Of a DNA stretch of 64,000 nucleotides, positions 1 to 64,000 are shown piece after piece. The DNA is from an uncultured Moraxella sp. (lineage in GTDB: Bacteria > Pseudomonadota > Gammaproteobacteria > Pseudomonadales > Moraxellaceae), in assembly GCF_945873075.1 (NCBI RefSeq), contig NZ_CAMCBS010000011.1, positions 1 through 64,000 of the forward strand. Reading direction: 5' to 3'. Position 1 is the stretch's first letter; each line of letters opens with the position of its first letter. The notes beneath the pieces are model-generated. The model was not told where the DNA came from. It worked only from the letters and a program-made list of their open reading frames with translations, and searched no databases. The position numbers and the translations under genes are program-made.

Positions 1-127
1 CATTTGCCTTGCTGTGATTGGCAAAGCTATAATCACCATGTGTGTGCAGTAGCGGAGCGGCCTGTACCGTACTGGTAGATAGTAGTGCCGTTAGGGCGAG
101 CGATAATAAAGTCAGTTTGGTCTTCAT
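1..127 (-). CDS. Alanine/broad-spectrum amino-acid racemase paralogue, N-terminal part only
   Basis: This gene runs off the left edge, so only the first 42 codons are visible. They encode a Sec-type signal peptide (MKTKLTLLSLALTALLS..., cleavage likely after VQA) followed by PLLHTHGDYSFAN. This closely parallels the start of the complete racemase just upstream on the same strand (PMLHTLGNYSYAAN). The leader DNA is also alike: both have a CACAACCAAA stretch and an AAGGA-type ribosome site before ATGAAGACC. The two genes are therefore tandem duplicates. Function is inferred from the paralogue, because no catalytic residue is in view here. Confidence 0.75.
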   Translation of the reverse strand, partial: MKTKLTLLSLALTALLSTSTVQAAPLLHTHGDYSFANHSKAN

Positions 128-291
128 GATCCAGATCCTTTGGTTGTGAAAGAATTTGTTATTGTAACCAAATGCATCCGTTGAGTAAAGGGTGTGTTGT
201 ATTTTTATAAGTACGAAGGTGAAAAAAATTACGGATTAAGCAAAAGATTATCAAGAATTTACAATCAGCTTTTGGTAACTTTAAATAAAAA

Positions 292-322
292 ATGAACCAT
301 TAATCTAGGATTAATGGTTCAT
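292..322 (-). terminator. Intrinsic terminator of the complete racemase gene
   Basis: A perfect 14-bp inverted repeat (ATGAACCATTAATC with its complement, 3-nt loop) lies 37 bases past the racemase stop. On the minus strand it is followed by a T-rich run (TTTTTATTT). It separates the two tandem racemase genes. Confidence 0.8.
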
Positions 323-358
323 AAAAGGGCTTGCCAATCAAACTTGATTAAAGTTTGG

Positions 359-1600
359 TTATGGCTTAATCAGACGCGGATTTGAATTACCCCAAACAGA
401 ATATAAATCGGCGAGCAGTGCACCGTTTAATTCTTCAATCTCAGCTTGCGTGACTTCACTATCGCCTTGCTTACCAAAAAGCACCACTTCATCATTAATT
501 TTCACAGGTTGTTTTGCCATAATATCAGTCACATCGACCATGGTGGTGTTCATTGAAGTTTTACCGACCACAGGCGCGCGATGCCCATTGATGAGTACAT
601 GACCTTTATTACTAAAGATACGACGGTAGCCATCAGAGAAGCCAAGGGGTAGGTTGGCAAGATACGAATCGCGTGTCAATTCATAAGTGCCATCATAGCC
701 AATTTTTGTGCCTTTTGGATAAAAATGCACGGCGGCAACTTTTGATTTGAACTGCATGATTCGCTTTGATGGCAGTTCAACGCCGCCGACAGGATCGCCA
801 TACATCAAGCGACCAGGGCGCACCATATCCAAGCGGCTCTCAGGAACCAAAGCGGTAGCAAATGAATTGGCGGTATGCAGGGTTAATTTTTTGCGATCCA
901 ATTTGGCGGCTTTGATTAGCCAATCGGTTTGTTTATTGAACTGCGCCAAGCTTTCGCGAATAAATGCCTCATCTTCAAAAGCATAGTGCGTCATGATGCC
1001 TGTCATGTTCAGATTCGATAGCTTGGTGATGGCAATGGCATCTTTTTGACCTGCTTTGTTGCTCACATCCAGACCATTTCGACCCATGCCGCCTGCATTC
1101 AGTGCCAAGTGGAAGTTGATAACTTTACCATGTTTTTTGGCAATATTATCCAAAGTTTTGGCATGATCTAGGCTACCCACCAATTCGGTAATATCGTACG
1201 CAAGCGCAGATTCAACTTCGTCACCACTTGCGATACGAACGCGATTGATGATACCTTGATATCCATGCGCACGCGCAACACGCGCTTCTTCGTTACTGGT
1301 GACGGCAATGCATGATACGCCCAATTTGATGACGCTTGGCATCAGCAGATCGATGCCATGACCGTATGCATCACCTTTTAGAACGGCGCAGATTTTCGTC
1401 TCTTCACCTAGGGTCTGTCTAAGATTGGTGATATTATCTTCAAAAGCCTGAACATCGATCTCAAGATAGGCATTGGTGATGGCGTGATTGGCGGCGTAGC
1501 TGTAATTGCCAAGTGTATGCAGCATCGGTGCAGCATGAGTAGTGCCAACTGAAAGCGTGCCGAATAGTGCAAGAGCTAGAAAAGTAGGTCTGGTCTTCAT
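359..1600 (-). CDS. alr: Periplasmic alanine/broad-specificity amino-acid racemase
   Basis: This PLP-dependent fold-III racemase interconverts L- and D-alanine and, in exported family members, other amino acids. The N-terminus is a signal peptide (MKTRPTFLALALFGT..., cut after THA), so the enzyme should act in the periplasm. The cofactor-lysine motif AVLKGDAYGHG is at about residue 75. The second catalytic region IGYDGTYEL...LGFSDGYRR and the C-terminal MNTTMVDVTD motif of the beta domain are present. About 413 residues fits the exported group, which is longer than cytoplasmic Alr. A TTG start two codons upstream is possible, but ATG at 1600 is preferred: AAGGA sits 8 bases before it and the tandem paralogue begins at the same place. 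Whether it is alanine-specific or broad-spectrum cannot be read from sequence. Confidence 0.88.
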   Translation of the reverse strand: MKTRPTFLALALFGTLSVGTTHAAPMLHTLGNYSYAANHAITNAYLEIDVQAFEDNITNLRQTLGEETKICAVLKGDAYGHGIDLLMPSVIKLGVSCIAVTSNEEARVARAHGYQGIINRVRIASGDEVESALAYDITELVGSLDHAKTLDNIAKKHGKVINFHLALNAGGMGRNGLDVSNKAGQKDAIAITKLSNLNMTGIMTHYAFEDEAFIRESLAQFNKQTDWLIKAAKLDRKKLTLHTANSFATALVPESRLDMVRPGRLMYGDPVGGVELPSKRIMQFKSKVAAVHFYPKGTKIGYDGTYELTRDSYLANLPLGFSDGYRRIFSNKGHVLINGHRAPVVGKTSMNTTMVDVTDIMAKQPVKINDEVVLFGKQGDSEVTQAEIEELNGALLADLYSVWGNSNPRLIKP

Positions 1601-1705
1601 CTTCAAGTTCCTTTTGGTTGTGAATTATTGTAAAATTATAACCAACTGAAACCAGAATGTAAATAATGATATGTTATAAATTATAAAATTTTGACATAAA
1701 AACAA

Positions 1706-1732
1706 AAAATCCCAAGCCAAAGACTTGAGATT
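1706..1732 (-). terminator. Terminator of the tRNA-Val/tRNA-Asp unit
   Basis: On the minus strand just beyond tRNA-Asp there is a hairpin, AATCTCAAG...CTTGGGATT (8 of 9 pairs), followed by TTTTTTGTTTTT. Confidence 0.7.
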
Positions 1733-1757
1733 TAAAGTATCGCAATGCGATGAATAG

Positions 1758-1834
1758 TGGCGCAGCGGACGGGGCTCGAACCCGCGACCCCCGGCGTGAC
1801 AGGCCGGTATTCTAACCAACTGAACTACCGCTGC
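1758..1834 (-). tRNA. tRNA-Asp (anticodon GTC)
   Basis: The minus strand folds as a 77-nt tRNA. The acceptor stem is GCAGCGG/CCGCTGC, the D arm contains AGTTCAGTTGGTTAGAA, the anticodon loop is CTGTCAC (GTC, Asp), and the T arm contains GGTTCGAGCCC. The CCA end is encoded. It follows tRNA-Val after only 4 bases, so the two are cotranscribed. Confidence 0.96.
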
Positions 1835-1838
1835 ATAG

Positions 1839-1914
1839 TGGTGGGTGGTAACGGGATCGAACCGCTGACCCTCTGCTTGTAAGGCAGATGCTCTACCAAC
1901 TGAGCTAACCACCC
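1839..1914 (-). tRNA. tRNA-Val (anticodon TAC)
   Basis: This 76-nt cloverleaf on the minus strand has acceptor stem GGGTGGT/ACCACCC, D arm AGCTCAGTTGGTAGAGC, anticodon loop CTTACAA (TAC, Val), T arm GGTTCGATCCC and an encoded CCA. It is the first gene of the tRNA pair. Confidence 0.96.
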
Positions 1915-2343
1915 TAAAATGTCTTTTCCATCATTTGGAAAACTGATACTGTGTCAAGGTATCACATTTTAAGTTTTGAACCGTACACGCTAGATTATGT
2001 TGCTGTGTTCGTTCGTTGTGGTGCGTATTATATAGAAATTTACACAGGTGTCAAACATTTTTTGGCAAAAATTTGATAATTTTGTGATTAAGTTTATAAG
2101 TGTTTGATTTTTAAGATATAAAATTATACAATATTCATGTGGCGGTGTGTATTCTACAAAAGCTTAGCTAATCTATCTTGGTAATATGCGCAAATCTTGC
2201 AGTGGTATCATCAGTCATTGATCCCAAATCTGAGTGGCAACCACCAATTGACCAAACCAAGCACTGCTAAAATCATCCAAACTGTGCTAAAATAAGCGCA
2301 TTTTTCTATCTTTTACAGTATTCCAAGATTATCAGAGCAAGCC
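1915..2343. other. Intergenic region between the tRNA unit and mnmG
   Basis: This 429-base stretch separates the divergent tRNA unit and mnmG. The left half carries the strong tRNA promoter. The right half is AT-rich and has two TAAAAT boxes just upstream of mnmG (near 2258 and 2289) that could be -10 elements, but no convincing -35 at proper spacing. I see no coding sequence. Confidence 0.6.
2027..2054 (-). promoter_or_regulatory. Sigma-70 promoter of the tRNA-Val/tRNA-Asp unit
   Basis: The minus strand has a perfect -35 TTGACA (2049-2054), a 16-base spacer and a perfect -10 TATAAT (2027-2032). A GC-containing discriminator (ACGCAC) follows. It points at tRNA-Val about 110 bases downstream. 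The strength fits a stable-RNA promoter. Confidence 0.85.
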
Positions 2344-4242
2344 ATGAGCCAAAGCACTTATACTTATCCAAAAAAATATGATGTCATCGTCGTCGGTGGT
2401 GGTCATGCGGGCACCGAAGCGGCGCTGGCAGCTGCTCGCATGGGTGCAGCGACCATGCTGATTACCCATAATATCGAAACGCTGGGTCAGATGAGCTGTA
2501 ACCCCGCCATTGGTGGTATTGGTAAGTCGCATCTGGTGCGCGAAGTGGATGCGCTCGGCGGTGTGATGGCGCTGGCGACGGATAAGGCAGGTATTCAGTT
2601 TCGCGTTCTAAATAACCGAAAAGGGGCGGCAGTGCGCGCGACCCGTGCCCAAGCCGATCGTATCTTATATAAGGCGGCAATCCGCCATACACTCGAAAAT
2701 CAGCCAAACCTAGACTTATTCCAACAGCCTGTCGATGACATCATCGTCGAAAATGGCAAAGCGGTGGCGGTCGTGACAGCAACGGGTGTACGCTTTGATA
2801 CCCATGCGGTGGTGCTGACTTCGGGGACATTTTTGGGCGGGGTCATTCATGTGGGGCTTGAGCACCAAAGTGGTGGCCGTGCTGGGGATATGCCCGCCAT
2901 CCGCTTAGCGGATCGATTGCGTGAACTTAAGCTGCCTGTGGGTCGCCTAAAGACAGGTACACCTGCTCGTATCGATGCTCGCACAGTGGATTTTAGCGTG
3001 ATGACGGTGCAGCCGGGTGATACGCCGCTGCCGGTGATGAGCTATATGGGTGATGTGTCCATGCACCCAACCCAAGTGAACTGCTATATCACCCACACCA
3101 ACGAACGCACGCATGACATCATCCGTGAAAATCTCGACCGCAGCCCGATGTTCAGCGGTAAAATCGAAGGCGTCGGCCCACGCTATTGCCCATCGATCGA
3201 AGATAAAATTCATCGCTTTGCCGATAAAGATAGCCATCAGATTTTTATTGAGCCTGAAGGCTTGACCACGCATGAGCTATACCCAAATGGCATCTCAACG
3301 AGCCTGCCTTTTGATGTGCAAGTCGCCTTTATTCACAGTATGAAAGGGCTTGAAAATGCACACATCACACGTCCCGGCTACGCCATTGAGTATGATTATT
3401 TTGACCCACAAAATCTAAAGCCAACCTTAGAAACCAAATCCATCGAACAGCTGTATTTTGCGGGGCAAATCAACGGCACGACAGGCTATGAAGAAGCGGC
3501 GGCGCAGGGGCTATTGGCAGGGATTAATGCTGCTTTATCCAGTCAAGATAAAGAGTTTTGGACGCCTAAGCGTAATGAAGCCTATCTTGGCGTACTGGTC
3601 GATGATTTGATTACGCATGGCACCAAAGAGCCGTATCGTATGTTCACCAGCCGTGCTGAGCATCGCTTGCTACTGCGTGAAGACAATGCCGACCAGCGTT
3701 TGACCGCCATCGGTCGCAAGCTTGGCTTGATTGATGATGAACGCTGGGCGAAATTTAATCAAAAAATGGATGCCATCGCATCAGAAAGCGCACGCCTACA
3801 AGAGATTTGGGCAACGCCAAACAACGCCATCGGTAAGGCATTTATGGCAAATACCGATGAAGTATTGACCAAAGAAAATACCTTGCTTGATTTGCTCAAG
3901 CGTCCCAATATCAGCTTTGGCGATATTGCCAAAGTCGCCGATAGCACGGTGAGTAGCGAAGTAGGCGAGCAGATTGAGATTGCCGTGAAATACGCAGGCT
4001 ATATCGACCGCCAAAATGACGAAATCGAGCAGATGAAACGCCTTGAAAATACGCCATTGCCGATGGATTTTGACTATACGACTGTGTCAGGCTTGTCCAA
4101 TGAAATCGTACAAAAGCTAAGCCAAGTGCGACCTGCGACACTTGCCCAAGCATCTCGTATCAGTGGCGTGACACCTGCAGCAGTGAGCCTGCTTGCGATG
4201 ACGATTAAAAAACTCAAAAAACAACAAGAAATCTTGTCATAA
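2344..4242 (+). CDS. mnmG: tRNA uridine-5-carboxymethylaminomethyl modification enzyme MnmG (GidA)
   Basis: With MnmE, this FAD enzyme installs the carboxymethylaminomethyl group at U34 of several tRNAs in the cytoplasm. The N-terminal dinucleotide fold [12 protein letters not shown] (about residues 16-27) binds FAD. The family blocks [42 protein letters not shown] and [18 protein letters not shown] are all present. The C-terminal helical region (after about residue 460, including [16 protein letters not shown]) is the MnmE and tRNA binding part. At 632 residues it is full length. It is followed by its own terminator. No partner gene is nearby, which is usual for this gene. Confidence 0.97.
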
Positions 4243-4246
4243 TCAT

Positions 4247-4275
4247 AAGGGCTGAAGTGCATTCAGCCCTTTTAT
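4247..4275 (+). terminator. Terminator after mnmG
   Basis: Perfect 10-bp stem AAGGGCTGAA/TTCAGCCCTT with loop GTGCA, followed by TTATTT, five bases past the mnmG stop. Confidence 0.85.
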
Positions 4276-4306
4276 TTGTCAATTCAATCAGCCAAAAGAG
4301 AACATT

Positions 4307-5263
4307 ATGCTTGATGCCATCATTTTTGCCATTTCAATCACCCTGCCCAATCTGATTTTGATGGGGCTTGGGTTTATGATGCAAAAACGCAATGTCATCA
4401 ATCCAGGCTTTATTGAAGTAGCGTCAAAAATGGTGTTTAGTTATTGCTTACCATGTTTGTTGTTTTTTAGTGTGATAAAAAGCGATGTGGATTATGCCAA
4501 GCAGGTTAATCTGTTGACCGCAGGGCTTGCGTGTACTTTTGCATTGTTTATCTTGGCTGAACTGTATGCCAAGTTTTTGGTCAAGGATGTGGCGGATAAA
4601 GGGGTGTTTGTGCAAGGAGTGTTTCGCTCCAATATGGCGATTATGTCGCTGGCGGTGGTGTCGAACGCCTATGGCAACGAAGGGCTTGGTATCGGTGCGG
4701 TGTATATGGGTGTGCTGACCATCGTGTATAATATTTTGGCGGTGATTACGCTATCACGCACCATGCAAAGTGGTGGCGGATTTGTCCATCAAGCCAAAGA
4801 TGTGCTACTGCATATTATCAAAAATCCCTTAATTATCGCTCTGGTTTCTGCATTTGGCTATAAGGCATTGGCATTGCCTGAGTTGCCAAAATTCGCTTAT
4901 AAAACCGGTGAGCTACTCGGTGCAGTTGCTTTGCCGTTGGCACTCATCTGCGCAGGTGCGACGCTCAATGTCAAATCCATGCTGTCATTATCAGGGGTGT
5001 CGATGCAGGCGAGTATCGGGCGAATTGTGGTTGCGCCACTCATGGCGGTGGCATTTGGATTGGCGTTCAATCTTGCACCGATTGAGATGGGTGTGCTGTT
5101 TTTGATGGTGGCAAGCCCTGCGGCAGCGGCAAGCTATGTGATGGCAAAGGCAATGGGCGGTAATGATGTGCTGGCTGCCAATATCTTAGGCTTTACCACC
5201 GTGGTGAGTATGCTTGGCATGGCGGTCGGTATGGCGATGCTACGGATTATGGGCTTGGCGTAG
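4307..5263 (+). CDS. AEC-family membrane transporter
   Basis: This is a predicted auxin-efflux-carrier-type permease (AEC family, relatives include malonate transporter MdcF). The 318 residues form about ten hydrophobic segments in two halves: segments from residue 3 to 160, a short hydrophilic linker (QSGGGFVHQAKD), then a second bundle. Family-like features are CLPCLLFFSVI in segment 2 and ASPAAAASYVMAKAMGG near the C-terminus. It sits in the inner membrane, but the substrate cannot be deduced. The start has AAGAGA 7 bases upstream. It lies downstream of the mnmG terminator and converges on sbcC. Confidence 0.85.
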   Translation: MLDAIIFAISITLPNLILMGLGFMMQKRNVINPGFIEVASKMVFSYCLPCLLFFSVIKSDVDYAKQVNLLTAGLACTFALFILAELYAKFLVKDVADKGVFVQGVFRSNMAIMSLAVVSNAYGNEGLGIGAVYMGVLTIVYNILAVITLSRTMQSGGGFVHQAKDVLLHIIKNPLIIALVSAFGYKALALPELPKFAYKTGELLGAVALPLALICAGATLNVKSMLSLSGVSMQASIGRIVVAPLMAVAFGLAFNLAPIEMGVLFLMVASPAAAASYVMAKAMGGNDVLAANILGFTTVVSMLGMAVGMAMLRIMGLA

Positions 5264-5320
5264 GGTATAGGGTGTGGTAAATTAAACTGAATGAACTGTA
5301 ATTATCGTTATAGCCATAAT

Positions 5321-5345
5321 CATTGATTAGTGATAGTAATCAATG
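5321..5345. terminator. Possible bidirectional terminator between the AEC gene and sbcC
   Basis: 9-bp perfect inverted repeat CATTGATTA/TAATCAATG with a 7-base loop between convergent genes. There is no strong T-run on either side, so its activity is uncertain. Confidence 0.4.
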
Positions 5346-5373
5346 GCAAAATAAATATCTAGCATTCCAAAGT

Positions 5374-8300
5374 TTAATCCAACCGACTGACACCGGCACC
5401 ACTCATCACGCTTGTGCCACCGGCACGCTTTTCGATGATGATTTGGGTATCGATACGCTCTTTTAGGCTTGCGACATGGCTGATGATACCGATGCTTTTA
5501 CCGCTTTGTTGGAGCTCAAATAGGGTGCTAAGCGCCATATCAAGTGCAGTTTCATCAAGCGTGCCAAAGCCTTCATCCAAAAATAGCGACTCAATCTGCA
5601 TCTGCCGACTATTAATCTGTGATAAACCAAGCGCAAGCGCTAGACTCACCATAAATGTCTCGCCACCTGACAAATTTTTGCTGCTGCGTACCACATCGCC
5701 TTGATGCAAATCCGTGACCAAAATCTCAAGCGCCTTGCCACTGTCTGCATTTTGGGTTAATAGATAGCGATCATTCATTTTTTGTAAAATATGATTGGCG
5801 TGATATAGCACCAAATCCAGCGTTAAGCCCTGCACAAAGTTACGATACTTGCGACCATCTGCCGAGCCAATAAGCACATCTAACTTCGCCCAAATTTCAT
5901 TTTGTACCTTTTGCTGATCGATTTGTTCAATTAGCGCTTGTTGATAATGGCGGTTTTGCTCTTCGGTGTCTTTTTTGGTGCTAAGCTCACCGATTTTTTG
6001 GTGCAATAAGGCTTGTTCATCTTTGAGCTGACTGACGGTCTTTTGTAGCTGTAGCAGATTAATCTCATGGATAGTTGGATGATTTTTTTGTAATTCATCT
6101 AAACTATTAACACGATCTTGATAAGTGATTTTGGCAAGTTGATGCGCCTGCTCAAGTGCTTGCAAGGTCTCATCGAGTGCCTGCATCGCATCTTTATCAA
6201 GCTGTACTGCCACAAACTGTACTTCATCATCAAACAAAGAATCCGATAGCTTATCTTGCCAAAGTTTCCCTGCTTGTTGCAGTTTTTTGTGTAGCTGAGC
6301 GACTTGTTCGCCTTGATGCTTGATGCCGAGTGACGCTTGCTCAAGTGTGAGTTTGGCCGTCTGATAGGCTTGTTCACTTTGGTTAAGCTGTGCTTGATGA
6401 TGGCTAATAGCAGATTGTAGTGCATTTTCTACATCATCAACACTTGCATCACCAAGTAGGGCGTACCGTTGCTCGTTTTGAGTTTGCAGAATTTTTTGAT
6501 ACTCATCTCGCTGAGTATCCAAGCTATGACAAGCCGATTCAAGCGTTTGTTGTTCAGCCATCAATGCATTTAATCGGGTTTGATGTTCAATCTGCTCATG
6601 GGTCAGTGTGGTTTTTTGGGCTGATAACTGCTCATAAGTCTCGTATTGCTTAGTAAGATTATGTTGATAATTATTAATCAAAGATAACAAATCATCAATG
6701 GCATCAGCACCGATATCTACAATCATCTGACTAGGCGATGCAGTCCAATCATCCACCGATATCTGCTCTGTGATGGTGCATTGACTGCGAATCTCACCTT
6801 GCCACTGATGATAAGATTGGCAATCAATGCCAAATGCACCAAGCTCATCTGTCAGTGTATTCATGATGTCAAATTGTGCAGTCAGTTCACTTTGGATGCT
6901 GATAATCTGCGCCAGATATCCTGCGATTTGGGATTTGAGCGATGTACCTTCGGCGATGATATGCTCATGCTGCACAGTCAAGGTCGCAAGATTGGATTGG
7001 CTATCTTTGATCTGATAAATCAGCCCATGCACTTGTTGTTTGAGCCCGTCTTTATGAGTCAAATCCTGTAGTAATGCTTCATAATCTTCTTCAAGTTGTA
7101 AGTAGCTTGGCAATGGCTTATCTGAATGATACTGCGCCCAAATCCCGATCATCTGCTCAGAGAGCTGTTGACACTGATCTTTGGTCTGCCCGCTTGTCGC
7201 TGACAGTGTGCTGATTTTGGTTTCTAGCGTATGAATATTTAGTAAATCTTGATTGATTTCATCTTGTAGATTGGTCGTGATGATAAGTTGTGCATCCAGC
7301 TTATCTTTAGCGATTTGCGCATCATCATCGCTTGGCTGTGTGCCATTATGCTTATATGGATGTGTCGTCGAACCGCACAATGGGCAAGGATGACCGTCGC
7401 TCAGCTTATCAAACTGCAACTTCATGTGTATCAGCTGTTTTTTGGTTTCATATGCATCGCTAAGTGCATTTTGCAGCGCCATCACATCAGTCAGTGCTTG
7501 CTGTTTGCTTGCGATATCATGCTTGGCATTATTTAGCTGATTTTGCTCATTATAGATAGCTTCATCAAGCTTGGCCATTTCAGCCATCAATGCTTGATGA
7601 TTGTGTGTATGAGCAATGAGCTGTTCGTAGTGATGTGCTTGTTGTTGCAGATGCTTTAGCTGATTATCAAGTTTGGTTAAATATTCTTGATAATTATCCG
7701 TAGTATCAATCGCGCTTAAGCCCAAGATGCTCGCAAGCGTACCTTGTTGTGATGCCAGTGCATTTTGTACATCTGCAATTTTGTCTTTTACCGATTTGTA
7801 CGCTTCACGTTTGGCTAAGCGATTGGTATTGGCTTGATGTAGATCCTGATGTGCTTTTGCTAGATGCCCGTATTGCTTACTGATATAGGCTTTTGTATCG
7901 CTGATTTTGCTGGAACTATGCTTAAGATAGTTAATCTTGTCTAATAAATACTCATCTTGTTCATCAGCCATTAGTTGCTGCTGAAGTTGGGTGAGTGCAT
8001 CGCTGATGCTTTCGACTTTTGACTGCGTCTCTGTGATATGCTTACTATTTTCTGCATAAGATTGCTGCCTATCTCTATACTGTGCGTCGCACTGATTTAG
8101 ACTTTGCTGTGTCAGTGCAATCTGTTGATCCAACTTGCGTGCATCCGTGATGGCAGGTTTTTTGTCATTTAGTGCTTTCACCGCCCGCTCATAATCCTGC
8201 TTATGCTGTGCTAGCTGATTGTTATACGCATCCAGTTGTGCGGTGAATTGTGGCAGTTGATTATTGAGATTAATTAAAGACTGATTGGCTGTATCATGGT

Positions 8301-9225
8301 CGCTTTTAAGCTCATAATACTGCTGATAAAAGGGTAAAATCTCAAAAGCATGCTTTGCTTTATCAAGCCTAGCCTTATCATCAGCAAAGTTATCGAGCTT
8401 ATCTTGGCTGTCATTCAATTTGGCTTGCCAATGACATATCTCATCATGTAGCTTTTGATAGTGATTGGCAGTATTTAGCTCATTTTCATAATTATTTAGC
8501 TGTTTGGCAAGTGTCTCGCTGTGTGCTTGAGCTTGATTAAGCTCGCCAATCAGTGCATCAAAAGTCGCTTGATCCATGCAATTGACTTCACCAAGTCGTG
8601 TCGTTAGCTGTTTGAGCGTAAGTGCCTGCTCTTTATTCTTCTCAAAGGCAAGCTTACCAATCTCGGCATAAATCTGCGTGCCGGTAATCTGCTCCAAAAT
8701 TGCACCGCGCTCACTAGCTTCAGCTTGCAAAAACGCCGAAAAATCCCCCTGAACCAGCATCACCGAACGAGTGAACTGCTCTTTATTCATCCCCAAGATT
8801 TCGATGATTTTTTTCTCGACATTGCTGGCTTTTTCTTCAATAATCTTGCCGGTATCATCTTGAGTACTACTTAATAATGATAATTCACGGACAATGGGCT
8901 GCAGCTTGCCATTGGGGTTTTTATTAGCTCGGCGCTGTGACCAATACGCACGGTACACCGTTTTATTGACTTGAAAAATCACTTCACTCGATGCAAAAGC
9001 CGTGCCGATACTCATCAGCTCATTGTGCGATGCTGAGACTGTGACACGGGGCGTCTCACCATACAGTGCCAAACAAATCGCATCAAGCACTGTGGTCTTG
9101 CCTGCGCCTGTCGCACCCGTGATGGCAAATAACGCATTGGCATCAAAGGCAGGGTCTTCAAAATTAATCTGCCATTTGCCTTTGAGCGAGTTGATATTTT
9201 CAAAGCTAAGCTTAATAATTTTCAT
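5374..9225 (-). CDS. sbcC: Nuclease complex ATPase subunit SbcC (Rad50-like)
   Basis: This SMC-like ATPase partners with the SbcD nuclease to open hairpins and trim protein-blocked DNA ends. The Walker A GATGAGKTT is at about residues 37-45. Two very long Gln/Leu-rich coiled coils flank a zinc hook, CPLCG, near residue 614. The C-terminal half has the ABC signature LSGGETF (about 1185) and Walker B SLFLDEGFGTLDE (about 1211). At 1283 residues it is longer than the E. coli protein (about 1048), the difference lying in the coils. sbcD ends 24 bases upstream, so the two form an operon transcribed sbcD-sbcC. Confidence 0.95.
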   Translation of the reverse strand: MKIIKLSFENINSLKGKWQINFEDPAFDANALFAITGATGAGKTTVLDAICLALYGETPRVTVSASHNELMSIGTAFASSEVIFQVNKTVYRAYWSQRRANKNPNGKLQPIVRELSLLSSTQDDTGKIIEEKASNVEKKIIEILGMNKEQFTRSVMLVQGDFSAFLQAEASERGAILEQITGTQIYAEIGKLAFEKNKEQALTLKQLTTRLGEVNCMDQATFDALIGELNQAQAHSETLAKQLNNYENELNTANHYQKLHDEICHWQAKLNDSQDKLDNFADDKARLDKAKHAFEILPFYQQYYELKSDHDTANQSLINLNNQLPQFTAQLDAYNNQLAQHKQDYERAVKALNDKKPAITDARKLDQQIALTQQSLNQCDAQYRDRQQSYAENSKHITETQSKVESISDALTQLQQQLMADEQDEYLLDKINYLKHSSSKISDTKAYISKQYGHLAKAHQDLHQANTNRLAKREAYKSVKDKIADVQNALASQQGTLASILGLSAIDTTDNYQEYLTKLDNQLKHLQQQAHHYEQLIAHTHNHQALMAEMAKLDEAIYNEQNQLNNAKHDIASKQQALTDVMALQNALSDAYETKKQLIHMKLQFDKLSDGHPCPLCGSTTHPYKHNGTQPSDDDAQIAKDKLDAQLIITTNLQDEINQDLLNIHTLETKISTLSATSGQTKDQCQQLSEQMIGIWAQYHSDKPLPSYLQLEEDYEALLQDLTHKDGLKQQVHGLIYQIKDSQSNLATLTVQHEHIIAEGTSLKSQIAGYLAQIISIQSELTAQFDIMNTLTDELGAFGIDCQSYHQWQGEIRSQCTITEQISVDDWTASPSQMIVDIGADAIDDLLSLINNYQHNLTKQYETYEQLSAQKTTLTHEQIEHQTRLNALMAEQQTLESACHSLDTQRDEYQKILQTQNEQRYALLGDASVDDVENALQSAISHHQAQLNQSEQAYQTAKLTLEQASLGIKHQGEQVAQLHKKLQQAGKLWQDKLSDSLFDDEVQFVAVQLDKDAMQALDETLQALEQAHQLAKITYQDRVNSLDELQKNHPTIHEINLLQLQKTVSQLKDEQALLHQKIGELSTKKDTEEQNRHYQQALIEQIDQQKVQNEIWAKLDVLIGSADGRKYRNFVQGLTLDLVLYHANHILQKMNDRYLLTQNADSGKALEILVTDLHQGDVVRSSKNLSGGETFMVSLALALGLSQINSRQMQIESLFLDEGFGTLDETALDMALSTLFELQQSGKSIGIISHVASLKERIDTQIIIEKRAGGTSVMSGAGVSRLD

Positions 9226-9249
9226 TGTCTGTCCGTGTATGTATATCGG

Positions 9250-10575
9250 TTATTGGGCTTTGGTATCGGCTTCTTGTAATTCTTTGAGCAGGGTTTGATA
9301 AGCGTGCTTGAGTGCGGTTTTTTCGTCATCATTGAGCGCTTCTTTTTCAAGTCGCTTATCAAACACATCGGTCGTGCTCAGCATTTCAAGCTTTGGTACA
9401 TCTGATGTATCGCCCTGTGTCAGACTGCCTTTATAGGTACTGCGATTTTTGATACTCAGCGCTGTCAGTCGTGTCTCACTAATAGCATCAGTAATTAATT
9501 GCCGTAAATCTGGCAATACTTTTGACCCCGTGTATTCAATCTCAAGCCAAATATCTTGGTCGTATTCTGATAGTTTTGCTAAATTATCATAAATATAATC
9601 TAGCTCGCCACTAATCTTGGCTAAACTTTGAAAAATTGGCACGGATAGGGCGTTCACTTGAATCGGCTGACCATCGGCAATATCCACAATCAGCACCTGT
9701 TTATGCCGCCCAATCTCCCCAAAACCCATCGCAATCGGCGAGCCACAGTAGCGGATACGACTTTGCTTAGCGACGATTTGGCTTGCATGAATATGACCGA
9801 GCGCCACATAGTCAATGTCATCATCAAAGATACTTGCGCTGATTTGTCCAAGCGTACCTACTTGCAAATCTCGCATACCATCATCCGCCGATGAGACGCT
9901 TGAGCCTGCGACAAACAAATGCCCTGTGGCGATAATAGGGATGGTGATTTGATAAGTATCTTTAATATATTGCTGTTTTTGTTTGGCAAGATTGGCTAAT
10001 AGATGATAGTGGTCAGCGACACCTTGAAGTAGGTCGCTGTTTTTTTGTTCGATACTTTGGGCATCGCCACTGGTACGCACATCACGGTCACGCAAATAGG
10101 GCGTTGCGATGATAATCGCACTCGGTGTCTCGCCGTCATATAAGGTGATGAGCTCATCTTCTGGATTGTCAGTGGCACTACCGATGACATGAGTGTTGAG
10201 CACGCCAAGCACTTCTTTGGTCTTTTGTAGGCTGGTCGGTGAGTCGTGATTGCCTGCGACGATGATGATATGCTTGATATGATTTTTGAACGCCTGTGCC
10301 AAAAAATGATGATATAGATGCTCCGCCTTGTTGCTTGGCGTCATCGTATCAAAAATGTCGCCAGCGACAATCAGCACATCCACTTGAAGCCTAAGCAAGC
10401 TTTCTTGTAGCCATTCTAAAAAGCACTCAAACTCATCATAGCGAGATTGATTGTACAATAGCTTACCTAAATGCCAATCTGATGTGTGTAAAATTCGCAG
10501 TGCATGGTCAGGCTTGGCGGGGACGGCGATGTCTTTGGGCGTATCGGTGCTTAGATGCGTTTTGATGCTATTCAT
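9250..10575 (-). CDS. sbcD: Nuclease subunit SbcD (Mre11-like)
   Basis: This is the Mn-dependent exo/endonuclease subunit of SbcCD. The calcineurin-type phosphoesterase motifs are clear: HTSDWHLGK (about 30-38), VAGDIFD (about 71-77), VAGNHDSP (about 108-115), ATGHLF and ALGHIHASQ. The capping C-terminal domain that touches SbcC follows. At 441 residues it is slightly long: the family core usually starts at RILHTSDWH, and here about 26 extra residues precede it with no internal Met to serve as an alternative start. It is the first gene of the sbcDC operon. Confidence 0.95.
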   Translation of the reverse strand: MNSIKTHLSTDTPKDIAVPAKPDHALRILHTSDWHLGKLLYNQSRYDEFECFLEWLQESLLRLQVDVLIVAGDIFDTMTPSNKAEHLYHHFLAQAFKNHIKHIIIVAGNHDSPTSLQKTKEVLGVLNTHVIGSATDNPEDELITLYDGETPSAIIIATPYLRDRDVRTSGDAQSIEQKNSDLLQGVADHYHLLANLAKQKQQYIKDTYQITIPIIATGHLFVAGSSVSSADDGMRDLQVGTLGQISASIFDDDIDYVALGHIHASQIVAKQSRIRYCGSPIAMGFGEIGRHKQVLIVDIADGQPIQVNALSVPIFQSLAKISGELDYIYDNLAKLSEYDQDIWLEIEYTGSKVLPDLRQLITDAISETRLTALSIKNRSTYKGSLTQGDTSDVPKLEMLSTTDVFDKRLEKEALNDDEKTALKHAYQTLLKELQEADTKAQ

Positions 10576-10681
10576 AGTCTATCAAGTGTTGAAATCTTAT
10601 GGATACTATAGCACTTTTTTTGGCATGGTGTGCGATTTTTTGTAGGGTGTGATAGGCTAGGTTTATCAAATCACACCACAA

Positions 10682-10709
10682 AAAAAGACCGCCATCAGGC
10701 GATCTTTTT
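10682..10709 (-). terminator. Terminator after the DUF493 gene
   Basis: 12-bp stem AAAAAGACCGCC/GGCGATCTTTTT with one mismatch and loop ATCA. The T-run lies on both sides, so it can act in the minus direction for the DUF493 gene. Confidence 0.8.
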
Positions 10710-10720
10710 GGGATTGTCGG

Positions 10721-11023
10721 TTATACGACAGTGCGTACAGTTTTTGCCTTATCCAGTGCGGTGTAGAGTCGATTGACTTCATCGGCATGGGTTAAGTATA
10801 GGCTTAGACGCAGTGCATGATAGCGACCTGTTTTTGATGCACGCATTTGGATGCTTGCGTGGTCAAATTCAGGGAAAATCTCCGCCAAAATTAGCTTCAC
10901 TTCATTAAGTAATTCTTCACGATAGCCTTCGTTGCCAATGATGCTCATCGGATAATCCATCGGAAAAGTCCAAAGCTCTGGATTTTGGATTTCGGTACGG
11001 CTTGGAGTGGTATTGTTAGTCAT
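10721..11023 (-). CDS. DUF493 (YbeD-like) family protein
   Basis: This 100-residue cytoplasmic protein resembles the DUF493/YbeD family, a small ACT-like alpha-beta fold of unknown function. Recognisable parts are the LWTFPMDYPMSIIG start, the middle EEIFPEF-like stretch (LAEIFPEFDHASIQ) and the family motif KTGRYHALRLSLYLTHADEVNRLYTAL. In enterobacteria ybeD neighbours lipB, but here lip genes are not adjacent. AGGAAAA precedes the start, and a strong terminator follows directly. Confidence 0.8.
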   Translation of the reverse strand: MTNNTTPSRTEIQNPELWTFPMDYPMSIIGNEGYREELLNEVKLILAEIFPEFDHASIQMRASKTGRYHALRLSLYLTHADEVNRLYTALDKAKTVRTVV

Positions 11024-11051
11024 GATTCATTTTCCTAATTGGTTTGATATC

Positions 11052-11101
11052 GTATCAATGGGGGTGGCTGTCAGTTTTTTCAAGTAATCCGCCATTGATA
11101 C
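11052..11101. repeat. 10-bp inverted repeat with wide spacing
   Basis: GTATCAATGG (11052-11061) and its exact complement CCATTGATAC (11092-11101) enclose 30 bases including TTTTTT, between the AAA ATPase gene and the DUF493 gene. It may be a weak terminator or an operator. Role unknown. Confidence 0.4.
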
Positions 11102-11128
11102 AATTAACAAACCATCTGGTCGGTTTTT

Positions 11129-12286
11129 TTAGTTAATAAAGCCAAATCCACCTTTGTTTTGCTTAGCGACCAAATGTGCATCATCCATATTGGTGATTTG
11201 TGCAAGTGTCTTTGGTGTATCAACAATCATTTGTTTGCCAATACTTGCCAAATACGCATTTGCCTTATCAATGCTGAGTGCACCAAATTGATATTCGGCA
11301 ATCAGACGACCATGTCGTAGTAGGGCATGATCAATATCCATCAAATCAGCATTAAAAGTACAGATAAATTGACATTCAAGCACATCTGATAAGATACCAT
11401 CAGCGATATTTAAGATGGTCGAAACAACATCCGATGTATTGCCGCCGCCGACACGCTCGGCGATATAGTTTTCGCAGTCTTCGAGCACCAGCACTGAATT
11501 TTTGTTATCAATCAGCATACTCATAAACTGCGGATCAGCCAATGCGCCGATGAGATTGTTTGGCACAAAGATAAAGTTCTTATCGGGGATTTGGGCGGTG
11601 AGCCACTTGATGTAGTTGGTCTTGCCTGAGCCTGCCACGCCATGCAATAGCACCACGCCTTTATTGCCTTGCGTCAAATCCTGCTTGATTTTTTGATGCA
11701 CAGGCGCAAAGTCATCATTGTACATGGTGTCAATATCTAGGCTAAGCGGTTTGATGACATGAGTTTTGAACACCAAATCTTGACCTTCTTTGAGCAGTAG
11801 ACTGATTTTGGCATCTGTTGAGACATATTTGCTCAGATATTTATCAAAAAATTGACGGATTTTTGTCAAATTATCCGCTTGTTGGCTATTATAACCAAGC
11901 AGTGACACGCCATAAAATCCTGATTCAATGATGGTCTTGTCATAATCATTGCTCAAATCTTCATTCAAAACTAAGAAAAACTCATAGTCTGGATGAAAAT
12001 AGCACAATTCACCCGCATAAAACACGCCTGTCTGACCGTTATAATGCGCCGTACTGTAATCGGTGCATTGCACAAAGTCCTTGAGCGATTCTTTTTTGAT
12101 GACGATATCATCACCACGAAAATTGACCGTCGCCATCATACGACTAATCAAGCCGGCAAAAGGGTGGCTGTCTGAGCTGACACGCTCATCGAGTGCCTGC
12201 ACTTGTAGCTGATGCACGCCATTGACATAGTGTTCATCCACGATACGGCGGGGATGGTAGTATTTTGAACCGATAATTTTCATCAT
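11129..12286 (-). CDS. AAA-family ATPase of unknown role
   Basis: The C-terminal half carries a P-loop, GVAGSGKTNY, near residue 218, and a Walker B-like acidic strand, SVLVLEDCENY. Further motifs are FICTFNADLMDID (sensor-1-like Asn) and HALLRHGRLIAEYQFG (arginine finger/sensor region as in BCS1-type AAA proteins). The first 200 residues match nothing I know; they include MKIIGSKYYHPRRIVDE and several aromatic-rich strands. The tail ends GGFGFIN. ATG at 12286 (or the adjacent ATG at 12283) is preferred. An upstream start at 12382 would overlap the rpoD stop and add an AT-rich, unfamily-like leader. No clear Shine-Dalgarno is seen. It lies 92 bases downstream of rpoD and may be cotranscribed. 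Confidence 0.75.
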   Translation of the reverse strand: MMKIIGSKYYHPRRIVDEHYVNGVHQLQVQALDERVSSDSHPFAGLISRMMATVNFRGDDIVIKKESLKDFVQCTDYSTAHYNGQTGVFYAGELCYFHPDYEFFLVLNEDLSNDYDKTIIESGFYGVSLLGYNSQQADNLTKIRQFFDKYLSKYVSTDAKISLLLKEGQDLVFKTHVIKPLSLDIDTMYNDDFAPVHQKIKQDLTQGNKGVVLLHGVAGSGKTNYIKWLTAQIPDKNFIFVPNNLIGALADPQFMSMLIDNKNSVLVLEDCENYIAERVGGGNTSDVVSTILNIADGILSDVLECQFICTFNADLMDIDHALLRHGRLIAEYQFGALSIDKANAYLASIGKQMIVDTPKTLAQITNMDDAHLVAKQNKGGFGFIN

Positions 12287-12378
12287 AAATAAGTTTTTAA
12301 AATTAATAGGGATAAAATAAGTCTGCCAATCATCATTAGCAGACTTTAGCAAATTTTGAAAGCTTGATAAAATGGCTA

Positions 12379-14274
12379 TCAATCGTTTTCTAAGAATGAA
12401 CGCAGATGCTCTGAGCGAGAAGGGTGGCGCAGTTTACGCAGTGCTTTGGCTTCGATTTGGCGGATACGCTCACGAGTCACATCGAACTGCTTGCCCACTT
12501 CTTCAAGCGTGTGATCGCTTGGCATATCGATACCAAAACGCATCTTCAAGACTTTGGCTTCTCTTTCGGTCAGATTATCCAAGACTTCACGAGTCGCTTC
12601 ACGTAAGCCTTCGGCGGTGGCATTCTCAATCGGGCTTGAGATGGTGTTGTCTTCGATAAAATCACCCAAGTGGCTATCTTCATCATCACCGATTGGCGTC
12701 TCCATAGAGATTGGCTCTTTGGCGATTTTTAGCACCTTGCGGACTTTGGCTTCGTCCATATCCAAACGTTCGCCAAGCTCTTCGGGCGTTGGCTCACGAC
12801 CCATTTCTTGGAGCAGCTGACGGCTGACACGGTTGATTTTATTAATCGTCTCAATCATATGCACAGGGATACGAATCGTGCGTGCTTGGTCAGCGATCGA
12901 GCGGGTGATGGCTTGGCGAATCCACCATGTCGCATAAGTAGAGAACTTATAGCCACGACGATATTCAAATTTATCCACCGCCTTCATCAGACCGATGTTA
13001 CCTTCTTGGATCAAATCCAAGAACTGCAAGCCACGGTTGGTGTATTTCTTAGCGATACTAATGACCAGACGCAAGTTGGCTTCGACCATATCTTTTTTGG
13101 CTCGGCGTGCTTTGGCTTCACCGATGGCCATTTGGCGAGCGACCGCTTTCATATCACGAATGTCCATTTTTAGGGCGACTTCGTGCGCTAGGATTTTTTC
13201 TTGTAGGGCGACGACATCTTTTTCGATTTTTGCCAAAGTCTCTGCAAAAGCAGGCTTGCCTTCGATACGATGCGCCAGCCACTCGATATTGGTTTCGTTA
13301 CTTGGGAAAGTCTTTTTGAACTCTTCTAGTGGCATCTTACCACGACGAATCACCAGTTTCATGATACGGCGTTCGTTGGCGCGCACATCTTCATAGACTT
13401 CGCGCATTAGCTCCATCACTTGATCAGACAAGCGATTGTTTAGCTTGATGAGCATAAAGCGATTGGCAAGCTCATCTTCGGCGGCTTTGGCTTCTTCACT
13501 ACCACGACCGTGCTTGTCTAGGACTTGTTGCGTCTTGTCATATAGGGCTTGTAGCTCTTCAAAGCGGACACGCACTTCTTCGGGATCAAGATTTGAGTCA
13601 TCGGCATCGGCATCCATACTACCGCCATCACCATCTTCGTCATCATCTTCAAGATCATCAATGTCAGGCGTGTCAGTTTTTGGCTCGTCTAAATTCAACT
13701 CAGCATCTTCTTCGCTCAACTCAAAATCAGTGTCTTCAAGGCTCAAAAAGCCTGATACCACATCAGAAATTTTCTTTTCGCCATCTAGGACTTGTTGGTA
13801 TTCGTCTAGCACAAGCTTGACCGTGCCCGGCCAATACGCCATGATGTACTGCACTTCACGAGTGCCTTCTTCGATGCGTTTGGCGATGCCAATCTCACCT
13901 TCACGGGTCAATAGATCAACCGTACCCATTTCACGCATATACATACGCACAGGGTCGGTGGTGCGACCCGGCTCGGTTTCTACCGATGCCAAGACAGCAG
14001 CAGCTTCATCGGCTGCCATATCGTCATCGCTACCTGTATCAGCCAGTAGCATATCGTCATCATCAGGGGCGACTTCAAAGACCTGAATACCGACATCGGT
14101 CAGCATCTGAATGATGTCTTCGATTTGATCGCTTTCGGTGACAGACTCAGGCAGTTGGTCATTGACTTCTGCATAAGTCAAATAACCCTGTTCCTTGCCA
14201 AGACGAATCAGTTCAGCCAACTGTGATGAAGATTCTTGATACTCTTCGGTGCCTGTAAGGGTGTCATTGCTCAT
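12379..14274 (-). CDS. rpoD: RNA polymerase primary sigma factor RpoD (sigma-70)
   Basis: This is the housekeeping sigma factor that directs RNA polymerase to -35/-10 promoters. Region 1.1 is at the N-terminus. Region 1.2 ([21 protein letters not shown]) starts near residue 108. A long acidic insertion ([21 protein letters not shown]) lies within the non-conserved region. Regions 2.1-2.4 ([16 protein letters not shown] to [15 protein letters not shown]), 3 and 4.2 ([20 protein letters not shown]) are intact. 631 residues is normal for gammaproteobacteria. The gene is preceded by an extended -10 promoter about 40 bases upstream. Confidence 0.97.
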
Positions 14275-14311
14275 AATATGCTCTTGTCGATTGGCGGATT
14301 TTAAACTTCGG

Positions 14312-14320
14312 ATTATACCA
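14312..14320 (-). promoter_or_regulatory. Extended -10 promoter of rpoD
   Basis: The minus strand reads TGGTATAAT: an extended -10 TG motif plus a perfect TATAAT at 14312-14317, about 38 bases before the rpoD start. A TTGACA lies only 7 bases upstream, too close to be its -35, so recognition probably rests on the extended -10. Confidence 0.55.
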
Positions 14321-14418
14321 TGTTTGTCAATGGTTTAATAGCATTATCAATAAGGGCGACAGAGCGCAATTTCAAGCCATGAGCCTGTTTTTCTACCAAG
14401 TATTAATTTGATGCTGGT

Positions 14419-15537
14419 TTAGCGCTCAATGATATTCAATTTCTTAATCAGCCACTGATCGATGGCGTGTAGTCGTGGGCGAAAATGCGCATGATGAATT
14501 ACAAAACCGCCTGCCAAACCGATCAGACAGCCGATCACGGTATCCCAAAAACGAGCTAAAATCACTGCCGAATGCGATACTGTCTGGACAAGTGACAGCG
14601 GATGGCTGCCATATTCTGCAATGATGATGGTCATCGGCGTAATAAAAATTACAGCAAAAGCATAATTTCTAACTACCAAAGTTTCAATAGTCGCTGCAAG
14701 TAAAAACATCGTCACTGCCACGCCCCAAGCGTTAAGATTTAGGCTAAGCAACCACCATGCTACACCCATACCCAAAAAAGTACCGATGATGCGCTGGAAT
14801 TGTTTGCGCCAAATACCCTGAAAATTAACGCCATTGATAATGACAAAGCTGCTCATCGCCGCCCAGTAGGGCTTGGTCATATCCATCGATAAAGCAATAG
14901 CCATTGATAGCGTCACGGTAGTGGCGACGATTAAGCTATTGATAATAATATCATTTTGATAAACAAAGGGTTCCATCTTGGTTGCCTTGTGCTTAGCTGC
15001 CATCGTGATCAAGGTGTAAATGCACGCAATCACTCCGGCAAACAGACAGCCAAAGCCAATCAAGCCAACATAAAATGGTATCTGCATCGCAGGCACAGGC
15101 ATAAATAGCGCAATCGCTGATGCCATCAAAATAAACATCCCAGCTGGCGGTGCCATACGATAAAATCGCCCAAAAACTGCTACCCAAAATGCGATAAAAA
15201 ACAGCAAGGGTAATGTCAATCGTGGCTCAAGATGGGCAAGCATCCCTATGCCATAGCACGCTACAAAGCCCATACTGCAGGCAAGCACCTGTACCATGCG
15301 AAACATGAATGAGCCTTGATAAGGCAGATTTAAAAATACCATCGCCCCAAGTGATGCGATCAATCCATAGCTGAGTTGCCCAAAATAAGCACCCAAAAAT
15401 ATCGGCAAGCTACTGGCGATCGCTGCCATAATCGGCATATGCCAAGGCCGTGTGTGCGTATTAAAGCTGATTAGATGATGTATCTCATCTTTGATAAGCG
15501 CCATCAGATGTGGCGGTGCTGATGGGGTATTTGGCAT
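14419..15537 (-). CDS. FUSC-family inner-membrane protein
   Basis: This is a predicted fusaric-acid-resistance/YccS-type membrane protein, possibly an efflux component. The 372 residues hold two groups of about four to six hydrophobic helices (roughly 28-165 and 200-345) separated by a short polar stretch, KHKATKMEPF. The second group has the FUSC-like pattern KPYWAAMSSFVIINGVNFQGIWRKQFQRIIGTFLGMGVAWW. The large cytoplasmic domains of full YccS or AaeB are missing, so this is a compact member. Substrate unknown. It is monocistronic on present evidence. Confidence 0.8.
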   Translation of the reverse strand: MPNTPSAPPHLMALIKDEIHHLISFNTHTRPWHMPIMAAIASSLPIFLGAYFGQLSYGLIASLGAMVFLNLPYQGSFMFRMVQVLACSMGFVACYGIGMLAHLEPRLTLPLLFFIAFWVAVFGRFYRMAPPAGMFILMASAIALFMPVPAMQIPFYVGLIGFGCLFAGVIACIYTLITMAAKHKATKMEPFVYQNDIIINSLIVATTVTLSMAIALSMDMTKPYWAAMSSFVIINGVNFQGIWRKQFQRIIGTFLGMGVAWWLLSLNLNAWGVAVTMFLLAATIETLVVRNYAFAVIFITPMTIIIAEYGSHPLSLVQTVSHSAVILARFWDTVIGCLIGLAGGFVIHHAHFRPRLHAIDQWLIKKLNIIER

Positions 15538-15607
15538 GATAAGTTCCGTTTTTATGGTGTTATTTTTATAAGATAATTAATATTATTAAAAAATTTATAT
15601 GTAAAAA

Positions 15608-16162
15608 TTAACGAAATGCACAATCCGCCACATGGTCATTGACCATGCCGACCGCCTGCATAAAGGCATAGCAAGTGGTTGCACCGACGAATTTAAAGCC
15701 GTCTTTTTTGAGCTGTTTGGCTAGGCGTACCGATACATCTGTCTGCGCAGGAACGCTTGATAAATCGGCAGGGTAGTTGTCAATTGGCTTGCCATCCGCT
15801 GTGGTGATGCCCCATAGATAGTCGCTAAAGCTTTGATATTGTTTAATGTTTAAATACGCCTTAGCGTTATTGATAATCGCCAAAATCTTGGCACGATGGC
15901 GGATGATACCAGCATCTAGCATGAGTTCATCGACTTTGGCGTCATCATAGGTAGCAATCTTAGTCGCATCAAAGCCATCAAACGCTCGATAATAGCCATC
16001 ACGACGCTTCAAAATCGTAATCCAGCTAAGCCCCGCCTGCATCGACTCTAGGCACAGCATGGCAAATAGGGCGTCGTCATCATAGACAGGCTTGCCCCAT
16101 TCGTTATCATGATAAGCGATATACATCGGGTCGGATAAGCACCAAGCACAGCGATGTGTCAT
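15608..16162 (-). CDS. tag: DNA-3-methyladenine glycosylase I
   Basis: This base-excision repair enzyme removes 3-methyladenine from alkylated DNA. Family motifs run from the N-terminus: RCAWCLSDPMYIAYHDNEWGKP, then LFAMLCLESMQAGLSWITILKRRDGYYRAFDGFD, then the C-terminal FVGATTCYAFMQAVGMVNDH. The zinc ligands of the E. coli enzyme are conserved: Cys near residue 5, the His of YHDNEWG, and the C-terminal His and Cys of NDHVADC. At 184 residues it is full length. Its start overlaps the stop of the upstream DUF805 gene by 4 bases, indicating translational coupling. Confidence 0.95.
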   Translation of the reverse strand: MTHRCAWCLSDPMYIAYHDNEWGKPVYDDDALFAMLCLESMQAGLSWITILKRRDGYYRAFDGFDATKIATYDDAKVDELMLDAGIIRHRAKILAIINNAKAYLNIKQYQSFSDYLWGITTADGKPIDNYPADLSSVPAQTDVSVRLAKQLKKDGFKFVGATTCYAFMQAVGMVNDHVADCAFR

Positions 16163-16680
16163 ACAAATTGCCCCATCTGCGCTGACTGCGTCAAGGCATC
16201 AAAAAACACAAAGAACGCAATCGCCCAAATCAGCTGTAGTACAAGCATCACTACCACAAAGACCTTAAGCACCATACCGGCGGGCTTGGCAGGATTGCCG
16301 TATTGATTTGGCAATGGCTCGCCTTTGGCAAATAGCAGATACAAGAGCAAAATCAGATTGACAAGTGGCACAAGTAGTAGTAGCGACATCCAGCCTGTTT
16401 TACCCAAATCATGCAATCTGCGAATGGTCGGCGCAAAGGTGGTATATAGGCCAATGAGCATCATCGGCAGCCAAAACATCAGTAAAATGCCAAACATCGC
16501 ATCAGGATTGACCGCATCAATCATCGCAAAGAGCACGCCCATTGGGACTGCAAACAGTAGGCTTAGCAAGATGTTAAGAATCATCGAATACGCAAGATAG
16601 CGAATACGCCCGATACGCCCTTTATAATGATAAAAAGGGTAATCGTCATACAATGGTGGTGGGGTATAGTCGTTATTCAT
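16159..16680 (-). CDS. DUF805 family membrane protein
   Basis: This 173-residue inner-membrane protein of the DUF805 family has no established function. The diagnostic opening YKGRIGRIRYLAYSMILN is present, and about four hydrophobic segments follow (about 30-50, 60-80, 100-117, 140-163). Between them sits the family motif TIRRLHDLGKTGWMSLLLLVPLVN. It is the upstream member of a two-gene unit with tag. Their link is probably only transcriptional. Confidence 0.85.
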   Translation of the reverse strand: MNNDYTPPPLYDDYPFYHYKGRIGRIRYLAYSMILNILLSLLFAVPMGVLFAMIDAVNPDAMFGILLMFWLPMMLIGLYTTFAPTIRRLHDLGKTGWMSLLLLVPLVNLILLLYLLFAKGEPLPNQYGNPAKPAGMVLKVFVVVMLVLQLIWAIAFFVFFDALTQSAQMGQFV

Positions 16681-16701
16681 AATATTTATTAAACCATTTA
16701 A

Positions 16702-17523
16702 TCAGATTTGATAATTATCAGTTGTGCCGTTACTATCCTGCTGGTCGTCTAGCACAGATAAATCATCTTTGCAGATGGATTTGATGGATTTTGGCTCAAA
16801 ATTTGGGTCAAGGCGTTTCACTGCCGTCATCAGCTCGCAGATTTGCTTATCTTGGTCTTGGATATGCGCAAGTAAGGCAGCGATGCTTGATGCCACAGGG
16901 TCTTTGGCATTGGGCTTGAGTCCATAGGCGTTGAACAGATGCTCGGACTGCGCTTGATGCTCGGTAGGGCTTGTTGGCTCTTCTTTGACAATCATGCGAG
17001 CAGCACTGCCGACCATCGTCGCACCCGCTGGTACGGGCTTGACGACGACGGCATTTGAGCCGACTTTGGCATCATCACCAACGCTAAAGCCGCCCAAAAT
17101 CTTCGCCCCTGCACCGACGACGACATTATTACCCAGTGTCGGATGGCGTTTTGCGCCTTTTTCCCATGATACACCGCCTAATGTTACGCCATGATACAGC
17201 GTGACATCATCGCCAATCTCAGCAGTCTCACCGATCACCACACCCATGCCGTGGTCAATAAAAAATCGCTTGCCAATCTTGGCAGCAGGGTGAATCTCGA
17301 TGCCTGTGGTGCAGCGGCTAAAATGCGATAAGGCACGTGCCAAGAATTTTTGGTCGCATTGCCACAGCGCGTGTGCGCCGCGGTGCATGATGCGTGCATG
17401 GATGCCAGGGTAGGTCAGTAGCACTTCGGCTTTGGTGCGGGCAGCAGGGTCTCGTTCTAGGACGGCTTGTACATCATCATTGATGGCGTTTTTTAGTTCG
17501 CTTAATTTGGCAAAAATCGACAT
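16702..17523 (-). CDS. cysE: Serine O-acetyltransferase CysE
   Basis: CysE makes O-acetylserine from serine and acetyl-CoA, the committed step of cysteine synthesis. The N-terminal helical part (about 1-70) is followed by a left-handed beta-helix of hexapeptide repeats beginning at [43 protein letters not shown] (catalytic Asp and His of DHG and YHG). The glycine loop [23 protein letters not shown] binds the active-site region. 273 residues matches the E. coli length. The C-terminal tail after residue 190 is variable and of the type that binds cysteine synthase. It is one of several independent minus-strand genes. Confidence 0.95.
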
Positions 17524-17664
17524 GGTGGTTTTCCTAACTCATCTGCAAGATGTGAACATATTAGCGACGGCAAAGGGAATTATCAAGTCGCAATCGGGAT
17601 ATCAATGTGCAAAAAATTACTAAGCAAATCACGACAATCCGTCAGCAATCCATCAACAAGACAA

Positions 17665-18552
17665 CTAGCCTATCATCTTATCGACTTTGGCAATCAGCGC
17701 ACGAATCAGTGCATATTCTTTTTGGTCAAGCTGTAGCCGTGATGATAGCCGTGATAAGCGGTGCGGTAGGTGCTTTAGGTCATCATCATGGGCAAGGTTT
17801 AGTTTTTTTAATAAGTCAATCACTGCGGTATTAAGGCTCATCGTCTGTGTATGGCTGATGGCAGGTTCATCCCATTGTCCACGGATGGTGATGTCAAGCG
17901 GATGGGTGATTTGTGGTGTGCCTTGGGTTTGTTTGTTGGTATAAATACCTTGTACGCTATTTGTATGTTCATTATCATTACAAGGATATGAAAAGTGCGC
18001 ATAGATATTGGCTGCAATCACCTGAATGGCACTGGCGACATTGAGCACCGGATAAGCGGGATTGGCAGGGATTTGGATGTGATAATCTGCTTTGGCAAGC
18101 TCATCGTTATTAAGCCCATGATTTTCACGACCAAATAAAATAGCAATGCGTGGCGTGATGGCGGTATCAATAGGCTTATCAGTGGGCTTATCTATTGCTG
18201 ATACCTGCGCCGATAGATGCTGCGCCATCATCGATGCAGCAAAAGCAGGCGTCACCACAGGGCGTGGCATCTGACGGCTACGAGCACTGGCAGCAAAAAT
18301 CAGCGTACAATCGGCGAGCGCTTCATCTAGCGTGGCGGTGATGCGAGCATTAGCCAAAATCTCTTGCGCGCCTGCGGCATTGGCGGTACTGGTCTCATCA
18401 ATCGGTAGGCGTGGATTGACCACCACCAAATCCGTCAGACCCATCGTATGTAACGCACGAGCTGCCGAGCCGATATTGGCGGGCAAGGTGGTCTCAACCA
18501 TCACAATGCGAATGCTAGGCAGATAATCAAGGTAGTCGTGCGTTTGGCTCAT
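17665..18552 (-). CDS. SPOUT RNA methyltransferase, TrmJ-like
   Basis: This protein likely methylates the 2'-O of nucleotide 32 in tRNA. The N-terminal SpoU fold starts IRIVMVETTLPANIGSAARALHTMGL. The knot motifs ILFGRENHGLNNDEL and IQIPANPAYPVLNVASAIQVIAANIYA are intact. The C-terminal domain is short and helical, with LNLAHDDDLKHLPHRLSRLSSRLQLDQKEYALIRALI, as in TrmJ. At 295 residues it is somewhat longer than E. coli TrmJ because of inserted segments at about 105-125 (SAIDKPTDKPIDTAITP) and 195-225. It lies upstream of cysE and downstream of dnaE, 50 bases from dnaE. Confidence 0.85.
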   Translation of the reverse strand: MSQTHDYLDYLPSIRIVMVETTLPANIGSAARALHTMGLTDLVVVNPRLPIDETSTANAAGAQEILANARITATLDEALADCTLIFAASARSRQMPRPVVTPAFAASMMAQHLSAQVSAIDKPTDKPIDTAITPRIAILFGRENHGLNNDELAKADYHIQIPANPAYPVLNVASAIQVIAANIYAHFSYPCNDNEHTNSVQGIYTNKQTQGTPQITHPLDITIRGQWDEPAISHTQTMSLNTAVIDLLKKLNLAHDDDLKHLPHRLSRLSSRLQLDQKEYALIRALIAKVDKMIG

Positions 18553-18602
18553 AGGATGCTCTTTTGATGATTATTTGATGATTGATGGTTTTATTGATGA
18601 AT

Positions 18603-21600
18603 TTATCTAAAAATCACATTATCCACGCCAAGCACCGATTTGAGCTTGGCGATGTTCTCTTCGCTAGGAAATAGCCTAAATCGCTCATTGACATTGATAC
18701 GGCTGATACTGCACTCATCATACAGATATAGGCTGATTGGCACACAATAATCTGCATGGGCGGTGCTTGGCGTATTCTCATCTTCTTGATCAAATTGATA
18801 AGCCAATGCCCGTGGTGGTGGGCTATTTTCTTTAAGAATACTAATCAGTGTATCGAGTGCTTGGATGTCTTGGGATGGCACTTTGACATGGATTTCTTTG
18901 AGACGGCGTAGGCGCGCTTGCTCAATCGGCTCGGCTGCTTGTAGGCGTAGGAACAATCGCCCATCATCGCTCTCACGCACACCCACCTTAGCGATGACAA
19001 CATTGGCGATCTGCATGGTCTCAAGATTGCCTTTTTTGTCATATACAGGCTGATATTCTTCATCATAGGCGCTCACTTTTTTGCCTGCGGTGAGAATATG
19101 GCTAAATCGTGAAAAAGTATCATTATAACAGCTTAACTCAACACGGCCTTTGCCGTCATCGAGCTTGACCACCGTACGATCGCCAAAATGCGCCACATCA
19201 AAAATCACGCCGGCAATCTTACTACCACCTTTAAAGCCGGTATCCGATAGGTTAAGCACGCTTGATACCGAAGTATAAAGCCCCGTCTCGCCACGATATT
19301 CATCGAGCGGATGACCAGTCAGATACAAGCCAAGCGTCTGCATCTCATAGCGTAGGCGATCTTGGGCATTCCAATAGACATCTTCAAGATCAGGTGCAAC
19401 CGCTAGGCTATCATCGACTTCTTGGAATAAATCAAAAGTGCCTGATAGCTGGTTTTGGCGGTTTTGGGTGGCAGCTGCCATCGCTTCGGGTAGCTGTCGC
19501 CATAGCCCACGGCGGATTTGATGGCTAAGATTGATACCATTGGCAAGATACTGCGGCTTGAGCGTTTCTGCCAAAATATCAAAACAGCCTGCCTTAATCA
19601 GTGCTTCAAGCGAGCGTTTGCCGACTTTTTTGATGTCCACACGATTACAAAAATCATAAAGGTCTTTGAACGGTCCATCACGGCGAGCGGCGACGATGCT
19701 ATTCACCGCTTCTTCGCCCACACCCTTGACCGCACCGAGTCCATAGACGATGGTCTTGCTGTCTCGTACGACAAATTTCCATTGGCTGTGATTGACACTT
19801 GGTGGAATGACATCCAGCCCAAAGTTATCGGTGCAATCACTTCTTAAGAAAACGACTTGGTCGGTATCATCCATCTCTGATGTCAATACCGCCGCCATAA
19901 ATTCGGCAGGGTAGTAGTGCTTGAGATACGCCGTCTGATAGGCAAGTACGCCATAGGCTGCCGAGTGCGATTTATTAAAGCCGTAGCCTGCAAATTTTTC
20001 GACCAAATCAAAAATCGATGCCGCAAGCGCACCATCCACCCCTTGCTCAATCGCACCATCTACAAAGGTCGAACGCTGTTTTGCCATCTCTTCGGGTTTT
20101 TTCTTACCCATCGCACGGCGTAGCATATCAGCGCCGCCGAGCGTATAGCCTGCCAACACCTGCGCAATCTGCATCACCTGCTCTTGATAGACGATGACGC
20201 CATAAGTCGGCTCAAGCGCAGGCTGTAGCCATTCATGCTGAAAATTTGGGTCAGGGTAGGCGACTTCTTGGATGCCGTGCTTGCGGTCAATAAAGTCCAT
20301 CACCATGCCAGACTCTAGCGGGCCTGGGCGATATAGGGCACACATCGCAATGATGTCTTCGATGTTAGATGGCTTAAGCTGTGCTAGGTATTTTTTCATC
20401 CCCGAGCTTTCTAGCTGGAATACCGCCGAAGTCTTGGCTTCTTGCAGCACCGATTCATAGACATTCATGTCATCCAAGGGAAGTGTGTCAAGGTCAATCG
20501 GGTCAAGGTTCTGCGCCTTGCGAGTGGCGTTGATGTTGTCAATCGCCGCTTGAATGACCGTTAAGTTACGCAGTCCCAAGAAGTCAAACTTCACCAAGCC
20601 AACCGCTTCAACATCATCCTTATCAAACTGACTGACAGGATGGCCTTCATCATCACAATACACCGCACTAAAATCACTGATACGATTGGGGGCAATTAGT
20701 ACGCCACCTGCGTGCTTACCGACATTGCGTGTCAAGCCCTCGAGTTTTTTTGCCATCTCCCAAATCTCGGTGATGGCTTCGTGGTCGGGATTGTCTTCAT
20801 TGGTGACCAAATCTTTGAGCTGTGGCTCTTGCTCTAGCGCATCATCTAGGCTGATGCCAGGGGTTTTTGGAATCAGCTTTGAGATACGGTCACCCATACC
20901 AAAAGGCTTGTCTTGGACACGAGTGACATCACGCACCACCGCACGAGCCGCCATCGTACCAAAGGTGATGATTTGGCTGACCGCTTGGCGACCATAAGTG
21001 CGTGCCACATAGTCGATGACACGGTCACGCCCTTCGATACAAAAGTCGATATCAAAGTCAGGCATTGACACACGCTCAGGGTTCAAGAATCGCTCAAACA
21101 GCAAATCATAACGCAACGGGTCAAGGTCAGTGATGTTCAGCGCATATGCCACAAGCGAGCCTGCACCCGAGCCACGACCGGGCCCGACGGGTACACCATT
21201 GGCTTTTGCCCAGCGGATAAAGTCCATAACGATAAGAAAATATCCCGGGAAACCCATTTTTAGGATAATGCCAAACTCATATTCAAGCCGTTCGTCATAA
21301 GGCTTACGAATATCTGCCCAATCATCGCCACGCTCAGCAGGCGGGTAGAGTTTATCAAGGCGTTTGTTGAGACCATCGGCGGATGTCTTACGAAAAAATG
21401 TCTCAATCGTATCGCCTTCGGGGATAGGAAAATCAGGCAAGACATTAATGCCAAGTGTCAGCGTAACATTACAGCGAGATGCCAAGCGATTGGTATTTTC
21501 GATGACTTGTGGCAAATCAGCAAACAGCGCCGTCATCTCAGCTTGGGTCTTAAAATACTGCTCTTCGCTATAGATGCGTGGACGGTGGGAGTTGCCAAGC

Positions 21601-22328
21601 GTATAGCCGCTAGCAATACACACACGGGCTTCGTGAGCATCAAAGTCGCTACTGGTATCGACTTCTTTTGCACCATCGCTCGGCTTGGGCGTAGCTTTCA
21701 TAAAGCGAACATCATTATGGGCAATGATAGGGATGCCGAGTGCTGATGCTTGGATGATGGCTTGTTCATTAAAGCGGTTGTCTTGGTTGTGCGTGCGCTT
21801 GATACCCAGATACAGTCTATCACCAAACACAGCCTGCCATGCCTTGAGCGTCGCTTGGGCGTTCTCAGGGTGATTACCCATCAGCGTCGTCGCCATCTCA
21901 GAACGAGAAGTCAGCACTGCAATGATACCTTCATGTCGCTCAAACAGTGCTTGCTTGGTGATAATCGGTGTGACAACACTCACCGAGCCATTGTCATTCA
22001 TCGGACGCATGGTGTAGGCATCTGATACTAGGCGTAATAAGTTTTTGTAGCCATCATTATTCATGGCGTACAAAATCACACTAAAGCGATTTTCTTCATC
22101 TTCACGGCTGATGGCGTTGCCGATGACAAATTCAGTGCCGATGATTGGCTTGATGCCTGCGCCGATGCACGCCTTATAGAACTTCACCACCGCAAACATA
22201 TTGTTCCAGTCGGCAAGCGCAAGCGATGTCTGACCATCAGCTGCCGCCGCTTTGACCAGCTCTTTGATACGGATGATAGAATCAACGATGGCAAATTCGC
22301 TTCGAACGCCCAAGTGTACAAATGACAT
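18603..22328 (-). CDS. dnaE: DNA polymerase III subunit alpha
   Basis: This is the catalytic subunit of the replicative DNA polymerase. A PHP domain (FVHLGVRSEFAIVDSIIRI...) occupies the first 300 residues. The polymerase palm has the GRGSGAGSLVAYALNITDLDPL block and the catalytic MPDFDIDFC near residue 420. The fingers region includes NVGKHAGGVLI, and later come GYGFNKSHSAAYG and the helix-hairpin-helix. The C-terminal OB-fold (KIAGVIFDVAHFGDRTVVKLDDGKG) follows. At 1241 residues it is slightly longer than E. coli (1160) and is the DnaE1 type, without an exonuclease domain. No beta-clamp gene is adjacent. Confidence 0.97.
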   Translation of the reverse strand: MSFVHLGVRSEFAIVDSIIRIKELVKAAAADGQTSLALADWNNMFAVVKFYKACIGAGIKPIIGTEFVIGNAISREDEENRFSVILYAMNNDGYKNLLRLVSDAYTMRPMNDNGSVSVVTPIITKQALFERHEGIIAVLTSRSEMATTLMGNHPENAQATLKAWQAVFGDRLYLGIKRTHNQDNRFNEQAIIQASALGIPIIAHNDVRFMKATPKPSDGAKEVDTSSDFDAHEARVCIASGYTLGNSHRPRIYSEEQYFKTQAEMTALFADLPQVIENTNRLASRCNVTLTLGINVLPDFPIPEGDTIETFFRKTSADGLNKRLDKLYPPAERGDDWADIRKPYDERLEYEFGIILKMGFPGYFLIVMDFIRWAKANGVPVGPGRGSGAGSLVAYALNITDLDPLRYDLLFERFLNPERVSMPDFDIDFCIEGRDRVIDYVARTYGRQAVSQIITFGTMAARAVVRDVTRVQDKPFGMGDRISKLIPKTPGISLDDALEQEPQLKDLVTNEDNPDHEAITEIWEMAKKLEGLTRNVGKHAGGVLIAPNRISDFSAVYCDDEGHPVSQFDKDDVEAVGLVKFDFLGLRNLTVIQAAIDNINATRKAQNLDPIDLDTLPLDDMNVYESVLQEAKTSAVFQLESSGMKKYLAQLKPSNIEDIIAMCALYRPGPLESGMVMDFIDRKHGIQEVAYPDPNFQHEWLQPALEPTYGVIVYQEQVMQIAQVLAGYTLGGADMLRRAMGKKKPEEMAKQRSTFVDGAIEQGVDGALAASIFDLVEKFAGYGFNKSHSAAYGVLAYQTAYLKHYYPAEFMAAVLTSEMDDTDQVVFLRSDCTDNFGLDVIPPSVNHSQWKFVVRDSKTIVYGLGAVKGVGEEAVNSIVAARRDGPFKDLYDFCNRVDIKKVGKRSLEALIKAGCFDILAETLKPQYLANGINLSHQIRRGLWRQLPEAMAAATQNRQNQLSGTFDLFQEVDDSLAVAPDLEDVYWNAQDRLRYEMQTLGLYLTGHPLDEYRGETGLYTSVSSVLNLSDTGFKGGSKIAGVIFDVAHFGDRTVVKLDDGKGRVELSCYNDTFSRFSHILTAGKKVSAYDEEYQPVYDKKGNLETMQIANVVIAKVGVRESDDGRLFLRLQAAEPIEQARLRRLKEIHVKVPSQDIQALDTLISILKENSPPPRALAYQFDQEDENTPSTAHADYCVPISLYLYDECSISRINVNERFRLFPSEENIAKLKSVLGVDNVIFR

Positions 22329-22350
22329 AGTTTATTTAAATAGACAAATT

Positions 22351-22378
22351 AATATAAATTGTAAAAGTGGATAGACAA
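22351..22378 (-). promoter_or_regulatory. Candidate dnaE promoter
   Basis: The minus strand has TTGTCT (22373-22378) with TATATT (22351-22356) at 16 bases, about 25 bases before the dnaE start. The match to consensus is partial. Confidence 0.4.
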
Positions 22379-22428
22379 ACTTTCTTTTTCAAGCTTATCA
22401 ATCGGCATAAGTCTGACAGCATACCAAT

Positions 22429-22599
22429 TTAGCTTGGCAAAATTTGATTAAATAGCACAAAGGCAATGATGGCAAAACCGACGATTAACACCGCCAAGCG
22501 AAAAATGCGTGCCGTGCTCATCTGCGCCTTTTTGGCAGGCCGGCTTGGCTGATTGGGTGATTGATTCGTTTGCTTAGGCGGTACATTGGCTGCTGACAT
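22429..22599 (-). CDS. Small single-pass membrane protein, 56 aa
   Basis: This short gene was found by reading the minus strand in the gap between dnaE and recC. The N-terminal 30 residues are polar, rich in Pro, Gln, Asn and Lys (MSAANVPPKQTNQSPNQPSR...), followed by KKAQMSTARIFR. One hydrophobic helix of about 18 residues (LAVLIVGFAIIAFVLF) ends at NQILPS. The positive residues before the helix predict a cytoplasmic N-terminus. No Shine-Dalgarno is obvious. It could be a conserved Moraxellaceae small protein, but I recognise no family. It is divergent from recC and lies upstream of dnaE in the same direction. Confidence 0.6.
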   Translation of the reverse strand: MSAANVPPKQTNQSPNQPSRPAKKAQMSTARIFRLAVLIVGFAIIAFVLFNQILPS

Positions 22600-22643
22600 A
22601 ACAAAACCCGATAAAATTAATGGCTAATTATAGCATGATAACA

Positions 22644-22672
22644 TGGATAATTCGCAAAAATATCGGTACAAT
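22644..22672 (+). promoter_or_regulatory. Candidate promoter of recCBD
   Basis: TGGATA (22644-22649), a 17-base spacer and TACAAT (22667-22672) would start transcription near 22679. That lies just upstream of the preferred recC ATG at 22701 and downstream of the alternative start at 22620. Confidence 0.45.
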
Positions 22673-22700
22673 AAATTCATCCTTTTATTGTGCTACTGCC

Positions 22701-25700
22701 ATGTTTTATATCACCCAATCCAACGATACGCAGATTTTATTAGACCGTTTAATCCAAATTTATCAAAGCCAAACCACTGATGGGCGACACACATCACTGG
22801 GCGCACAGGTGTTTGCGCCGTTTACGGTAATTGTGCCATCGATGGTGCTTGGCGATTGGCTCACTAAGGCGGTGGCGAGCCAAATCGGTATCAGTACGCT
22901 GTTTACCGCACAGTTTTGGGGTCAATATCAGTGGCAGATGATTCAAAAAGTGCTCAAAATCGACGCCGAGCACAACGCCCAAATCGGTCGCAATGACAGC
23001 TTAGAAGTCCCCGAAGTGGCGGTACTATCCGCATCAGTGATGCGTTGGCGATTGTTTGGATTTTTGAGTGCGATTGATAATAATCAGCTACATGAGATTT
23101 TAGATAATCACAATCATCCGCTTGAGTTTTTGTTAGCGACACTACATGATAAAAAGGCGGACACTTTGCCCGAGCACCGCATTTGGCAAGTCTGCGAAGA
23201 GCTGGCAGCAGTCTATGTACGCTATCTGACGCACCGACCCGAATGGCTACACGCATGGACACATGATGCGCCACTACCGATGAGTGTCGATGCGATGATG
23301 ATGCAAAAACAGCAGTTTGCCACCGTCTTTGGTGAAGATGCTGAGACACCTGAATGGCTTAGCCTACATTATCATGCGCTCGAAGCACTGCTGCGCTATC
23401 TGTGGCGTTCGTTATTTGCACAGGTGTATGACTACCGTGAAGCCTTAGAGCACCGCTTTTGGCAGGTGCTGACAGGTGAGCGGGGCGATGCGGTGTATCA
23501 TCTTGCCAAAGGCGTATTGCCAAAGGCGTTGTATTTATTTACTGTTCAGCAGATTCCGTTGGTTGAGTTACAATTTTTAAAGCGTTTATCGACATTCATT
23601 GATGTGCATTTATTTCACTTTAATCCATCCAAGATGTTTTGGGCGGATATCGTCGATAAAAACTGGCTTGCCACACAGCGTATCATCAGACCCAATACCG
23701 TCTATCTCAAAGACCACGGGCACAGCTTATTATCAAGACTGGGTAAAGAATCACGAGAAACTTTTGCCATGCTTGCTGATATGTCAGGCGGTGAGTTTTA
23801 TTATGAAAAACCATTGCAAGCAAATCAATCAGCTGATGATACCATCCGTCCGCATGATTGGCAGGTGGTGTGGTCGGATGAATTTCGCCAATTTGACAGC
23901 AGTCAAGGACTGCTCAATCAGCTCAAAAAAGATATTTTAATGCTTGATGAATCAGGTGTCAGCGATGAATGGCTTGGCGATGTACTGGATATACTCCAAG
24001 ACAAACAGCGAGCCAAAGGCATCATGACGCTTGATGACACAGCACGCTTGCCAAGCTTATCCATCCATGCTTGTCATAGCCTAAAAAGACAGCTTGAAAT
24101 CGCACGCATCATGATTGCCCGCTATCTCAATGAGCCTAATGCCGACGGCAGTGCACGCCACCTATCCGATGTCGTGGTGTATCTGCCTGATGTCGCCGAA
24201 GCCGAATCACTGATACGACTGGTGTTCGATGACGGGGTGGGCGTCGATGGCTTGTCATTGCCCGCCAAAATCACCGGCACGACCAACAAGACGATTGATG
24301 AGCTGATGCAGGCGATTGCCGGATTTTATACTTTGCTTGGCGGTCATGGCAGATTTTATTGCCAAGATGTCTATGACTGGCTGATGCTCCCTGCGATGTA
24401 TCAAAGCTTTAATCTTAGCTTTGATGAGATGAGCCGAGCTTGCGAGCTACTTGCCCAAGCAGGTTTTCGACGGGGATTTGACGCACGACATTTGGCGCAG
24501 ACGCTCGATGGCGATGATGTCGATTATCGTTATAGCTTTAGCTATGCTTTAGACCGATTGGTACTTGGGCTACTCAATCCCGATGACGATACTAAGCCAA
24601 ATAGCCTATTGTATCCATTTGACTGGCAAGCAGGTGCATTTGGCGAAGCGACGACACCGCTATCGGGTGTCGGCTTATCCGACCAAAAAATCATCAGCGC
24701 CCTGTGCGCCATCCATGACGGGCTATCCGCTGTCTATGGGCAGTATCAGCAGGTGGATTTGGTGCAGACTTGGCTTGATAAAATCGAAACCGATGTCATT
24801 GACCGCTATTTTGCTCATCTCAAAGACATGCCACAGATGCGAGCCATCTTTGAAGCCAAAAACAGCATCGCAGCGAGCCTACGAGCCAATAAAAACTATC
24901 ATAAGCACCTAAAAAACCATCACGAACATATCCAGCACAGCAATGATGAAATTAAGCTAAGATTACAATTTGTACTTGAGAGTATCAGCGCAATGGTAGC
25001 AAATCAGGCCATCAGTGCCGAGCCTGCAGGCGTGATTACCTTTGCACGGTTTGGCGCACTGCGTAGTATTCCGTTTGGGCTGACTGTGATGCTTGGCATG
25101 AATTTATCCGCATTCCCACGCCAAGACACCGTACAACGGCTTGATCTGATGCGTGCAGGGCTACGCCGTCGTGGTGATCGCATGAACGAAGATGATGACA
25201 ATGGGGCGTTTTTGGATGCGATATTGTGTAGCCGTGATGCGTGTATGATTTTTTATGACAGCATTGCGTCTGATGGTATTACTGAATTATTGCCCGCATC
25301 GCCTGTCAGTGAGTTGTTAGAATTTTTGAAAAATGGTGTCGATTGGCAAACCAGTCTTGCTAATGGCATTACTTGGATGGATGCCACATTCGATGAGATT
25401 GGTTCTGCCATTGCCAAAGCCATGCCAAGCGTGGTTGAGCAGTATCTGGTTACTCATCACGCCGCCACAAGCTTTGATACATCGTTATTTTATCAAGCGG
25501 ATACCAAAGAGACGACGGCGCACACCGAACAGCTTGAGCACTATGTGCATGACTTACTCATGACAAAAATGCACGCCATCAAAGATGCTGAGCGAGCACG
25601 CCTAGTCCCTGCGCCACTTTGGCACTCGATTCGCACCATGCTAGATCGGCACAGCACACAGGTGGCACAACAAGCGCTTGCCACATTTCCAAGTGATGAT

Positions 25701-26957
25701 GAATATCAAGCAATATTTGATACACTCATTAGTCATCTATCGTATCAATCGGACAGCCAAGCCAAAATCGTAAGTCTAATATCCCAGTATCAGCTGATAT
25801 TGCCAAGCATCATGACGGTCAGCGAGCTTGCGTCACGACACGGTCGTTTTGCGCTTAATTTTTTACAAAATAAAATTAGCCTAGATGATGATAACGATGA
25901 AGATGCACAAGATGAACCGCTTAGCCTTGATGCGCTGACACGCTATCAGACTCATGATCGGATCATCCAAGCGATGGCGGATGGGGCGTTTGATGGTATG
26001 AGTATGCGTGACTGGATGGCACAGATTTTGAATGAAAACTTATCAATATCATCCAATCATCCCAATCAAGCGGCTAGTCAGGCAGGTGGGCACAATACAC
26101 AAGTAAGTACACAAGCAAATGCACAAAGACAGTTTCGTGCGATTTTTTATGATGACTTATTGCCTGCAGGTGTCAGTCGATTTGACAGTCTACACGAGCG
26201 ATTAGTGGCGATTGCCGACATTGCCGATACGCTATTTGAGCATCTATCCAAGCACCACATCCTAAGCACAGATGACTGCCAAGCGATAGCTAGTGCTGAT
26301 GGCATGAATTATTCCAAGCTGATTCATCCTGTGCATGAAGTCGGTGTGATGCTACAGCTTGGCGAGCACAAGCTTAGCCTAATGGCGCACCTACCCAAAG
26401 ATACACCAAACTGCTGGTTGTCTATTTTGCCAAAATCCGTCCGTGCCAAGCATCTACTGCAGGCGTGGCTATCGCACCTAGCATGGCAAATCATATGCCA
26501 AACCACACAAGATGACATCACAGCAGGGCGTTATCATAGCATTTGGCAATTTAGTAAATCTTCAGGATTAGCCAAAGATATCGGGCTCGGTGATGATGTG
26601 GATATGCTATGCTTTAGCCCAATTGAAGCCACAACTGCCAAGCATTTGCTTGAGTGCTTTGTGCTGATTGCACAGCTGAGCTATCATCTGGTGCTACCTA
26701 TGACCGTCGATGCTGGTATCAAGATTGCTTTTCATCATGGTACAGATAAATTAAACTTAAACGAAAAAATATTTTATCAATATATCAACAGCTATCAACA
26801 AGAAATGGAACAAGCATGGCAAGTATTGCTAACAAATACAGACATAGAATCTGAGATACAGCGTGCATATGATTTGGGACAAATTCTCTACCAAATCCTG
26901 CCATCCATGCTATGCACCATCGATACGCTTGCAGTCGCAAAAGGGGATAAATCATGA
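22701..26957 (+). CDS. recC: Exodeoxyribonuclease V subunit RecC
   Basis: RecC is the scaffold subunit of RecBCD, splitting the duplex and reading Chi. The protein starts MFYITQSNDTQILLDRL, followed by the RecC helicase-like block FAPFTVIVPSMVLGDWLTKAVASQIGI. The motif LRSIPFGLTVMLGMNLSAFPRQ (about residue 790) is the canonical RecC signature. At about 1418 residues it is longer than E. coli RecC (1122). ATG at 22701 was chosen over 22620 because family similarity begins there and the candidate promoter lies between the two. The stop overlaps the recB start by 4 bases. Gene order recC-recB-recD is that of Moraxellaceae and pseudomonads. Confidence 0.92.
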   Translation: MFYITQSNDTQILLDRLIQIYQSQTTDGRHTSLGAQVFAPFTVIVPSMVLGDWLTKAVASQIGISTLFTAQFWGQYQWQMIQKVLKIDAEHNAQIGRNDSLEVPEVAVLSASVMRWRLFGFLSAIDNNQLHEILDNHNHPLEFLLATLHDKKADTLPEHRIWQVCEELAAVYVRYLTHRPEWLHAWTHDAPLPMSVDAMMMQKQQFATVFGEDAETPEWLSLHYHALEALLRYLWRSLFAQVYDYREALEHRFWQVLTGERGDAVYHLAKGVLPKALYLFTVQQIPLVELQFLKRLSTFIDVHLFHFNPSKMFWADIVDKNWLATQRIIRPNTVYLKDHGHSLLSRLGKESRETFAMLADMSGGEFYYEKPLQANQSADDTIRPHDWQVVWSDEFRQFDSSQGLLNQLKKDILMLDESGVSDEWLGDVLDILQDKQRAKGIMTLDDTARLPSLSIHACHSLKRQLEIARIMIARYLNEPNADGSARHLSDVVVYLPDVAEAESLIRLVFDDGVGVDGLSLPAKITGTTNKTIDELMQAIAGFYTLLGGHGRFYCQDVYDWLMLPAMYQSFNLSFDEMSRACELLAQAGFRRGFDARHLAQTLDGDDVDYRYSFSYALDRLVLGLLNPDDDTKPNSLLYPFDWQAGAFGEATTPLSGVGLSDQKIISALCAIHDGLSAVYGQYQQVDLVQTWLDKIETDVIDRYFAHLKDMPQMRAIFEAKNSIAASLRANKNYHKHLKNHHEHIQHSNDEIKLRLQFVLESISAMVANQAISAEPAGVITFARFGALRSIPFGLTVMLGMNLSAFPRQDTVQRLDLMRAGLRRRGDRMNEDDDNGAFLDAILCSRDACMIFYDSIASDGITELLPASPVSELLEFLKNGVDWQTSLANGITWMDATFDEIGSAIAKAMPSVVEQYLVTHHAATSFDTSLFYQADTKETTAHTEQLEHYVHDLLMTKMHAIKDAERARLVPAPLWHSIRTMLDRHSTQVAQQALATFPSDDEYQAIFDTLISHLSYQSDSQAKIVSLISQYQLILPSIMTVSELASRHGRFALNFLQNKISLDDDNDEDAQDEPLSLDALTRYQTHDRIIQAMADGAFDGMSMRDWMAQILNENLSISSNHPNQAASQAGGHNTQVSTQANAQRQFRAIFYDDLLPAGVSRFDSLHERLVAIADIADTLFEHLSKHHILSTDDCQAIASADGMNYSKLIHPVHEVGVMLQLGEHKLSLMAHLPKDTPNCWLSILPKSVRAKHLLQAWLSHLAWQIICQTTQDDITAGRYHSIWQFSKSSGLAKDIGLGDDVDMLCFSPIEATTAKHLLECFVLIAQLSYHLVLPMTVDAGIKIAFHHGTDKLNLNEKIFYQYINSYQQEMEQAWQVLLTNTDIESEIQRAYDLGQILYQILPSMLCTIDTLAVAKGDKS

Positions 26958-29900
26958 GCAACAAGACAACAGGCATTCCTGCCATCGACTGTACGCTAAC
27001 AGGCGGCTATCTGATTGAAGCATCGGCAGGTACGGGCAAGACTTGGACGCTGACCGGTATTATCTTGCGACTACTGATTGAGCATAAATATACCCCCGAA
27101 CGCATCATCGCCACGACATTTACCAAAGCTGCCGCCGCAGAGATGCAAGAGCGCATCTATGAACGCTTGCAATCATTTTATGGGCTGATGCGTTGGCTAA
27201 AAAGTGTACAGACACAGCATCCGCATTGGTTCGTTACAGATGAAGAAAATATTGATACTATTATTCAAGAAATCAATGAATATGCAAGCGAAGCACAAGT
27301 TGCAGGTGATGACCCGATTAATCAGTATTTATTAACAAATCTACTGCTAGCAGGCGGACACACCATTGATGAATCGCTACGGCGTACAGCACTGGTGCTG
27401 ACCACTTTGGATAAGCTATTTGTTGGCACACTAGACAGCCTTGCCCAAAAATGGCTACGGGAATTTTCGTCACAAATTGGTCATCGTACCGACGGTGAAA
27501 TCCTGATGGATAAGAGCGCCGTCATTCACGCACTAGTGCATGACCAATTGCGTGCACATCAATCTCGCCTAAGCAAACATCAGCCCGATGTCTATCAGCA
27601 GATACTGAGCGTTGCACCATTATTTTTTAGCAGTGTTGAACAAATTGCACAGGTTGTCAATACAGCCATCAACTTTTATTCTGCGCCACTTGACGAAATT
27701 AAGCCTATTGAAATGATGGATAGGGCAGTTATTGACCGCTGGCTTGATGAGTTTTTGGCGGTGGATATGTCGCAATTTGCGCCGTTTTTTGATGCAAAAT
27801 ATCGCAAACAAGTGGGTTTTCATGGTACAAAATCCATGCCAAAACAGCTACCATTACTCGCAGATATCTATGATAAATTATCCAGTTATCGTTTAGATTT
27901 TATCAATCATCTAACCAAGCAAGAGATTGCTTTTATTGATGAAATCGAGCAATTTATACAGGTGGATTTTTTTAATAAAAAGTGCGATACAACTGCCAAA
28001 GCAACCTTTAACGCACTGCCGTGGGATAGGGTGATGCTGGTCAAAAAAATATACAGCACACTTGGCGCGCAAGCACAGTATCATCATGATTTACTAAAAT
28101 ATCAAATCATCAACTCTGTGCGTGAACAACTCATGGGCGTGCTAGAATCACAAGGAAAAACCACCTTTGAGCTACAAATGGTGCGTCTGAATCAAGCACT
28201 CGATGCTGATGAAGACTTGGCAAAGCACATTCGCCATCACTATCCTGTGGCGCTGATTGATGAGTCGCAGGATATCAATGGCTTACAGGCGCAGATGATT
28301 GAAAAAATTTATCTCTCACGCTTGTTCGATTATGAAAAAAAACTAAATGCCCATCACAAACATGGTAGCGATAAGCCGAAGACTGTCAAAGGATTTTTGT
28401 TACTAGTCGGCGACCCCAAGCAGGCGATTTATCGCTTTCGTGGTGGCGATGTCGCCAATTATAACTGGCTCAAATTCTATGGCGAAGATAAACTTGGTCA
28501 CCCCATACTTAACCAATCATTATCACTCACCCAAAACCGCCGCTCTAATCAAGCACTGATTGGTGCATTAAACGAATGGTTTGTCAAAAGAGATACCGAT
28601 GATTGGTCAAATCATGCCAATCTTGGGCAAAGCATCAACTACGAGACCATTAGAGCGGTGAATGAAACCCAGCGATTGTCATGGCAACAAGAAGTGTCGC
28701 CACAGGCGGAATTTGTCGGTCGGATGCCAATGGCGCTACTGCACACCACATCTGATGCCGCCAAAAAAACAGCACTGCACATCAATAGCTTATTACAGCA
28801 TGGCTATCAGCTCGATGGACGAGCGGTGAAGCCGTCGGATATTGCAGTGCTAGCACGGGGGCATCGACAGCTTGCCGAAGTCAAAAAACAGTTAGATGAA
28901 CTAAAAATTCCTGCGCTCAATACCAAGACCATCAGTGTCTTTGCCACGCCTGCAGGGGATGATTTATACACATTGTTACTTGCGGTGATTGACAGCCGTT
29001 CTACGGCCAATCTTGGCAGGCTTTTGGTTAGCCGCTTGGTCGGTCTATCGCTCGATGATGCCGTTCGCTTGCTCGAAGGGGATGATGATGGCGATAAAGA
29101 CACATCAAACACAGTATCATTTAACAAATCCGATATTTTATCATATCTACATAAAATCCATGACAAATGGCAAAATTATAGCCTATCATCGGCACTAAAC
29201 TATGCACTTGGTAAAGCGCCATTTGCTGATGGTAGCAATCTATGGCTAGTCGCTGCATCGCTTGGCGAGCGGTATTTGGCGGATTTGTGGCAGTTGATTG
29301 AGCTTGTCAGTGAGCAAGGCGACTTGCACGAAAAACAGCTATTGACTTGGTATCAATCCCAAAAACACAGCGAAGATGAAAGCGTTGGACGGCGTATTTT
29401 GCCAAGCGAAACCGGTGTCAATCTGATGACCATGCACAAATCCAAAGGCTTGGAATTTCCTATCGTCTATGCGCTCGGTCTTGATGCGTCCGCCATCACC
29501 ACAGTGCAAAGTGAGAAGATTTATCCGTATAGCAATGAGCGGTTTGAACGCTGCATCTCTACAGTGGTGTATAAAGATGGCGATAACGATTATTTCAAAA
29601 ATCTTGATAATCAAGAAAGTATCGCCGAGATGCGACGGCTTGGCTATGTGGCGCTGACCCGTGCCAGTGAGCAAATTTTTGTGGTAGCAAAAGCCGCCAG
29701 CAAAAATTCTAGCATCGATTCTCGTCCACTGTTTCAATGGCTGGAATGTTCGCCAAAAACCCCACAGCTGCCCGAGCGTATGACGGCGCTGATGGATGCG
29801 ATTAATTTGGATGAAGTGGCACTGAACGACACCGCCTATAAGCAAGCGCAAACGCATGAGCTGATACCGCTGACTTATCAAGATTGGGATACACTGTTGC

Positions 29901-30817
29901 CCACCAAACGCTTTGTCGGTGCATACAAGACCAGTTTCACCGCTTTGGTGAGCCGACTTGATAAGCCGACCAAAGATTTATTGACCGAGCTTGCCGACCA
30001 TGATGAGATGGCGGTCTTGACCGAACTGCAGGCTGATGCACAGGCGGTCGATGGTCATGAGCCAAATATTCGTAATAGCTTTATTAAAGGTAGTGGGGCG
30101 GGCGATTTTCTGCACAAGGTATTACAACACATCGAACCCAATCGTATCAGTGGTGTGGTTGATGACTATGTCCGTCGATTGTCTTTACCAAGTAAGTACA
30201 ATAGCCAAAGCCAATTAAAAGATACGCTAAATGGTAATGGCGAGCATGACCAGCTGGTGATGTGGCTAAATGATGTCATTCATGCGCCATTTGCCGCATC
30301 TGGTGTCAGCTTGGCATCACTTGCAAGCGGTGTGCAGGTGCGAGAGCTTGGCTTTACTTTGGGGCTTAAGCCGTCATTTGATATTGATAAGCTTAACGAA
30401 ATATTTAAACAATACAGTGATAAACCGCTGTCACTATCCACCCAAGAACATCAAGCGGTGTGGTATCGCTTTATGCGGGGTGAGATTGACTTGGTGTATG
30501 AGCACGCAGGCAGATTTTTTATTGTAGATTATAAATCCAATTATCTGGGCGATAGCCGTGATGATTATCGTCTTGATAAGATGAATGAGGCGATGAGCGA
30601 GGCGGGGTACTGGCTACAAGCCGTGATTTATCAAGTGGCACTACATCGTTTATTAAAGATTAAATTGGCAGATTATACTGGTAATGAACAGCGTTATCTT
30701 GGTGCGGTTGAGTACTTTTTCTTAAGAGGGATTTATAATGATGGTGTGGATACGGGCAAGATGGTGTGGCAGCCGCCGTTTGAGCTGATTATGGCGGTTG
30801 ATGCCTTGTTTGGCTGA
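26954..30817 (+). CDS. recB: Exodeoxyribonuclease V subunit RecB
   Basis: RecB is the 3'-5' helicase and the only nuclease of RecBCD, acting at double-strand breaks and on incoming linear DNA. The UvrD-like motif I EASAGTGKTWTLT is at about residues 23-35. Motif Ia is TFTKAAAAEMQERI, motif II is ALIDESQDIN, motif III is LVGDPKQAIYRFRGGD, and motif V includes LMTMHKSKGLEFP. The C-terminal RecB-type nuclease domain carries GEIDLVYEHAGRFFIVDYKSN (catalytic Asp and Asp-Tyr-Lys) near residue 1176-1195. At 1287 residues it is full length, and it is translationally coupled to recC. Confidence 0.95.
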   Translation: MSNKTTGIPAIDCTLTGGYLIEASAGTGKTWTLTGIILRLLIEHKYTPERIIATTFTKAAAAEMQERIYERLQSFYGLMRWLKSVQTQHPHWFVTDEENIDTIIQEINEYASEAQVAGDDPINQYLLTNLLLAGGHTIDESLRRTALVLTTLDKLFVGTLDSLAQKWLREFSSQIGHRTDGEILMDKSAVIHALVHDQLRAHQSRLSKHQPDVYQQILSVAPLFFSSVEQIAQVVNTAINFYSAPLDEIKPIEMMDRAVIDRWLDEFLAVDMSQFAPFFDAKYRKQVGFHGTKSMPKQLPLLADIYDKLSSYRLDFINHLTKQEIAFIDEIEQFIQVDFFNKKCDTTAKATFNALPWDRVMLVKKIYSTLGAQAQYHHDLLKYQIINSVREQLMGVLESQGKTTFELQMVRLNQALDADEDLAKHIRHHYPVALIDESQDINGLQAQMIEKIYLSRLFDYEKKLNAHHKHGSDKPKTVKGFLLLVGDPKQAIYRFRGGDVANYNWLKFYGEDKLGHPILNQSLSLTQNRRSNQALIGALNEWFVKRDTDDWSNHANLGQSINYETIRAVNETQRLSWQQEVSPQAEFVGRMPMALLHTTSDAAKKTALHINSLLQHGYQLDGRAVKPSDIAVLARGHRQLAEVKKQLDELKIPALNTKTISVFATPAGDDLYTLLLAVIDSRSTANLGRLLVSRLVGLSLDDAVRLLEGDDDGDKDTSNTVSFNKSDILSYLHKIHDKWQNYSLSSALNYALGKAPFADGSNLWLVAASLGERYLADLWQLIELVSEQGDLHEKQLLTWYQSQKHSEDESVGRRILPSETGVNLMTMHKSKGLEFPIVYALGLDASAITTVQSEKIYPYSNERFERCISTVVYKDGDNDYFKNLDNQESIAEMRRLGYVALTRASEQIFVVAKAASKNSSIDSRPLFQWLECSPKTPQLPERMTALMDAINLDEVALNDTAYKQAQTHELIPLTYQDWDTLLPTKRFVGAYKTSFTALVSRLDKPTKDLLTELADHDEMAVLTELQADAQAVDGHEPNIRNSFIKGSGAGDFLHKVLQHIEPNRISGVVDDYVRRLSLPSKYNSQSQLKDTLNGNGEHDQLVMWLNDVIHAPFAASGVSLASLASGVQVRELGFTLGLKPSFDIDKLNEIFKQYSDKPLSLSTQEHQAVWYRFMRGEIDLVYEHAGRFFIVDYKSNYLGDSRDDYRLDKMNEAMSEAGYWLQAVIYQVALHRLLKIKLADYTGNEQRYLGAVEYFFLRGIYNDGVDTGKMVWQPPFELIMAVDALFG

Positions 30818-30863
30818 TATTGTGATAAAGTTGATAGATATTGATAAAGGATAATAAACAATC

Positions 30864-32936
30864 ATGGCAAGCACCATTTTAGAAGATAGCATCAGTCGCT
30901 ATGTCACCAGACGCATTCATGACCATGCCAATTGGTATCAGCACAAGTCATTGCTTGCAACACCGTTTGAGCTAAAAGCATCAGATGAAGCGACTTTTTA
31001 TGTCATTCATGAAGCATTATTACAGCTTATCTCATCGGGTCATACTGTATTAAAACTTGATAATCAATCTGCCGATACGCTTGGTATCGCATCATTACAG
31101 TCTTGGCAGTCGCTGTGTCTTGAGCCGATATTGCTGCAGATTAATCAGTATTTGGATACGCCTTTTGGGTTTGATACAGTATTTGACCAAATGAATGTAC
31201 TGCTTGATGATGCACAGGCGTTGCCATCATGGACAATTCAGCAAGTCAATGCGCTGATTACACAGCTAAAGGCACAGCCTAAGGTCATCAGCGATGGACA
31301 AATCACCCAAGTGCGTGAGCGATTTTTGTGGGTACTGCGTGCATACTATGTAATGCAAAAAATCGCAGGTGGCAATCTGATGACATGGGCACAGCGTCTG
31401 CCGAAGGCGTTTTTTACACCGAGCAATATAGATGGCAAGCGTTATGACGGCGAGCACATCGCACCTATTCGCTATAGTATGAGCGCTGATGCGGTGTATC
31501 TGTGGACTCAGCGTGCCTACCGAGCAGAATCGCAGTTGATGGCGCATATCCATCGGCTCAGTCGTGCACTGGTGCAGCCGTTTGGCACAGATGACATACC
31601 AGAAGGGCTAAACGCCGAGCAAGCAGCAGCGGTAAAACTGGTGGCAACTCATGCCTTTGGGCTGATTACTGGTGGGCCGGGAACGGGCAAGACCTACACT
31701 GTAGCACAAATCGTGCTTGCGCTGATGCGTGATTTGCAAGGTGAAATGCCATCTTTGGCACTGGCCGCACCGACAGGCAAGGCAGCGCAGCGTATGAGTG
31801 AATCACTACAAAACTCACTACACAAATCATTGCCTGATAAGCACAATCTTAGCCTACCTGAACCCAAGACCATTCACCGCCTGCTCGGTATGGGTAATCG
31901 GGGCAAGCCACGCTATGATGCCAATAATCCACTGCCGTATCAGATGATTATCATCGATGAAGCATCCATGCTTGGCACGGAGCTTGCGTGCCAATTACTA
32001 GCGGCAATCGCCACAGGTACACGGGTGATACTGCTTGGGGATGCCAATCAGCTTGCTGCTGTCGATGCTGGTGCGGTGCTAGCGGATTTGTGCCGTATGC
32101 CTAGCTTGTCGCCATATCGGGTCAATCTTGTGGTATCTCAGCGATTTGATGACAAATCTGCGGTGGGGCAGTTGGCAAAGCTTGTGCAATCGGCGGATGA
32201 TGATACTGATTTTGCAGAGTTTGATGCATTGGTTCAGCGATTTAATCAGTTGCATTTTTATCCTTTGCAAGCACAGCAAATCACGGCGTGTTATGATGGC
32301 TTGGTGGCGGATTTTATGCCGTATTTTGAGCTGACCAAGCAGTATCAATATCGCTTTGCCACAATGGATACGGATGCTCAGGCGCAGGCGGTGAGTGATA
32401 TTTTTGAAACCTTAAACAACTACCGCATCCTGTGCGCATCACACATGGGGGCGTGTGGCGATGATGCCATCAATACGCACTTATCCAAGACGCACCGCAA
32501 ACATCTGCACACACCACCATCCAATTCACCGTGGTATCATGGGCGTGTGGTGATGGTAACCCAAAACCGCTATGACTTGGGTCTGTTTAATGGCGATATT
32601 GGTGTGTGTTTGTGGGGGGCTGATGGCTTGACGGTGTATTTTGAAGGTGATAGCGTGCGTAAGCTGTCTGCCGAAGTGCTTGATGAGCATACCATCACCA
32701 CCGCCTATGCCATCACGGTGCACAAATCGCAAGGCTCTGAATGGGAAAAAATCGCCATCGTCTTTGACGAAACCAATGCACGCCTGCTGTCAAAAGAGCT
32801 GATTTATACCGCCATCACCCGAGCCAAATCCCAAGTGGTGATATACAGCACCAAGCCTGCCATCACGCTTGCGATGACCACACCGACCGTCAGACAAACA
32901 GGGCTTGCGGTTGTGGATTTTGCAGTGATGGGTTAG
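30864..32936 (+). CDS. recD: Exodeoxyribonuclease V subunit RecD
   Basis: RecD is the 5'-3' SF1B helicase of RecBCD. The N-terminal about 200 residues are the RecB-binding region. The Walker A GGPGTGKTYTVAQ starts near residue 270. APTGKAAQRM, the Asp-Glu box IIIDEASMLG, LLGDANQLAAVDAGAVLADL and the C-terminal AYAITVHKSQGSEW plus TAITRAK motifs are all present. 690 residues is slightly longer than E. coli (608). An AAAGGA lies about 13 bases before the ATG. It ends the recCBD operon, and a 66-residue gene follows 54 bases later. Confidence 0.95.
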   Translation: MASTILEDSISRYVTRRIHDHANWYQHKSLLATPFELKASDEATFYVIHEALLQLISSGHTVLKLDNQSADTLGIASLQSWQSLCLEPILLQINQYLDTPFGFDTVFDQMNVLLDDAQALPSWTIQQVNALITQLKAQPKVISDGQITQVRERFLWVLRAYYVMQKIAGGNLMTWAQRLPKAFFTPSNIDGKRYDGEHIAPIRYSMSADAVYLWTQRAYRAESQLMAHIHRLSRALVQPFGTDDIPEGLNAEQAAAVKLVATHAFGLITGGPGTGKTYTVAQIVLALMRDLQGEMPSLALAAPTGKAAQRMSESLQNSLHKSLPDKHNLSLPEPKTIHRLLGMGNRGKPRYDANNPLPYQMIIIDEASMLGTELACQLLAAIATGTRVILLGDANQLAAVDAGAVLADLCRMPSLSPYRVNLVVSQRFDDKSAVGQLAKLVQSADDDTDFAEFDALVQRFNQLHFYPLQAQQITACYDGLVADFMPYFELTKQYQYRFATMDTDAQAQAVSDIFETLNNYRILCASHMGACGDDAINTHLSKTHRKHLHTPPSNSPWYHGRVVMVTQNRYDLGLFNGDIGVCLWGADGLTVYFEGDSVRKLSAEVLDEHTITTAYAITVHKSQGSEWEKIAIVFDETNARLLSKELIYTAITRAKSQVVIYSTKPAITLAMTTPTVRQTGLAVVDFAVMG

Positions 32937-32990
32937 GGTGATAAGTTGTATAGTTTTTTATAATGTTTATTTTATAAATCAAGGGTTGTT

Positions 32991-33191
32991 ATGCCAAAAA
33001 TCACATCCACTCCCAAAACACGCCGTGAAATCAATGAAGCATCTATGGCACGCCGCGGCATTGTCAATAAAGCATTCAAACTGCATGAAGATACAGTGGC
33101 GCTAGTCAAGACATTATCCGAACAAACGGGCAAATCTCAAGCGCAAATCGTCACCGAAGCCTTGCAGATGTATGCCAATCAGCGTGATTAA
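32991..33191 (+). CDS. Small ribbon-helix-helix-like protein, 66 aa
   Basis: The first 30 residues are basic (MPKITSTPKTRREINEASMARRG). The second half, FKLHEDTVALVKTLSEQTGKSQAQIVTEALQMYANQ, has the strand-helix-turn-helix pattern of a ribbon-helix-helix DNA-binding domain, with the typical GKSQAQIVTEAL second helix. It is likely a small transcriptional regulator, or an antitoxin-like protein without a visible toxin partner. AAGGG lies 5 bases before the ATG. It is downstream of recD in the same direction and could be read through from it. Function unknown. Confidence 0.65.
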   Translation: MPKITSTPKTRREINEASMARRGIVNKAFKLHEDTVALVKTLSEQTGKSQAQIVTEALQMYANQRD

Positions 33192-33307
33192 CACTGTTTA
33201 ATAGGATTGCTCAGAGTTGCCAAAGTAGGGGTTTGGATTTTTTATTTAAAATGGTAAGTGCTTTTCCAATGTTTGATTGCACATCAGCCATCTTTCACCA
33301 GTGATTC

Positions 33308-33336
33308 TTTACTAAACGCCTTTTAGCGTGTAAAAT
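33308..33336 (+). promoter_or_regulatory. Candidate dusB promoter
   Basis: TTTACT (33308-33313), 17-base spacer, TAAAAT (33331-33336), about 65 bases before the dusB start. Confidence 0.5.
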
Positions 33337-33402
33337 CGGGCAAATCTTAGCATTTGCTACGCTTATCATTGCGCAAAATAGACAACAATAGAAAAACACA
33401 CA

Positions 33403-34422
33403 ATGCAAAACCCCCAAAAACCCCTTGAAAATCAACATCCTTTGCTAAAACCCTTATATATCGGGGGTTTGGAAATCAAGAACCGTTTGTTCGTTGCACC
33501 GATGGCGGGTGTGACGGATAATCCCTTTCGAAGGCTATGCAAGTCCTTTGGTGCAGGGCACGCCGTCAGCGAGATGATTATTGCCGATACCGCCTTATAC
33601 GCTCGCAAAAAATCGCTGTATCGGGCGAATTTTGATGGTGAAATTGCGCCGATTTCCGCCCAAATCGCAGGGGCTGAACCTGACAAGCTTGCCGAAGCAG
33701 CACGCTTTCAGGTTGCCAATGGTGCGCAAATCGTCGATATCAATATGGGCTGTCCCGCCAAAAAAGTATGCAAAAAATTGGCAGGCTCGGCACTGCTACA
33801 AGATGTGGATTTGGTCAAAAGACTACTAAATACCGCTGTACAATCGGTGGATGTGCCTGTCACGCTCAAAACTCGGCTTGGCTTTGCCAATGGTCAAGAA
33901 AATATCCTAGAAGTCGCCAAAATCGCCGAAGATGCAGGCATCGCCGCCATCGCCATTCATGGGCGTACTCGTGAAGACTTTTATACAGGGCAGGCGCGCT
34001 ATGAGTTAATCAAAAAAGTGAAAGATAGCTTAACAATTCCCGTCATCGTCAATGGCGATATCGACAGTCCGCAAAAGGCACTTGATGTCTGGCAACAAAC
34101 TGGTGCTGATGCGGTGATGATTGGGCGAGCGGCGCAGGGGCGACCTTGGCTGTTTCGTGATATTGCGCATTTTGCCGAGACAGGCGAAGAGTTGTCGCCG
34201 CCTAGTGTGGCAGAACTACGCCAAATTGTCCTGACGCATTTAGAAGAGTTGTACCGCTTTTATGGTGAATACTCAGGCTGTCGTATCGCTCGCAAGCACA
34301 TTGCATGGTATACGGGCGGTCTGCCCAATTCCAATGCCTTTCGTGATGCGATGTACGCCTGCGAGACGACCGCCGAGCAGTATCGGGCAGTCGATCGATT
34401 TTTGACAGCGTCATCTGAGTAG
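33403..34422 (+). CDS. dusB: tRNA-dihydrouridine synthase B
   Basis: This FMN-dependent enzyme reduces uridine to dihydrouridine in the D-loop of tRNA. FMN and substrate motifs are clear: VAPMAGVTDNPFRRLCKSFGA (about 32-52), AQIAGAEPD, and NMGCPAKKVCKKLAGSALL with the catalytic Cys near residue 125. AIHGRTREDFYTGQARYE and VIVNGDIDSPQKALDVWQQTGADAVMIGRAAQGRPWLFRDI follow. At 339 residues it is near the 321 of E. coli DusB, with a longer N-terminus. fis, the usual neighbour in enterobacteria, is not adjacent. The ribosome site is weak. It converges on the broken nfsB gene. Confidence 0.93.
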   Translation: MQNPQKPLENQHPLLKPLYIGGLEIKNRLFVAPMAGVTDNPFRRLCKSFGAGHAVSEMIIADTALYARKKSLYRANFDGEIAPISAQIAGAEPDKLAEAARFQVANGAQIVDINMGCPAKKVCKKLAGSALLQDVDLVKRLLNTAVQSVDVPVTLKTRLGFANGQENILEVAKIAEDAGIAAIAIHGRTREDFYTGQARYELIKKVKDSLTIPVIVNGDIDSPQKALDVWQQTGADAVMIGRAAQGRPWLFRDIAHFAETGEELSPPSVAELRQIVLTHLEELYRFYGEYSGCRIARKHIAWYTGGLPNSNAFRDAMYACETTAEQYRAVDRFLTASSE

Positions 34423-34437
34423 TATTATTAAATATAC

Positions 34438-35112
34438 TTATAAAAACTTCACAACTTGATCCATCGCCAAGCGAGCTTTTGGTAGCGTGCGATTGCCATC
34501 GGCATCACTGGCATAACCAAGTGCGACCAGTACCGAGCTTTTTAGCCCTTTGGCAGGCAGGTCCAGTGCTTGATCAAGTACTGCGGCATCATAGCCACCG
34601 ATCGGTGTCGCATCAATGCCAAGTAGCTTGGCAGATAGCAGTAGATGTCCAAGCGCAATAAAGGTTTGATTTTCCGCCCATTGTAATAACAGCTCAGGCT
34701 GCGTGGCATACTGGCTGATATAGTGACTGCACAGCGCTTGGCGAGATTGCATAATCTCATCGCTAGCGAATCGACTTGCGTCTTTTTAGGCGTGTAGCAC
34801 GGCGGTTAGATGCGTATCATCAATCGTCGTGCGAGTGCATAGAATCAGAGTATGTGATGCGTTTTGTACCTTTGGCACATTGTGTGCATCACCACCAGTC
34901 ATGGCGGTGGTGATGGTTGCTTTGGCATCATCACTGCCTGCGACCAAAAGCTGCCACGGCTGAATGTTAATCGATGATGGTGCAAGGCGAAGCATCTCAA
35001 GTAAGGTATGCAGTGTGGCATCATCGATTTTCTTGGTAGCATCGTATGCCTTGCACGTGTAGCGAGTTTGGATGAGCTCAAGTGCGGTTTGTGCCGAGAT
35101 AGCTGTCGTCAT
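34438..35112 (-). pseudogene. NfsB-like nitroreductase interrupted by an in-frame stop
   Basis: This is an FMN nitroreductase family gene whose reading frame continues on both sides of a single TAA codon at 34786-34788. The first part has the FMN motif TRYTCKAYDATKKI and SSINIQPWQLLVAGS. The second continues KDASRFASDEIMQSRQA, then GIDATPIGGYDAAVLDQAL and GYASDADGNRTLPKARL. Against E. coli NfsB the stop falls where QEDADGRFA has an acidic residue, so a one-base change of GAA (or CAA) to TAA explains it. The total of about 224 codons is the normal length. ATG at 35112 is preferred (AAGGAA upstream). Truncated products would lack the dimer and FMN-binding C-terminal half. Confidence 0.8.
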
Positions 35113-35128
35113 GGTATTCCTTATTTGG

Positions 35129-36664
35129 TTATTTGGAGTTAGATGGATAAATATGCTCAATCACTGCCGATGCTTTACCATCAGCAAAGCTAATATGCAC
35201 CGTCTGATTGGGATGAAGTTTGGTGATACTGCCAATCGATGTGTGCGTCTCATCACTGATGATGGCATAGCCTTTTTGTAGTGTGCGTTTGGGATGCTGA
35301 ATCAGAATCAGGCTTTGTAGATGACGGCAATTTTCTTTGAGCTGATGTAGGCGTGTGCCAAGCGATTGATGTCGCTCAAATGCAGTTTGGCTAAGTGCTT
35401 TGGCGGTAGCGAGCTTTTTGGTTGCATTGGATTTGATACTGCTAAAGAGTGTCTCATTGTGCTGTTTTTGTCGCTGTGCTTGATGCTTGATGGCTGATTG
35501 GAGCTGTCTGAGCTCATGATGGCTGTCTTTTTTGGCGAGCATCAGCGTGCGTGAGCTATTTAGACGAATACGCTCAAGACTACGTTCACTGTTTTGCTTG
35601 GCATGAGCGATGCTAGTTTGGCTGTAGCGATTGATTTTTGTCATCTGCTCTTGGGCTTTTTTGACCATCGCCACCAGATGTGATTCGATACCAAGAATGA
35701 CTTTGGATGGCGTATCAAAGCTGGTATGCGCCACTTCATCCAAAATCACCGTATCTCGCTCATGACCCACGCCCACCCATACAGGCACAGGACATTCCGC
35801 CACGAGTGCGGCAAGCTCATAGTCATTCAGATACGCCAAATCACCCACCGCACCACCACCACGAATGATGACGAGCAAATCAGGCAAGTCATCAAATGAT
35901 TCGATAAAATGGCTCATCCCTGTCATGATGGCGGCACGAATCTCACTCGGGGCATGATTACCCTGAAAAGTCGCATAATGATAATGAAATTGACAAGCAT
36001 TTGCCAACACTAAGCGGTCAGCTTCTGTACGAAAATCGCCCAAACCAGCCGCCTGTTCGGGTGCAATCACCACCACTTGACGAATATCAAAAGGCGTCGG
36101 CAATTTGCGATTGAGCATCAATAAGCCTTCATCACTTAGGCGTTTTTTCATCGCTTGATACGCCATCGCAATCTCACCAAGCGTATAACTTGGGTCAATA
36201 TCGCTGATATTCAGGCTAAAGCCGTACTGCGCATGAAAGCTCGCCGAGCATTTAATCAGCACGCTACTGCCAGCGCTTGGCGTTTGCCCTGTGGCGGCCT
36301 TGAATTTGGCAAGTACAGTACTTGCACGAAACCGCCACAGCGTCGCACGGCAACTGGCGGTGATGTCGCCTGCATCGTCTTTTTCGGCAAGCTCAAAATA
36401 ATAATGCCCACCTTTAGTGTTCATCGAGCGAATCTCGGCACGCACCCACACTTCATGGTCAAAGCTGTCATCAATGACCAATTTGACCGCCGTCAAATAG
36501 TCCGATAATGACAAATGCGTATCGCTAAGCAGGGCTTTTGGCGCATCATTTGCCATATCTGCTTCAAACTCGGCGGCGATTTGGCGATGCTTGGCTGTGA
36601 TGTCATCACTACTTGGTAGGCTTGCTCCTAGACGCAGCGCTTGTTCGACAATGGATTTTGGCAT
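35129..36664 (-). CDS. xseA: Exodeoxyribonuclease VII large subunit
   Basis: XseA, with XseB, degrades single-stranded DNA from both ends. The N-terminal OB-fold (LSLSDYLTAVKLVIDDSFDHEVWVRAEI, then GGHYYFELAEK) binds ssDNA. The catalytic core holds VIIRGGGAVGDLAYLNDYELAALVAECPVPVWVGVGHERDTVILDEVA. A long Gln/Ser/Lys-rich coiled coil (about 345-450) is where XseB protomers attach. The C-terminal beta segment has LQKGYAIISDE. 511 residues is a little over E. coli XseA (456). xseB is not in this window. The broken nfsB gene starts 16 bases past the stop. Confidence 0.95.
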   Translation of the reverse strand: MPKSIVEQALRLGASLPSSDDITAKHRQIAAEFEADMANDAPKALLSDTHLSLSDYLTAVKLVIDDSFDHEVWVRAEIRSMNTKGGHYYFELAEKDDAGDITASCRATLWRFRASTVLAKFKAATGQTPSAGSSVLIKCSASFHAQYGFSLNISDIDPSYTLGEIAMAYQAMKKRLSDEGLLMLNRKLPTPFDIRQVVVIAPEQAAGLGDFRTEADRLVLANACQFHYHYATFQGNHAPSEIRAAIMTGMSHFIESFDDLPDLLVIIRGGGAVGDLAYLNDYELAALVAECPVPVWVGVGHERDTVILDEVAHTSFDTPSKVILGIESHLVAMVKKAQEQMTKINRYSQTSIAHAKQNSERSLERIRLNSSRTLMLAKKDSHHELRQLQSAIKHQAQRQKQHNETLFSSIKSNATKKLATAKALSQTAFERHQSLGTRLHQLKENCRHLQSLILIQHPKRTLQKGYAIISDETHTSIGSITKLHPNQTVHISFADGKASAVIEHIYPSNSK

Positions 36665-36810
36665 GGGCGGATATCAGTTGGCAAATAATAAATGGCATTG
36701 TAACAAAGCGTGGGGCGCTGCGCAATTTTTGAAAGGATAATTTTGCTTTTTTACTGCGTAATCCGTGATGGCTTAGGAATTATTTGGTGAAAGCTGATTT
36801 AGTCGTTATT

Positions 36811-36824
36811 AGCCAAATTTGGCT
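36811..36824. repeat. 14-bp perfect palindrome
   Basis: AGCCAAATTTGGCT lies in the 203-base gap between the LysO-like gene and xseA, both on the minus strand. It could be a regulator site; no family is recognised. Confidence 0.35.
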
Positions 36825-36867
36825 TGTCGTTCAAATTCTACCAAGCTCGTCATTCGCACAATCATCA

Positions 36868-37776
36868 TTAAAACGAGCTAAACAACACCATCAGCACAGG
36901 TGAAACGACATTGGTAATAAATCCAAAGCTAATCACCAGCGGCATAATCTTAGTACCGCCTGATTGGATAATGGTCGGTAGGGTAAAATCAAGGCTCGTC
37001 ACACCCCCAAGACCAATCGCAGATGATGACGAATAACGCATCACCATCGGGATAAAAATCAACGCAATCACTTCTCGCCCAAGGTCATTGAGCAGTGCCA
37101 CACTGCCCCAAACTGCACCATAAGCATCGGTCATAATCGTCCCAGAGAGCGAATACCAACCAAAGCCCGATGCCAACGCCAAGCCCTTGGTGATGGAGAC
37201 ATCATCAAAAATCAGTGCATAGACGATACCGCTTAAGAGCGTAAATGCCATAAATACAAGGCTGATTTGTAAGCCCCGTTTGTTTAGCATGGCTTCACGC
37301 AGGCTAATGCCCGAGCCTTTGAGCGAAATACCCACCAAGAACAGCAGTGCCATCAGTAGCACCGTCGTGGTCTTGTCATGGGGCAATAATTCGGGTGGTA
37401 ACAACTGCGCCAGCACAAAGCCCACCGCCAAGCAAAATAACTGCACCAAGCTACCACGAATGCTGACCTTTGGCTTTGTGCCGCCTACGCTTTGTTCACG
37501 ATATTGACACGGCGAAATACGGTCAAAAACCATGAGCGACACCAAGCCAAAGCTGATGGTTAGTGCCATCAAAGTGGATAAATAGACAGCGATTGCGCCG
37601 AGTTTTTGGTGCAGATTTTCGACCAGACCAAGCTCAATGCCGATGACGATGAGCAGGATATAGACCAAATAAGACAGTGCGGTTTCGGCTTTTTTTACCC
37701 ATGCGGTGTTGGTCGGCAGAGCAAAGCCAATAAACATCGGGCTTAGGATGAGTAATAGGGTGATGATGCCTTCCAT
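36868..37776 (-). CDS. LysO-family (DUF340) amino-acid exporter
   Basis: This is a predicted inner-membrane lysine exporter of the LysO/DUF340 family. Eight or more hydrophobic segments are arranged in an N-terminal half (about 1-85) and a C-terminal half (about 110-300). Characteristic parts are YLVYILLIVIGIELGLVENL, KGSGISLREAMLNKRG, and GFGWYSLSGTIMTDAYGAVWGSVALLNDLGREVIALIFIPMVM. The last has the acidic residues in the helix implicated in lysine export in E. coli LysO. 302 residues matches the family (299). Lysine specificity is inferred from family only. Confidence 0.82.
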   Translation of the reverse strand: MEGIITLLLILSPMFIGFALPTNTAWVKKAETALSYLVYILLIVIGIELGLVENLHQKLGAIAVYLSTLMALTISFGLVSLMVFDRISPCQYREQSVGGTKPKVSIRGSLVQLFCLAVGFVLAQLLPPELLPHDKTTTVLLMALLFLVGISLKGSGISLREAMLNKRGLQISLVFMAFTLLSGIVYALIFDDVSITKGLALASGFGWYSLSGTIMTDAYGAVWGSVALLNDLGREVIALIFIPMVMRYSSSSAIGLGGVTSLDFTLPTIIQSGGTKIMPLVISFGFITNVVSPVLMVLFSSF

Positions 37777-38090
37777 GTGAATGCCTTAGTTGAGTGATGA
37801 ATGGTCAAATGGATTGGGTATAACAATAAAGATGGCTATTGTAACATTGTTTCGTCATTTTGCCAAAACGCATCAAAATAAGCAGAATGATTTATAAGAT
37901 ACAAATAGGATAAATAAAAGTAAAACTTGGGATAAAGTGATAATTTGAGAAGATAAAGTCAGTGATGATGAAAAAATTGCAAAAAACAAGCAAAATTAAA
38001 CAGTTTATCATTGGTGCTTGTCAATTAATTTGTTAAAATACTGGGCATATTTCTGTTATTTATTCATCAATTCAATAAGATGCCACGATT
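37777..38090. other. Divergent intergenic region, LysO-like gene / mscS
   Basis: This 314-base AT-rich region contains the promoters of two divergent genes. On the plus strand a TAAAAT at 38033-38038 preceded at 17 bases by TTGGTG is a possible but weak mscS promoter. I see no open reading frame, hairpin terminator or repeat here. Confidence 0.5.
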
Positions 38091-39242
38091 ATGAATGCGT
38101 CTGACATTACTCAGTTTTTTGAAAAAATCTTAAGGGAATTATACCACAATATCTATTGGCTATTGGGTGGGTCATTGGATGACCAGACGCTGAACTGGTC
38201 AAAGCTTGGTTTGTCTTTTTTGGGCACGGGCATCAAGATTGTCATTTTGCTTGTGGTGATTGGCTTTATTTATTGGCTACTTGTCTATCTGGTCAAGTCG
38301 GTCCGCAAGATTTTTAATTTGTCGCATCGTTATGCACGCATTGCCCGTGCGACTTTGCGTTATCTGTGGTTTATGACCAGTCTGATTGCGGTGATGTCGC
38401 AGATTGGTATTCAGGCGGATTTGGTCAAGGCGACTGCTAAGGCGGCGACTTGGGCAGGCTTTTATTATGTGCTGTGGGCGGTCAGTGGGCAGATGGTCAG
38501 TAGCGTGCTCAAGCACTATGATTTGAATGCATCGATTGAACAGCTGCTCAAAAACCTGTTACTTGTGCTGATTTTGGTCTTGGCATTTGCCACCGTGATG
38601 GCAAAGTTTGGCTTTGATATTTTCTCCATCGTCGCAGGTCTGGGTATCGCAGGTCTTGCGGTGGGCTGGGCATCCCAAAGCACTTTGGCGAACTTTATCG
38701 CAGGTATTGTGATTTTGGTGGAGCAGTCGTTTCAGGTGGGGGACTGGATTCGCTTGGGCGACAAAGAAGGGCGTGTGGTCAAGATTTCACTGCGAGCGAC
38801 CCAAATCCTTGACCGTGATAATATCATCATTATTATCCCAAACTCAGCGGTCGCATCGTCTGAAGTGGTGAATTTGACATCTAAAAAGATGATTCGCTTT
38901 GATGTCAAAACTCGTATCGGGCTACACGCCGATATCACTAAGGCTCGCAGTGCGATTATTAAGACGCTCCAAAAAGACGAAGTCGTGCTCAAGCATCCAG
39001 CACCGATTGCCACCGTTGATGGCATTGGCGAGTCTGGGATTAATATCATCGTGCGTTTTTGGGTTGCGCCATTGTCGGTGGCTCGCATTCCTGTGATTAA
39101 AGAAAATATCAACGAAAAAATCAAACGAGCGCTGGATGATGCAGGCGTTGAAGTGCCTTATCCGTATATGAAGCTGATTCTTGATGATGGGGCGGATGAT
39201 GTTAAAAAAGTGATTATTCAGAAGCCATCAGACACTGTCTAA
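38091..39242 (+). CDS. Mechanosensitive ion channel, MscS family
   Basis: This is a small-conductance tension-gated channel that relieves hypo-osmotic stress in the inner membrane. Hydrophobic segments are at about 45-70, 90-110, 118-140 and 160-180. The pore helix and beta-domain junction GLGIAGLAVGWASQSTLANFIAGIVILVEQSFQVGDWIRLG (about 183-225) is the MscS hallmark. The C-terminal cage domain ends with AGVEVPYPYMKLIL, as in the family. 383 residues is longer than E. coli MscS (286) because of an added N-terminal membrane part. Confidence 0.92.
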   Translation: MNASDITQFFEKILRELYHNIYWLLGGSLDDQTLNWSKLGLSFLGTGIKIVILLVVIGFIYWLLVYLVKSVRKIFNLSHRYARIARATLRYLWFMTSLIAVMSQIGIQADLVKATAKAATWAGFYYVLWAVSGQMVSSVLKHYDLNASIEQLLKNLLLVLILVLAFATVMAKFGFDIFSIVAGLGIAGLAVGWASQSTLANFIAGIVILVEQSFQVGDWIRLGDKEGRVVKISLRATQILDRDNIIIIIPNSAVASSEVVNLTSKKMIRFDVKTRIGLHADITKARSAIIKTLQKDEVVLKHPAPIATVDGIGESGINIIVRFWVAPLSVARIPVIKENINEKIKRALDDAGVEVPYPYMKLILDDGADDVKKVIIQKPSDTV

Positions 39243-39245
39243 AGA

Positions 39246-39299
39246 TGCTATCTAAGATACTGCCTAAAGTACTACCCAGAGTACTATCCAAAGACATTA
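39246..39299 (+). repeat. Degenerate 12-13-base tandem repeat
   Basis: Just past the mscS stop the sequence repeats with variation as GATGCTATCTAA, GATACTGCCTAAA, GTACTACCCAGA, GTACTATCCAAA. It is not coding as far as I can see and sits before the mscS terminator. Confidence 0.5.
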
Positions 39300-39315
39300 T
39301 CAATCCATGATGTTT

Positions 39316-39355
39316 AACCGCTTTTGTGTCTATGTGTGACCAAAAGCGGTTTATT
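39316..39355 (+). terminator. Terminator after mscS
   Basis: Perfect 11-bp stem AACCGCTTTTG/CAAAAGCGGTT with a 14-base loop, followed by TATTTTC. Confidence 0.75.
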
Positions 39356-39391
39356 TTCTTAACGGATGTGCAGGATTTTGGCGATGATATA

Positions 39392-39400
39392 TGCTATAAT
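39392..39400 (+). promoter_or_regulatory. Extended -10 promoter of rlmKL
   Basis: TGCTATAAT: extended -10 TG plus perfect TATAAT (39395-39400), 35 bases before the ATG. No good -35 box, as expected for this promoter type. Confidence 0.6.
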
Positions 39401-39434
39401 AATCAGCTTTTATTCTTGTAATTGATTGGATAGT

Positions 39435-42230
39435 ATGACCACGCACACCCCGACTTATTTTGCTGATTTGGCGAATTTTAATGCTGATGACTTTCATGGT
39501 GTCATCACTTGTGCCGATGGCTTGGAGCAGGCACTTGTGATAGAGCTTGAGAGCTTTGGGCTTGCGCCAAAAATCCTGCGTGCAGGGCGTGTGCTGGTGT
39601 CGCTGAATTTGGCTAAGCTGTATCATATCTGCCTATTTAGCCGTGTGGCAAGCCGTGTGTTGTTGCCGCTTGGTGAATATCATTTTAAACAAAAAATGGA
39701 TAATGGCATAGAAGTGCTGAACGAAGATGTGCCAGAAGCCCTGTATCAGTTCACCACTCGTATCGACTGGACTAAGCTGTTCGGGCTTGAGCATCGATTT
39801 GCGATTCGCCTAAGTACCGATAAGCGTCTGACGGTCAATCAGCAGTTTGCCACCTTGCGTATCAAAGATGCGATTGCTGATACCTTTAACCGTGCTTTTG
39901 GCGCACGCCCAGATGTCGATGCCAAGTCGCCTGACTTTCAGATTTTTGCAGCGGCGAATAATAAATTTGCCGAGCTATTTCTTGATTTATCAGGCACTAG
40001 CCTGCATCGCCGTGGCTATCGTGTCGCCAATACCGCCGCACCCCTAAAAGAAAACTTGGCATCGGCGTTGCTGTATGAATGTGGTTGGCACAAGGGTGAG
40101 TTTGATGCCATCATCGACCCGATGTGTGGCTCGGGCACATTCATCACCGAAGCACTGCTCATGCGTGCCAATTATCCGGTGGGATTGGATAAGGTCAGTG
40201 ATGAATTTGGCTTTTATTGTTGGCAACATCATGATGAAGACTTGTGGGATGAGGTGGTCGCCAATGCCCAAAATCAATTTCATAATAATTTAGATAAATT
40301 ACAAAATAGTCACTTAACTGTCATCGCCTTTGACGCTGATGCTCATGCGGTGCAGGCGTGCCACAAGAATCTGATGGCGTCAGGTCTATCGCCAATTTTA
40401 CACAAAGTACAGCTAGAGCAGCGTAGTGTTGCACAGCTATCGGGTGCACTGGAGAAAATCACTACCACAAACCTGCTTGTCATCACCAACCCACCGTATG
40501 GCGAGCGACTTGGTGACAGTGATTTTATCAAACCGTTGTATCACGGTGTGGGCTTGCAGGTGAGTGCAGGACTGCGTACAGCAGGTGTGAGTGATGCATA
40601 TATGGCGGTGCTTGCCAGCCACATCGAACACGCCGATACACTACCAATCATCGAGCCGAATACTTTACGCTGTCATAACGGTGCACTGACGGTGTATTTT
40701 CGTCATGGCAAGCTAAACCTATCGCCACTGCCAAGCCTAATCCGTGATTATGAGCGTCGTGATGTGCAGATTGATGATGCCCAAGAATTTATCAATCGCC
40801 TACAGAAAAATTTAGCTAATCTAAAAAAACAAGCAGTCAGACAAGGCGTGACCAATCTGCGTGTCTATGATGCAGATTTGCCAAATTTCAATGTCGCCAT
40901 CGATGTCTATGGTGACAAAATCCATGTCCAAGAGTACGCACCGCCCAAGCAAATCCCTGCTGATGTCGCCAAAGCTCGCTTTAATCTGGTGCTACATTCG
41001 GTGCGTGAAGTGTTTGGCGTGGCTCGTGAGTCCATCTTTATCAAGACTCGTGCCCGTCAATCGGGTAATGAACAATACACCAAAAACGAAACCACCAAGC
41101 GCAAAAAAATGTGGGTGGCAAGCGAAGACGGGGCGTATTTTTATGTCAATTTCACCGAGTATCTCGACACGGGGCTGTTCATCGACCATCGCAATATGCG
41201 TGGACTGGTCAAATCGGCAAGTCGTGGCAAGCGAGTGCTGAACCTGTTTTCATACACCTGCTCGGCGAGTGTGCACGCAGCACTTGGCGGTGCTAAGTGC
41301 GTGACCAGCGTGGATTTATCGGGGAATTATTTGGATTGGGGTAAACAAAACTTTGCCCTAAATGGCTTGGTGCTCGATGCATTCCATGAAGATGAACTAA
41401 AATATCAGTTCATATCTGAAGATACGTTTGAATGGATTAAAAATAACACTGAGCAATATGATGTGATTTTTATTGACCCGCCGACCTTTTCAAATTCCAA
41501 AAAATTCAAAGGCACTTTTGATGTTCAGCGTGACCATGTGGCGCTGATTAATCGTGCAATGAACCGCTTATCGGCAGGGGGTGTGCTGTATTTTAGTAAT
41601 AACTACACTCGCTTTGAGCTAGATGAGAGCTTGATGGCTCGCTATAATGTCAAAAATATCACGCATGAGACCATTGGTTTTGATTTTGATATCAAAAAAC
41701 CAATTCATCAAAGCTTTGAAATCCGCCACAAAAACGCCATCAAGACGGCACAAATCGAAGTCCATGATGACAATGATATGCCAAATGACCGAAATCAAGC
41801 GTATCAAAGAGTAGATAAAGCGGATAAAAAGCCATTTGCGAAATCTTTAGATAAGTCATCAGGCAGAACATCGGATAAGCCGTCTGATAAAGCCTTTAAA
41901 TCTTTTGATAAGCCTGTCAAAGGCGACTGCAAAACCTTTGAGCGTGGCGATAAAAAGCATTTGGGCAAAAAAGACTTTGATAAGTCTAATTTTGCTAAGC
42001 CCAATAAAGCAGCGCAAGGCAAACCTTTTGGTAAATCACAAAGCAAGCAATTTGGTAGCCAAACAGATAAAACCCAAGCGATAGATAAGCCAAGCATCAA
42101 GCGTGTGTATGTCAATCCAAAGCTTGCTGATGGCGAAAGACTTGCCCAAAGCTTGACGCAAAAACTCAATGACAAGCTAAGTGATGATGTACAAGCGACA
42201 TCACGCTATCGCATTAAGCGTAAAGATTGA
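39435..42230 (+). CDS. rlmKL: Bifunctional 23S rRNA methyltransferase RlmKL with a long basic tail
   Basis: This fused enzyme makes m2G2445 (RlmL half) and m7G2069 (RlmK half) in 23S rRNA. An N-terminal THUMP region (about 20-150) precedes the first Rossmann methyltransferase with DPMCGSGTFITEALL and the catalytic NPPYGERLG. The second half has NLFSYTCSASVHAALGGA, VDLSGNYLDW and FIDPPTFSNSKKF. E. coli RlmKL is 702 residues; this one is about 931. The catalytic part ends near residue 780 (FEIRHKNAIKTAQIEV). It is followed by roughly 145 residues rich in Lys, Asp, Ser and Phe, with recurrent DKxxxK units, likely disordered and RNA-binding. ATG at 39435 is preferred over a TTG three codons upstream. 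Confidence 0.92.
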   Translation: MTTHTPTYFADLANFNADDFHGVITCADGLEQALVIELESFGLAPKILRAGRVLVSLNLAKLYHICLFSRVASRVLLPLGEYHFKQKMDNGIEVLNEDVPEALYQFTTRIDWTKLFGLEHRFAIRLSTDKRLTVNQQFATLRIKDAIADTFNRAFGARPDVDAKSPDFQIFAAANNKFAELFLDLSGTSLHRRGYRVANTAAPLKENLASALLYECGWHKGEFDAIIDPMCGSGTFITEALLMRANYPVGLDKVSDEFGFYCWQHHDEDLWDEVVANAQNQFHNNLDKLQNSHLTVIAFDADAHAVQACHKNLMASGLSPILHKVQLEQRSVAQLSGALEKITTTNLLVITNPPYGERLGDSDFIKPLYHGVGLQVSAGLRTAGVSDAYMAVLASHIEHADTLPIIEPNTLRCHNGALTVYFRHGKLNLSPLPSLIRDYERRDVQIDDAQEFINRLQKNLANLKKQAVRQGVTNLRVYDADLPNFNVAIDVYGDKIHVQEYAPPKQIPADVAKARFNLVLHSVREVFGVARESIFIKTRARQSGNEQYTKNETTKRKKMWVASEDGAYFYVNFTEYLDTGLFIDHRNMRGLVKSASRGKRVLNLFSYTCSASVHAALGGAKCVTSVDLSGNYLDWGKQNFALNGLVLDAFHEDELKYQFISEDTFEWIKNNTEQYDVIFIDPPTFSNSKKFKGTFDVQRDHVALINRAMNRLSAGGVLYFSNNYTRFELDESLMARYNVKNITHETIGFDFDIKKPIHQSFEIRHKNAIKTAQIEVHDDNDMPNDRNQAYQRVDKADKKPFAKSLDKSSGRTSDKPSDKAFKSFDKPVKGDCKTFERGDKKHLGKKDFDKSNFAKPNKAAQGKPFGKSQSKQFGSQTDKTQAIDKPSIKRVYVNPKLADGERLAQSLTQKLNDKLSDDVQATSRYRIKRKD

Positions 42231-42270
42231 TAAATTTAAGCGAAATTAAGCATTGAAAAATAGGTAAAAC

Positions 42271-43356
42271 ATGACAAGTCAGACAAACGAAATTGACCGC
42301 CAAGAACAACAAGAGCTGAGCGATGTGCTCACAGGTGTAGATAATTCTATCCAAGTCGATGATGAAGAAAATCTTGATGATGAGCGTCATGAATTTGATG
42401 ATGGTATCAAATCAAGCCGCTTTAAAAAGCTACAAAAAAAGCTACGCAAAGAAGTGTCGTGGGCGATTCGCGACTTTAAGATGATTGAAGATGGCGATGT
42501 GGTGATGGTGTGTATCTCAGGCGGTAAAGATAGCTTTACCTTGCTGGATATTTTATTATTCCTAAAGCGTATCGCACCGATTCACTTCGATGTCGTGGCG
42601 GTCAATCTTGACCAAAAACAACCGGGCTTCCCCGAAGATGTCCTGCCAAAATACCTATCTGAGCAAGGCATCCCGTACTATATCCTAGAAAAAGATACAT
42701 ATAGCATCGTCAAGCAAGTCGTCCCAGAAGGCAAGACCTACTGCTCAGCGTGTTCTCGTCTGCGTCGTGGTTCATTGTATGGATTTGCTAAACAAATTGG
42801 TGCAACCAAAGTAGCTTTGGGTCATCATCGTGATGATATTTTGGCAACTTTTTTCCTAAATCTATTCCACGGTGGCAGCCTAAAAGCCATGCCGCCCAAA
42901 CTATTAAGCGATGATAAACAAAATGTGCTGATTCGTCCGCTTGCTTATGTCGCCGAAAAAGACATCATCAAATACGCCAATTACAAAAAATTCCCCATTA
43001 TTCCATGCAATCTGTGTGGCAGCCAAGAAAATCTGCAACGAGCGATGATTAATGAAATGCTGCGAGAATGGGACCATGCACATCCAAAACGCCTAGCCAG
43101 TATGTTTAAGGCACTACAAAATGTCGCCCCAAGTCAGCTTGCCGACCGCAATTTGTTTGACTTTGAAAATCTAAGCCTTGAGCGTAATGATGATGAAAGG
43201 CTGTTTGAAGGGGATAATATTCAGGTGGGCGTGACCGAAGAGCTGGATAAAATGGGCTTGCCGATTAATCCTTTGGTGCAGACTTTTAACCCTAAATTTG
43301 CCAAAGAAGATGATAAAAAAGACAACAAAATCCCTGTGATTAACCCGTTGTTGTGA
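42271..43356 (+). CDS. ttcA: tRNA 2-thiocytidine synthetase TtcA
   Basis: TtcA thiolates cytidine 32 of certain tRNAs using ATP and an iron-sulfur cluster. The PP-loop [13 protein letters not shown] (about residue 89) binds ATP. The Cys pairs [10 protein letters not shown] and [13 protein letters not shown] ligate the cluster. The [18 protein letters not shown] motif is family-typical. 361 residues is longer than E. coli TtcA (311) because of an acidic N-terminal extension of about 55 residues. It follows rlmKL by 40 bases, so cotranscription of two RNA-modification genes is likely, and it ends at a strong terminator. Confidence 0.95.
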
Positions 43357-43376
43357 TTTGGTAATTTTACAATTTT

Positions 43377-43415
43377 ACTAAGTTATCTTACTAAGTTATT
43401 TCACTAAGCTATCAG
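43377..43415 (+). repeat. Three tandem copies of a 13-base unit
   Basis: ACTAAGTTATCTT, ACTAAGTTATTTC and ACTAAGCTATCAG follow each other head to tail 20 bases past the ttcA stop. They lie before the terminator and are not part of a reading frame. Confidence 0.65.
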
Positions 43416-43427
43416 GCGGTATTGATT

Positions 43428-43458
43428 GAAAAAGCTAGGCAATCACCTAGCTTTTTTC
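43428..43458. terminator. Bidirectional terminator between ttcA and the TfoX-N gene
   Basis: 11-bp perfect stem AAAAAGCTAGG/CCTAGCTTTTT with loop CAATCA. A- and T-runs on both sides allow it to serve both convergent transcripts. Confidence 0.85.
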
Positions 43459-43746
43459 ATTGTGTAGCTTTTGACGAATGACATCAATTAGCATATCAGT
43501 ATCATCAAGTAGGTCATTATCAATCTTGGTATAGCGCATGGTGATAGTCCTGCCTTGACGCTGATAAGTAAAGGGTATGTCGCCATCTGTCAGATGATGC
43601 GTTTTGACAAAAATATCGCCGTCTGCACTAATGATGGCGAACATCTGACCATTGACAAACAGGCAAGTCTCGCCAAACATTCGTCGTGTGCTAAGCTTAC
43701 CCAACGGGCTCAGCACATCGATGAGATATTCAGCAAGCTCATTCAT
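43447..43746 (-). CDS. TfoX N-terminal domain protein
   Basis: This 99-residue protein contains only the TfoX/Sxy N-terminal domain. Signature features are [28 protein letters not shown] near the start and the glycine and basic residues around FVKTHH. Full-length Sxy activates competence genes with CRP, but stand-alone N-domains have no proven role, so a competence function is only a possibility. The gene overlaps the upstream aroQ by 8 bases, and its 3' end reaches into the terminator stem. Confidence 0.8.
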
Positions 43747-44200
43747 GTGTTGAGAAATATTTCACAAACCAATTGAGCGCCATCTCATAACCTATATCCC
43801 CCAGACCGCAAATCACCCCGACCGCCTTGTCCGAAAAATACGAATGTGCACGGAATGGCTCACGGGCATGGACATTGGACAGATGCACTTCGATAAAGGG
43901 TTTATTAAGTGCTGACAGCGCATCACGGATGGCGACGGATGTATGGGTAAAGGCAGCAGGATTGATGATGACGCCATCGACGGGTGTATCGCTTAATAAT
44001 CCAATGTCACTGACAAAATCCACGATAGCACCTTCGTGATTGGATTGAAAACAAATCAGCTCAATGCCTGCTCGACTTGCTAGATTACTTAGATGTACTT
44101 CAATATCTTGTAGCGTGGTTGCGCCATAAATGTGCGGTTCACGCTTGCCAAGTAGGTGTAAGTTTGGGCCGTTGATGAGTGCGATTTTTTTGGTGCTCAT
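43739..44200 (-). CDS. aroQ: 3-dehydroquinate dehydratase, type II
   Basis: This enzyme converts 3-dehydroquinate to 3-dehydroshikimate in aromatic amino-acid synthesis, as a cytoplasmic dodecamer. The motifs are [20 protein letters not shown] (catalytic loop with Arg and Tyr), [11 protein letters not shown] (catalytic His region), [17 protein letters not shown] and [21 protein letters not shown]. 153 residues is standard. It is the first gene of a two-gene unit with the TfoX-N protein. Confidence 0.96.
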
Positions 44201-44525
44201 GATGAATTCCTTAGTGGGTTTGGGTTATTTTAGTGGATTTTTGCCAAGTTTTCATTAATAATTTTTATGAGTACTAAAAGTTTGCAAAAAATGCATTATT
44301 CATCAACTAAATGGTGATTATTTTTATCCGTAAAAACTTGTATTAGTTTTGTAAACAAGGTATGATAGCACCAATGGTTTTTGCCGTTAAGTTGTAACAG
44401 TGGCACCTTGTACGCTAGGAATCCCAAGCAAACACTAAGGATTGTGAACCTTTAGTAAGTTGCCATCGCTTTAAAATTGTACATCGTTCACAGAAAAATC
44501 GGTGTATGCTCATAAGGAAATTATC
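44201..44525 (+). other. Intergenic region with csp promoter and long 5' leader
   Basis: This 325-base gap between divergent aroQ and the cold-shock gene holds the csp promoter and a transcribed leader of about 150 bases. The leader includes a hairpin, ACTAAGG...CCTTTAGT (44436-44458), with a one-base bulge. Long structured leaders control cold-shock mRNAs in E. coli. No coding sequence seen. Confidence 0.55.
44338..44366 (+). promoter_or_regulatory. Candidate promoter of the cold-shock gene
   Basis: TTGTAT (44338-44343), 17-base spacer, TATGAT (44361-44366). Predicted start near 44373 leaves a leader of about 150 bases. Confidence 0.55.
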
Positions 44526-44732
44526 ATGTCGAAAGAACAAGGTACCGTCAAATGGTTCAATGATGCCAAGGGTTTTGGCTTTATTCAACGTGCCACAGGT
44601 GAAGATGTGTTTGTGCATTTTCGTGCCATTCAAAGTGAAGGCTATCGCTCACTCAAAGAAGGTCAGCCAGTGGAATTTGTGGTGACTGAAGGCGAAAAAG
44701 GACTACAAGCCGAAGAAGTGGTGAAACTATAA
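44526..44732 (+). CDS. Cold-shock domain protein (CspA family)
   Basis: This 68-residue single-domain nucleic-acid chaperone has RNP1 KGFGFI and RNP2-like VFVHF, both on the OB-fold surface, in the order [17 protein letters not shown] then [10 protein letters not shown]. The typical end is GPQAEEV-like ([10 protein letters not shown]). ATG at 44526 is the start (AAGGA 8 bases upstream); an upstream in-frame ATG at 44502 lacks a ribosome site and family similarity. The long leader suggests mRNA-structure control as in cspA. Which Csp paralogue this is cannot be told from sequence. Confidence 0.95.
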
Positions 44733-44742
44733 TCATCAAAAA

Positions 44743-44777
44743 ACAAAAAACTCGTCATGATTGGCGAGTTTTTGTTT
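44743..44777 (+). terminator. Terminator after the cold-shock gene
   Basis: Stem CAAAAACTCG/CGAGTTTTTG with a 10-base loop, extended by flanking A- and T-runs. Confidence 0.85.
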
Positions 44778-44908
44778 TGTGGCAATGATTCAAAAATGAG
44801 CGAGAAATTGGATACAAAACTAGGCTATGAAAATATCTGACAATATGCGATAATGATAATTACTGCTGTCAATTTGATAGCGCAACTTAGTATTTGGATT
44901 GATTTATA

Positions 44909-45340
44909 ATGAAAACAACACTAAAAACACTATTGACTGTAGCGACTCTAGCTGTCACAACGATGGCAAATGCTGCCGATACTAAAACTACCACCAAAGC
45001 CGCAGAAAAAGCACCATTTACTAAAGAAGAAATGGCGATGCTACAATTTTGTGATTCGTCGTCTTTTGGTCTTGTAGTGCTGGCTGATATGCGTCAGCGT
45101 GGCATGAGCAAGACGGACGCGACCAAAGAGCTTGAGACCATCATCAAGGCGATGAATGATAGCTCTGAAGATAAAGAAGCGACCAAACAACTTGGCGAGT
45201 TTTGGCGGATGAATATCGATGGTATGTGGGAAACTAAGGTGTATGACACCCAAGAAGATAAAGCGGGCTTTGTGCAAGCGGTGTATCAACAAAGCATGAG
45301 CACCTGTATTGCCGACATCAGCACACCGCCAAAAGGATAA
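44909..45340 (+). CDS. Exported protein of unknown function, 143 aa
   Basis: An N-terminal signal peptide (MKTTLKTLLTVATLAVTTMANA, cut before ADTK) is followed by a Lys/Thr-rich linker and an alpha-helical, charged domain. That domain has PFTKEEMAMLQFCDSSSFG, RGMSKTDATKELETI and the C-terminal VQAVYQQSMSTCIADI. Two cysteines (about residues 49 and 134) could form a disulfide in the periplasm. I recognise no family. The length and the paired Cys recall small periplasmic chaperone-like proteins, but there is no motif to support it. It has its own terminator. Confidence 0.7.
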   Translation: MKTTLKTLLTVATLAVTTMANAADTKTTTKAAEKAPFTKEEMAMLQFCDSSSFGLVVLADMRQRGMSKTDATKELETIIKAMNDSSEDKEATKQLGEFWRMNIDGMWETKVYDTQEDKAGFVQAVYQQSMSTCIADISTPPKG

Positions 45341-45345
45341 ACGCC

Positions 45346-45375
45346 AAAGTGCATGGTAATGATCATGCACTTTTT
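45346..45375 (+). terminator. Terminator after the exported-protein gene
   Basis: Perfect 10-bp stem AAAGTGCATG/CATGCACTTT, 8-base loop, followed by TTATT. Confidence 0.8.
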
Positions 45376-45406
45376 ATTCATTTGATTAACTGTGATTTAA
45401 TAATTT

Positions 45407-46696
45407 ATGTCAGATTTAGCTGTCGAAACGACAACTCAAGCCACCATTGAGTCAACTGCAGTGCAAGCTGTGCAGTCACCCACTGAGCCAATGGCTGAGT
45501 TTAGCCGATTTACAGATTTGCCATTAAGCGATGTGACGCTAAAGGCAGTCAAGGCGCTGAATTTTGCCAAATTGACCCCGATTCAGGCGCAGATTTTGCC
45601 ACATACGCTGGCAAATCAAGACGCCATCGGTCAGGCGCAGACAGGCACGGGCAAGACGGCGACTTTTTTGATTACCATCATTGAAGCACTACTAAAAAAA
45701 CCATTTGCCAAAGATGAAAAACGCTATTTGGGTGAGCCACGCGCTTTGGTGCTTGCACCGACTCGAGAGCTGGCACAGCAGATTTTGGCGGATTGTCGTG
45801 AGCTGACTCGCTTTAGTGAGCTGTATAATCTGTGCATTACAGGTGGGGCGGATTTTGATAAGCAAGCAGAACAAATCAATAAACGACCACTTGATATTCT
45901 GATCGGCACACCGGGTCGTATCATTGACTGGGTGAATAAGGGCGTGCTGTTCTTGGATCGTGTCGAAGTCTTTGTGCTAGATGAAGCCGATCGTATGTTG
46001 GATATGGGCTTTATTCCTGATATTAAGCGTATCGTGCGTCATATGCCTGCCAACACTGACCGCCAAAGCTTGCTGTTTTCGGCGACATTCAACCAAGATG
46101 TGATGAATTTGGCGTATCGCTGGTTGTATCATCCTGCCTTTGTGGAGATTGCGCCTGAGTCCAAGACCAATACCGCCATTGAGCAGAAATTTTATCTCTT
46201 GACCGAGCGTGAAAAGATGACGGCACTGCGTCAGATTCTATCGGATCAGTCGGTCAAAAAAGCCATCGTCTTTGCCAATCGCAAGGATCAAGTCAAGCGA
46301 CTGTATGACAATCTACGCCGTCATCATGATGTGACCATGCTATCAGGCGATGTCGCACAGCAAAAACGAGAACGCTATCTACAACGCTTTAAAGATGGCG
46401 AAGTTAATATTTTGGTGGCGACCGATGTGGCAGGGCGTGGTATTCATGTCGATGATGTCACTCATGTCATCAATTTTACCTTGCCTGATATGCCAGATGA
46501 CTATGTGCATCGCATCGGGCGTACGGGTCGAGCGGGACATACGGGGGTGTCGATCAGCTTTGTCAGCGAAAATGATGCCTTTAACCTGCCTGCTCTGGAG
46601 TCGCATATTGACCAAAAATTCAAACTAAGCCAGTTTGATTTTGATGAAACGGGTGGTGAGTCAGACCGTAGCATGGCGGATTTGGGCGACGCATGA
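45407..46696 (+). CDS. rhlB: DEAD-box ATP-dependent RNA helicase, RhlB type
   Basis: This RNA helicase probably acts in mRNA turnover. The helicase motifs are in order: Q-motif FAKLTPIQAQILPHTL, motif I AQTGTGKT, Ia APTRELAQQI, GG, TPGR, DEAD (LDEADRMLDMGF), SAT, and the C-terminal HRIGRTGRAGHTG. The N-terminal 30 residues are a Thr/Gln-rich extension. 429 residues matches RhlB (421). RhlB is favoured over RhlE or SrmB because of the DVTLKAVKALNFAKLTPIQ opening and the absence of a long basic tail. Its stop overlaps the hemW start by 4 bases. Confidence 0.9.
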   Translation: MSDLAVETTTQATIESTAVQAVQSPTEPMAEFSRFTDLPLSDVTLKAVKALNFAKLTPIQAQILPHTLANQDAIGQAQTGTGKTATFLITIIEALLKKPFAKDEKRYLGEPRALVLAPTRELAQQILADCRELTRFSELYNLCITGGADFDKQAEQINKRPLDILIGTPGRIIDWVNKGVLFLDRVEVFVLDEADRMLDMGFIPDIKRIVRHMPANTDRQSLLFSATFNQDVMNLAYRWLYHPAFVEIAPESKTNTAIEQKFYLLTEREKMTALRQILSDQSVKKAIVFANRKDQVKRLYDNLRRHHDVTMLSGDVAQQKRERYLQRFKDGEVNILVATDVAGRGIHVDDVTHVINFTLPDMPDDYVHRIGRTGRAGHTGVSISFVSENDAFNLPALESHIDQKFKLSQFDFDETGGESDRSMADLGDA

Positions 46697-47871
46697 TCCC
46701 TGAGTTGACCTTGATGCCATCACGCATTCCATTGTCGTTGTACATTCATGTGCCGTGGTGCGTCAAAAAATGTCCGTATTGCGATTTTAACTCGCATGCA
46801 CTGCCAAGTGATACGCCGTTTGCTGATTATGTTGATGCGCTACTCGCTGATGCGTCATCGCAGGTGCGATTTTTGGCAAATCGTGAGATTGGCACGGTAT
46901 TTATCGGTGGTGGCACGCCATCGCTATTACCAATCACCGAGATGGCGCGGCTCTTTGATGGGCTTAGACAGATTTTACCGTTTGCCAGTGACTGTGAAAT
47001 CACGCTAGAAGCCAACCCCGGCACGCTTGAGCACGCACCATTTGAAGATTATCTTGCCATCGGCATTAATCGCCTATCCATCGGCGTGCAAAGCTTTGAT
47101 GGCACAGCTTTATCAGTGCTTGGGCGTATCCATAATCCCAAGCAGGCCATCAGCGCCATCATCAAGGCAAGACAAGCGGGCTTTGATAGGGTCAATGCCG
47201 ATTTGATGTATGGACTCCCCAATCAAACGCCAAGCCTTGCCGTGCATGACATCACCACAGCCATCAATGCAGGTGCGACGCATATTTCATGGTATCAGCT
47301 GACCATTGAGCCCAATACTGCTTTTCATCGCACGCCACCTGATTTGCCCGATGAAGAGATGATGGAAGCCATCGAGACGGCAGGGCGTGATGTATTGACA
47401 CAGCACGGATTTGATAATTATGAAGTCAGTGCATGGGCGGGGTGTACGGATACGGCTTGTCGGCACAATATGAACTATTGGCAATTTGGTGATTATCTTG
47501 CCATCGGTGCAGGTGCGCATGGCAAAGTGACAGTTGCTGACCAAGCAGAGTTGGCAGATGGTATTTATCGCTTTCAAAAATCTCGCCTACCAAAAGATTA
47601 TCTAAACTATGATGGCGCGCCAAAGATGGTGAACTTTGAAGCCATCGCCCAAGAAAATCTGCCCTTTGAATTTATGATGAATGCCCTACGTCTAAGACAA
47701 GGCACGACGACGCAGGTGTTTGAAGAGCGTACAGGGCTATTTGTCAGTACCATTGATAATGAGATGATGCCACTACAGCATCAAGGCTTGATGGTGTTTG
47801 ACCCACTTGTGATTGCACCGACGGCATTGGGCTTTCGTTATGTCAATCATCTTGTGAGTCAGTTTTTATAA
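46693..47871 (+). CDS. hemW: Radical SAM heme chaperone HemW
   Basis: HemW binds heme and a 4Fe-4S cluster and is thought to hand heme to membrane cytochromes; it was long mis-annotated as coproporphyrinogen oxidase. The radical SAM cluster motif is CVKKCPYC followed by DFNSH (Cys-x3-Cys-x2-Cys, about residues 18-25). GGGTPSLLP and the substrate strand EANPGTLE follow. Other HemW features are RLSIGVQSFD and the C-terminal HemN_C region (FEFMMNALRLRQG). 392 residues is normal. It is coupled to rhlB by a 4-base overlap. Confidence 0.93.
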   Translation: MIPELTLMPSRIPLSLYIHVPWCVKKCPYCDFNSHALPSDTPFADYVDALLADASSQVRFLANREIGTVFIGGGTPSLLPITEMARLFDGLRQILPFASDCEITLEANPGTLEHAPFEDYLAIGINRLSIGVQSFDGTALSVLGRIHNPKQAISAIIKARQAGFDRVNADLMYGLPNQTPSLAVHDITTAINAGATHISWYQLTIEPNTAFHRTPPDLPDEEMMEAIETAGRDVLTQHGFDNYEVSAWAGCTDTACRHNMNYWQFGDYLAIGAGAHGKVTVADQAELADGIYRFQKSRLPKDYLNYDGAPKMVNFEAIAQENLPFEFMMNALRLRQGTTTQVFEERTGLFVSTIDNEMMPLQHQGLMVFDPLVIAPTALGFRYVNHLVSQFL

Positions 47872-47915
47872 GTGGTTTTGCGTGATTTGGGATTATCTTA
47901 AGATATCCACATCAA

Positions 47916-47943
47916 AAAACTCGCCTAAGATTTGGCGAGTTTT
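47916..47943. terminator. Bidirectional terminator between hemW and the entericidin gene
   Basis: Perfect 10-bp stem AAAACTCGCC/GGCGAGTTTT with an 8-base loop, between convergent genes. Confidence 0.85.
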
Positions 47944-47963
47944 GAAAGGGTAAACTGATTGAA

Positions 47964-48104
47964 TTACAGTTTATTTTCAACTTTTTCTGCGGTATTTGAA
48001 ACGGCTTCACCAGTTTTTGAAACATCTTTACCAAAGCCCTTAACGGTATTACAGCCAGTGAGCACAACTAGAGCAGCTAGTGAGGTGATGAGTAATTTTT
48101 TCAT
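47964..48104 (-). CDS. Entericidin-like small lipoprotein, 46 aa
   Basis: This short gene was found by reading the minus strand. The product starts MKKLLITSLAALVVLTGCNTVKG, a lipoprotein signal with lipobox LTGC (lipidated Cys at residue 18). A short amphipathic segment, GFGKDVSKTGEAVSNTAEKVENKL, follows, the hallmark of EcnA/EcnB-type entericidins. AAGGAA precedes the ATG by 7 bases. Entericidins are outer-membrane-linked small lipoproteins reported as a toxin/antidote pair in enterobacteria, but here only one is seen, so function is open. Confidence 0.85.
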   Translation of the reverse strand: MKKLLITSLAALVVLTGCNTVKGFGKDVSKTGEAVSNTAEKVENKL

Positions 48105-48296
48105 GTGAATTTCCTTATCAAAGTCAGTGAATTTAAATTGTCAAATACCTGTCGATATCTGCAGTTTTATCTTAGCTAAGTTTTGGGTTTTTGGCTAGTG
48201 TTTCATCTGGAAATTTTACATTATTTTTCATATAGCAATAAACAAGAAATATTTAGTTGATTATAATAGTCCAATCTTTATCAAGTAGTTAATCGC

Positions 48297-48845
48297 ATGT
48301 CATACGATCACGCACTTATCCATATCGTTCTATTTTCTCCAAAAATCCCCAATAACACAGGCAACATCATTCGCCTGTGTGCCAATACGGGTGCACAGTT
48401 GCATCTTATCAAGCCATTGGGCTTTGAGCTCGATGATACCAAGCTTAAGCGTGCGGGACTGGATTATCATGAATACGCCAATCTGCAGGTGCATGAAGAT
48501 TGGGCGAGTGCCAAAGCGGTATTGCAGGCAGCAGGCGTCAGCCGATTTGTGGCGATGACGACCAAGTTTAGCCGCCCGTTTTATGACTATGATTTTGGGC
48601 TAGATGGTCAAAGTGATGCCTGTGGTGTGGCGGTGGTGTTCGGTTCCGAAACCGATGGTCTGCCTGATGATGTGCGTGCCGATATCGGTGCGGATAATTG
48701 GCTAAGACTGCCGATGTTACCACAATCTCGCAGCCTGAACCTTGCCAATAGTGTCTCGATTTGTCTGTATGAAGTGTGGCGTCAGCTGGGCTTTGTTGGT
48801 GATGTTGGGCAAAGTGTCGGCTATCATAAGCCAACTTCTAGATAG
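48297..48845 (+). CDS. trmL: tRNA (cytidine/uridine-34-2'-O)-methyltransferase TrmL
   Basis: TrmL methylates the ribose at wobble position 34 of tRNA-Leu. It is a minimal SPOUT enzyme: IVLFSPKIPNNTGNIIRLCANTGAQLHLIKPLGFELDDTKLKRAGLDYHEYA at the N-terminus, FGSETDGLPDDV in the middle, and knot-forming LPMLPQSRSLNLANSVSICLYEVWRQLGF. 182 residues with no accessory domain fits TrmL (157) plus a short tail. A TATAAT at 48262-48267 lies about 30 bases upstream of the ATG but has no clear -35. Confidence 0.92.
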   Translation: MSYDHALIHIVLFSPKIPNNTGNIIRLCANTGAQLHLIKPLGFELDDTKLKRAGLDYHEYANLQVHEDWASAKAVLQAAGVSRFVAMTTKFSRPFYDYDFGLDGQSDACGVAVVFGSETDGLPDDVRADIGADNWLRLPMLPQSRSLNLANSVSICLYEVWRQLGFVGDVGQSVGYHKPTSR

Positions 48846-48883
48846 TCAAGATAGATAAGTAATTGATTTAAAGGAAAAATACC

Positions 48884-49222
48884 ATGCCACAAGTCATCAT
48901 CGAGCTTGCACCAAGTGTCAAAGCGAGCGAACAAGCTGCGCTAACCGCTGTCAATCAAGTGCTGAGCGATAGTGGCGTTTTTCGTCTGTCTGATATCAAA
49001 TCTCGCCTGTATCGTCCCGAGTTTTACCTAGTGGGTGATGGCACAATGTCGCAAGGCTTTGTGTATGTCAAAGTTGCTATCATGGCAGGGCGTAGCGATA
49101 AGATTAAGGCAGGGCTTGCCGAGCGTGTAATGACAGCGATCAAAAACTTGCTATCAGCGGATAATCCAGATATCCAATACGGCGTGGAAGTCGTGGATTT
49201 GGCAGGGTATTTAAAAGGCTAA
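48884..49222 (+). CDS. Tautomerase-superfamily protein resembling CHM isomerase
   Basis: The 112 residues resemble 5-carboxymethyl-2-hydroxymuconate delta-isomerase (CHMI, HpaF). The shared pattern is an N-terminal Met-Pro (catalytic Pro after Met removal), SGVFRLSDIKSRLYRPEFYLVGDG, FVYVKVAIMAGRSDKIKAGLAERVMTAIKNLL and a final beta strand VEVVDLAGYLKG. No homoprotocatechuate (hpa) degradation genes are nearby, so the substrate is uncertain. It lies 38 bases behind trmL and may be in its transcript. Confidence 0.7.
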   Translation: MPQVIIELAPSVKASEQAALTAVNQVLSDSGVFRLSDIKSRLYRPEFYLVGDGTMSQGFVYVKVAIMAGRSDKIKAGLAERVMTAIKNLLSADNPDIQYGVEVVDLAGYLKG

Positions 49223-49235
49223 GTACCAACTTTAT

Positions 49236-49256
49236 CTTGTTTAACAAGGTTTTTTT
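49236..49256 (+). terminator. Possible terminator after the tautomerase gene
   Basis: Short stem CTTGTT/AACAAG followed by GG and seven T residues. Confidence 0.45.
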
Positions 49257-49304
49257 GACATAGCCATTTGTTTGATATAACTTCACACTGATTCAATAAC
49301 ATCA

Positions 49305-49628
49305 TCACAAACAATTAGGCGGTTTTGGCAAGCCTGCAATGCGATTGACATGGCGAGCAACTAAGCCTGTGTTAAACAGTGCTTGTAGTTTTTGATTGCT
49401 AATATCAAGTGCCGGCAAGGTAGTCATCAAATGCTTAATCAGTGGGCGTGTGGCAGGGCTGTGATGATAAGTCTCAAAAAACGCACGCACTTGGGCTAGG
49501 ATTTGGTAATGCTCATCGGTCAGTGTCACATCAAGCGTATCAGCCAGCGTCTGCGCAACCGCAGGCGTCCAATCCAAATGATTGACCAAATGCCCATCGT
49601 CATCAAGTAATAATATCTGTTCTGTCAT
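49305..49628 (-). CDS. tusE: TusE/DsrC-family sulfur-relay protein
   Basis: TusE accepts persulfide from TusBCD and passes it to MnmA for 2-thiolation of wobble uridine. The family C-terminal block is present: CxxxxGLPKPPNCL-like ending RIAGLPKPPNCL with the penultimate active Cys. Upstream is the helical LDWTPAVAQTLADTLDVTLTDEHYQILAQVRAFFETYHHSPATRPLIKHL. 107 residues matches (109 in E. coli). It is the third gene of tusD-tusC-tusE. MnmG, the other wobble-uridine enzyme, is also in this window but far away. Confidence 0.92.
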   Translation of the reverse strand: MTEQILLLDDDGHLVNHLDWTPAVAQTLADTLDVTLTDEHYQILAQVRAFFETYHHSPATRPLIKHLMTTLPALDISNQKLQALFNTGLVARHVNRIAGLPKPPNCL

Positions 49629-49652
49629 TTTATTATCTATTTATTATTTATC

Positions 49653-49958
49653 TTAAAAAGTCAGCACGGTGTCATAGTCATCAAGCACAGGTGCGCCTGT
49701 CGTCAAGACCGCTTGAATGGCGGGATTTAGTTTGCCAAAGTCATCACCAAATTCATGATAAGCCAATGGCAAATCATACAGCTCAAGCGACTGCACCATG
49801 CCATAGATGCGAGTAGATGTATCCATCAGTACTGTTAAGCTATGCTTACCAAAAGATAGCTGAACCGCATGGTCAAAAGTCGCCAAAGTGAATGCTAGGG
49901 CAATGGCTTCATAGCTGATTAGCTCGCTATCGGTGTTAATTGTTATCAAAAATTTCAT
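49653..49958 (-). CDS. tusC: TusC/DsrF-like sulfur-relay subunit
   Basis: This 101-residue protein of the DsrE/F fold is part of the TusBCD-type relay. The ending YDTVLTF matches the TusC ending YDVILRF of E. coli, and LELYDLPLAYHEFGDDFG corresponds to the YDI segment. It is shorter than E. coli TusC (119). Its start follows AAGGAT, and it begins 10 bases past the tusD stop. No tusB is found between it and tusE. Confidence 0.78.
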   Translation of the reverse strand: MKFLITINTDSELISYEAIALAFTLATFDHAVQLSFGKHSLTVLMDTSTRIYGMVQSLELYDLPLAYHEFGDDFGKLNPAIQAVLTTGAPVLDDYDTVLTF

Positions 49959-49967
49959 TATTAATCC

Positions 49968-50357
49968 TTAATACTGCACCACTTGCACGCCATCATCAAT
50001 GAGTAGTGCTAATTCGGATAAGCTAACCAATCGAAAGGGTGTTTGTAGATTATCGCTATCTAGCCCGTGTCGTTTGGCATTGTCGCTGTCGGTAATGCCC
50101 CGAGCGAGTGCCGTGCTGACACAGACGGGCAAATCAAGCTGATACTGCTCGGATAATGCTGTCCAGCCATCACGAATGTTTGGCACATCGGCGGTTTGCC
50201 ACATCAAGCGATTGGCGGTGGCTGCTCCATCACCATAAAAAAACACCGACACTGATTCACCCTTTGCCAAGCGAGTACTGACATCGGCTAGGGCAAGCTT
50301 CGCTTTATGCGTGTGCGGTGATGTGGTGATAAGTATTAGGATTTTTGATATAGGCAT
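49968..50357 (-). CDS. tusD: TusD/DsrE-like sulfur-relay subunit
   Basis: This subunit receives persulfide sulfur on a conserved Cys. The 129 residues begin MPISKILILITTSPHTHKAKLALADVSTRLAKG. SVFFYGDGAATANRLMW and QYQLDLPVCVSTALARGI carry the expected active Cys (about residue 81, E. coli Cys78). The end VQVVQY parallels the E. coli end RVVQF. ATG at 50357 is chosen because homology starts there; an upstream in-frame start adds an AT-rich stretch. It is divergent from glnE. Confidence 0.88.
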   Translation of the reverse strand: MPISKILILITTSPHTHKAKLALADVSTRLAKGESVSVFFYGDGAATANRLMWQTADVPNIRDGWTALSEQYQLDLPVCVSTALARGITDSDNAKRHGLDSDNLQTPFRLVSLSELALLIDDGVQVVQY

Positions 50358-50513
50358 AAGAAAATATGATATAATAGAATAATATAATGGTTCTGTTATA
50401 AATGACTTTGTCATAAATAATCAAAGCATTGGCTTATTATAACGCAATTTTTGGTGTAAAATAAGTCAAATTTGGATTTGTGCTACAAGGGTGTAGCTAA
50501 AGAGATGGTGTTC

Positions 50514-53369
50514 ATGAGCTCATTTGATTTTATCCCCAACCAAGAACAGCTGGATATTTTGGCGCTGGCTAGCCCCTTTGCACTGCAAATTTATCAAAAG
50601 CACACCGAGCGTGCACAGGCGTTTTTGGGTGAATTTGGCTTTGGCACACCGATGGCTCGAGCGGATTTTGATGCTTTGGTGCGCCGCTTTGTGGGGCTTG
50701 GCACGACCAATTATTTAGACAGCATTAACGAAGACATGGTGATGAAAGGACTTCGTGAACTGCGTAAATTTTTGATGCTTAAATGGATTTGGCAAGATGC
50801 TTTGGCGGTGATTACCCTTGAAGGTTTGACCCGTGAGCTGTCGGATTTTGCCGATAGCTGTATCGAATTTTCAAAAGATTTTGTTTATCACAAATTAACC
50901 AATCGCTATGGCGACCCCATCATTCGCCGTAAAACCAAGCAACTCAAAGACGAGCTTGCCATCATTGCGATGGGTAAGCTTGGCGCGCGCGAGCTCAATT
51001 TATCAAGCGATATTGATTTGATTTTTGTGCATATTGACAATGGCGATACCGATGGCAAAAAGTGCATCGATAGCCACAAATTCATGCGTGATTTGGGTCG
51101 CGGGGTGATTAAGCTACTTGACGAGAACACCGAGCATGGCTTTGTGTTCCGTGTCGATATGCGTCTGCGTCCGTGGGGCGATGGCTCGCCACTGGTGCTG
51201 CATTTACAGGCGCTTGAGAAATATTTTAATCAGCATGGGCGTACATGGGAGCGATTTGCTTGGCTAAAAGCCCGTGTGGTGAACCACATCAGTGATGAAT
51301 TTGCGACGCAATTACGCCAAATCATTAAAAACTTCGTTCATCGTTATTACATCGATTACAGTGCCTTTAGTGCACTGCGTGAGATGAAAGCGATGATTAT
51401 CAATCAGCAGACACAGCGTCAAGACCTTGATAATGTTAAGCTTGGCGTGGGCGGTATTCGTGATATTGAGTTTATCGTGCAGGCGTTTGCGCTGATTTAT
51501 GGCGGGCATCATGTGCGCATCGCTGAGCATCCTGCCTGTCTTGAATGTATGCAGGTGCTGACTGAGCTTGGCTATATCGATGCCGAAGAAAGTAAGCAAT
51601 TGTCATCGGCATATCGGTTCTTGCGTCGCCTTGAGCACGCCATCCAAGCACGCCACGACCATCAGTCACAGCGACTGCCAAGCGATAGCGATGAACTGCT
51701 TGCCATCGCCAAGACGCTCGGTTTCGAGTCTGTAACATCGTTTCGCTCGGTGCTCGATGCACATCGCCAAAATGTCAGCCGTCCGTTTGGGCGGATGGTG
51801 ACCGACCGTCAATCACCCAAGCAAGAAAGCCTAAACGCCAAGCAAATCGGCGACTCACTACATGAGACTTTGGGCGATGAAGCGATGGCGCAGCTGGATG
51901 AATTTATGAATTCACGACTGGTCGGCTCGCTCGATGATGTCTCAAAAGAGCGACTGTCGCAGGCGTATCCGATTATTTTGCACGCATTATTGACCCATGC
52001 GCAGATGGATGGTGTGCAGTCGGCGATGACGGCGCTACCACGATTGATTGCACTGCTTGAAGCAATTTGCCGTCGCTCGATTTATCTGGTGATGCTGACC
52101 GAAAACCCTGATGCCACCGTGCGACTCATTCCGATGCTGACAGCAAGCCCGTGGATTGCCAAAGAATTAGCACATTATCCAGTTTTGCTTGATACTTTCT
52201 TACAAAAACGCTATCTACATCTGCCTGATAAGAGCGAGCTGACCGATATTTTACGCCAAAGCTTACTGCGGGTTGAGCCATTTGATGATGAAGGTTATCT
52301 GTCTGCCATTCGCCTATTTAAAAAGACCCAAGTGCTGGCGGTGGCGACTGCGGATGTGCTTGGACTTCGCCATATTATGAAGGTGTCGGATAGCCTAACC
52401 TTTATCGCTGAAGTGGTGCTAGAATCAGCGCTGTATCGTGCTTTTGATGAGCTGACAGCCAAGCATGGCTTTCCGCTACTCCAAAATGGCGAGCGAGCGG
52501 GTGCGGATGATTGTGGCTTTGCCATCGTTGGCTATGGCAAGCTTGGCGGGCTTGAGATGAGTTATGCGTCGGATTTAGATTTGGTATTTTTGCATCGCAT
52601 TGACGAAAAAGGCGAAACCGATGGCGAAAAACCTATCAGCGGTATGAAATTTGCCGCACGACTTATCCAAAAGCTGATGACTTATCTAGCCACCCAAACC
52701 CGTGATGGCCGTGCTTATGAGATTGATACTCGCCTGCGTCCATCGGGCAATGCGGGCGTGGCGGTGATTTCAACCCATGCCTTTGAGATGTATCAAGACG
52801 AAAAAGCATGGGCGTGGGAGCATCAGGCGCTGGTGCGTGCTCGTGGCTTGATTGGTGATGAAAAGGTGCTGACAGAATTTGACCGCATCCGCAAAAAAGT
52901 ACTGACTGCCAAGCGTGATACGGCGCAGGTGCGTAGTGATGTGATTGAGATGCGCCAAAAAATGCAGACGCATTTGGGTACAAAGCCTGCCACTCGCCAC
53001 GGCACGGATGGCGAGCAATTTCATATCAAACAAGACTTTGGCGGACTGGTGGACATCGAATTTTTGGCGCAGTTTATGGTGCTAAGCTTGTCGCATGACT
53101 ATCCGACGCTTGCAATTTGGCCGGATAATGTGCGGATTTTTGAAGAAGTGGGCAAGGCGCAGATTTGGGATGTTTATCGCTGTGAGCGACTGACCCAAGC
53201 TTATCTGGACTTACGCAAAAAAACCCACGAACTTGCCCTATCTGAACAAAAAACCATCGTCGATGATGAAGAATGGCACGAATTGCGCCGCTTTGTCCGT
53301 GATGTGTGGCAAGATGTCTTGGGTGATGATGATACAGCGCCGAGCGATGACGGATTGAATGGTCAATGA
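50514..53369 (+). CDS. glnE: Glutamine synthetase adenylyltransferase/deadenylase
   Basis: GlnE adds and removes AMP on glutamine synthetase in response to PII. Two nucleotidyltransferase domains are visible. The N-terminal deadenylase has MGKLGARELNLSSDIDLIFVH (about residues 145-165). The C-terminal adenylase has GYGKLGGLEMSYASDLDLVFLH (about 670-690). The Ser-Asp-x-Asp metal sites are intact in both, and DTRLRPSG and the corresponding MRLRPWG are present. About 951 residues is normal. ATG at 50514 (MSSFDFIP) with AAAGAG 9 bases upstream is preferred over a TTG at 50472. The gene is divergent from tusD. Confidence 0.95.
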   Translation: MSSFDFIPNQEQLDILALASPFALQIYQKHTERAQAFLGEFGFGTPMARADFDALVRRFVGLGTTNYLDSINEDMVMKGLRELRKFLMLKWIWQDALAVITLEGLTRELSDFADSCIEFSKDFVYHKLTNRYGDPIIRRKTKQLKDELAIIAMGKLGARELNLSSDIDLIFVHIDNGDTDGKKCIDSHKFMRDLGRGVIKLLDENTEHGFVFRVDMRLRPWGDGSPLVLHLQALEKYFNQHGRTWERFAWLKARVVNHISDEFATQLRQIIKNFVHRYYIDYSAFSALREMKAMIINQQTQRQDLDNVKLGVGGIRDIEFIVQAFALIYGGHHVRIAEHPACLECMQVLTELGYIDAEESKQLSSAYRFLRRLEHAIQARHDHQSQRLPSDSDELLAIAKTLGFESVTSFRSVLDAHRQNVSRPFGRMVTDRQSPKQESLNAKQIGDSLHETLGDEAMAQLDEFMNSRLVGSLDDVSKERLSQAYPIILHALLTHAQMDGVQSAMTALPRLIALLEAICRRSIYLVMLTENPDATVRLIPMLTASPWIAKELAHYPVLLDTFLQKRYLHLPDKSELTDILRQSLLRVEPFDDEGYLSAIRLFKKTQVLAVATADVLGLRHIMKVSDSLTFIAEVVLESALYRAFDELTAKHGFPLLQNGERAGADDCGFAIVGYGKLGGLEMSYASDLDLVFLHRIDEKGETDGEKPISGMKFAARLIQKLMTYLATQTRDGRAYEIDTRLRPSGNAGVAVISTHAFEMYQDEKAWAWEHQALVRARGLIGDEKVLTEFDRIRKKVLTAKRDTAQVRSDVIEMRQKMQTHLGTKPATRHGTDGEQFHIKQDFGGLVDIEFLAQFMVLSLSHDYPTLAIWPDNVRIFEEVGKAQIWDVYRCERLTQAYLDLRKKTHELALSEQKTIVDDEEWHELRRFVRDVWQDVLGDDDTAPSDDGLNGQ

Positions 53370-53454
53370 GTGCAATCGGAATGATGGCGGTGGATTGGTA
53401 AGAAAATCCAATCATCCAATCATAAAAATTGCAAGAATTTGATACCAAAAAAGC

Positions 53455-53483
53455 GTTACAAACGCCATTAACAATGCTATAAT
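53455..53483 (+). promoter_or_regulatory. Promoter of ilvE
   Basis: GTTACA (53455-53460), 17-base spacer, TATAAT (53478-53483) with the extended TG motif (TGCTATAAT). Leader to ilvE is about 100 bases. Confidence 0.6.
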
Positions 53484-53591
53484 CCAAACCATTTAGATGA
53501 TGTTGTCATTTTGTCATAAATTTTAGGAATTGATTATTTATGATAAAATGGTGATACTGTATGAATTTTATCTTAAAATAAGGAAACTGCT

Positions 53592-54524
53592 ATGAGTATG
53601 GCTACCCAACAAGGTAAACTATGGCTTGACGGTGCTTTGGTTGAGCAACCTGAAGCAAAAGTTCATGTACTAACCCACAGCTTGCACTATGGCTTGGCGG
53701 TATTTGAAGGCGTGCGTGCTTATCAGACGCCTGATGGTCGCACAGCGATTTTCCGCCTACAAGAGCACACCGAGCGTCTATTAAATTCAGCAAAAATCTT
53801 TCAGCTGAACTGCACTTATAGCTTTGATGAGCTATGCCAAGCCCAAAAAGATGTCGTGCGTGAAAACGGCTTGGCATCAGCCTATATCCGTCCGCTGATT
53901 TGGGTGGGTTCTGAAAAGCTGGGCATCGCTGCCAAAGACAACACCATCCACGCAGCGGTCGCAGCATGGCATTGGGGTGCATATCTTGGCGAAGATGGCA
54001 TCAAAAATGGTATCCGTGTCAAGACATCAAGCTACACGCACCATCATCCAAATGTCACGATGTGTAAGGCAAAAGCCGCGAGCAACTATCCTGTGTCTAT
54101 CCTAGCCAACCAAGAAGTAACCCGCAATGGCTATGACGAAGCCATCTTGATGGACCCGCAAGGCTATGTCTGCCAAGGCTCTGGCGAAAACCTATTCTTG
54201 GTAAAAAATGGCGAGCTACACACGCCTGATTTGGCAGGTGGTGCGCTAGACGGCATCACTCGTCGCACCATCATCCAGTTTGCAAATGACTTGGGCATCA
54301 AGGTCGTGGAGCGCCGTATTACTCGTGATGAGTTCTATTTGGCGGACGAAATCTTTATGACAGGTACAGCGGCAGAAGTCACGCCAATCCGTGAATATGA
54401 TGACCGTGTCATCGGTAATGGCGGTCGTGGCCCAATCACCGAAAAACTGCAAACGCTGTATTTTGATGTGGTGCAAGGTCGCAATGAGCAATACAAGCAC
54501 TGGCTGACTTTTGTTGATGAATAA
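53592..54524 (+). CDS. ilvE: Branched-chain amino-acid aminotransferase
   Basis: This PLP aminotransferase of fold class IV performs the last step of valine, leucine and isoleucine synthesis. Motifs include LTHSLHYGLAVFEGVRAY (about 31-48), RLQEHTERLLNSAKI and YIRPLIWVG. The PLP Lys lies in MCKAKAASNYPVSILA (about residue 158). ILMDPQGYVCQGSGENLFLV and FMTGTAAEVTPIREYDDRVIG follow. 310 residues matches E. coli IlvE (309). AAGGA precedes the ATG. Confidence 0.96.
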   Translation: MSMATQQGKLWLDGALVEQPEAKVHVLTHSLHYGLAVFEGVRAYQTPDGRTAIFRLQEHTERLLNSAKIFQLNCTYSFDELCQAQKDVVRENGLASAYIRPLIWVGSEKLGIAAKDNTIHAAVAAWHWGAYLGEDGIKNGIRVKTSSYTHHHPNVTMCKAKAASNYPVSILANQEVTRNGYDEAILMDPQGYVCQGSGENLFLVKNGELHTPDLAGGALDGITRRTIIQFANDLGIKVVERRITRDEFYLADEIFMTGTAAEVTPIREYDDRVIGNGGRGPITEKLQTLYFDVVQGRNEQYKHWLTFVDE

Positions 54525-54548
54525 TTGATAGTCGCCTGTGGCTAATTG

Positions 54549-54580
54549 ACGCCTAAATCCCTGTGGATTTGGGCGTTTTT
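54549..54580 (+). terminator. Terminator after ilvE
   Basis: 12-bp stem ACGCCTAAATCC/GGATTTGGGCGT (one G-U pair), loop CTGT, then TTTTTAT. Confidence 0.85.
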
Positions 54581-54623
54581 TATGGCAAATTTTGTTATAA
54601 TCAAACAAAAAAAGGAGCGTGTT

Positions 54624-54806
54624 ATGAGCGAAACCAAACCATTTAATGAAGTCCTATTGCCTAAGCCTGACTATCCTGAATCATGGGAATGCTGTGGTAG
54701 TGAGTGTGGTGATTTTTGTGTTTATGAAATCTATAACCGAGAAAAGCAAGCGTATGATGAACAGCAGAAACGGCTGGAGAAGTATAAAGCTTTGCATGGG
54801 TTGTAA
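54624..54806 (+). CDS. Oxidoreductase-like domain protein, 60 aa
   Basis: This short protein has the pattern PKPDYPESWECCGSECGDFCVYEIYNREKQAY, with four cysteines (WECCGSECGDFC). This is the small oxidoreductase-like N-terminal domain known from many proteobacteria, probably a metal or disulfide site. The C-terminal third is a charged helix (DEQQKRLEKYKALHGL). AAGGAG lies 7 bases before the ATG; a longer in-frame version starting upstream inside the ilvE terminator is not believable. A TATAAT at 54596-54601 may serve it. It is the last housekeeping-looking gene before the CRISPR locus. Confidence 0.8.
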   Translation: MSETKPFNEVLLPKPDYPESWECCGSECGDFCVYEIYNREKQAYDEQQKRLEKYKALHGL

Positions 54807-54881
54807 ATTAAGAAAGGGCAGTGGGCTGATTTGAGCATCAGGCTGGTGAGTTGATCTTGGGCGAGCAAAGGATGACTATTC

Positions 54882-57422
54882 ATGGATAAAGTACAGATGG
54901 CGCATATTCGACAAGATATGCAAGGGAATTGGTGCATTCATGCATTGCAAGATCATTTGGCAAAAGTGGCGCAAATGGCAGTCAGATTTGCAGATGGTCG
55001 GGGTGAGCTGTTTGCTCATTATGCAGGGCTTTGGCATGATTTGGGCAAGTTTCAGCAAGCTTTTCAAGACTATATCAAGCAAGTCACGGGATTTGACAAA
55101 GAAAATGCACATCTTGAAGATGTGGAAAGTAGCAAACCTACCAAACGCCCCCATTCTACCGCAGGGGCAAAGTACGCCACCACCCATCTTGACCCGTTAT
55201 TGGGGCATTTATTGGCGTATTTGATTGCAGGCCATCATGCAGGGCTTGCAGATTGGCATGACAAGGGTAGTCTAAAGGATAGATTGCAACAGGCGGATGA
55301 TGAGCTCTCTGCTGCTCTTGCTGGCGTAGCACAATCGCAAGGGGCAAGCGAGTTTTTGCAATTTGATGAAGGTGAACTGGTTGCTCAGCTTGAGCAGATT
55401 GTCGCTCATAGTGATGATGTATTGGGCGAACTGCATATTTGGATGCGTTTTTGGTTTTCGTGCCTAGTGGATGCTGATTTTTTGGATACCGAAAGCTTTA
55501 TGCATGGCTTTGATAATGCTGATGATGCCAAAAAAGCCGGTGTTCGACCAAGTTTTGAGACGCTAAATGAGCTGCATCATCGCTACGAGAATTTTATGGC
55601 AGCCCTTGCCAACAATGCTAAGCCATCGGCATTAAACCAAGAGCGTCAAGCCATCTTGGAGCAATGCTTTGATGCGGCTACTTTGGAGAAGTCGCTGTTT
55701 AGCCTAACTGTACCGACAGGGGGTGGCAAGACTTTGGCAAGTCTAGGTTTTGCACTCAAACACGCTCTGAAATTTAATAAAAAACGCATTATTTATGCCA
55801 TTCCTTTTACCAGTATCATTGAGCAAAATGCTAGCGTATTTCGTCAAGTCTTGGGTGATGAAGCGGTGCTTGAGCATCATAGCAATCTTGAAGTGGCACA
55901 AGGGCAAGAAACCGCCAAAAACCGATTGGCTAGCGAAAATTGGGATGCGTCTTTGATAGTTACGACCAATGTGCAGTTTTTTGAAAGTCTGTTTGCTACA
56001 CGCACCAGTCGCTGTCGCAAAATTCATAATATTGCTGATAGTGTGGTGATTTTGGATGAGTCTCAGCAAATTCCTAGAGAGTTTCAAAAGCCAATCACAG
56101 ATATGATGCGTGTTTTGGCAAGGGATTTTGGGGTGACATTTGTGCTGTGTACCGCCACCCAACCAGAGCTTGGCAAGGAAGTGGATGCCTTTGGGCGAAT
56201 GGATATGCAGGGACTAGATGGTGTGCATGAAATCATCCTTGATAAGACAGCCTTGGCAAAAAAGCTACAACGTGTACAAATTCATCTGCCTAAGATAGAC
56301 ACGCCCAAGCAGACTTGGCAACAGGTCGCTCATGATATTGCCAATCATGACTGCGTACTGGCGGTGGTCAATACTCGCCGACACGCTCGTCTGTTATTTG
56401 AAGCTTTGCCCGATGATGGTATTAAGCTACATTTATCCGCCAATATGTGTGCCACCCATCGCACCCAAGTGGTTGCCCTGATACGCTATTATTTGCAAGT
56501 TTATCATCAAGGCAAGCTAACCAGGCCTTTGTGGGTGGTAAGTACTCAGCTGATTGAAGCAGGTGTGGATGTGGATTTTCCTGTGGTGTATCGAGCGATG
56601 GCAGGCTTGGATAGTATCATTCAGACGGCAGGTCGGTGCAATCGAGAAGGTAAATTGCCTAAGCTTGGTGATGTGGTGGTATTTCGGGCAGAGCAGGGTG
56701 CTCCCACAGGCAGTCTAAAACAAGGACAGGATATTACCGAAGAGATGCTTGCGGCAGGACTATTAGCAGACCCCTTGTCGCCACAGACATTTAGTGAGTA
56801 TTTTCGCCGTTTTCGTGCCAAAGGCTTGGTGGATAAATACAAAATTACCGATGATTTGACAGCGCAAGTCTCAGAACAAAATCCTTTGGCAATCAAATTT
56901 CGCACCGCTTCAGAGAAGTTTCGTTTGATTGACAATCAAGGTGTGGCATTGGTTGTGCCGTTTGTGCCATTGGCTTGGCAGGATGGCACTCCAAAAATTG
57001 TAGAAGCCACGCAGTTGTCAGAATTTTTTGAGCGATATTTGGTAAATCAACCCATACAAACATGGCAATCAGTGCTTGATGGGTTGCGATACCAGCCCCA
57101 AGATGGTCAAAATGTGGATTGTGCTACTTATGCTCAAGATGGCTTTGAGTTTCAAAGTGGCGGTGTGCAGAGCTTGGCATTGCCTGAGCCGTTTGAGACT
57201 TGGTTTGGTTATTTACAAAGCGACCCACTTAAGCACAAATGGGTTTATCGCAAATTACAACGCTACACCATTACTGTGTATGAGCATGAATTGGCAAAAT
57301 TGCCCAAAGGGGCGGTTTTTGAGCGAGCGGGCTTATTAGTGCTAGATACGGGATATTATGATGATAAGTTTGGCTTGATGACAGATGATAGTGTCCTATC
57401 CCCAAGTGAGTGTGTCTTATGA
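54882..57422 (+). CDS. cas3: CRISPR-associated helicase/nuclease Cas3, type I-C
   Basis: Cas3 is recruited by Cascade and shreds target DNA. The N-terminal HD nuclease has GLWHDLGKF (His52-Asp53), RPHSTAGAKYA (His91) and AGHHAGL. The SF2 helicase has Walker A TVPTGGGKTLAS (about 275-286), TSIIEQNA, the box II LDESQ (about 391) and TATQPELG. Motif VI is IQTAGRCNREGK, and the C-terminal domain reaches 846 residues, a usual length. AAAGGA lies 9 bases before the ATG. It is separated from cas5c by a terminator and a new promoter. Motif VI codons contain a 10-base Neisseria uptake core (56620-56629). Confidence 0.95.
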   Translation: MDKVQMAHIRQDMQGNWCIHALQDHLAKVAQMAVRFADGRGELFAHYAGLWHDLGKFQQAFQDYIKQVTGFDKENAHLEDVESSKPTKRPHSTAGAKYATTHLDPLLGHLLAYLIAGHHAGLADWHDKGSLKDRLQQADDELSAALAGVAQSQGASEFLQFDEGELVAQLEQIVAHSDDVLGELHIWMRFWFSCLVDADFLDTESFMHGFDNADDAKKAGVRPSFETLNELHHRYENFMAALANNAKPSALNQERQAILEQCFDAATLEKSLFSLTVPTGGGKTLASLGFALKHALKFNKKRIIYAIPFTSIIEQNASVFRQVLGDEAVLEHHSNLEVAQGQETAKNRLASENWDASLIVTTNVQFFESLFATRTSRCRKIHNIADSVVILDESQQIPREFQKPITDMMRVLARDFGVTFVLCTATQPELGKEVDAFGRMDMQGLDGVHEIILDKTALAKKLQRVQIHLPKIDTPKQTWQQVAHDIANHDCVLAVVNTRRHARLLFEALPDDGIKLHLSANMCATHRTQVVALIRYYLQVYHQGKLTRPLWVVSTQLIEAGVDVDFPVVYRAMAGLDSIIQTAGRCNREGKLPKLGDVVVFRAEQGAPTGSLKQGQDITEEMLAAGLLADPLSPQTFSEYFRRFRAKGLVDKYKITDDLTAQVSEQNPLAIKFRTASEKFRLIDNQGVALVVPFVPLAWQDGTPKIVEATQLSEFFERYLVNQPIQTWQSVLDGLRYQPQDGQNVDCATYAQDGFEFQSGGVQSLALPEPFETWFGYLQSDPLKHKWVYRKLQRYTITVYEHELAKLPKGAVFERAGLLVLDTGYYDDKFGLMTDDSVLSPSECVL
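56620..56629 (-). repeat. Neisseria DUS core (10-mer) inside cas3
   Basis: The plus strand reads TTCAGACGGC, the complement of the DUS core GCCGTCTGAA, within codons for the helicase motif IQTAGR. It lacks the AT or AG of the 12-mer forms. Protein constraint may account for it. Confidence 0.5.
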
Positions 57423-57423
57423 T

Positions 57424-57448
57424 AAACGCCCCTAGATAGGGGCGTTTT
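57424..57448 (+). terminator. Terminator after cas3
   Basis: Perfect 10-bp stem AAACGCCCCT/AGGGGCGTTT, loop AGAT, then TT, directly behind the cas3 stop. Confidence 0.8.
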
Positions 57449-57477
57449 GCCTTAATAATTTAAGACATGGTATCATA

Positions 57478-57522
57478 GTTTCAACACACAACCACGCAGG
57501 GCGGTTGATTGGATAATTATCC
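57478..57522. repeat. Repeat-like element with palindrome between cas3 and cas5c
   Basis: GTTTCAAC (57478) begins a segment whose reverse complement ends TGTTGAAAC, like the ...ATTGAAAC end of type I-C repeats. It contains CAACC/GGTTG as a short stem. Its core ACCACGCAGGGCGGTT (57491-57506) matches 15 of 16 bases inside cas1 (63631-63646). It is followed by the perfect palindrome GGATAATTATCC (57511-57522). Nature unknown. Confidence 0.4.
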
Positions 57523-57556
57523 AGGCGGTATTATAACAAATTTGCCAGCAAAACTC

Positions 57557-57585
57557 TTGACTGGACAATCAAAATTATTTATTAT
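57557..57585 (+). promoter_or_regulatory. Sigma-70 promoter of the cas5c-cas8c-cas7c-cas4 operon
   Basis: TTGACT (57557-57562), 17-base spacer and TATTAT (57580-57585), each 5 of 6 to consensus. The predicted start, near 57592, leaves a short leader with AAGGAGA before the cas5c ATG. Confidence 0.75.
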
Positions 57586-57615
57586 GGTTTCATAGAATAG
57601 ACAAAAGGAGAATAC

Positions 57616-58260
57616 ATGAGTTTTATCCTAGAAATCAGTGGTGATTTTGCGTGTTTTACACGACCTGAGCTCAAGGTGGAGCGGGTGAGTTATCCTGTCA
57701 TTACCCCATCGGCAGCACGCAATATCTTGATGGCGATTCTGTGGAAGCCTGCCATTCGTTGGCGAGTGCTGAAGATTGAAATTCTAAAACCAATTCAATG
57801 GGTAAACATACGCCGCAACGAGTTAGGCACTAAGATGAGTGAGCGTAGTCAAGGGGTGTATATTGAAGACAATCGCCAACAGCGGGCATCTATGCTACTC
57901 AAAGATGTTGCTTATCGTATCCATGCCGATTTTGAACTGACTGATGAAGCAGGTGAAGCTGACAACCGCACCAAATTTGTGGAGATGTTTCGCCGCCGAG
58001 CCAGTCGGGGGCAGTATTTTCATCAGCCGTATTTGGGTTGTCGTGAATTTGCCTGTGATTTTAGGCTACTTGAGCGAGCTGATGACGGCTTGCCACGAGA
58101 AGCGATTACCCAAGATTTTGGCTTGATGCTTTATGATATGGATTATAGTAAGTCTGCACCACGAGACTCCAATCATGCCGAGCCGATGTTTTATCATTGT
58201 CGGGCGGTTGATGGGGTGATTGTCGTGCCAGCACGAGACAGCGGGGAGGTTTTGCGATGA
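57616..58260 (+). CDS. cas5c: Cas5c (Cas5d), crRNA-processing Cascade subunit
   Basis: In type I-C this RAMP protein replaces Cas6: it cuts the pre-crRNA in the repeat and holds the 5' handle. The N-terminal ferredoxin-like fold starts FILEISGDFACFTRPELKVERVSYPVITPSAARNILMAILWKP. The conserved block RGQYFHQPYLGCREF (about 136-150) carries the His of the proposed catalytic site. 214 residues is typical. AAGGAGA lies 6 bases before the ATG. Its stop overlaps the cas8c start by 4 bases. It is first in the operon. Confidence 0.95.
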   Translation: MSFILEISGDFACFTRPELKVERVSYPVITPSAARNILMAILWKPAIRWRVLKIEILKPIQWVNIRRNELGTKMSERSQGVYIEDNRQQRASMLLKDVAYRIHADFELTDEAGEADNRTKFVEMFRRRASRGQYFHQPYLGCREFACDFRLLERADDGLPREAITQDFGLMLYDMDYSKSAPRDSNHAEPMFYHCRAVDGVIVVPARDSGEVLR

Positions 58261-60044
58261 TTTTACACGCATTAACCCAATATTATCAGCGGATGGCAAG
58301 CTTAGGCGGGGATGTTGCCCCCGAAGGCTTTGAATACAAAGAATTGCCCTTTATCATCGTCATTGATGAGCAGGGTAAGTTTGTTCAACTTGAAGATACT
58401 CGAGAAATTCAGGGTAAAAAGAAGGTCGGACGCAAATTTTTAGTACCCAAGGGGCTTGGGCGTAGTGGTGCTAAGTCCTATGAAGTGAGCAATATCTTAT
58501 GGGATCATTATGGCTATGTGCTAGGCGTAGCAAAGGAAGTAGATGGCGTTGCCAAAAAAGACCCAGAGCAAATTGCCAGCGAAGTCGCCAAAAATCAAAC
58601 CTTGGCGGACAACCAACATCATAGCTTTATCAAAGCGGTAGATGAGCTACATCATGCCATCAGCGATGATGTGGGGGTGCTAGCGGTCAAGCGGTTTCTG
58701 GCAAATGCTGATGAAATCAACAAGGTTGTTCAGTCGGATAATTGGGCGGAGTGCTTTAAAATTAAAGGGTGCAATCTAAGTTTTCGCTTGGTAAGTGAAG
58801 TGCGTGATTTGGTTTGCCAATCAAAAAGTGTGCAAGCTTATTTATCGAGCCAAAAACAAGAAACTAGCACCGCAGGGCAGGCGGGTATTTGCTTGGTAAC
58901 AGGACAAAAAACCACCATCGCTCGCTTGCATAACGCCATCAAAGGAGTGAATGCTAAGCCTTCGCCATTTACTTCGGTGAATTTGTCAGCGTTCGAGTCC
59001 TACGGCAAACAGCAAGGATATATTTTTCCTGTGGGTGAGCAGGCGATGTTTGAATACACCACAGCGTTAAATATGTTATTAGATAGCGACAATCGCTTTC
59101 GTGTGGGGGATGTGACAGCGGTATGCTGGGCTCAAAAACCAACACCACTTGAGACCAAAGTATCTATTTTGATAAACGGTATCAAAGACAATCCCGATGC
59201 TCATATTGATGAAGTCAAGGGGCTTTATAATAGCTTGTACAAGGGCGTGTATAAAGAACCAAATGCTAAAGACAAATTTTATGTGCTTGGACTATCGCCC
59301 AACTCTGCTCGTATCGTAGTACGGTTTTGGCATGAAACGACAGTGGCGGCATTGTCCGAAAATATCGCCACATGGTATGACGATTTACAGATGGTGCGTG
59401 GCGATAACTCACCCTATCCGCCTTTTATGCCATTGCCACGCTTGTTGGGCAATTTGGTACTAGATGGCAAATTGGAAAATATTCCCCCTGATTTGATTGC
59501 AGGCGTGACCCAAAGCGTATTGAATAACCGCCCTTTGTCGGTAGGACTGCTCCAGTTGGCACTGCGTCGCAACAAAGCAGAACAAAAAATCACACATGGG
59601 CGAGCGTGCCTGATTAAAGCTTATTTAAATCGTGCTGTCCGTTGTGGCAGTTTATCACACATCAAGGAGCTTGATATGAGTTTGGATAAATCTCGTGAAG
59701 ATATTGGCTATCTATTGGGCAGGCTATTTGCTGTGCTTGAAAAAATCCAAGAAGAAGCCAATCCCCATCTAAACGCCACCATCGGCGAGCGGTATTTTGG
59801 TTCGGCAAGTAGTACACCGATTTCGGTATTTGGCACATTGATACGCTTATCAAAACATCATTTGGCAAAGATTAGCAATATCGGTAGACGAGTAAATTTA
59901 GAAAAATTGCAACAAGAAATCATTGCCAAGATTAACCAATTTCCAAGCCATTTGAATATCAACCAGCAAGGGCTGTTTTCTATTGGCTATTATCATCAAA
60001 AACAAGATTTTTATGTCAAATCTACTGACGCTGACAAGGAGTAA
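58257..60044 (+). CDS. cas8c: Cas8c (Csd1), large Cascade subunit
   Basis: Cas8c is the PAM-reading large subunit of type I-C Cascade. Recognisable Csd1 features are the opening [84 protein letters not shown] and [20 protein letters not shown]. 595 residues is standard. Its 3' part carries a second start for Cas11c. It is coupled to cas5c by overlap and followed by cas7c after 5 bases. Confidence 0.95.
59664..59669 (+). promoter_or_regulatory. Internal Shine-Dalgarno for Cas11c inside cas8c
   Basis: AAGGAG lies 6 bases before an in-frame ATG at 59676, an ideal ribosome site within a coding region. Confidence 0.75.
59676..60044 (+). CDS. cas11c: Cas11c small subunit from an internal start in cas8c
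   Basis: Type I-C systems are known to make the small Cascade subunit from a second start within cas8c. Here an ATG at codon 474 of cas8c follows AAGGAG at 6-base spacing and gives a 122-residue product. It starts [23 protein letters not shown], followed by [29 protein letters not shown], and is predicted mostly alpha-helical. Size and position agree with the described Cas11c. Several copies would line the Cascade belly. Expression is inferred, not shown. Confidence 0.75.
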
Positions 60045-60049
60045 TTCAG

Positions 60050-60901
60050 ATGACTATCGAAAAACGCTACGATTTTGTATTTTTGTTTGATGTGCAAGAC
60101 GGCAACCCAAATGGTGACCCTGATGCAGGCAACTTGCCACGCATTGACCCAGAAACAGGCATGGGGCTGGTGACCGATGTCTGCCTAAAACGCAAGGTGC
60201 GTAATTTTGTACAGATGACCCAAGATACCCAAACGCATGATATTTTTATCCGTGAAAAGGGGATTTTGAACCAACTGATTGACGAAGCGCACGAGCAAGA
60301 AAGTGTCAAAGCCAAAGAAAAAGGCGACAAAACCGAAGCGGCACGCCAATATATGTGCCAACGCTACTATGATATTCGCACCTTTGGGGCGGTGATGACC
60401 ACAGGTAAAAATGCAGGTCAAGTGCGCGGCCCTGTTCAGCTGACCTTTTCACGCTCTATTGACCCGATTATCACACTTGAGCATAGCATCACTCGTATGG
60501 CGGTAACCAACGAAAAAGACGCCAGCGAAACAGGCGATAATCGCACGATGGGGCGTAAGTTTACTGTACCTTATGGATTGTATCGTTGTCATGGCTTTGT
60601 GTCGGCTCATTTTGCTAAGCAAACAGGCTTTGGAGATGATGATTTGGCACTATTGTGGCAGGCACTTATCAATATGTTTGACCATGACCATTCGGCAGCT
60701 CGTGGACAGATGACGGCTCGTGGGTTGTATGTGTTTGAGCATAGCAATAGTTTGGGTGATGCTCCCGCTGATAGTCTATTTAGACGCATTACGGTTGCCA
60801 AAAAAGCAGGCGTGGATACCGTGCGTAGCTTTGATGACTATGCGGTAACGGTTGATGATAGCAATCTAGGGGCGACAACTTTACACCGCCACTTGGGCTA
60901 G
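60050..60901 (+). CDS. cas7c: Cas7c (Csd2), Cascade backbone subunit
   Basis: Cas7c polymerises along the crRNA spacer. The Csd2 opening [49 protein letters not shown] is diagnostic. The later blocks [30 protein letters not shown] and [23 protein letters not shown] are intact. 283 residues is normal. AAGGAG stands 8 bases before the ATG, a strong site suited to the most abundant subunit. Confidence 0.96.
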
Positions 60902-60925
60902 TTGTTGGACTGATGGTTTTGATTT

Positions 60926-61579
60926 ATGGTTGATATGCCAATTAATCTAGCAACACCACAAAGCAGAGAGCAAAGACCAATTTTGCTCTCTGCTTTGCAG
61001 CATTATGCCTTCTGCCCACGCCAATGTGCCTTAATTCACAATGAACAAGCATGGGCAGAAAATTATCTGACTGCACAAGGTCAAGCCTTGCATAGGCGAG
61101 TGGATAGCGGTGAGCCCGAAACTCGCCAAGGTGTGCGTTTTGAGCGTAGTGTGCATGTATCTGCCGACAAATTGGGACTAAGTGGTGTTATTGATATGGT
61201 GGAATGTGAATTATCCACAGGGCGACTGTATCCTGTGGAATATAAGCGTGGCAAGCCAAAACCCGAGCCGTTTGATGAAATTCAGCTATGTGCCCAAGCG
61301 CTGTGCCTAGAAGAAATGACAGGGCAAACCATCAGCGAAGGGTCATTGTGGTATATGCAAACTCGTCATCGTGTACCAGTGGTGTTTACCGATACGCTAA
61401 GAGAGCAAACGCTGGCGGTTATCGCCCAAGTGCGTAAGCTTTTGGCCAGCGGACAAACCCCTCCGTCAATGTACGGCAAACGCTGCAAAGCCTGCTCGCT
61501 GGTGGAGATTTGCCAGCCGAAGTTGTTGGAGCGGGATAGGTCGATGGGGTATGTGAAGGGGTTGTTTGGTAATGATTAA
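60926..61579 (+). CDS. cas4: Cas4 nuclease of spacer acquisition
   Basis: Cas4 trims prespacers and helps select PAM-bearing ends with Cas1-Cas2. The first Fe-S Cys lies in ALQHYAFCPRQCALIHNEQAW. The RecB-type nuclease core has GLSGVIDMVE (catalytic Asp), PVEYKRGK (Glu and Lys) and DEIQLCAQALCLEE (Gln). The last three Fe-S cysteines are in RCKACSLVEICQP. 217 residues is standard. No Shine-Dalgarno is clear before the ATG at 60926, and a second ATG at 60935 is possible. In usual I-C order cas1 follows directly; here about 2 kb intervene. Confidence 0.93.
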   Translation: MVDMPINLATPQSREQRPILLSALQHYAFCPRQCALIHNEQAWAENYLTAQGQALHRRVDSGEPETRQGVRFERSVHVSADKLGLSGVIDMVECELSTGRLYPVEYKRGKPKPEPFDEIQLCAQALCLEEMTGQTISEGSLWYMQTRHRVPVVFTDTLREQTLAVIAQVRKLLASGQTPPSMYGKRCKACSLVEICQPKLLERDRSMGYVKGLFGND

Positions 61580-61610
61580 ATCAAATCTTAAATAAAATTG
61601 GATTGAAAAT

Positions 61611-63236
61611 ATGAAGATTTCAAAAGTCAATATAAAAGATTTTAAAAGATTTAAAGATCTAACATTAAATTTAGGTAGTAATCCTTCAAAAATAATTGCA
61701 TTAGTTGGTGCTAATGGTTGTGGAAAGAGTAGTGTTCTAGATGCTTTTATAGCATGTAGTAGAAATTATGGTGGGAATATAGGTAATGGAATTACTCCAG
61801 AGATATTTTATAGAACAGATAATAAAAACGCATATCAATTAATATCAATTCAATATTTAGATGATGATGGAAATTCTATTGATAATAATGAATTGTATCA
61901 TAATCATAAGTTTTATAAAAATAATAGGGAAATTATTTTTTCTTTTAGAAGTCCATATCGCTACAATACCGATCTAAATATTAAAGAGATTAAAGCTACA
62001 GAACCCATTGAAAATAACTCGGATGGAGCAAGTTGTTCACTGCATTTAGATAGTAAAATAGAGAATAATTATAGAAGACTATTAGGGTTTTATAGTCAAG
62101 TAAGAGATAGTGAGGATATTAGACCTTCTGAAGCTAAGACTAAAGTTTTGGGTATGTTAAATGAGTCCATAAGAAATTGCTTAGATTTGGAAGTGTGTGA
62201 TTTGGGCAGTGTGGAGAATAACAACGGAACATTGCTGTTTAAAAAGTCAGATTCTGATGAGCCTTTTTCATTTAATAGCCTTTCTGCTGGAGAAAAAGAG
62301 GTTGTTGATATTTTGTTAGATTTGTTTTTAAGAAAAGAAAAATATAAAAATTCTATATTTTTATTAGATGAGCCAGAGTTGCATATTAATACATCAATTC
62401 AAAGAAAACTGATAGTTGAAATAGATAAACTGATAGATGATAGTGGGCAAATTTGGATCGCTACGCATAGTATTGGCTTTTTGCGAGCATTTCAGGAAGA
62501 GTTAGCAGGGAAATGTCAGGTTTTTCATTTTGAAGATGGAATGAAATTTGCATCAGAATCTATAGAATTAACCCCTGTAGTTAACAATAGGTTGATATGG
62601 CAATCTATTTTTAATACCGCTTTAGATGATTTAACTGGATTGATTGCCCCTAAAAGAATTATTTATTGTGAAGGAAGAGATGAACCTAGATCAAATGGCT
62701 CAGAAAGAGGGCTAGATGCTCAGGTTTTAAATAATATTTTTAATGCTGAATATCCAGATACTATATTTGTTTCTAGTGGAGGAAATACTGAGTTAGACCA
62801 AAGAAGTAGTATTGCATTGGCGATATTGGGTAAAGTATTTCCTGACATGGAAATTTGGGTTTTTAAAGATAGAGATATAGCTTCAGGAAAACCTGTATCA
62901 GAAGAAGATAGACAAGAATATTTATCTAATCAAGATAAAAGATTTAGGGTTATGAAAAGATGGGAGATTGAAAATTATCTATTTGATAGCGAAGTCCTGC
63001 AGAAGTATTGCAGTAATAACGGAAAGAACTTTGATAATGTTAAATATGAACAATACTTCACAAATGAAGACTTAATGGATTCAGATGTTAAGTCAAAATT
63101 TAGCTTAATAAAAAGTATTTGTTCAATTAGTACACCTATAAATGCTGAAAAGTTTAAAATTAATTTATCAGAATTGATTACTTCAGATATGTCTATTTAT
63201 AAGGAATTGAAGTCTTGTATATTTGAAAGGCAATAA
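61611..63236 (+). CDS. ABC-type ATPase with TOPRIM/DUF4435-like C-terminus, probable defence protein
   Basis: This is a single 541-residue protein. The N-terminal AAA15/OLD-type ATPase has LVGANGCGKSS (Walker A, about 33-41), SLSAGEKEVVD (signature, about 223), FLLDEPELHIN (Walker B, about 250) and WIATHS (H-loop, about 285). From about 345 a TOPRIM-like part follows: RIIYCEGRDE, VFKDRD (about 417-422) and RWEIENYLFDSEVL, the last as in DUF4435. This layout recalls OLD nucleases and the one-chain forms of PARIS (AriA-AriB). DNA is strikingly AT-rich, and Arg is mostly AGA, whereas cas genes use CGN. It sits between cas4 and cas1. Target and activity are unknown. Confidence 0.72.
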   Translation: MKISKVNIKDFKRFKDLTLNLGSNPSKIIALVGANGCGKSSVLDAFIACSRNYGGNIGNGITPEIFYRTDNKNAYQLISIQYLDDDGNSIDNNELYHNHKFYKNNREIIFSFRSPYRYNTDLNIKEIKATEPIENNSDGASCSLHLDSKIENNYRRLLGFYSQVRDSEDIRPSEAKTKVLGMLNESIRNCLDLEVCDLGSVENNNGTLLFKKSDSDEPFSFNSLSAGEKEVVDILLDLFLRKEKYKNSIFLLDEPELHINTSIQRKLIVEIDKLIDDSGQIWIATHSIGFLRAFQEELAGKCQVFHFEDGMKFASESIELTPVVNNRLIWQSIFNTALDDLTGLIAPKRIIYCEGRDEPRSNGSERGLDAQVLNNIFNAEYPDTIFVSSGGNTELDQRSSIALAILGKVFPDMEIWVFKDRDIASGKPVSEEDRQEYLSNQDKRFRVMKRWEIENYLFDSEVLQKYCSNNGKNFDNVKYEQYFTNEDLMDSDVKSKFSLIKSICSISTPINAEKFKINLSELITSDMSIYKELKSCIFERQ

Positions 63237-63315
63237 TTAAGTGAAGTAATTGTAGCAAGCGTAGGGTGTGTGCCTTTAGGCACGCACGCGTTGGTAGGGT
63301 ATCTGTTTTTGTTCT

Positions 63316-63327
63316 ATGCCGTCTGAA
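63316..63327 (+). repeat. Neisseria DUS, AT dialect
   Basis: Exact 12-mer ATGCCGTCTGAA. It forms one arm of the hairpin at 63318-63348. Confidence 0.9.
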
Positions 63328-63348
63328 AACCTGATTTTTTCAGACGGC
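63318..63348. terminator. DUS-pair hairpin, probable terminator
   Basis: 12-bp perfect stem GCCGTCTGAAAA/TTTTCAGACGGC with a 7-base loop. Inverted DUS pairs act as terminators in Neisseria. This one stands downstream of the ATPase gene. Confidence 0.75.
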
Positions 63349-63350
63349 CT
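63339..63350 (-). repeat. Neisseriaceae DUS, AG dialect
   Basis: Minus strand reads AGGCCGTCTGAA exactly. It is the second arm of the hairpin, so the pair mixes AT and AG dialects. Confidence 0.85.
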
Positions 63351-63401
63351 TAGCAGCCGCAATGGATAAAACGCGTGCATGGCTTGTGCTACACGCATGG
63401 A

Positions 63402-63470
63402 GTAGGTTGGGCATTGATGCCCGACAAAGTCCGCGGTCAAGCAAAAGTCGGGCATAAATGCCCGACCTAC
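63402..63470. repeat. 24-bp inverted repeat of Neisseria style
   Basis: Arms at 63402-63425 and 63447-63470 match 22 of 24 bases as complements. Each arm is itself near-palindromic (GTCGGGCAT..ATGCCCGAC). The family is seen in Neisseria intergenic regions; I do not see it elsewhere in the window. Confidence 0.75.
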
Positions 63471-63478
63471 TAAAACTG

Positions 63479-63518
63479 TTTTCAGACAGGCATTGCCTAT
63501 CTAATGCCTGTCTGAAAA
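63479..63518. repeat. Inverted pair of DUS of the TG/wadsworthii dialect
   Basis: Two perfectly complementary 16-base arms, TTTTCAGACAGGCATT and AATGCCTGTCTGAAAA, flank an 8-base loop. Each contains TGCCTGTCTGAA (63505-63516 plus, 63481-63492 minus), the variant I recall as the N. wadsworthii dialect. It can form a terminator-like hairpin. Confidence 0.8.
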
Positions 63519-63531
63519 CGATACGTTATTT

Positions 63532-63543
63532 TTCAGACGGCCT
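63532..63543 (-). repeat. Neisseriaceae DUS, AG dialect (single)
   Basis: Minus strand reads AGGCCGTCTGAA exactly, about 58 bases before cas1. Confidence 0.85.
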
Positions 63544-63567
63544 AAACAACAAGCCGTTCCAAAACAA

Positions 63568-63576
63568 AAGTGCGGT
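63568..63576 (+). repeat. Pasteurellaceae-type uptake signal core
   Basis: AAGTGCGGT within AAAAGTGCGGTCAAAA, followed by a T-rich run about 14 bases on, as in the extended Haemophilus influenzae USS. Lies 24 bases before cas1. Confidence 0.5.
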
Positions 63577-63600
63577 CAAAACCAAGGGAGTTTTTCAACC

Positions 63601-64000
63601 ATGCGTAAACTTCAAAACACCTTATATATCACCACGCAGGGCAGTTATCTGCATAAGGAGCGAGAAACTCTGGTGGTGGAGCATGAACGCAAAAAGATAG
63701 CACAGTTGCCGGTGCATTCCATCGGACATATCTTTTGTTTCGGCAATGTGTTGGTGTCGCCGTTTTTGATGGGATTTTGTGGTGAAAATAATGTCAATTT
63801 GGCATTTTTTACCGAAAATGGGCGATTTTTGGGGCGTTTGCAGGGGCGACAAAGTGGTAATGTGCTGCTACGGCGGGCGCAATATCGATTGTCCGAACAA
63901 AACCCCGTACCAATTGCACGGCATATCATCGCTGCCAAAATCCAAGCGTCCAAACGAGTGCTACAACGCAGACAAAGAAATCATGGCGAAATTGTTGAAA
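63601..64000 (+). CDS. cas1: CRISPR integrase Cas1, type I-C, N-terminal part only
   Basis: Cas1 with Cas2 integrates new spacers. The first 133 codons are in view and the gene runs off the right edge. They read MRKLQNTLYITTQGSYLHKERETLVVE, then IFCFGNVLVSPFLMGFCGENNVNLAFFTENGRFLGRL and GNVLLRRAQYRLSEQN. This is the N-terminal beta domain and the start of the helical domain of I-C Cas1; catalytic Glu/His/Asp lie beyond the edge. A GGGAG lies about 12 bases upstream. The preceding DNA is full of Neisseriaceae signals, so this end of the locus is likely imported. Confidence 0.93.
   Translation, partial: MRKLQNTLYITTQGSYLHKERETLVVEHERKKIAQLPVHSIGHIFCFGNVLVSPFLMGFCGENNVNLAFFTENGRFLGRLQGRQSGNVLLRRAQYRLSEQNPVPIARHIIAAKIQASKRVLQRRQRNHGEIVE

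Follow-up and report, generated by a model that had tools for sequence, protein, structure and literature searches.

Defence-gene hotspots, or defence islands, are places where many different defence genes occur at one conserved genomic spot. The minimal mobile elements of Neisseria, as a passage of PMC3082526 describes them, are exchangeable whole-gene cassettes that are bounded by two conserved genes and exchanged by homologous recombination. According to a passage of PMC5704561, the cas4 and cas1 of one CRISPR-Cas locus nearly always evolve as a unit. We analysed a stretch of Moraxella DNA of 64,000 nt (the window) in which 364 nt rich in uptake signals lie between a cargo gene and the cas1 of a CRISPR operon. 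The comparisons showed a mosaic structure, a cas4-cas1 slot with varying cargo over Pasteurellaceae, Neisseria and Moraxella, homology arms and alternative states of the slot. The 364-nt patch very probably forms the right end of a swapped-in cassette some 2.3 kb long, which we read as a minimal mobile element within a CRISPR operon that would have been exchanged by transformation and homologous recombination. By the definition given in that passage of PMC3082526, this is a minimal mobile element in kind. It differs from the Neisseria elements in that its bounding genes are the cas4 and cas1 of a CRISPR operon, in its apparent exchange across three families, in a recognisable cargo that is to a large extent of defence type, and in a leader that can carry the uptake signals of two families. 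A search of the open-licence PMC literature found, among the matches listed, no gene exchange between cas4 and cas1, which is weak evidence of novelty. Compared with defence hotspots, the conserved spot is here a single junction, flanked by short homology arms, within a defence operon of a different kind.

The window covers bases 1-64000 of contig C11 (65,453 bases) of a draft genome (G000; 2,087,468 bases, 60 contigs, completeness 93.59). Its type I-C operon, on the plus strand from 54882, runs cas3, cas5d, csd1, csd2, cas4, an AAA ATPase gene, the patch, cas1, cas2 and a CRISPR array. We located cas3 at 54882..57422 (Pfam Cas3_HD, DEAD and Cas3-like_C_2), the type I-C cas5d at 57616..58260 (Cas_Cas5d, 4.8e-35), csd1/cas8c at 58257..60044 (Cas_Csd1, 2.4e-161), csd2/cas7 at 60050..60901 (Cas_Cas7) and cas4 at 60926..61579 (Cas_Cas4), the body of which is Moraxella-like and the 3' end Neisseria-like by the informative sites given below. 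The cargo gene (61611..63236) encodes 541 aa, an AAA ATPase with a further C-terminal part (Pfam AAA_21/AAA_15; PADLOC). The leader patch (63237..63600) separates it from cas1, which occupies 63601..64000 and continues in the contig to 64614; cas2 and an array with the repeats GTCGCTCCCCATGCGGGAGCGTGTGTTGAAAC follow. The type I-C set Csd1, Csd2, Cas5d, Cas3, Cas4, Cas1 and Cas2 is present, with Pfam matches for all except cas2, which was named from its position and its match in other loci; cas1 and cas2 are complete in locus L103.

In PADLOC, the cargo protein matched AriAB (PARIS) best (1.4e-35) and PtuA next (2.2e-28). This best match is its likeness to PARIS, a system of an AriA ATPase plus AriB, which may here be fused; it differs in that the match covers only part of the AriAB model, with the best stretch at residues 198-465. 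The best relatives of the protein were 54% and 50% identical and came from one other genus of the same family. A phage search with the protein gave no match, a plasmid search gave one record only (Zymomonas, 31%), and a PDB sequence search gave nine weak matches, nearly all at the start of the ATPase. No donor genome with this cargo was found, Neisseria and Pasteurellaceae being covered only through the fetched loci.

The sequence-only reading had pointed to five exact DUS 12-mers within 230 bp of the patch, and all five were found to be exact and in place. They are one AT-DUS (ATGCCGTCTGAA, plus strand, 63316-63327), two AG-DUS (AGGCCGTCTGAA, minus strand, 63339-63350 and 63532-63543) and two wadDUS (TGCCTGTCTGAA, minus strand at 63481-63492 and plus strand at 63505-63516); the letters of AT-DUS and AG-DUS are those that we take these dialects to have. 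The wadDUS is an AT-DUS with an inserted T and was described for N. wadsworthii 9715 in a passage of PMC3630211. The AT-DUS pairs with the first AG-DUS, and the two wadDUS pair with each other, in strong predicted hairpins (-18 and -28.6 kcal/mol). The inverted repeat that had been seen among these signals is real, with arms of 25 nt at 63401-63425 and 63447-63471 that are 92% complementary. The piece containing it (63401..63471; patch positions 166-234) is a dispersed Neisseria repeat, as is 63253..63293 (patch positions 17-57), which has several copies in the Neisseria genomes searched. A further signal had been overlooked. The 9-mer AAGTGCGGT, which we take to be the core of the Pasteurellaceae uptake signal (USS), lies at 63568-63576, 24 nt upstream of the cas1 ATG, within a Pasteurellaceae-type 14-mer (AAGTGCGGTCAAAA, plus strand, 63568-63581) that has its sole G000 copy here. 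It is followed by AAGGGAG (63584..63590, plus strand), which we take to be the likely ribosome-binding site of cas1.

The 9-mer CCGTCTGAA occurred four times in the window against 0.21 expected, a number reached in 0/100 shuffles; the fourth copy, at 56620 within cas3, is without an AT or AG prefix. The 10-mer GCCGTCTGAA had 12 copies in the whole draft genome, where the only AT-DUS and AG-DUS were the three in the patch. When the AT, AG and wad dialects were counted over all 2.09 Mb of G000, five exact copies were obtained, with two each of AGGCCGTCTGAA and TGCCTGTCTGAA, and 5/5 were within the patch. This upheld the claim that DUS 12-mers are absent from the remaining window and refuted a genome-average density of DUS. 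The host thus has no high genome-wide copy number, and since its only five DUS are all in the patch, they do not belong to a DUS system of its own. The signals resemble the Neisseriaceae dialects in being exact AT-DUS, AG-DUS and wadDUS; they differ in forming one patch in a Moraxella genome that is otherwise without an exact 12-mer of these three.

That the patch DNA is foreign and Neisseria-like was confirmed by a leader match and by repeats. Over its last 130 nt it shared 94% identity with the cas1 leader of Neisseria sp. S28M_Sa_33 (locus L040, genome G096), and the cas1 and cas2 genes behind these two leaders were 74% and 71% identical in DNA. Patch positions 200-351 were 89% identical to N. 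bergeri and positions 17-251 were 82% identical to Rodentibacter genomosp. 1, a genus in which homologous leaders occur. The pieces 17-57, 80-116, 166-234 and 242-283 of the patch were repeated in several Neisseria genomes: matches numbered at least 52, 44, 37, 26 and 16 in G096, G097, G102, G104 and G101, the large counts being lower bounds, as 40 candidates were scored in each of these genomes, then 2-4 in four further genomes and none in three, which makes 9/12 genomes with a match. The proposal of a Neisseria donor held in part: the leader is Neisseria-like, but the account is incomplete, as the leader has a Pasteurellaceae-type signal and homologues in Rodentibacter. Successive transfers, which had been proposed to explain the mixed dialects, are not needed. 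Genomes G096, G097 and G102, with 1,920, 2,100 and 2,119 copies of TGCCTGTCTGAA, also hold 235, 272 and 263 copies of AGGCCGTCTGAA, so that a single donor of the wadDUS type suffices. The DUS in the patch may be a mere watermark of the donor. A plasmid search with the patch gave no match.

We also considered whether the patch is an old Moraxella feature, and this was rejected: among 96 genomes searched (G000, 21 others of the genus and 74 of the family and order), it was found in G000 alone. The same search detected a 29-nt piece of the patch, with the USS, in Moraxella G016. In 15 genomes, the 14-mer AAGTGCGGTCAAAA had one copy each in G000, Moraxella G016 and Neisseria G096, G097 and G101, always in the cas1 leader, 126 and 129 copies in two Rodentibacter genomes, and only 3 in Glaesserella G107; G006, G105 and G106 had one copy each elsewhere, and G098, G102, G103 and G104 had none. 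The cas1 leader of Moraxella G006 (locus L136) was seen to contain an AG-DUS and then a degenerate USS, with a different, OLD-type cargo; the G006 genome totals are 5 AG-DUS and 2 wadDUS.

To compare leaders, the 130 nt upstream of cas1 were set against the rest of the same loci. Exact AAGTGCGGT was found in the leaders of 5/15 Neisseria, 12/35 Pasteurellaceae, 2/5 Moraxella, 0/7 other near and 0/12 far loci, with 0.007, 0.038, 0.000, 0.011 and 0.000 per 130 nt, in the same order, in the rest. Any of seven DUS cores, whose letters are for the most part our assumption, occurred in the leaders of 5 Neisseria, 6 Pasteurellaceae, 2 Moraxella, 0 other near and 0 far loci, the rates elsewhere being 0.174, 0.044, 0.018, 0.049 and 0.000 per 130 nt. 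USS are clearly enriched in Neisseria and Moraxella leaders, and DUS are clearly enriched in Pasteurellaceae and Moraxella leaders and hardly in those of Neisseria, where 5/15 is little more than the approximately 2.6/15 expected. As the leaders are related, these occurrences are not independent events.

The uptake-like motifs could instead be expression signals, namely terminator hairpins and a conserved cas1 leader, with an incidental match to DUS and USS. The strong hairpins of the DUS pairs agree with this, as does a relaxed form of the motif AAAAGTGCGGTCAAAA that lies 26-35 nt upstream of cas1 in 28/74 leaders (background 0.004 per 10 positions) and is usually followed by an AAGGAG-like stretch, present in most of the 28 leaders printed; 12 of the 28 have a degenerate USS core. 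A promoter and terminator scan of the patch called one terminator-like site, on the minus strand, with no excess over shuffles. However, the exact DUS 12-mers occur nowhere else in G000, the USS 14-mer has a single copy in each of five non-Pasteurellaceae genomes, always in the leader, and a USS-like expression element would leave the ancestry switches described below unexplained. We consider this explanation rather unlikely and retain that of a swapped-in cassette.

Loci were collected by searching with peptides taken from residues 1-133 of Cas1, queries that favour loci sharing that arm. The 70 loci obtained, the window locus and three other Moraxella loci made 74, of which 62 were near (Pasteurellaceae, Neisseria, Moraxella and a few others) and 12 distant; the cas4-cas1 gap was measurable in 54 near loci and not in eight. 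This gap exceeded 200 nt in 43/54 near loci and in 0/12 distant ones, whose median gap was -4. The window shares with type I-C CRISPR-Cas the order cas3-cas5-csd1-csd2-cas4-cas1-cas2 and an array of 32-nt repeats, and differs from it in its cas4-cas1 distance of 2.0 kb. At the other four cas junctions of the near loci, gaps above 200 nt were found in 1/30, 2/53, 5/54 and 4/56, and the cas7-cas4 junction exceeded 200 nt in 4/12 distant loci. Three interference variants, of Csd1 type in each member searched, share the slot (30, 19 and 6 near loci, with 7 lacking an assignment). One locus, L057, is labelled Pseudomonas stutzeri NCTC11607 and is of the Pasteurellaceae/Neisseria kind, with a Cas1 start at 92%.

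The cargo was surveyed separately in 43 filled loci defined by that survey's own gap estimates, which include L100 and L102 and exclude L136 and L137. An ORF was present in 41/43, and the 64 ORFs of at least 60 aa fell into 49 clusters; the genes in the slot mostly differ from one filled locus to another. As in the minimal mobile elements of Neisseria, conserved flanking genes enclose differing cassettes, here between species and not strains (43/54 filled, 49 clusters). Pfam was searched with 40 of the 41 representatives chosen, and PADLOC with 19 of these 40 and with the window cargo; outside the search stood an 88-aa ORF in L048 and nine more single ORFs of 60-119 aa. In a tally made by hand, where cluster members take the name of the member searched, 14 of the 43 loci filled by the measured gap had a recognised defence gene (OLD, CBASS, BsuBI/PstI restriction-modification, AbiP2, RT-associated SLATT, GmrSD or AriAB-like), 8 had a nuclease-like, toxin-like or related domain, and 21 had no defence domain; L100 and L102, outside these 43, are two further clear defence cases. 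Among the 21, some gave Pfam matches of another kind, weak or unrelated to defence, and in four (L049, L054, L070 and L071) no ORF exceeded 100 aa. NCBIfam was applied to ten cargo proteins and its cut-off was reached by that of L036 only. One cluster, named AbiP2 from the member searched, is common to Cricetibacter, Neisseria weixii, Rodentibacter and N. viridiae. In L058, the slot was noticed to hold two cargo genes with a second cas4 end (3749-3834) between them, as though one cassette had been stacked on another.

A pair of Moraxella genomes presents the filled and the empty state. The stretches fetched from G016 and G005 share 95.8% identity over 9.8 kb, as far as the last ~18 codons of cas4, and they match again from codon 3 of cas1. 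In G005, the empty state, cas4 and cas1 nearly touch. G016 is filled: a different cas4 end is followed by a CBASS pair (CD-NTase and SLATT_4), a leader with USS and a cas1 that starts ATGCGC; its leader and cas1 start (62 nt) are 95% identical to N. weixii. Traces of exchange were also seen at synonymous positions. For the window cas4, synonymous identity to 39 loci reached 83% and 78% in the two final bins (codons 181-217, ~37 codons), whereas the other nine had 35-53%. For cas1, mean synonymous identity to nine Neisseria was compared between codons 1-80 and codons 141-337. It was higher at the start in 27/27 Pasteurellaceae loci (0.66 vs 0.52), in 4/4 other loci (0.73 vs 0.61) and in 4/4 Moraxella (0.60 vs 0.45), in 5/6 more distant loci with an empty slot (0.39 vs 0.37, p 0.22), and, weakly, in 7/11 far loci (0.37 vs 0.33, Wilcoxon p 0.04). 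L057 was left out of this comparison for its length, and L061, L067 and L083 were left out of another for the length of Cas1. Near loci with an empty slot show the excess as well (L138, 0.59 vs 0.47; L060 and L074 among the 27), so it marks exchange of the region and not filling as such.

These states bear on a second alternative, in which the slot was filled by site-specific or transposon insertion and the patch is debris of a mobile element. An IS1595-type transposase does lie beside the cargo of L100, and the repeats of the patch are dispersed in Neisseria. But Pfam detected no integrase or transposase in the window cargo or in the other 39 cargo proteins, the ten small ORFs standing outside that search, and between G016 and G005 the import replaces coding sequence on either side, as expected of homologous recombination. 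Insertion is in our view very unlikely. An integrase- or transposon-borne island is not what was found either: unlike defence hotspots, the 40 survey proteins include one transposase and no integrase. The absence of mobility genes of its own from the window cargo is, with the L100 transposase as the exception in the survey, a likeness to the Neisseria elements, and so is the recombination in the flanking genes to which the cas4 and cas1 mosaics of the window and of G016/G005 point.

The extent of the swapped-in cassette was estimated from informative sites, defined as those where Moraxella G006 and Neisseria L040 differ, at which the window was scored against both. Within cas4, 54 sites before 61,320 were of G006 type and 7 of L040 type; the counts were 17 and 20 for 61,320-61,439, and 5 and 21 from 61,440 to the end of the gene. 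In the leader and cas1 up to 63,659, 0 sites were of G006 type and 4 of L040 type, followed by 15 and 5 at 63,660-63,839 and 222 and 12 from 63,840. When N. dentiae L043 replaced L040, the left switch was at about the same place; when Glaesserella L033 did, it was not clear. The import therefore spans about 61.4 to 63.66-63.8 kb, with a left breakpoint somewhere in 61.32-61.44 kb and a left arm, the imported 3' end of cas4, at 61405..61579 (plus strand; informative sites and synonymous identity); its right edge depends on few sites, the 4 of Neisseria type before 63,660. It contains the last ~170 nt of cas4, the PARIS-like ATPase gene as a stand-alone gene of defence type, the patch as a leader that carries uptake signals and a likely ribosome-binding site, and, as the right arm, the first ~20-60 codons of cas1. 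Since the bodies of cas4 and cas1 are Moraxella-like and the interval is not, the cassette replaced what lay between them. With breakpoints inside both genes, the two bodies can stay together, in line with their evolution as a unit, while the ends are exchanged.

The sequence-only reading had concluded that the adaptation end, cas1-cas2, entered Moraxella from Neisseriaceae by DUS-mediated transfer. Neisseria-type DUS do adjoin cas1, and residues 1-130 of Cas1 are up to 95% identical to Neisseria. This view is contradicted for the bulk of cas1, which follows G006 from about 63.8 kb at the sites counted above; only its first ~20-60 codons came with the patch. The DNA of cas1 and cas2 is 95% and 98% identical to G006, against the 74% and 71% found for the Neisseria with the closest leader. 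Both the larger part of cas4 and the remainder of cas1 match a second Moraxella genome, so the adaptation module did not arrive together with the DUS, and we hold its entry from Neisseriaceae to be highly improbable. An assembly artefact or contamination with Neisseria or Pasteurellaceae DNA, for which one could cite the 60-contig draft, has next to no credibility, given that the patch sits in the interior of a 65-kb contig, between Moraxella genes to one side and a cas1-cas2 resembling that of G006 to the other, that contamination is listed as 0.02 (without a unit) and that parallel states exist in G016 and G006.

Other parts of the operon have histories of their own. Left of the CRISPR locus, the window and G006 have a common collinear flank that is 72-87% identical. 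Because cas1 and cas2 are nearer to G006 than these flanks are, they too may have moved within Moraxella. The cas3, cas5 and cas7 of the window are only 29-33% identical to those of G006, and among the loci compared their nearest relatives are in Pasteurellaceae. The same holds for the csd1/cas8c variant, which has 75% amino acid identity over the covered part to Glaesserella australis L033, the csd2/cas7 of which is 90% identical. Three Csd1-type interference variants (window 54882-60901, L136, L137 and L060) were observed before related cas4-cas1-cas2 genes; compared with the window, their Cas5 is about 25-50% and their Cas7 about 33-57% identical. Given such variants before related cas4-cas1-cas2, the interference genes seem to have been exchanged too.

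Moraxella is naturally competent. In the mechanism that we propose for the minimal mobile element, free DNA would be taken up by naturally competent bacteria in a common habitat, and crossovers in the conserved end of cas4 and start of cas1 would replace the DNA between them. The leader would restore the ribosome-binding site of cas1 after every swap. Its uptake signals would aid Neisseria and Pasteurellaceae as recipients and would be a passive mark in Moraxella. The resulting operon would combine CRISPR immunity with one interchangeable innate-type defence gene, if the cargo is indeed protective. It offers a route, concrete at the level of sequence, along which defence genes could pass from one bacterial family to another with no phage, plasmid or integrase involved. 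It also shows that CRISPR operons in these bacteria act as a landing site for further defence genes. This slot is easily located from a cas4 end and a cas1 start and could be mined for new defence genes, 21/43 filled loci being without a recognised defence domain.

Units of the same make were also found away from intact CRISPR loci. In L101 (Moraxella sp. VT-16-12, 3015-5266), the end of a cas4 and the start of a cas1, both decayed, enclose a GmrSD-type gene and a leader; ten cas queries gave no further match in 10 kb, and ordinary genes lie on both sides. In Neisseria, a cas1-start::cas4-end fusion was found in four copies, all with the same junction, at which the first ~119 codons of cas1 are joined to cas4 from about codon 66. 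The copies lie next to cargo genes or between them, in N. bergeri (L078 943-1754 and 3599-4059), N. viridiae (L082 5001-5806) and N. gonorrhoeae DSM 9188 (L085 4684-5675). The two fusions of N. bergeri L078 have DarT and Macro-domain genes between them, and the slot of N. viridiae L082 reads AbiP2-cluster gene, short cas1 start, second gene, fusion. On the basis of the free-standing L101 unit and these fusions, which are descriptive evidence, we tentatively suggest, with more doubt than belief, that the unit cas4 end, defence gene, leader and cas1 start is itself a mobile defence cassette that is spread across families by transformation under uptake signals in two "languages", can stack in tandem and may outlive CRISPR. 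Separately, a cas4 end was observed in N. bergeri (L206, 6169-6720) and N. viridiae (L203, 6309-6857) that adjoins minus-strand genes of 658 and 590 aa in both; in L203, Pfam identified these neighbours as a sigma-70 factor and a DNA primase.
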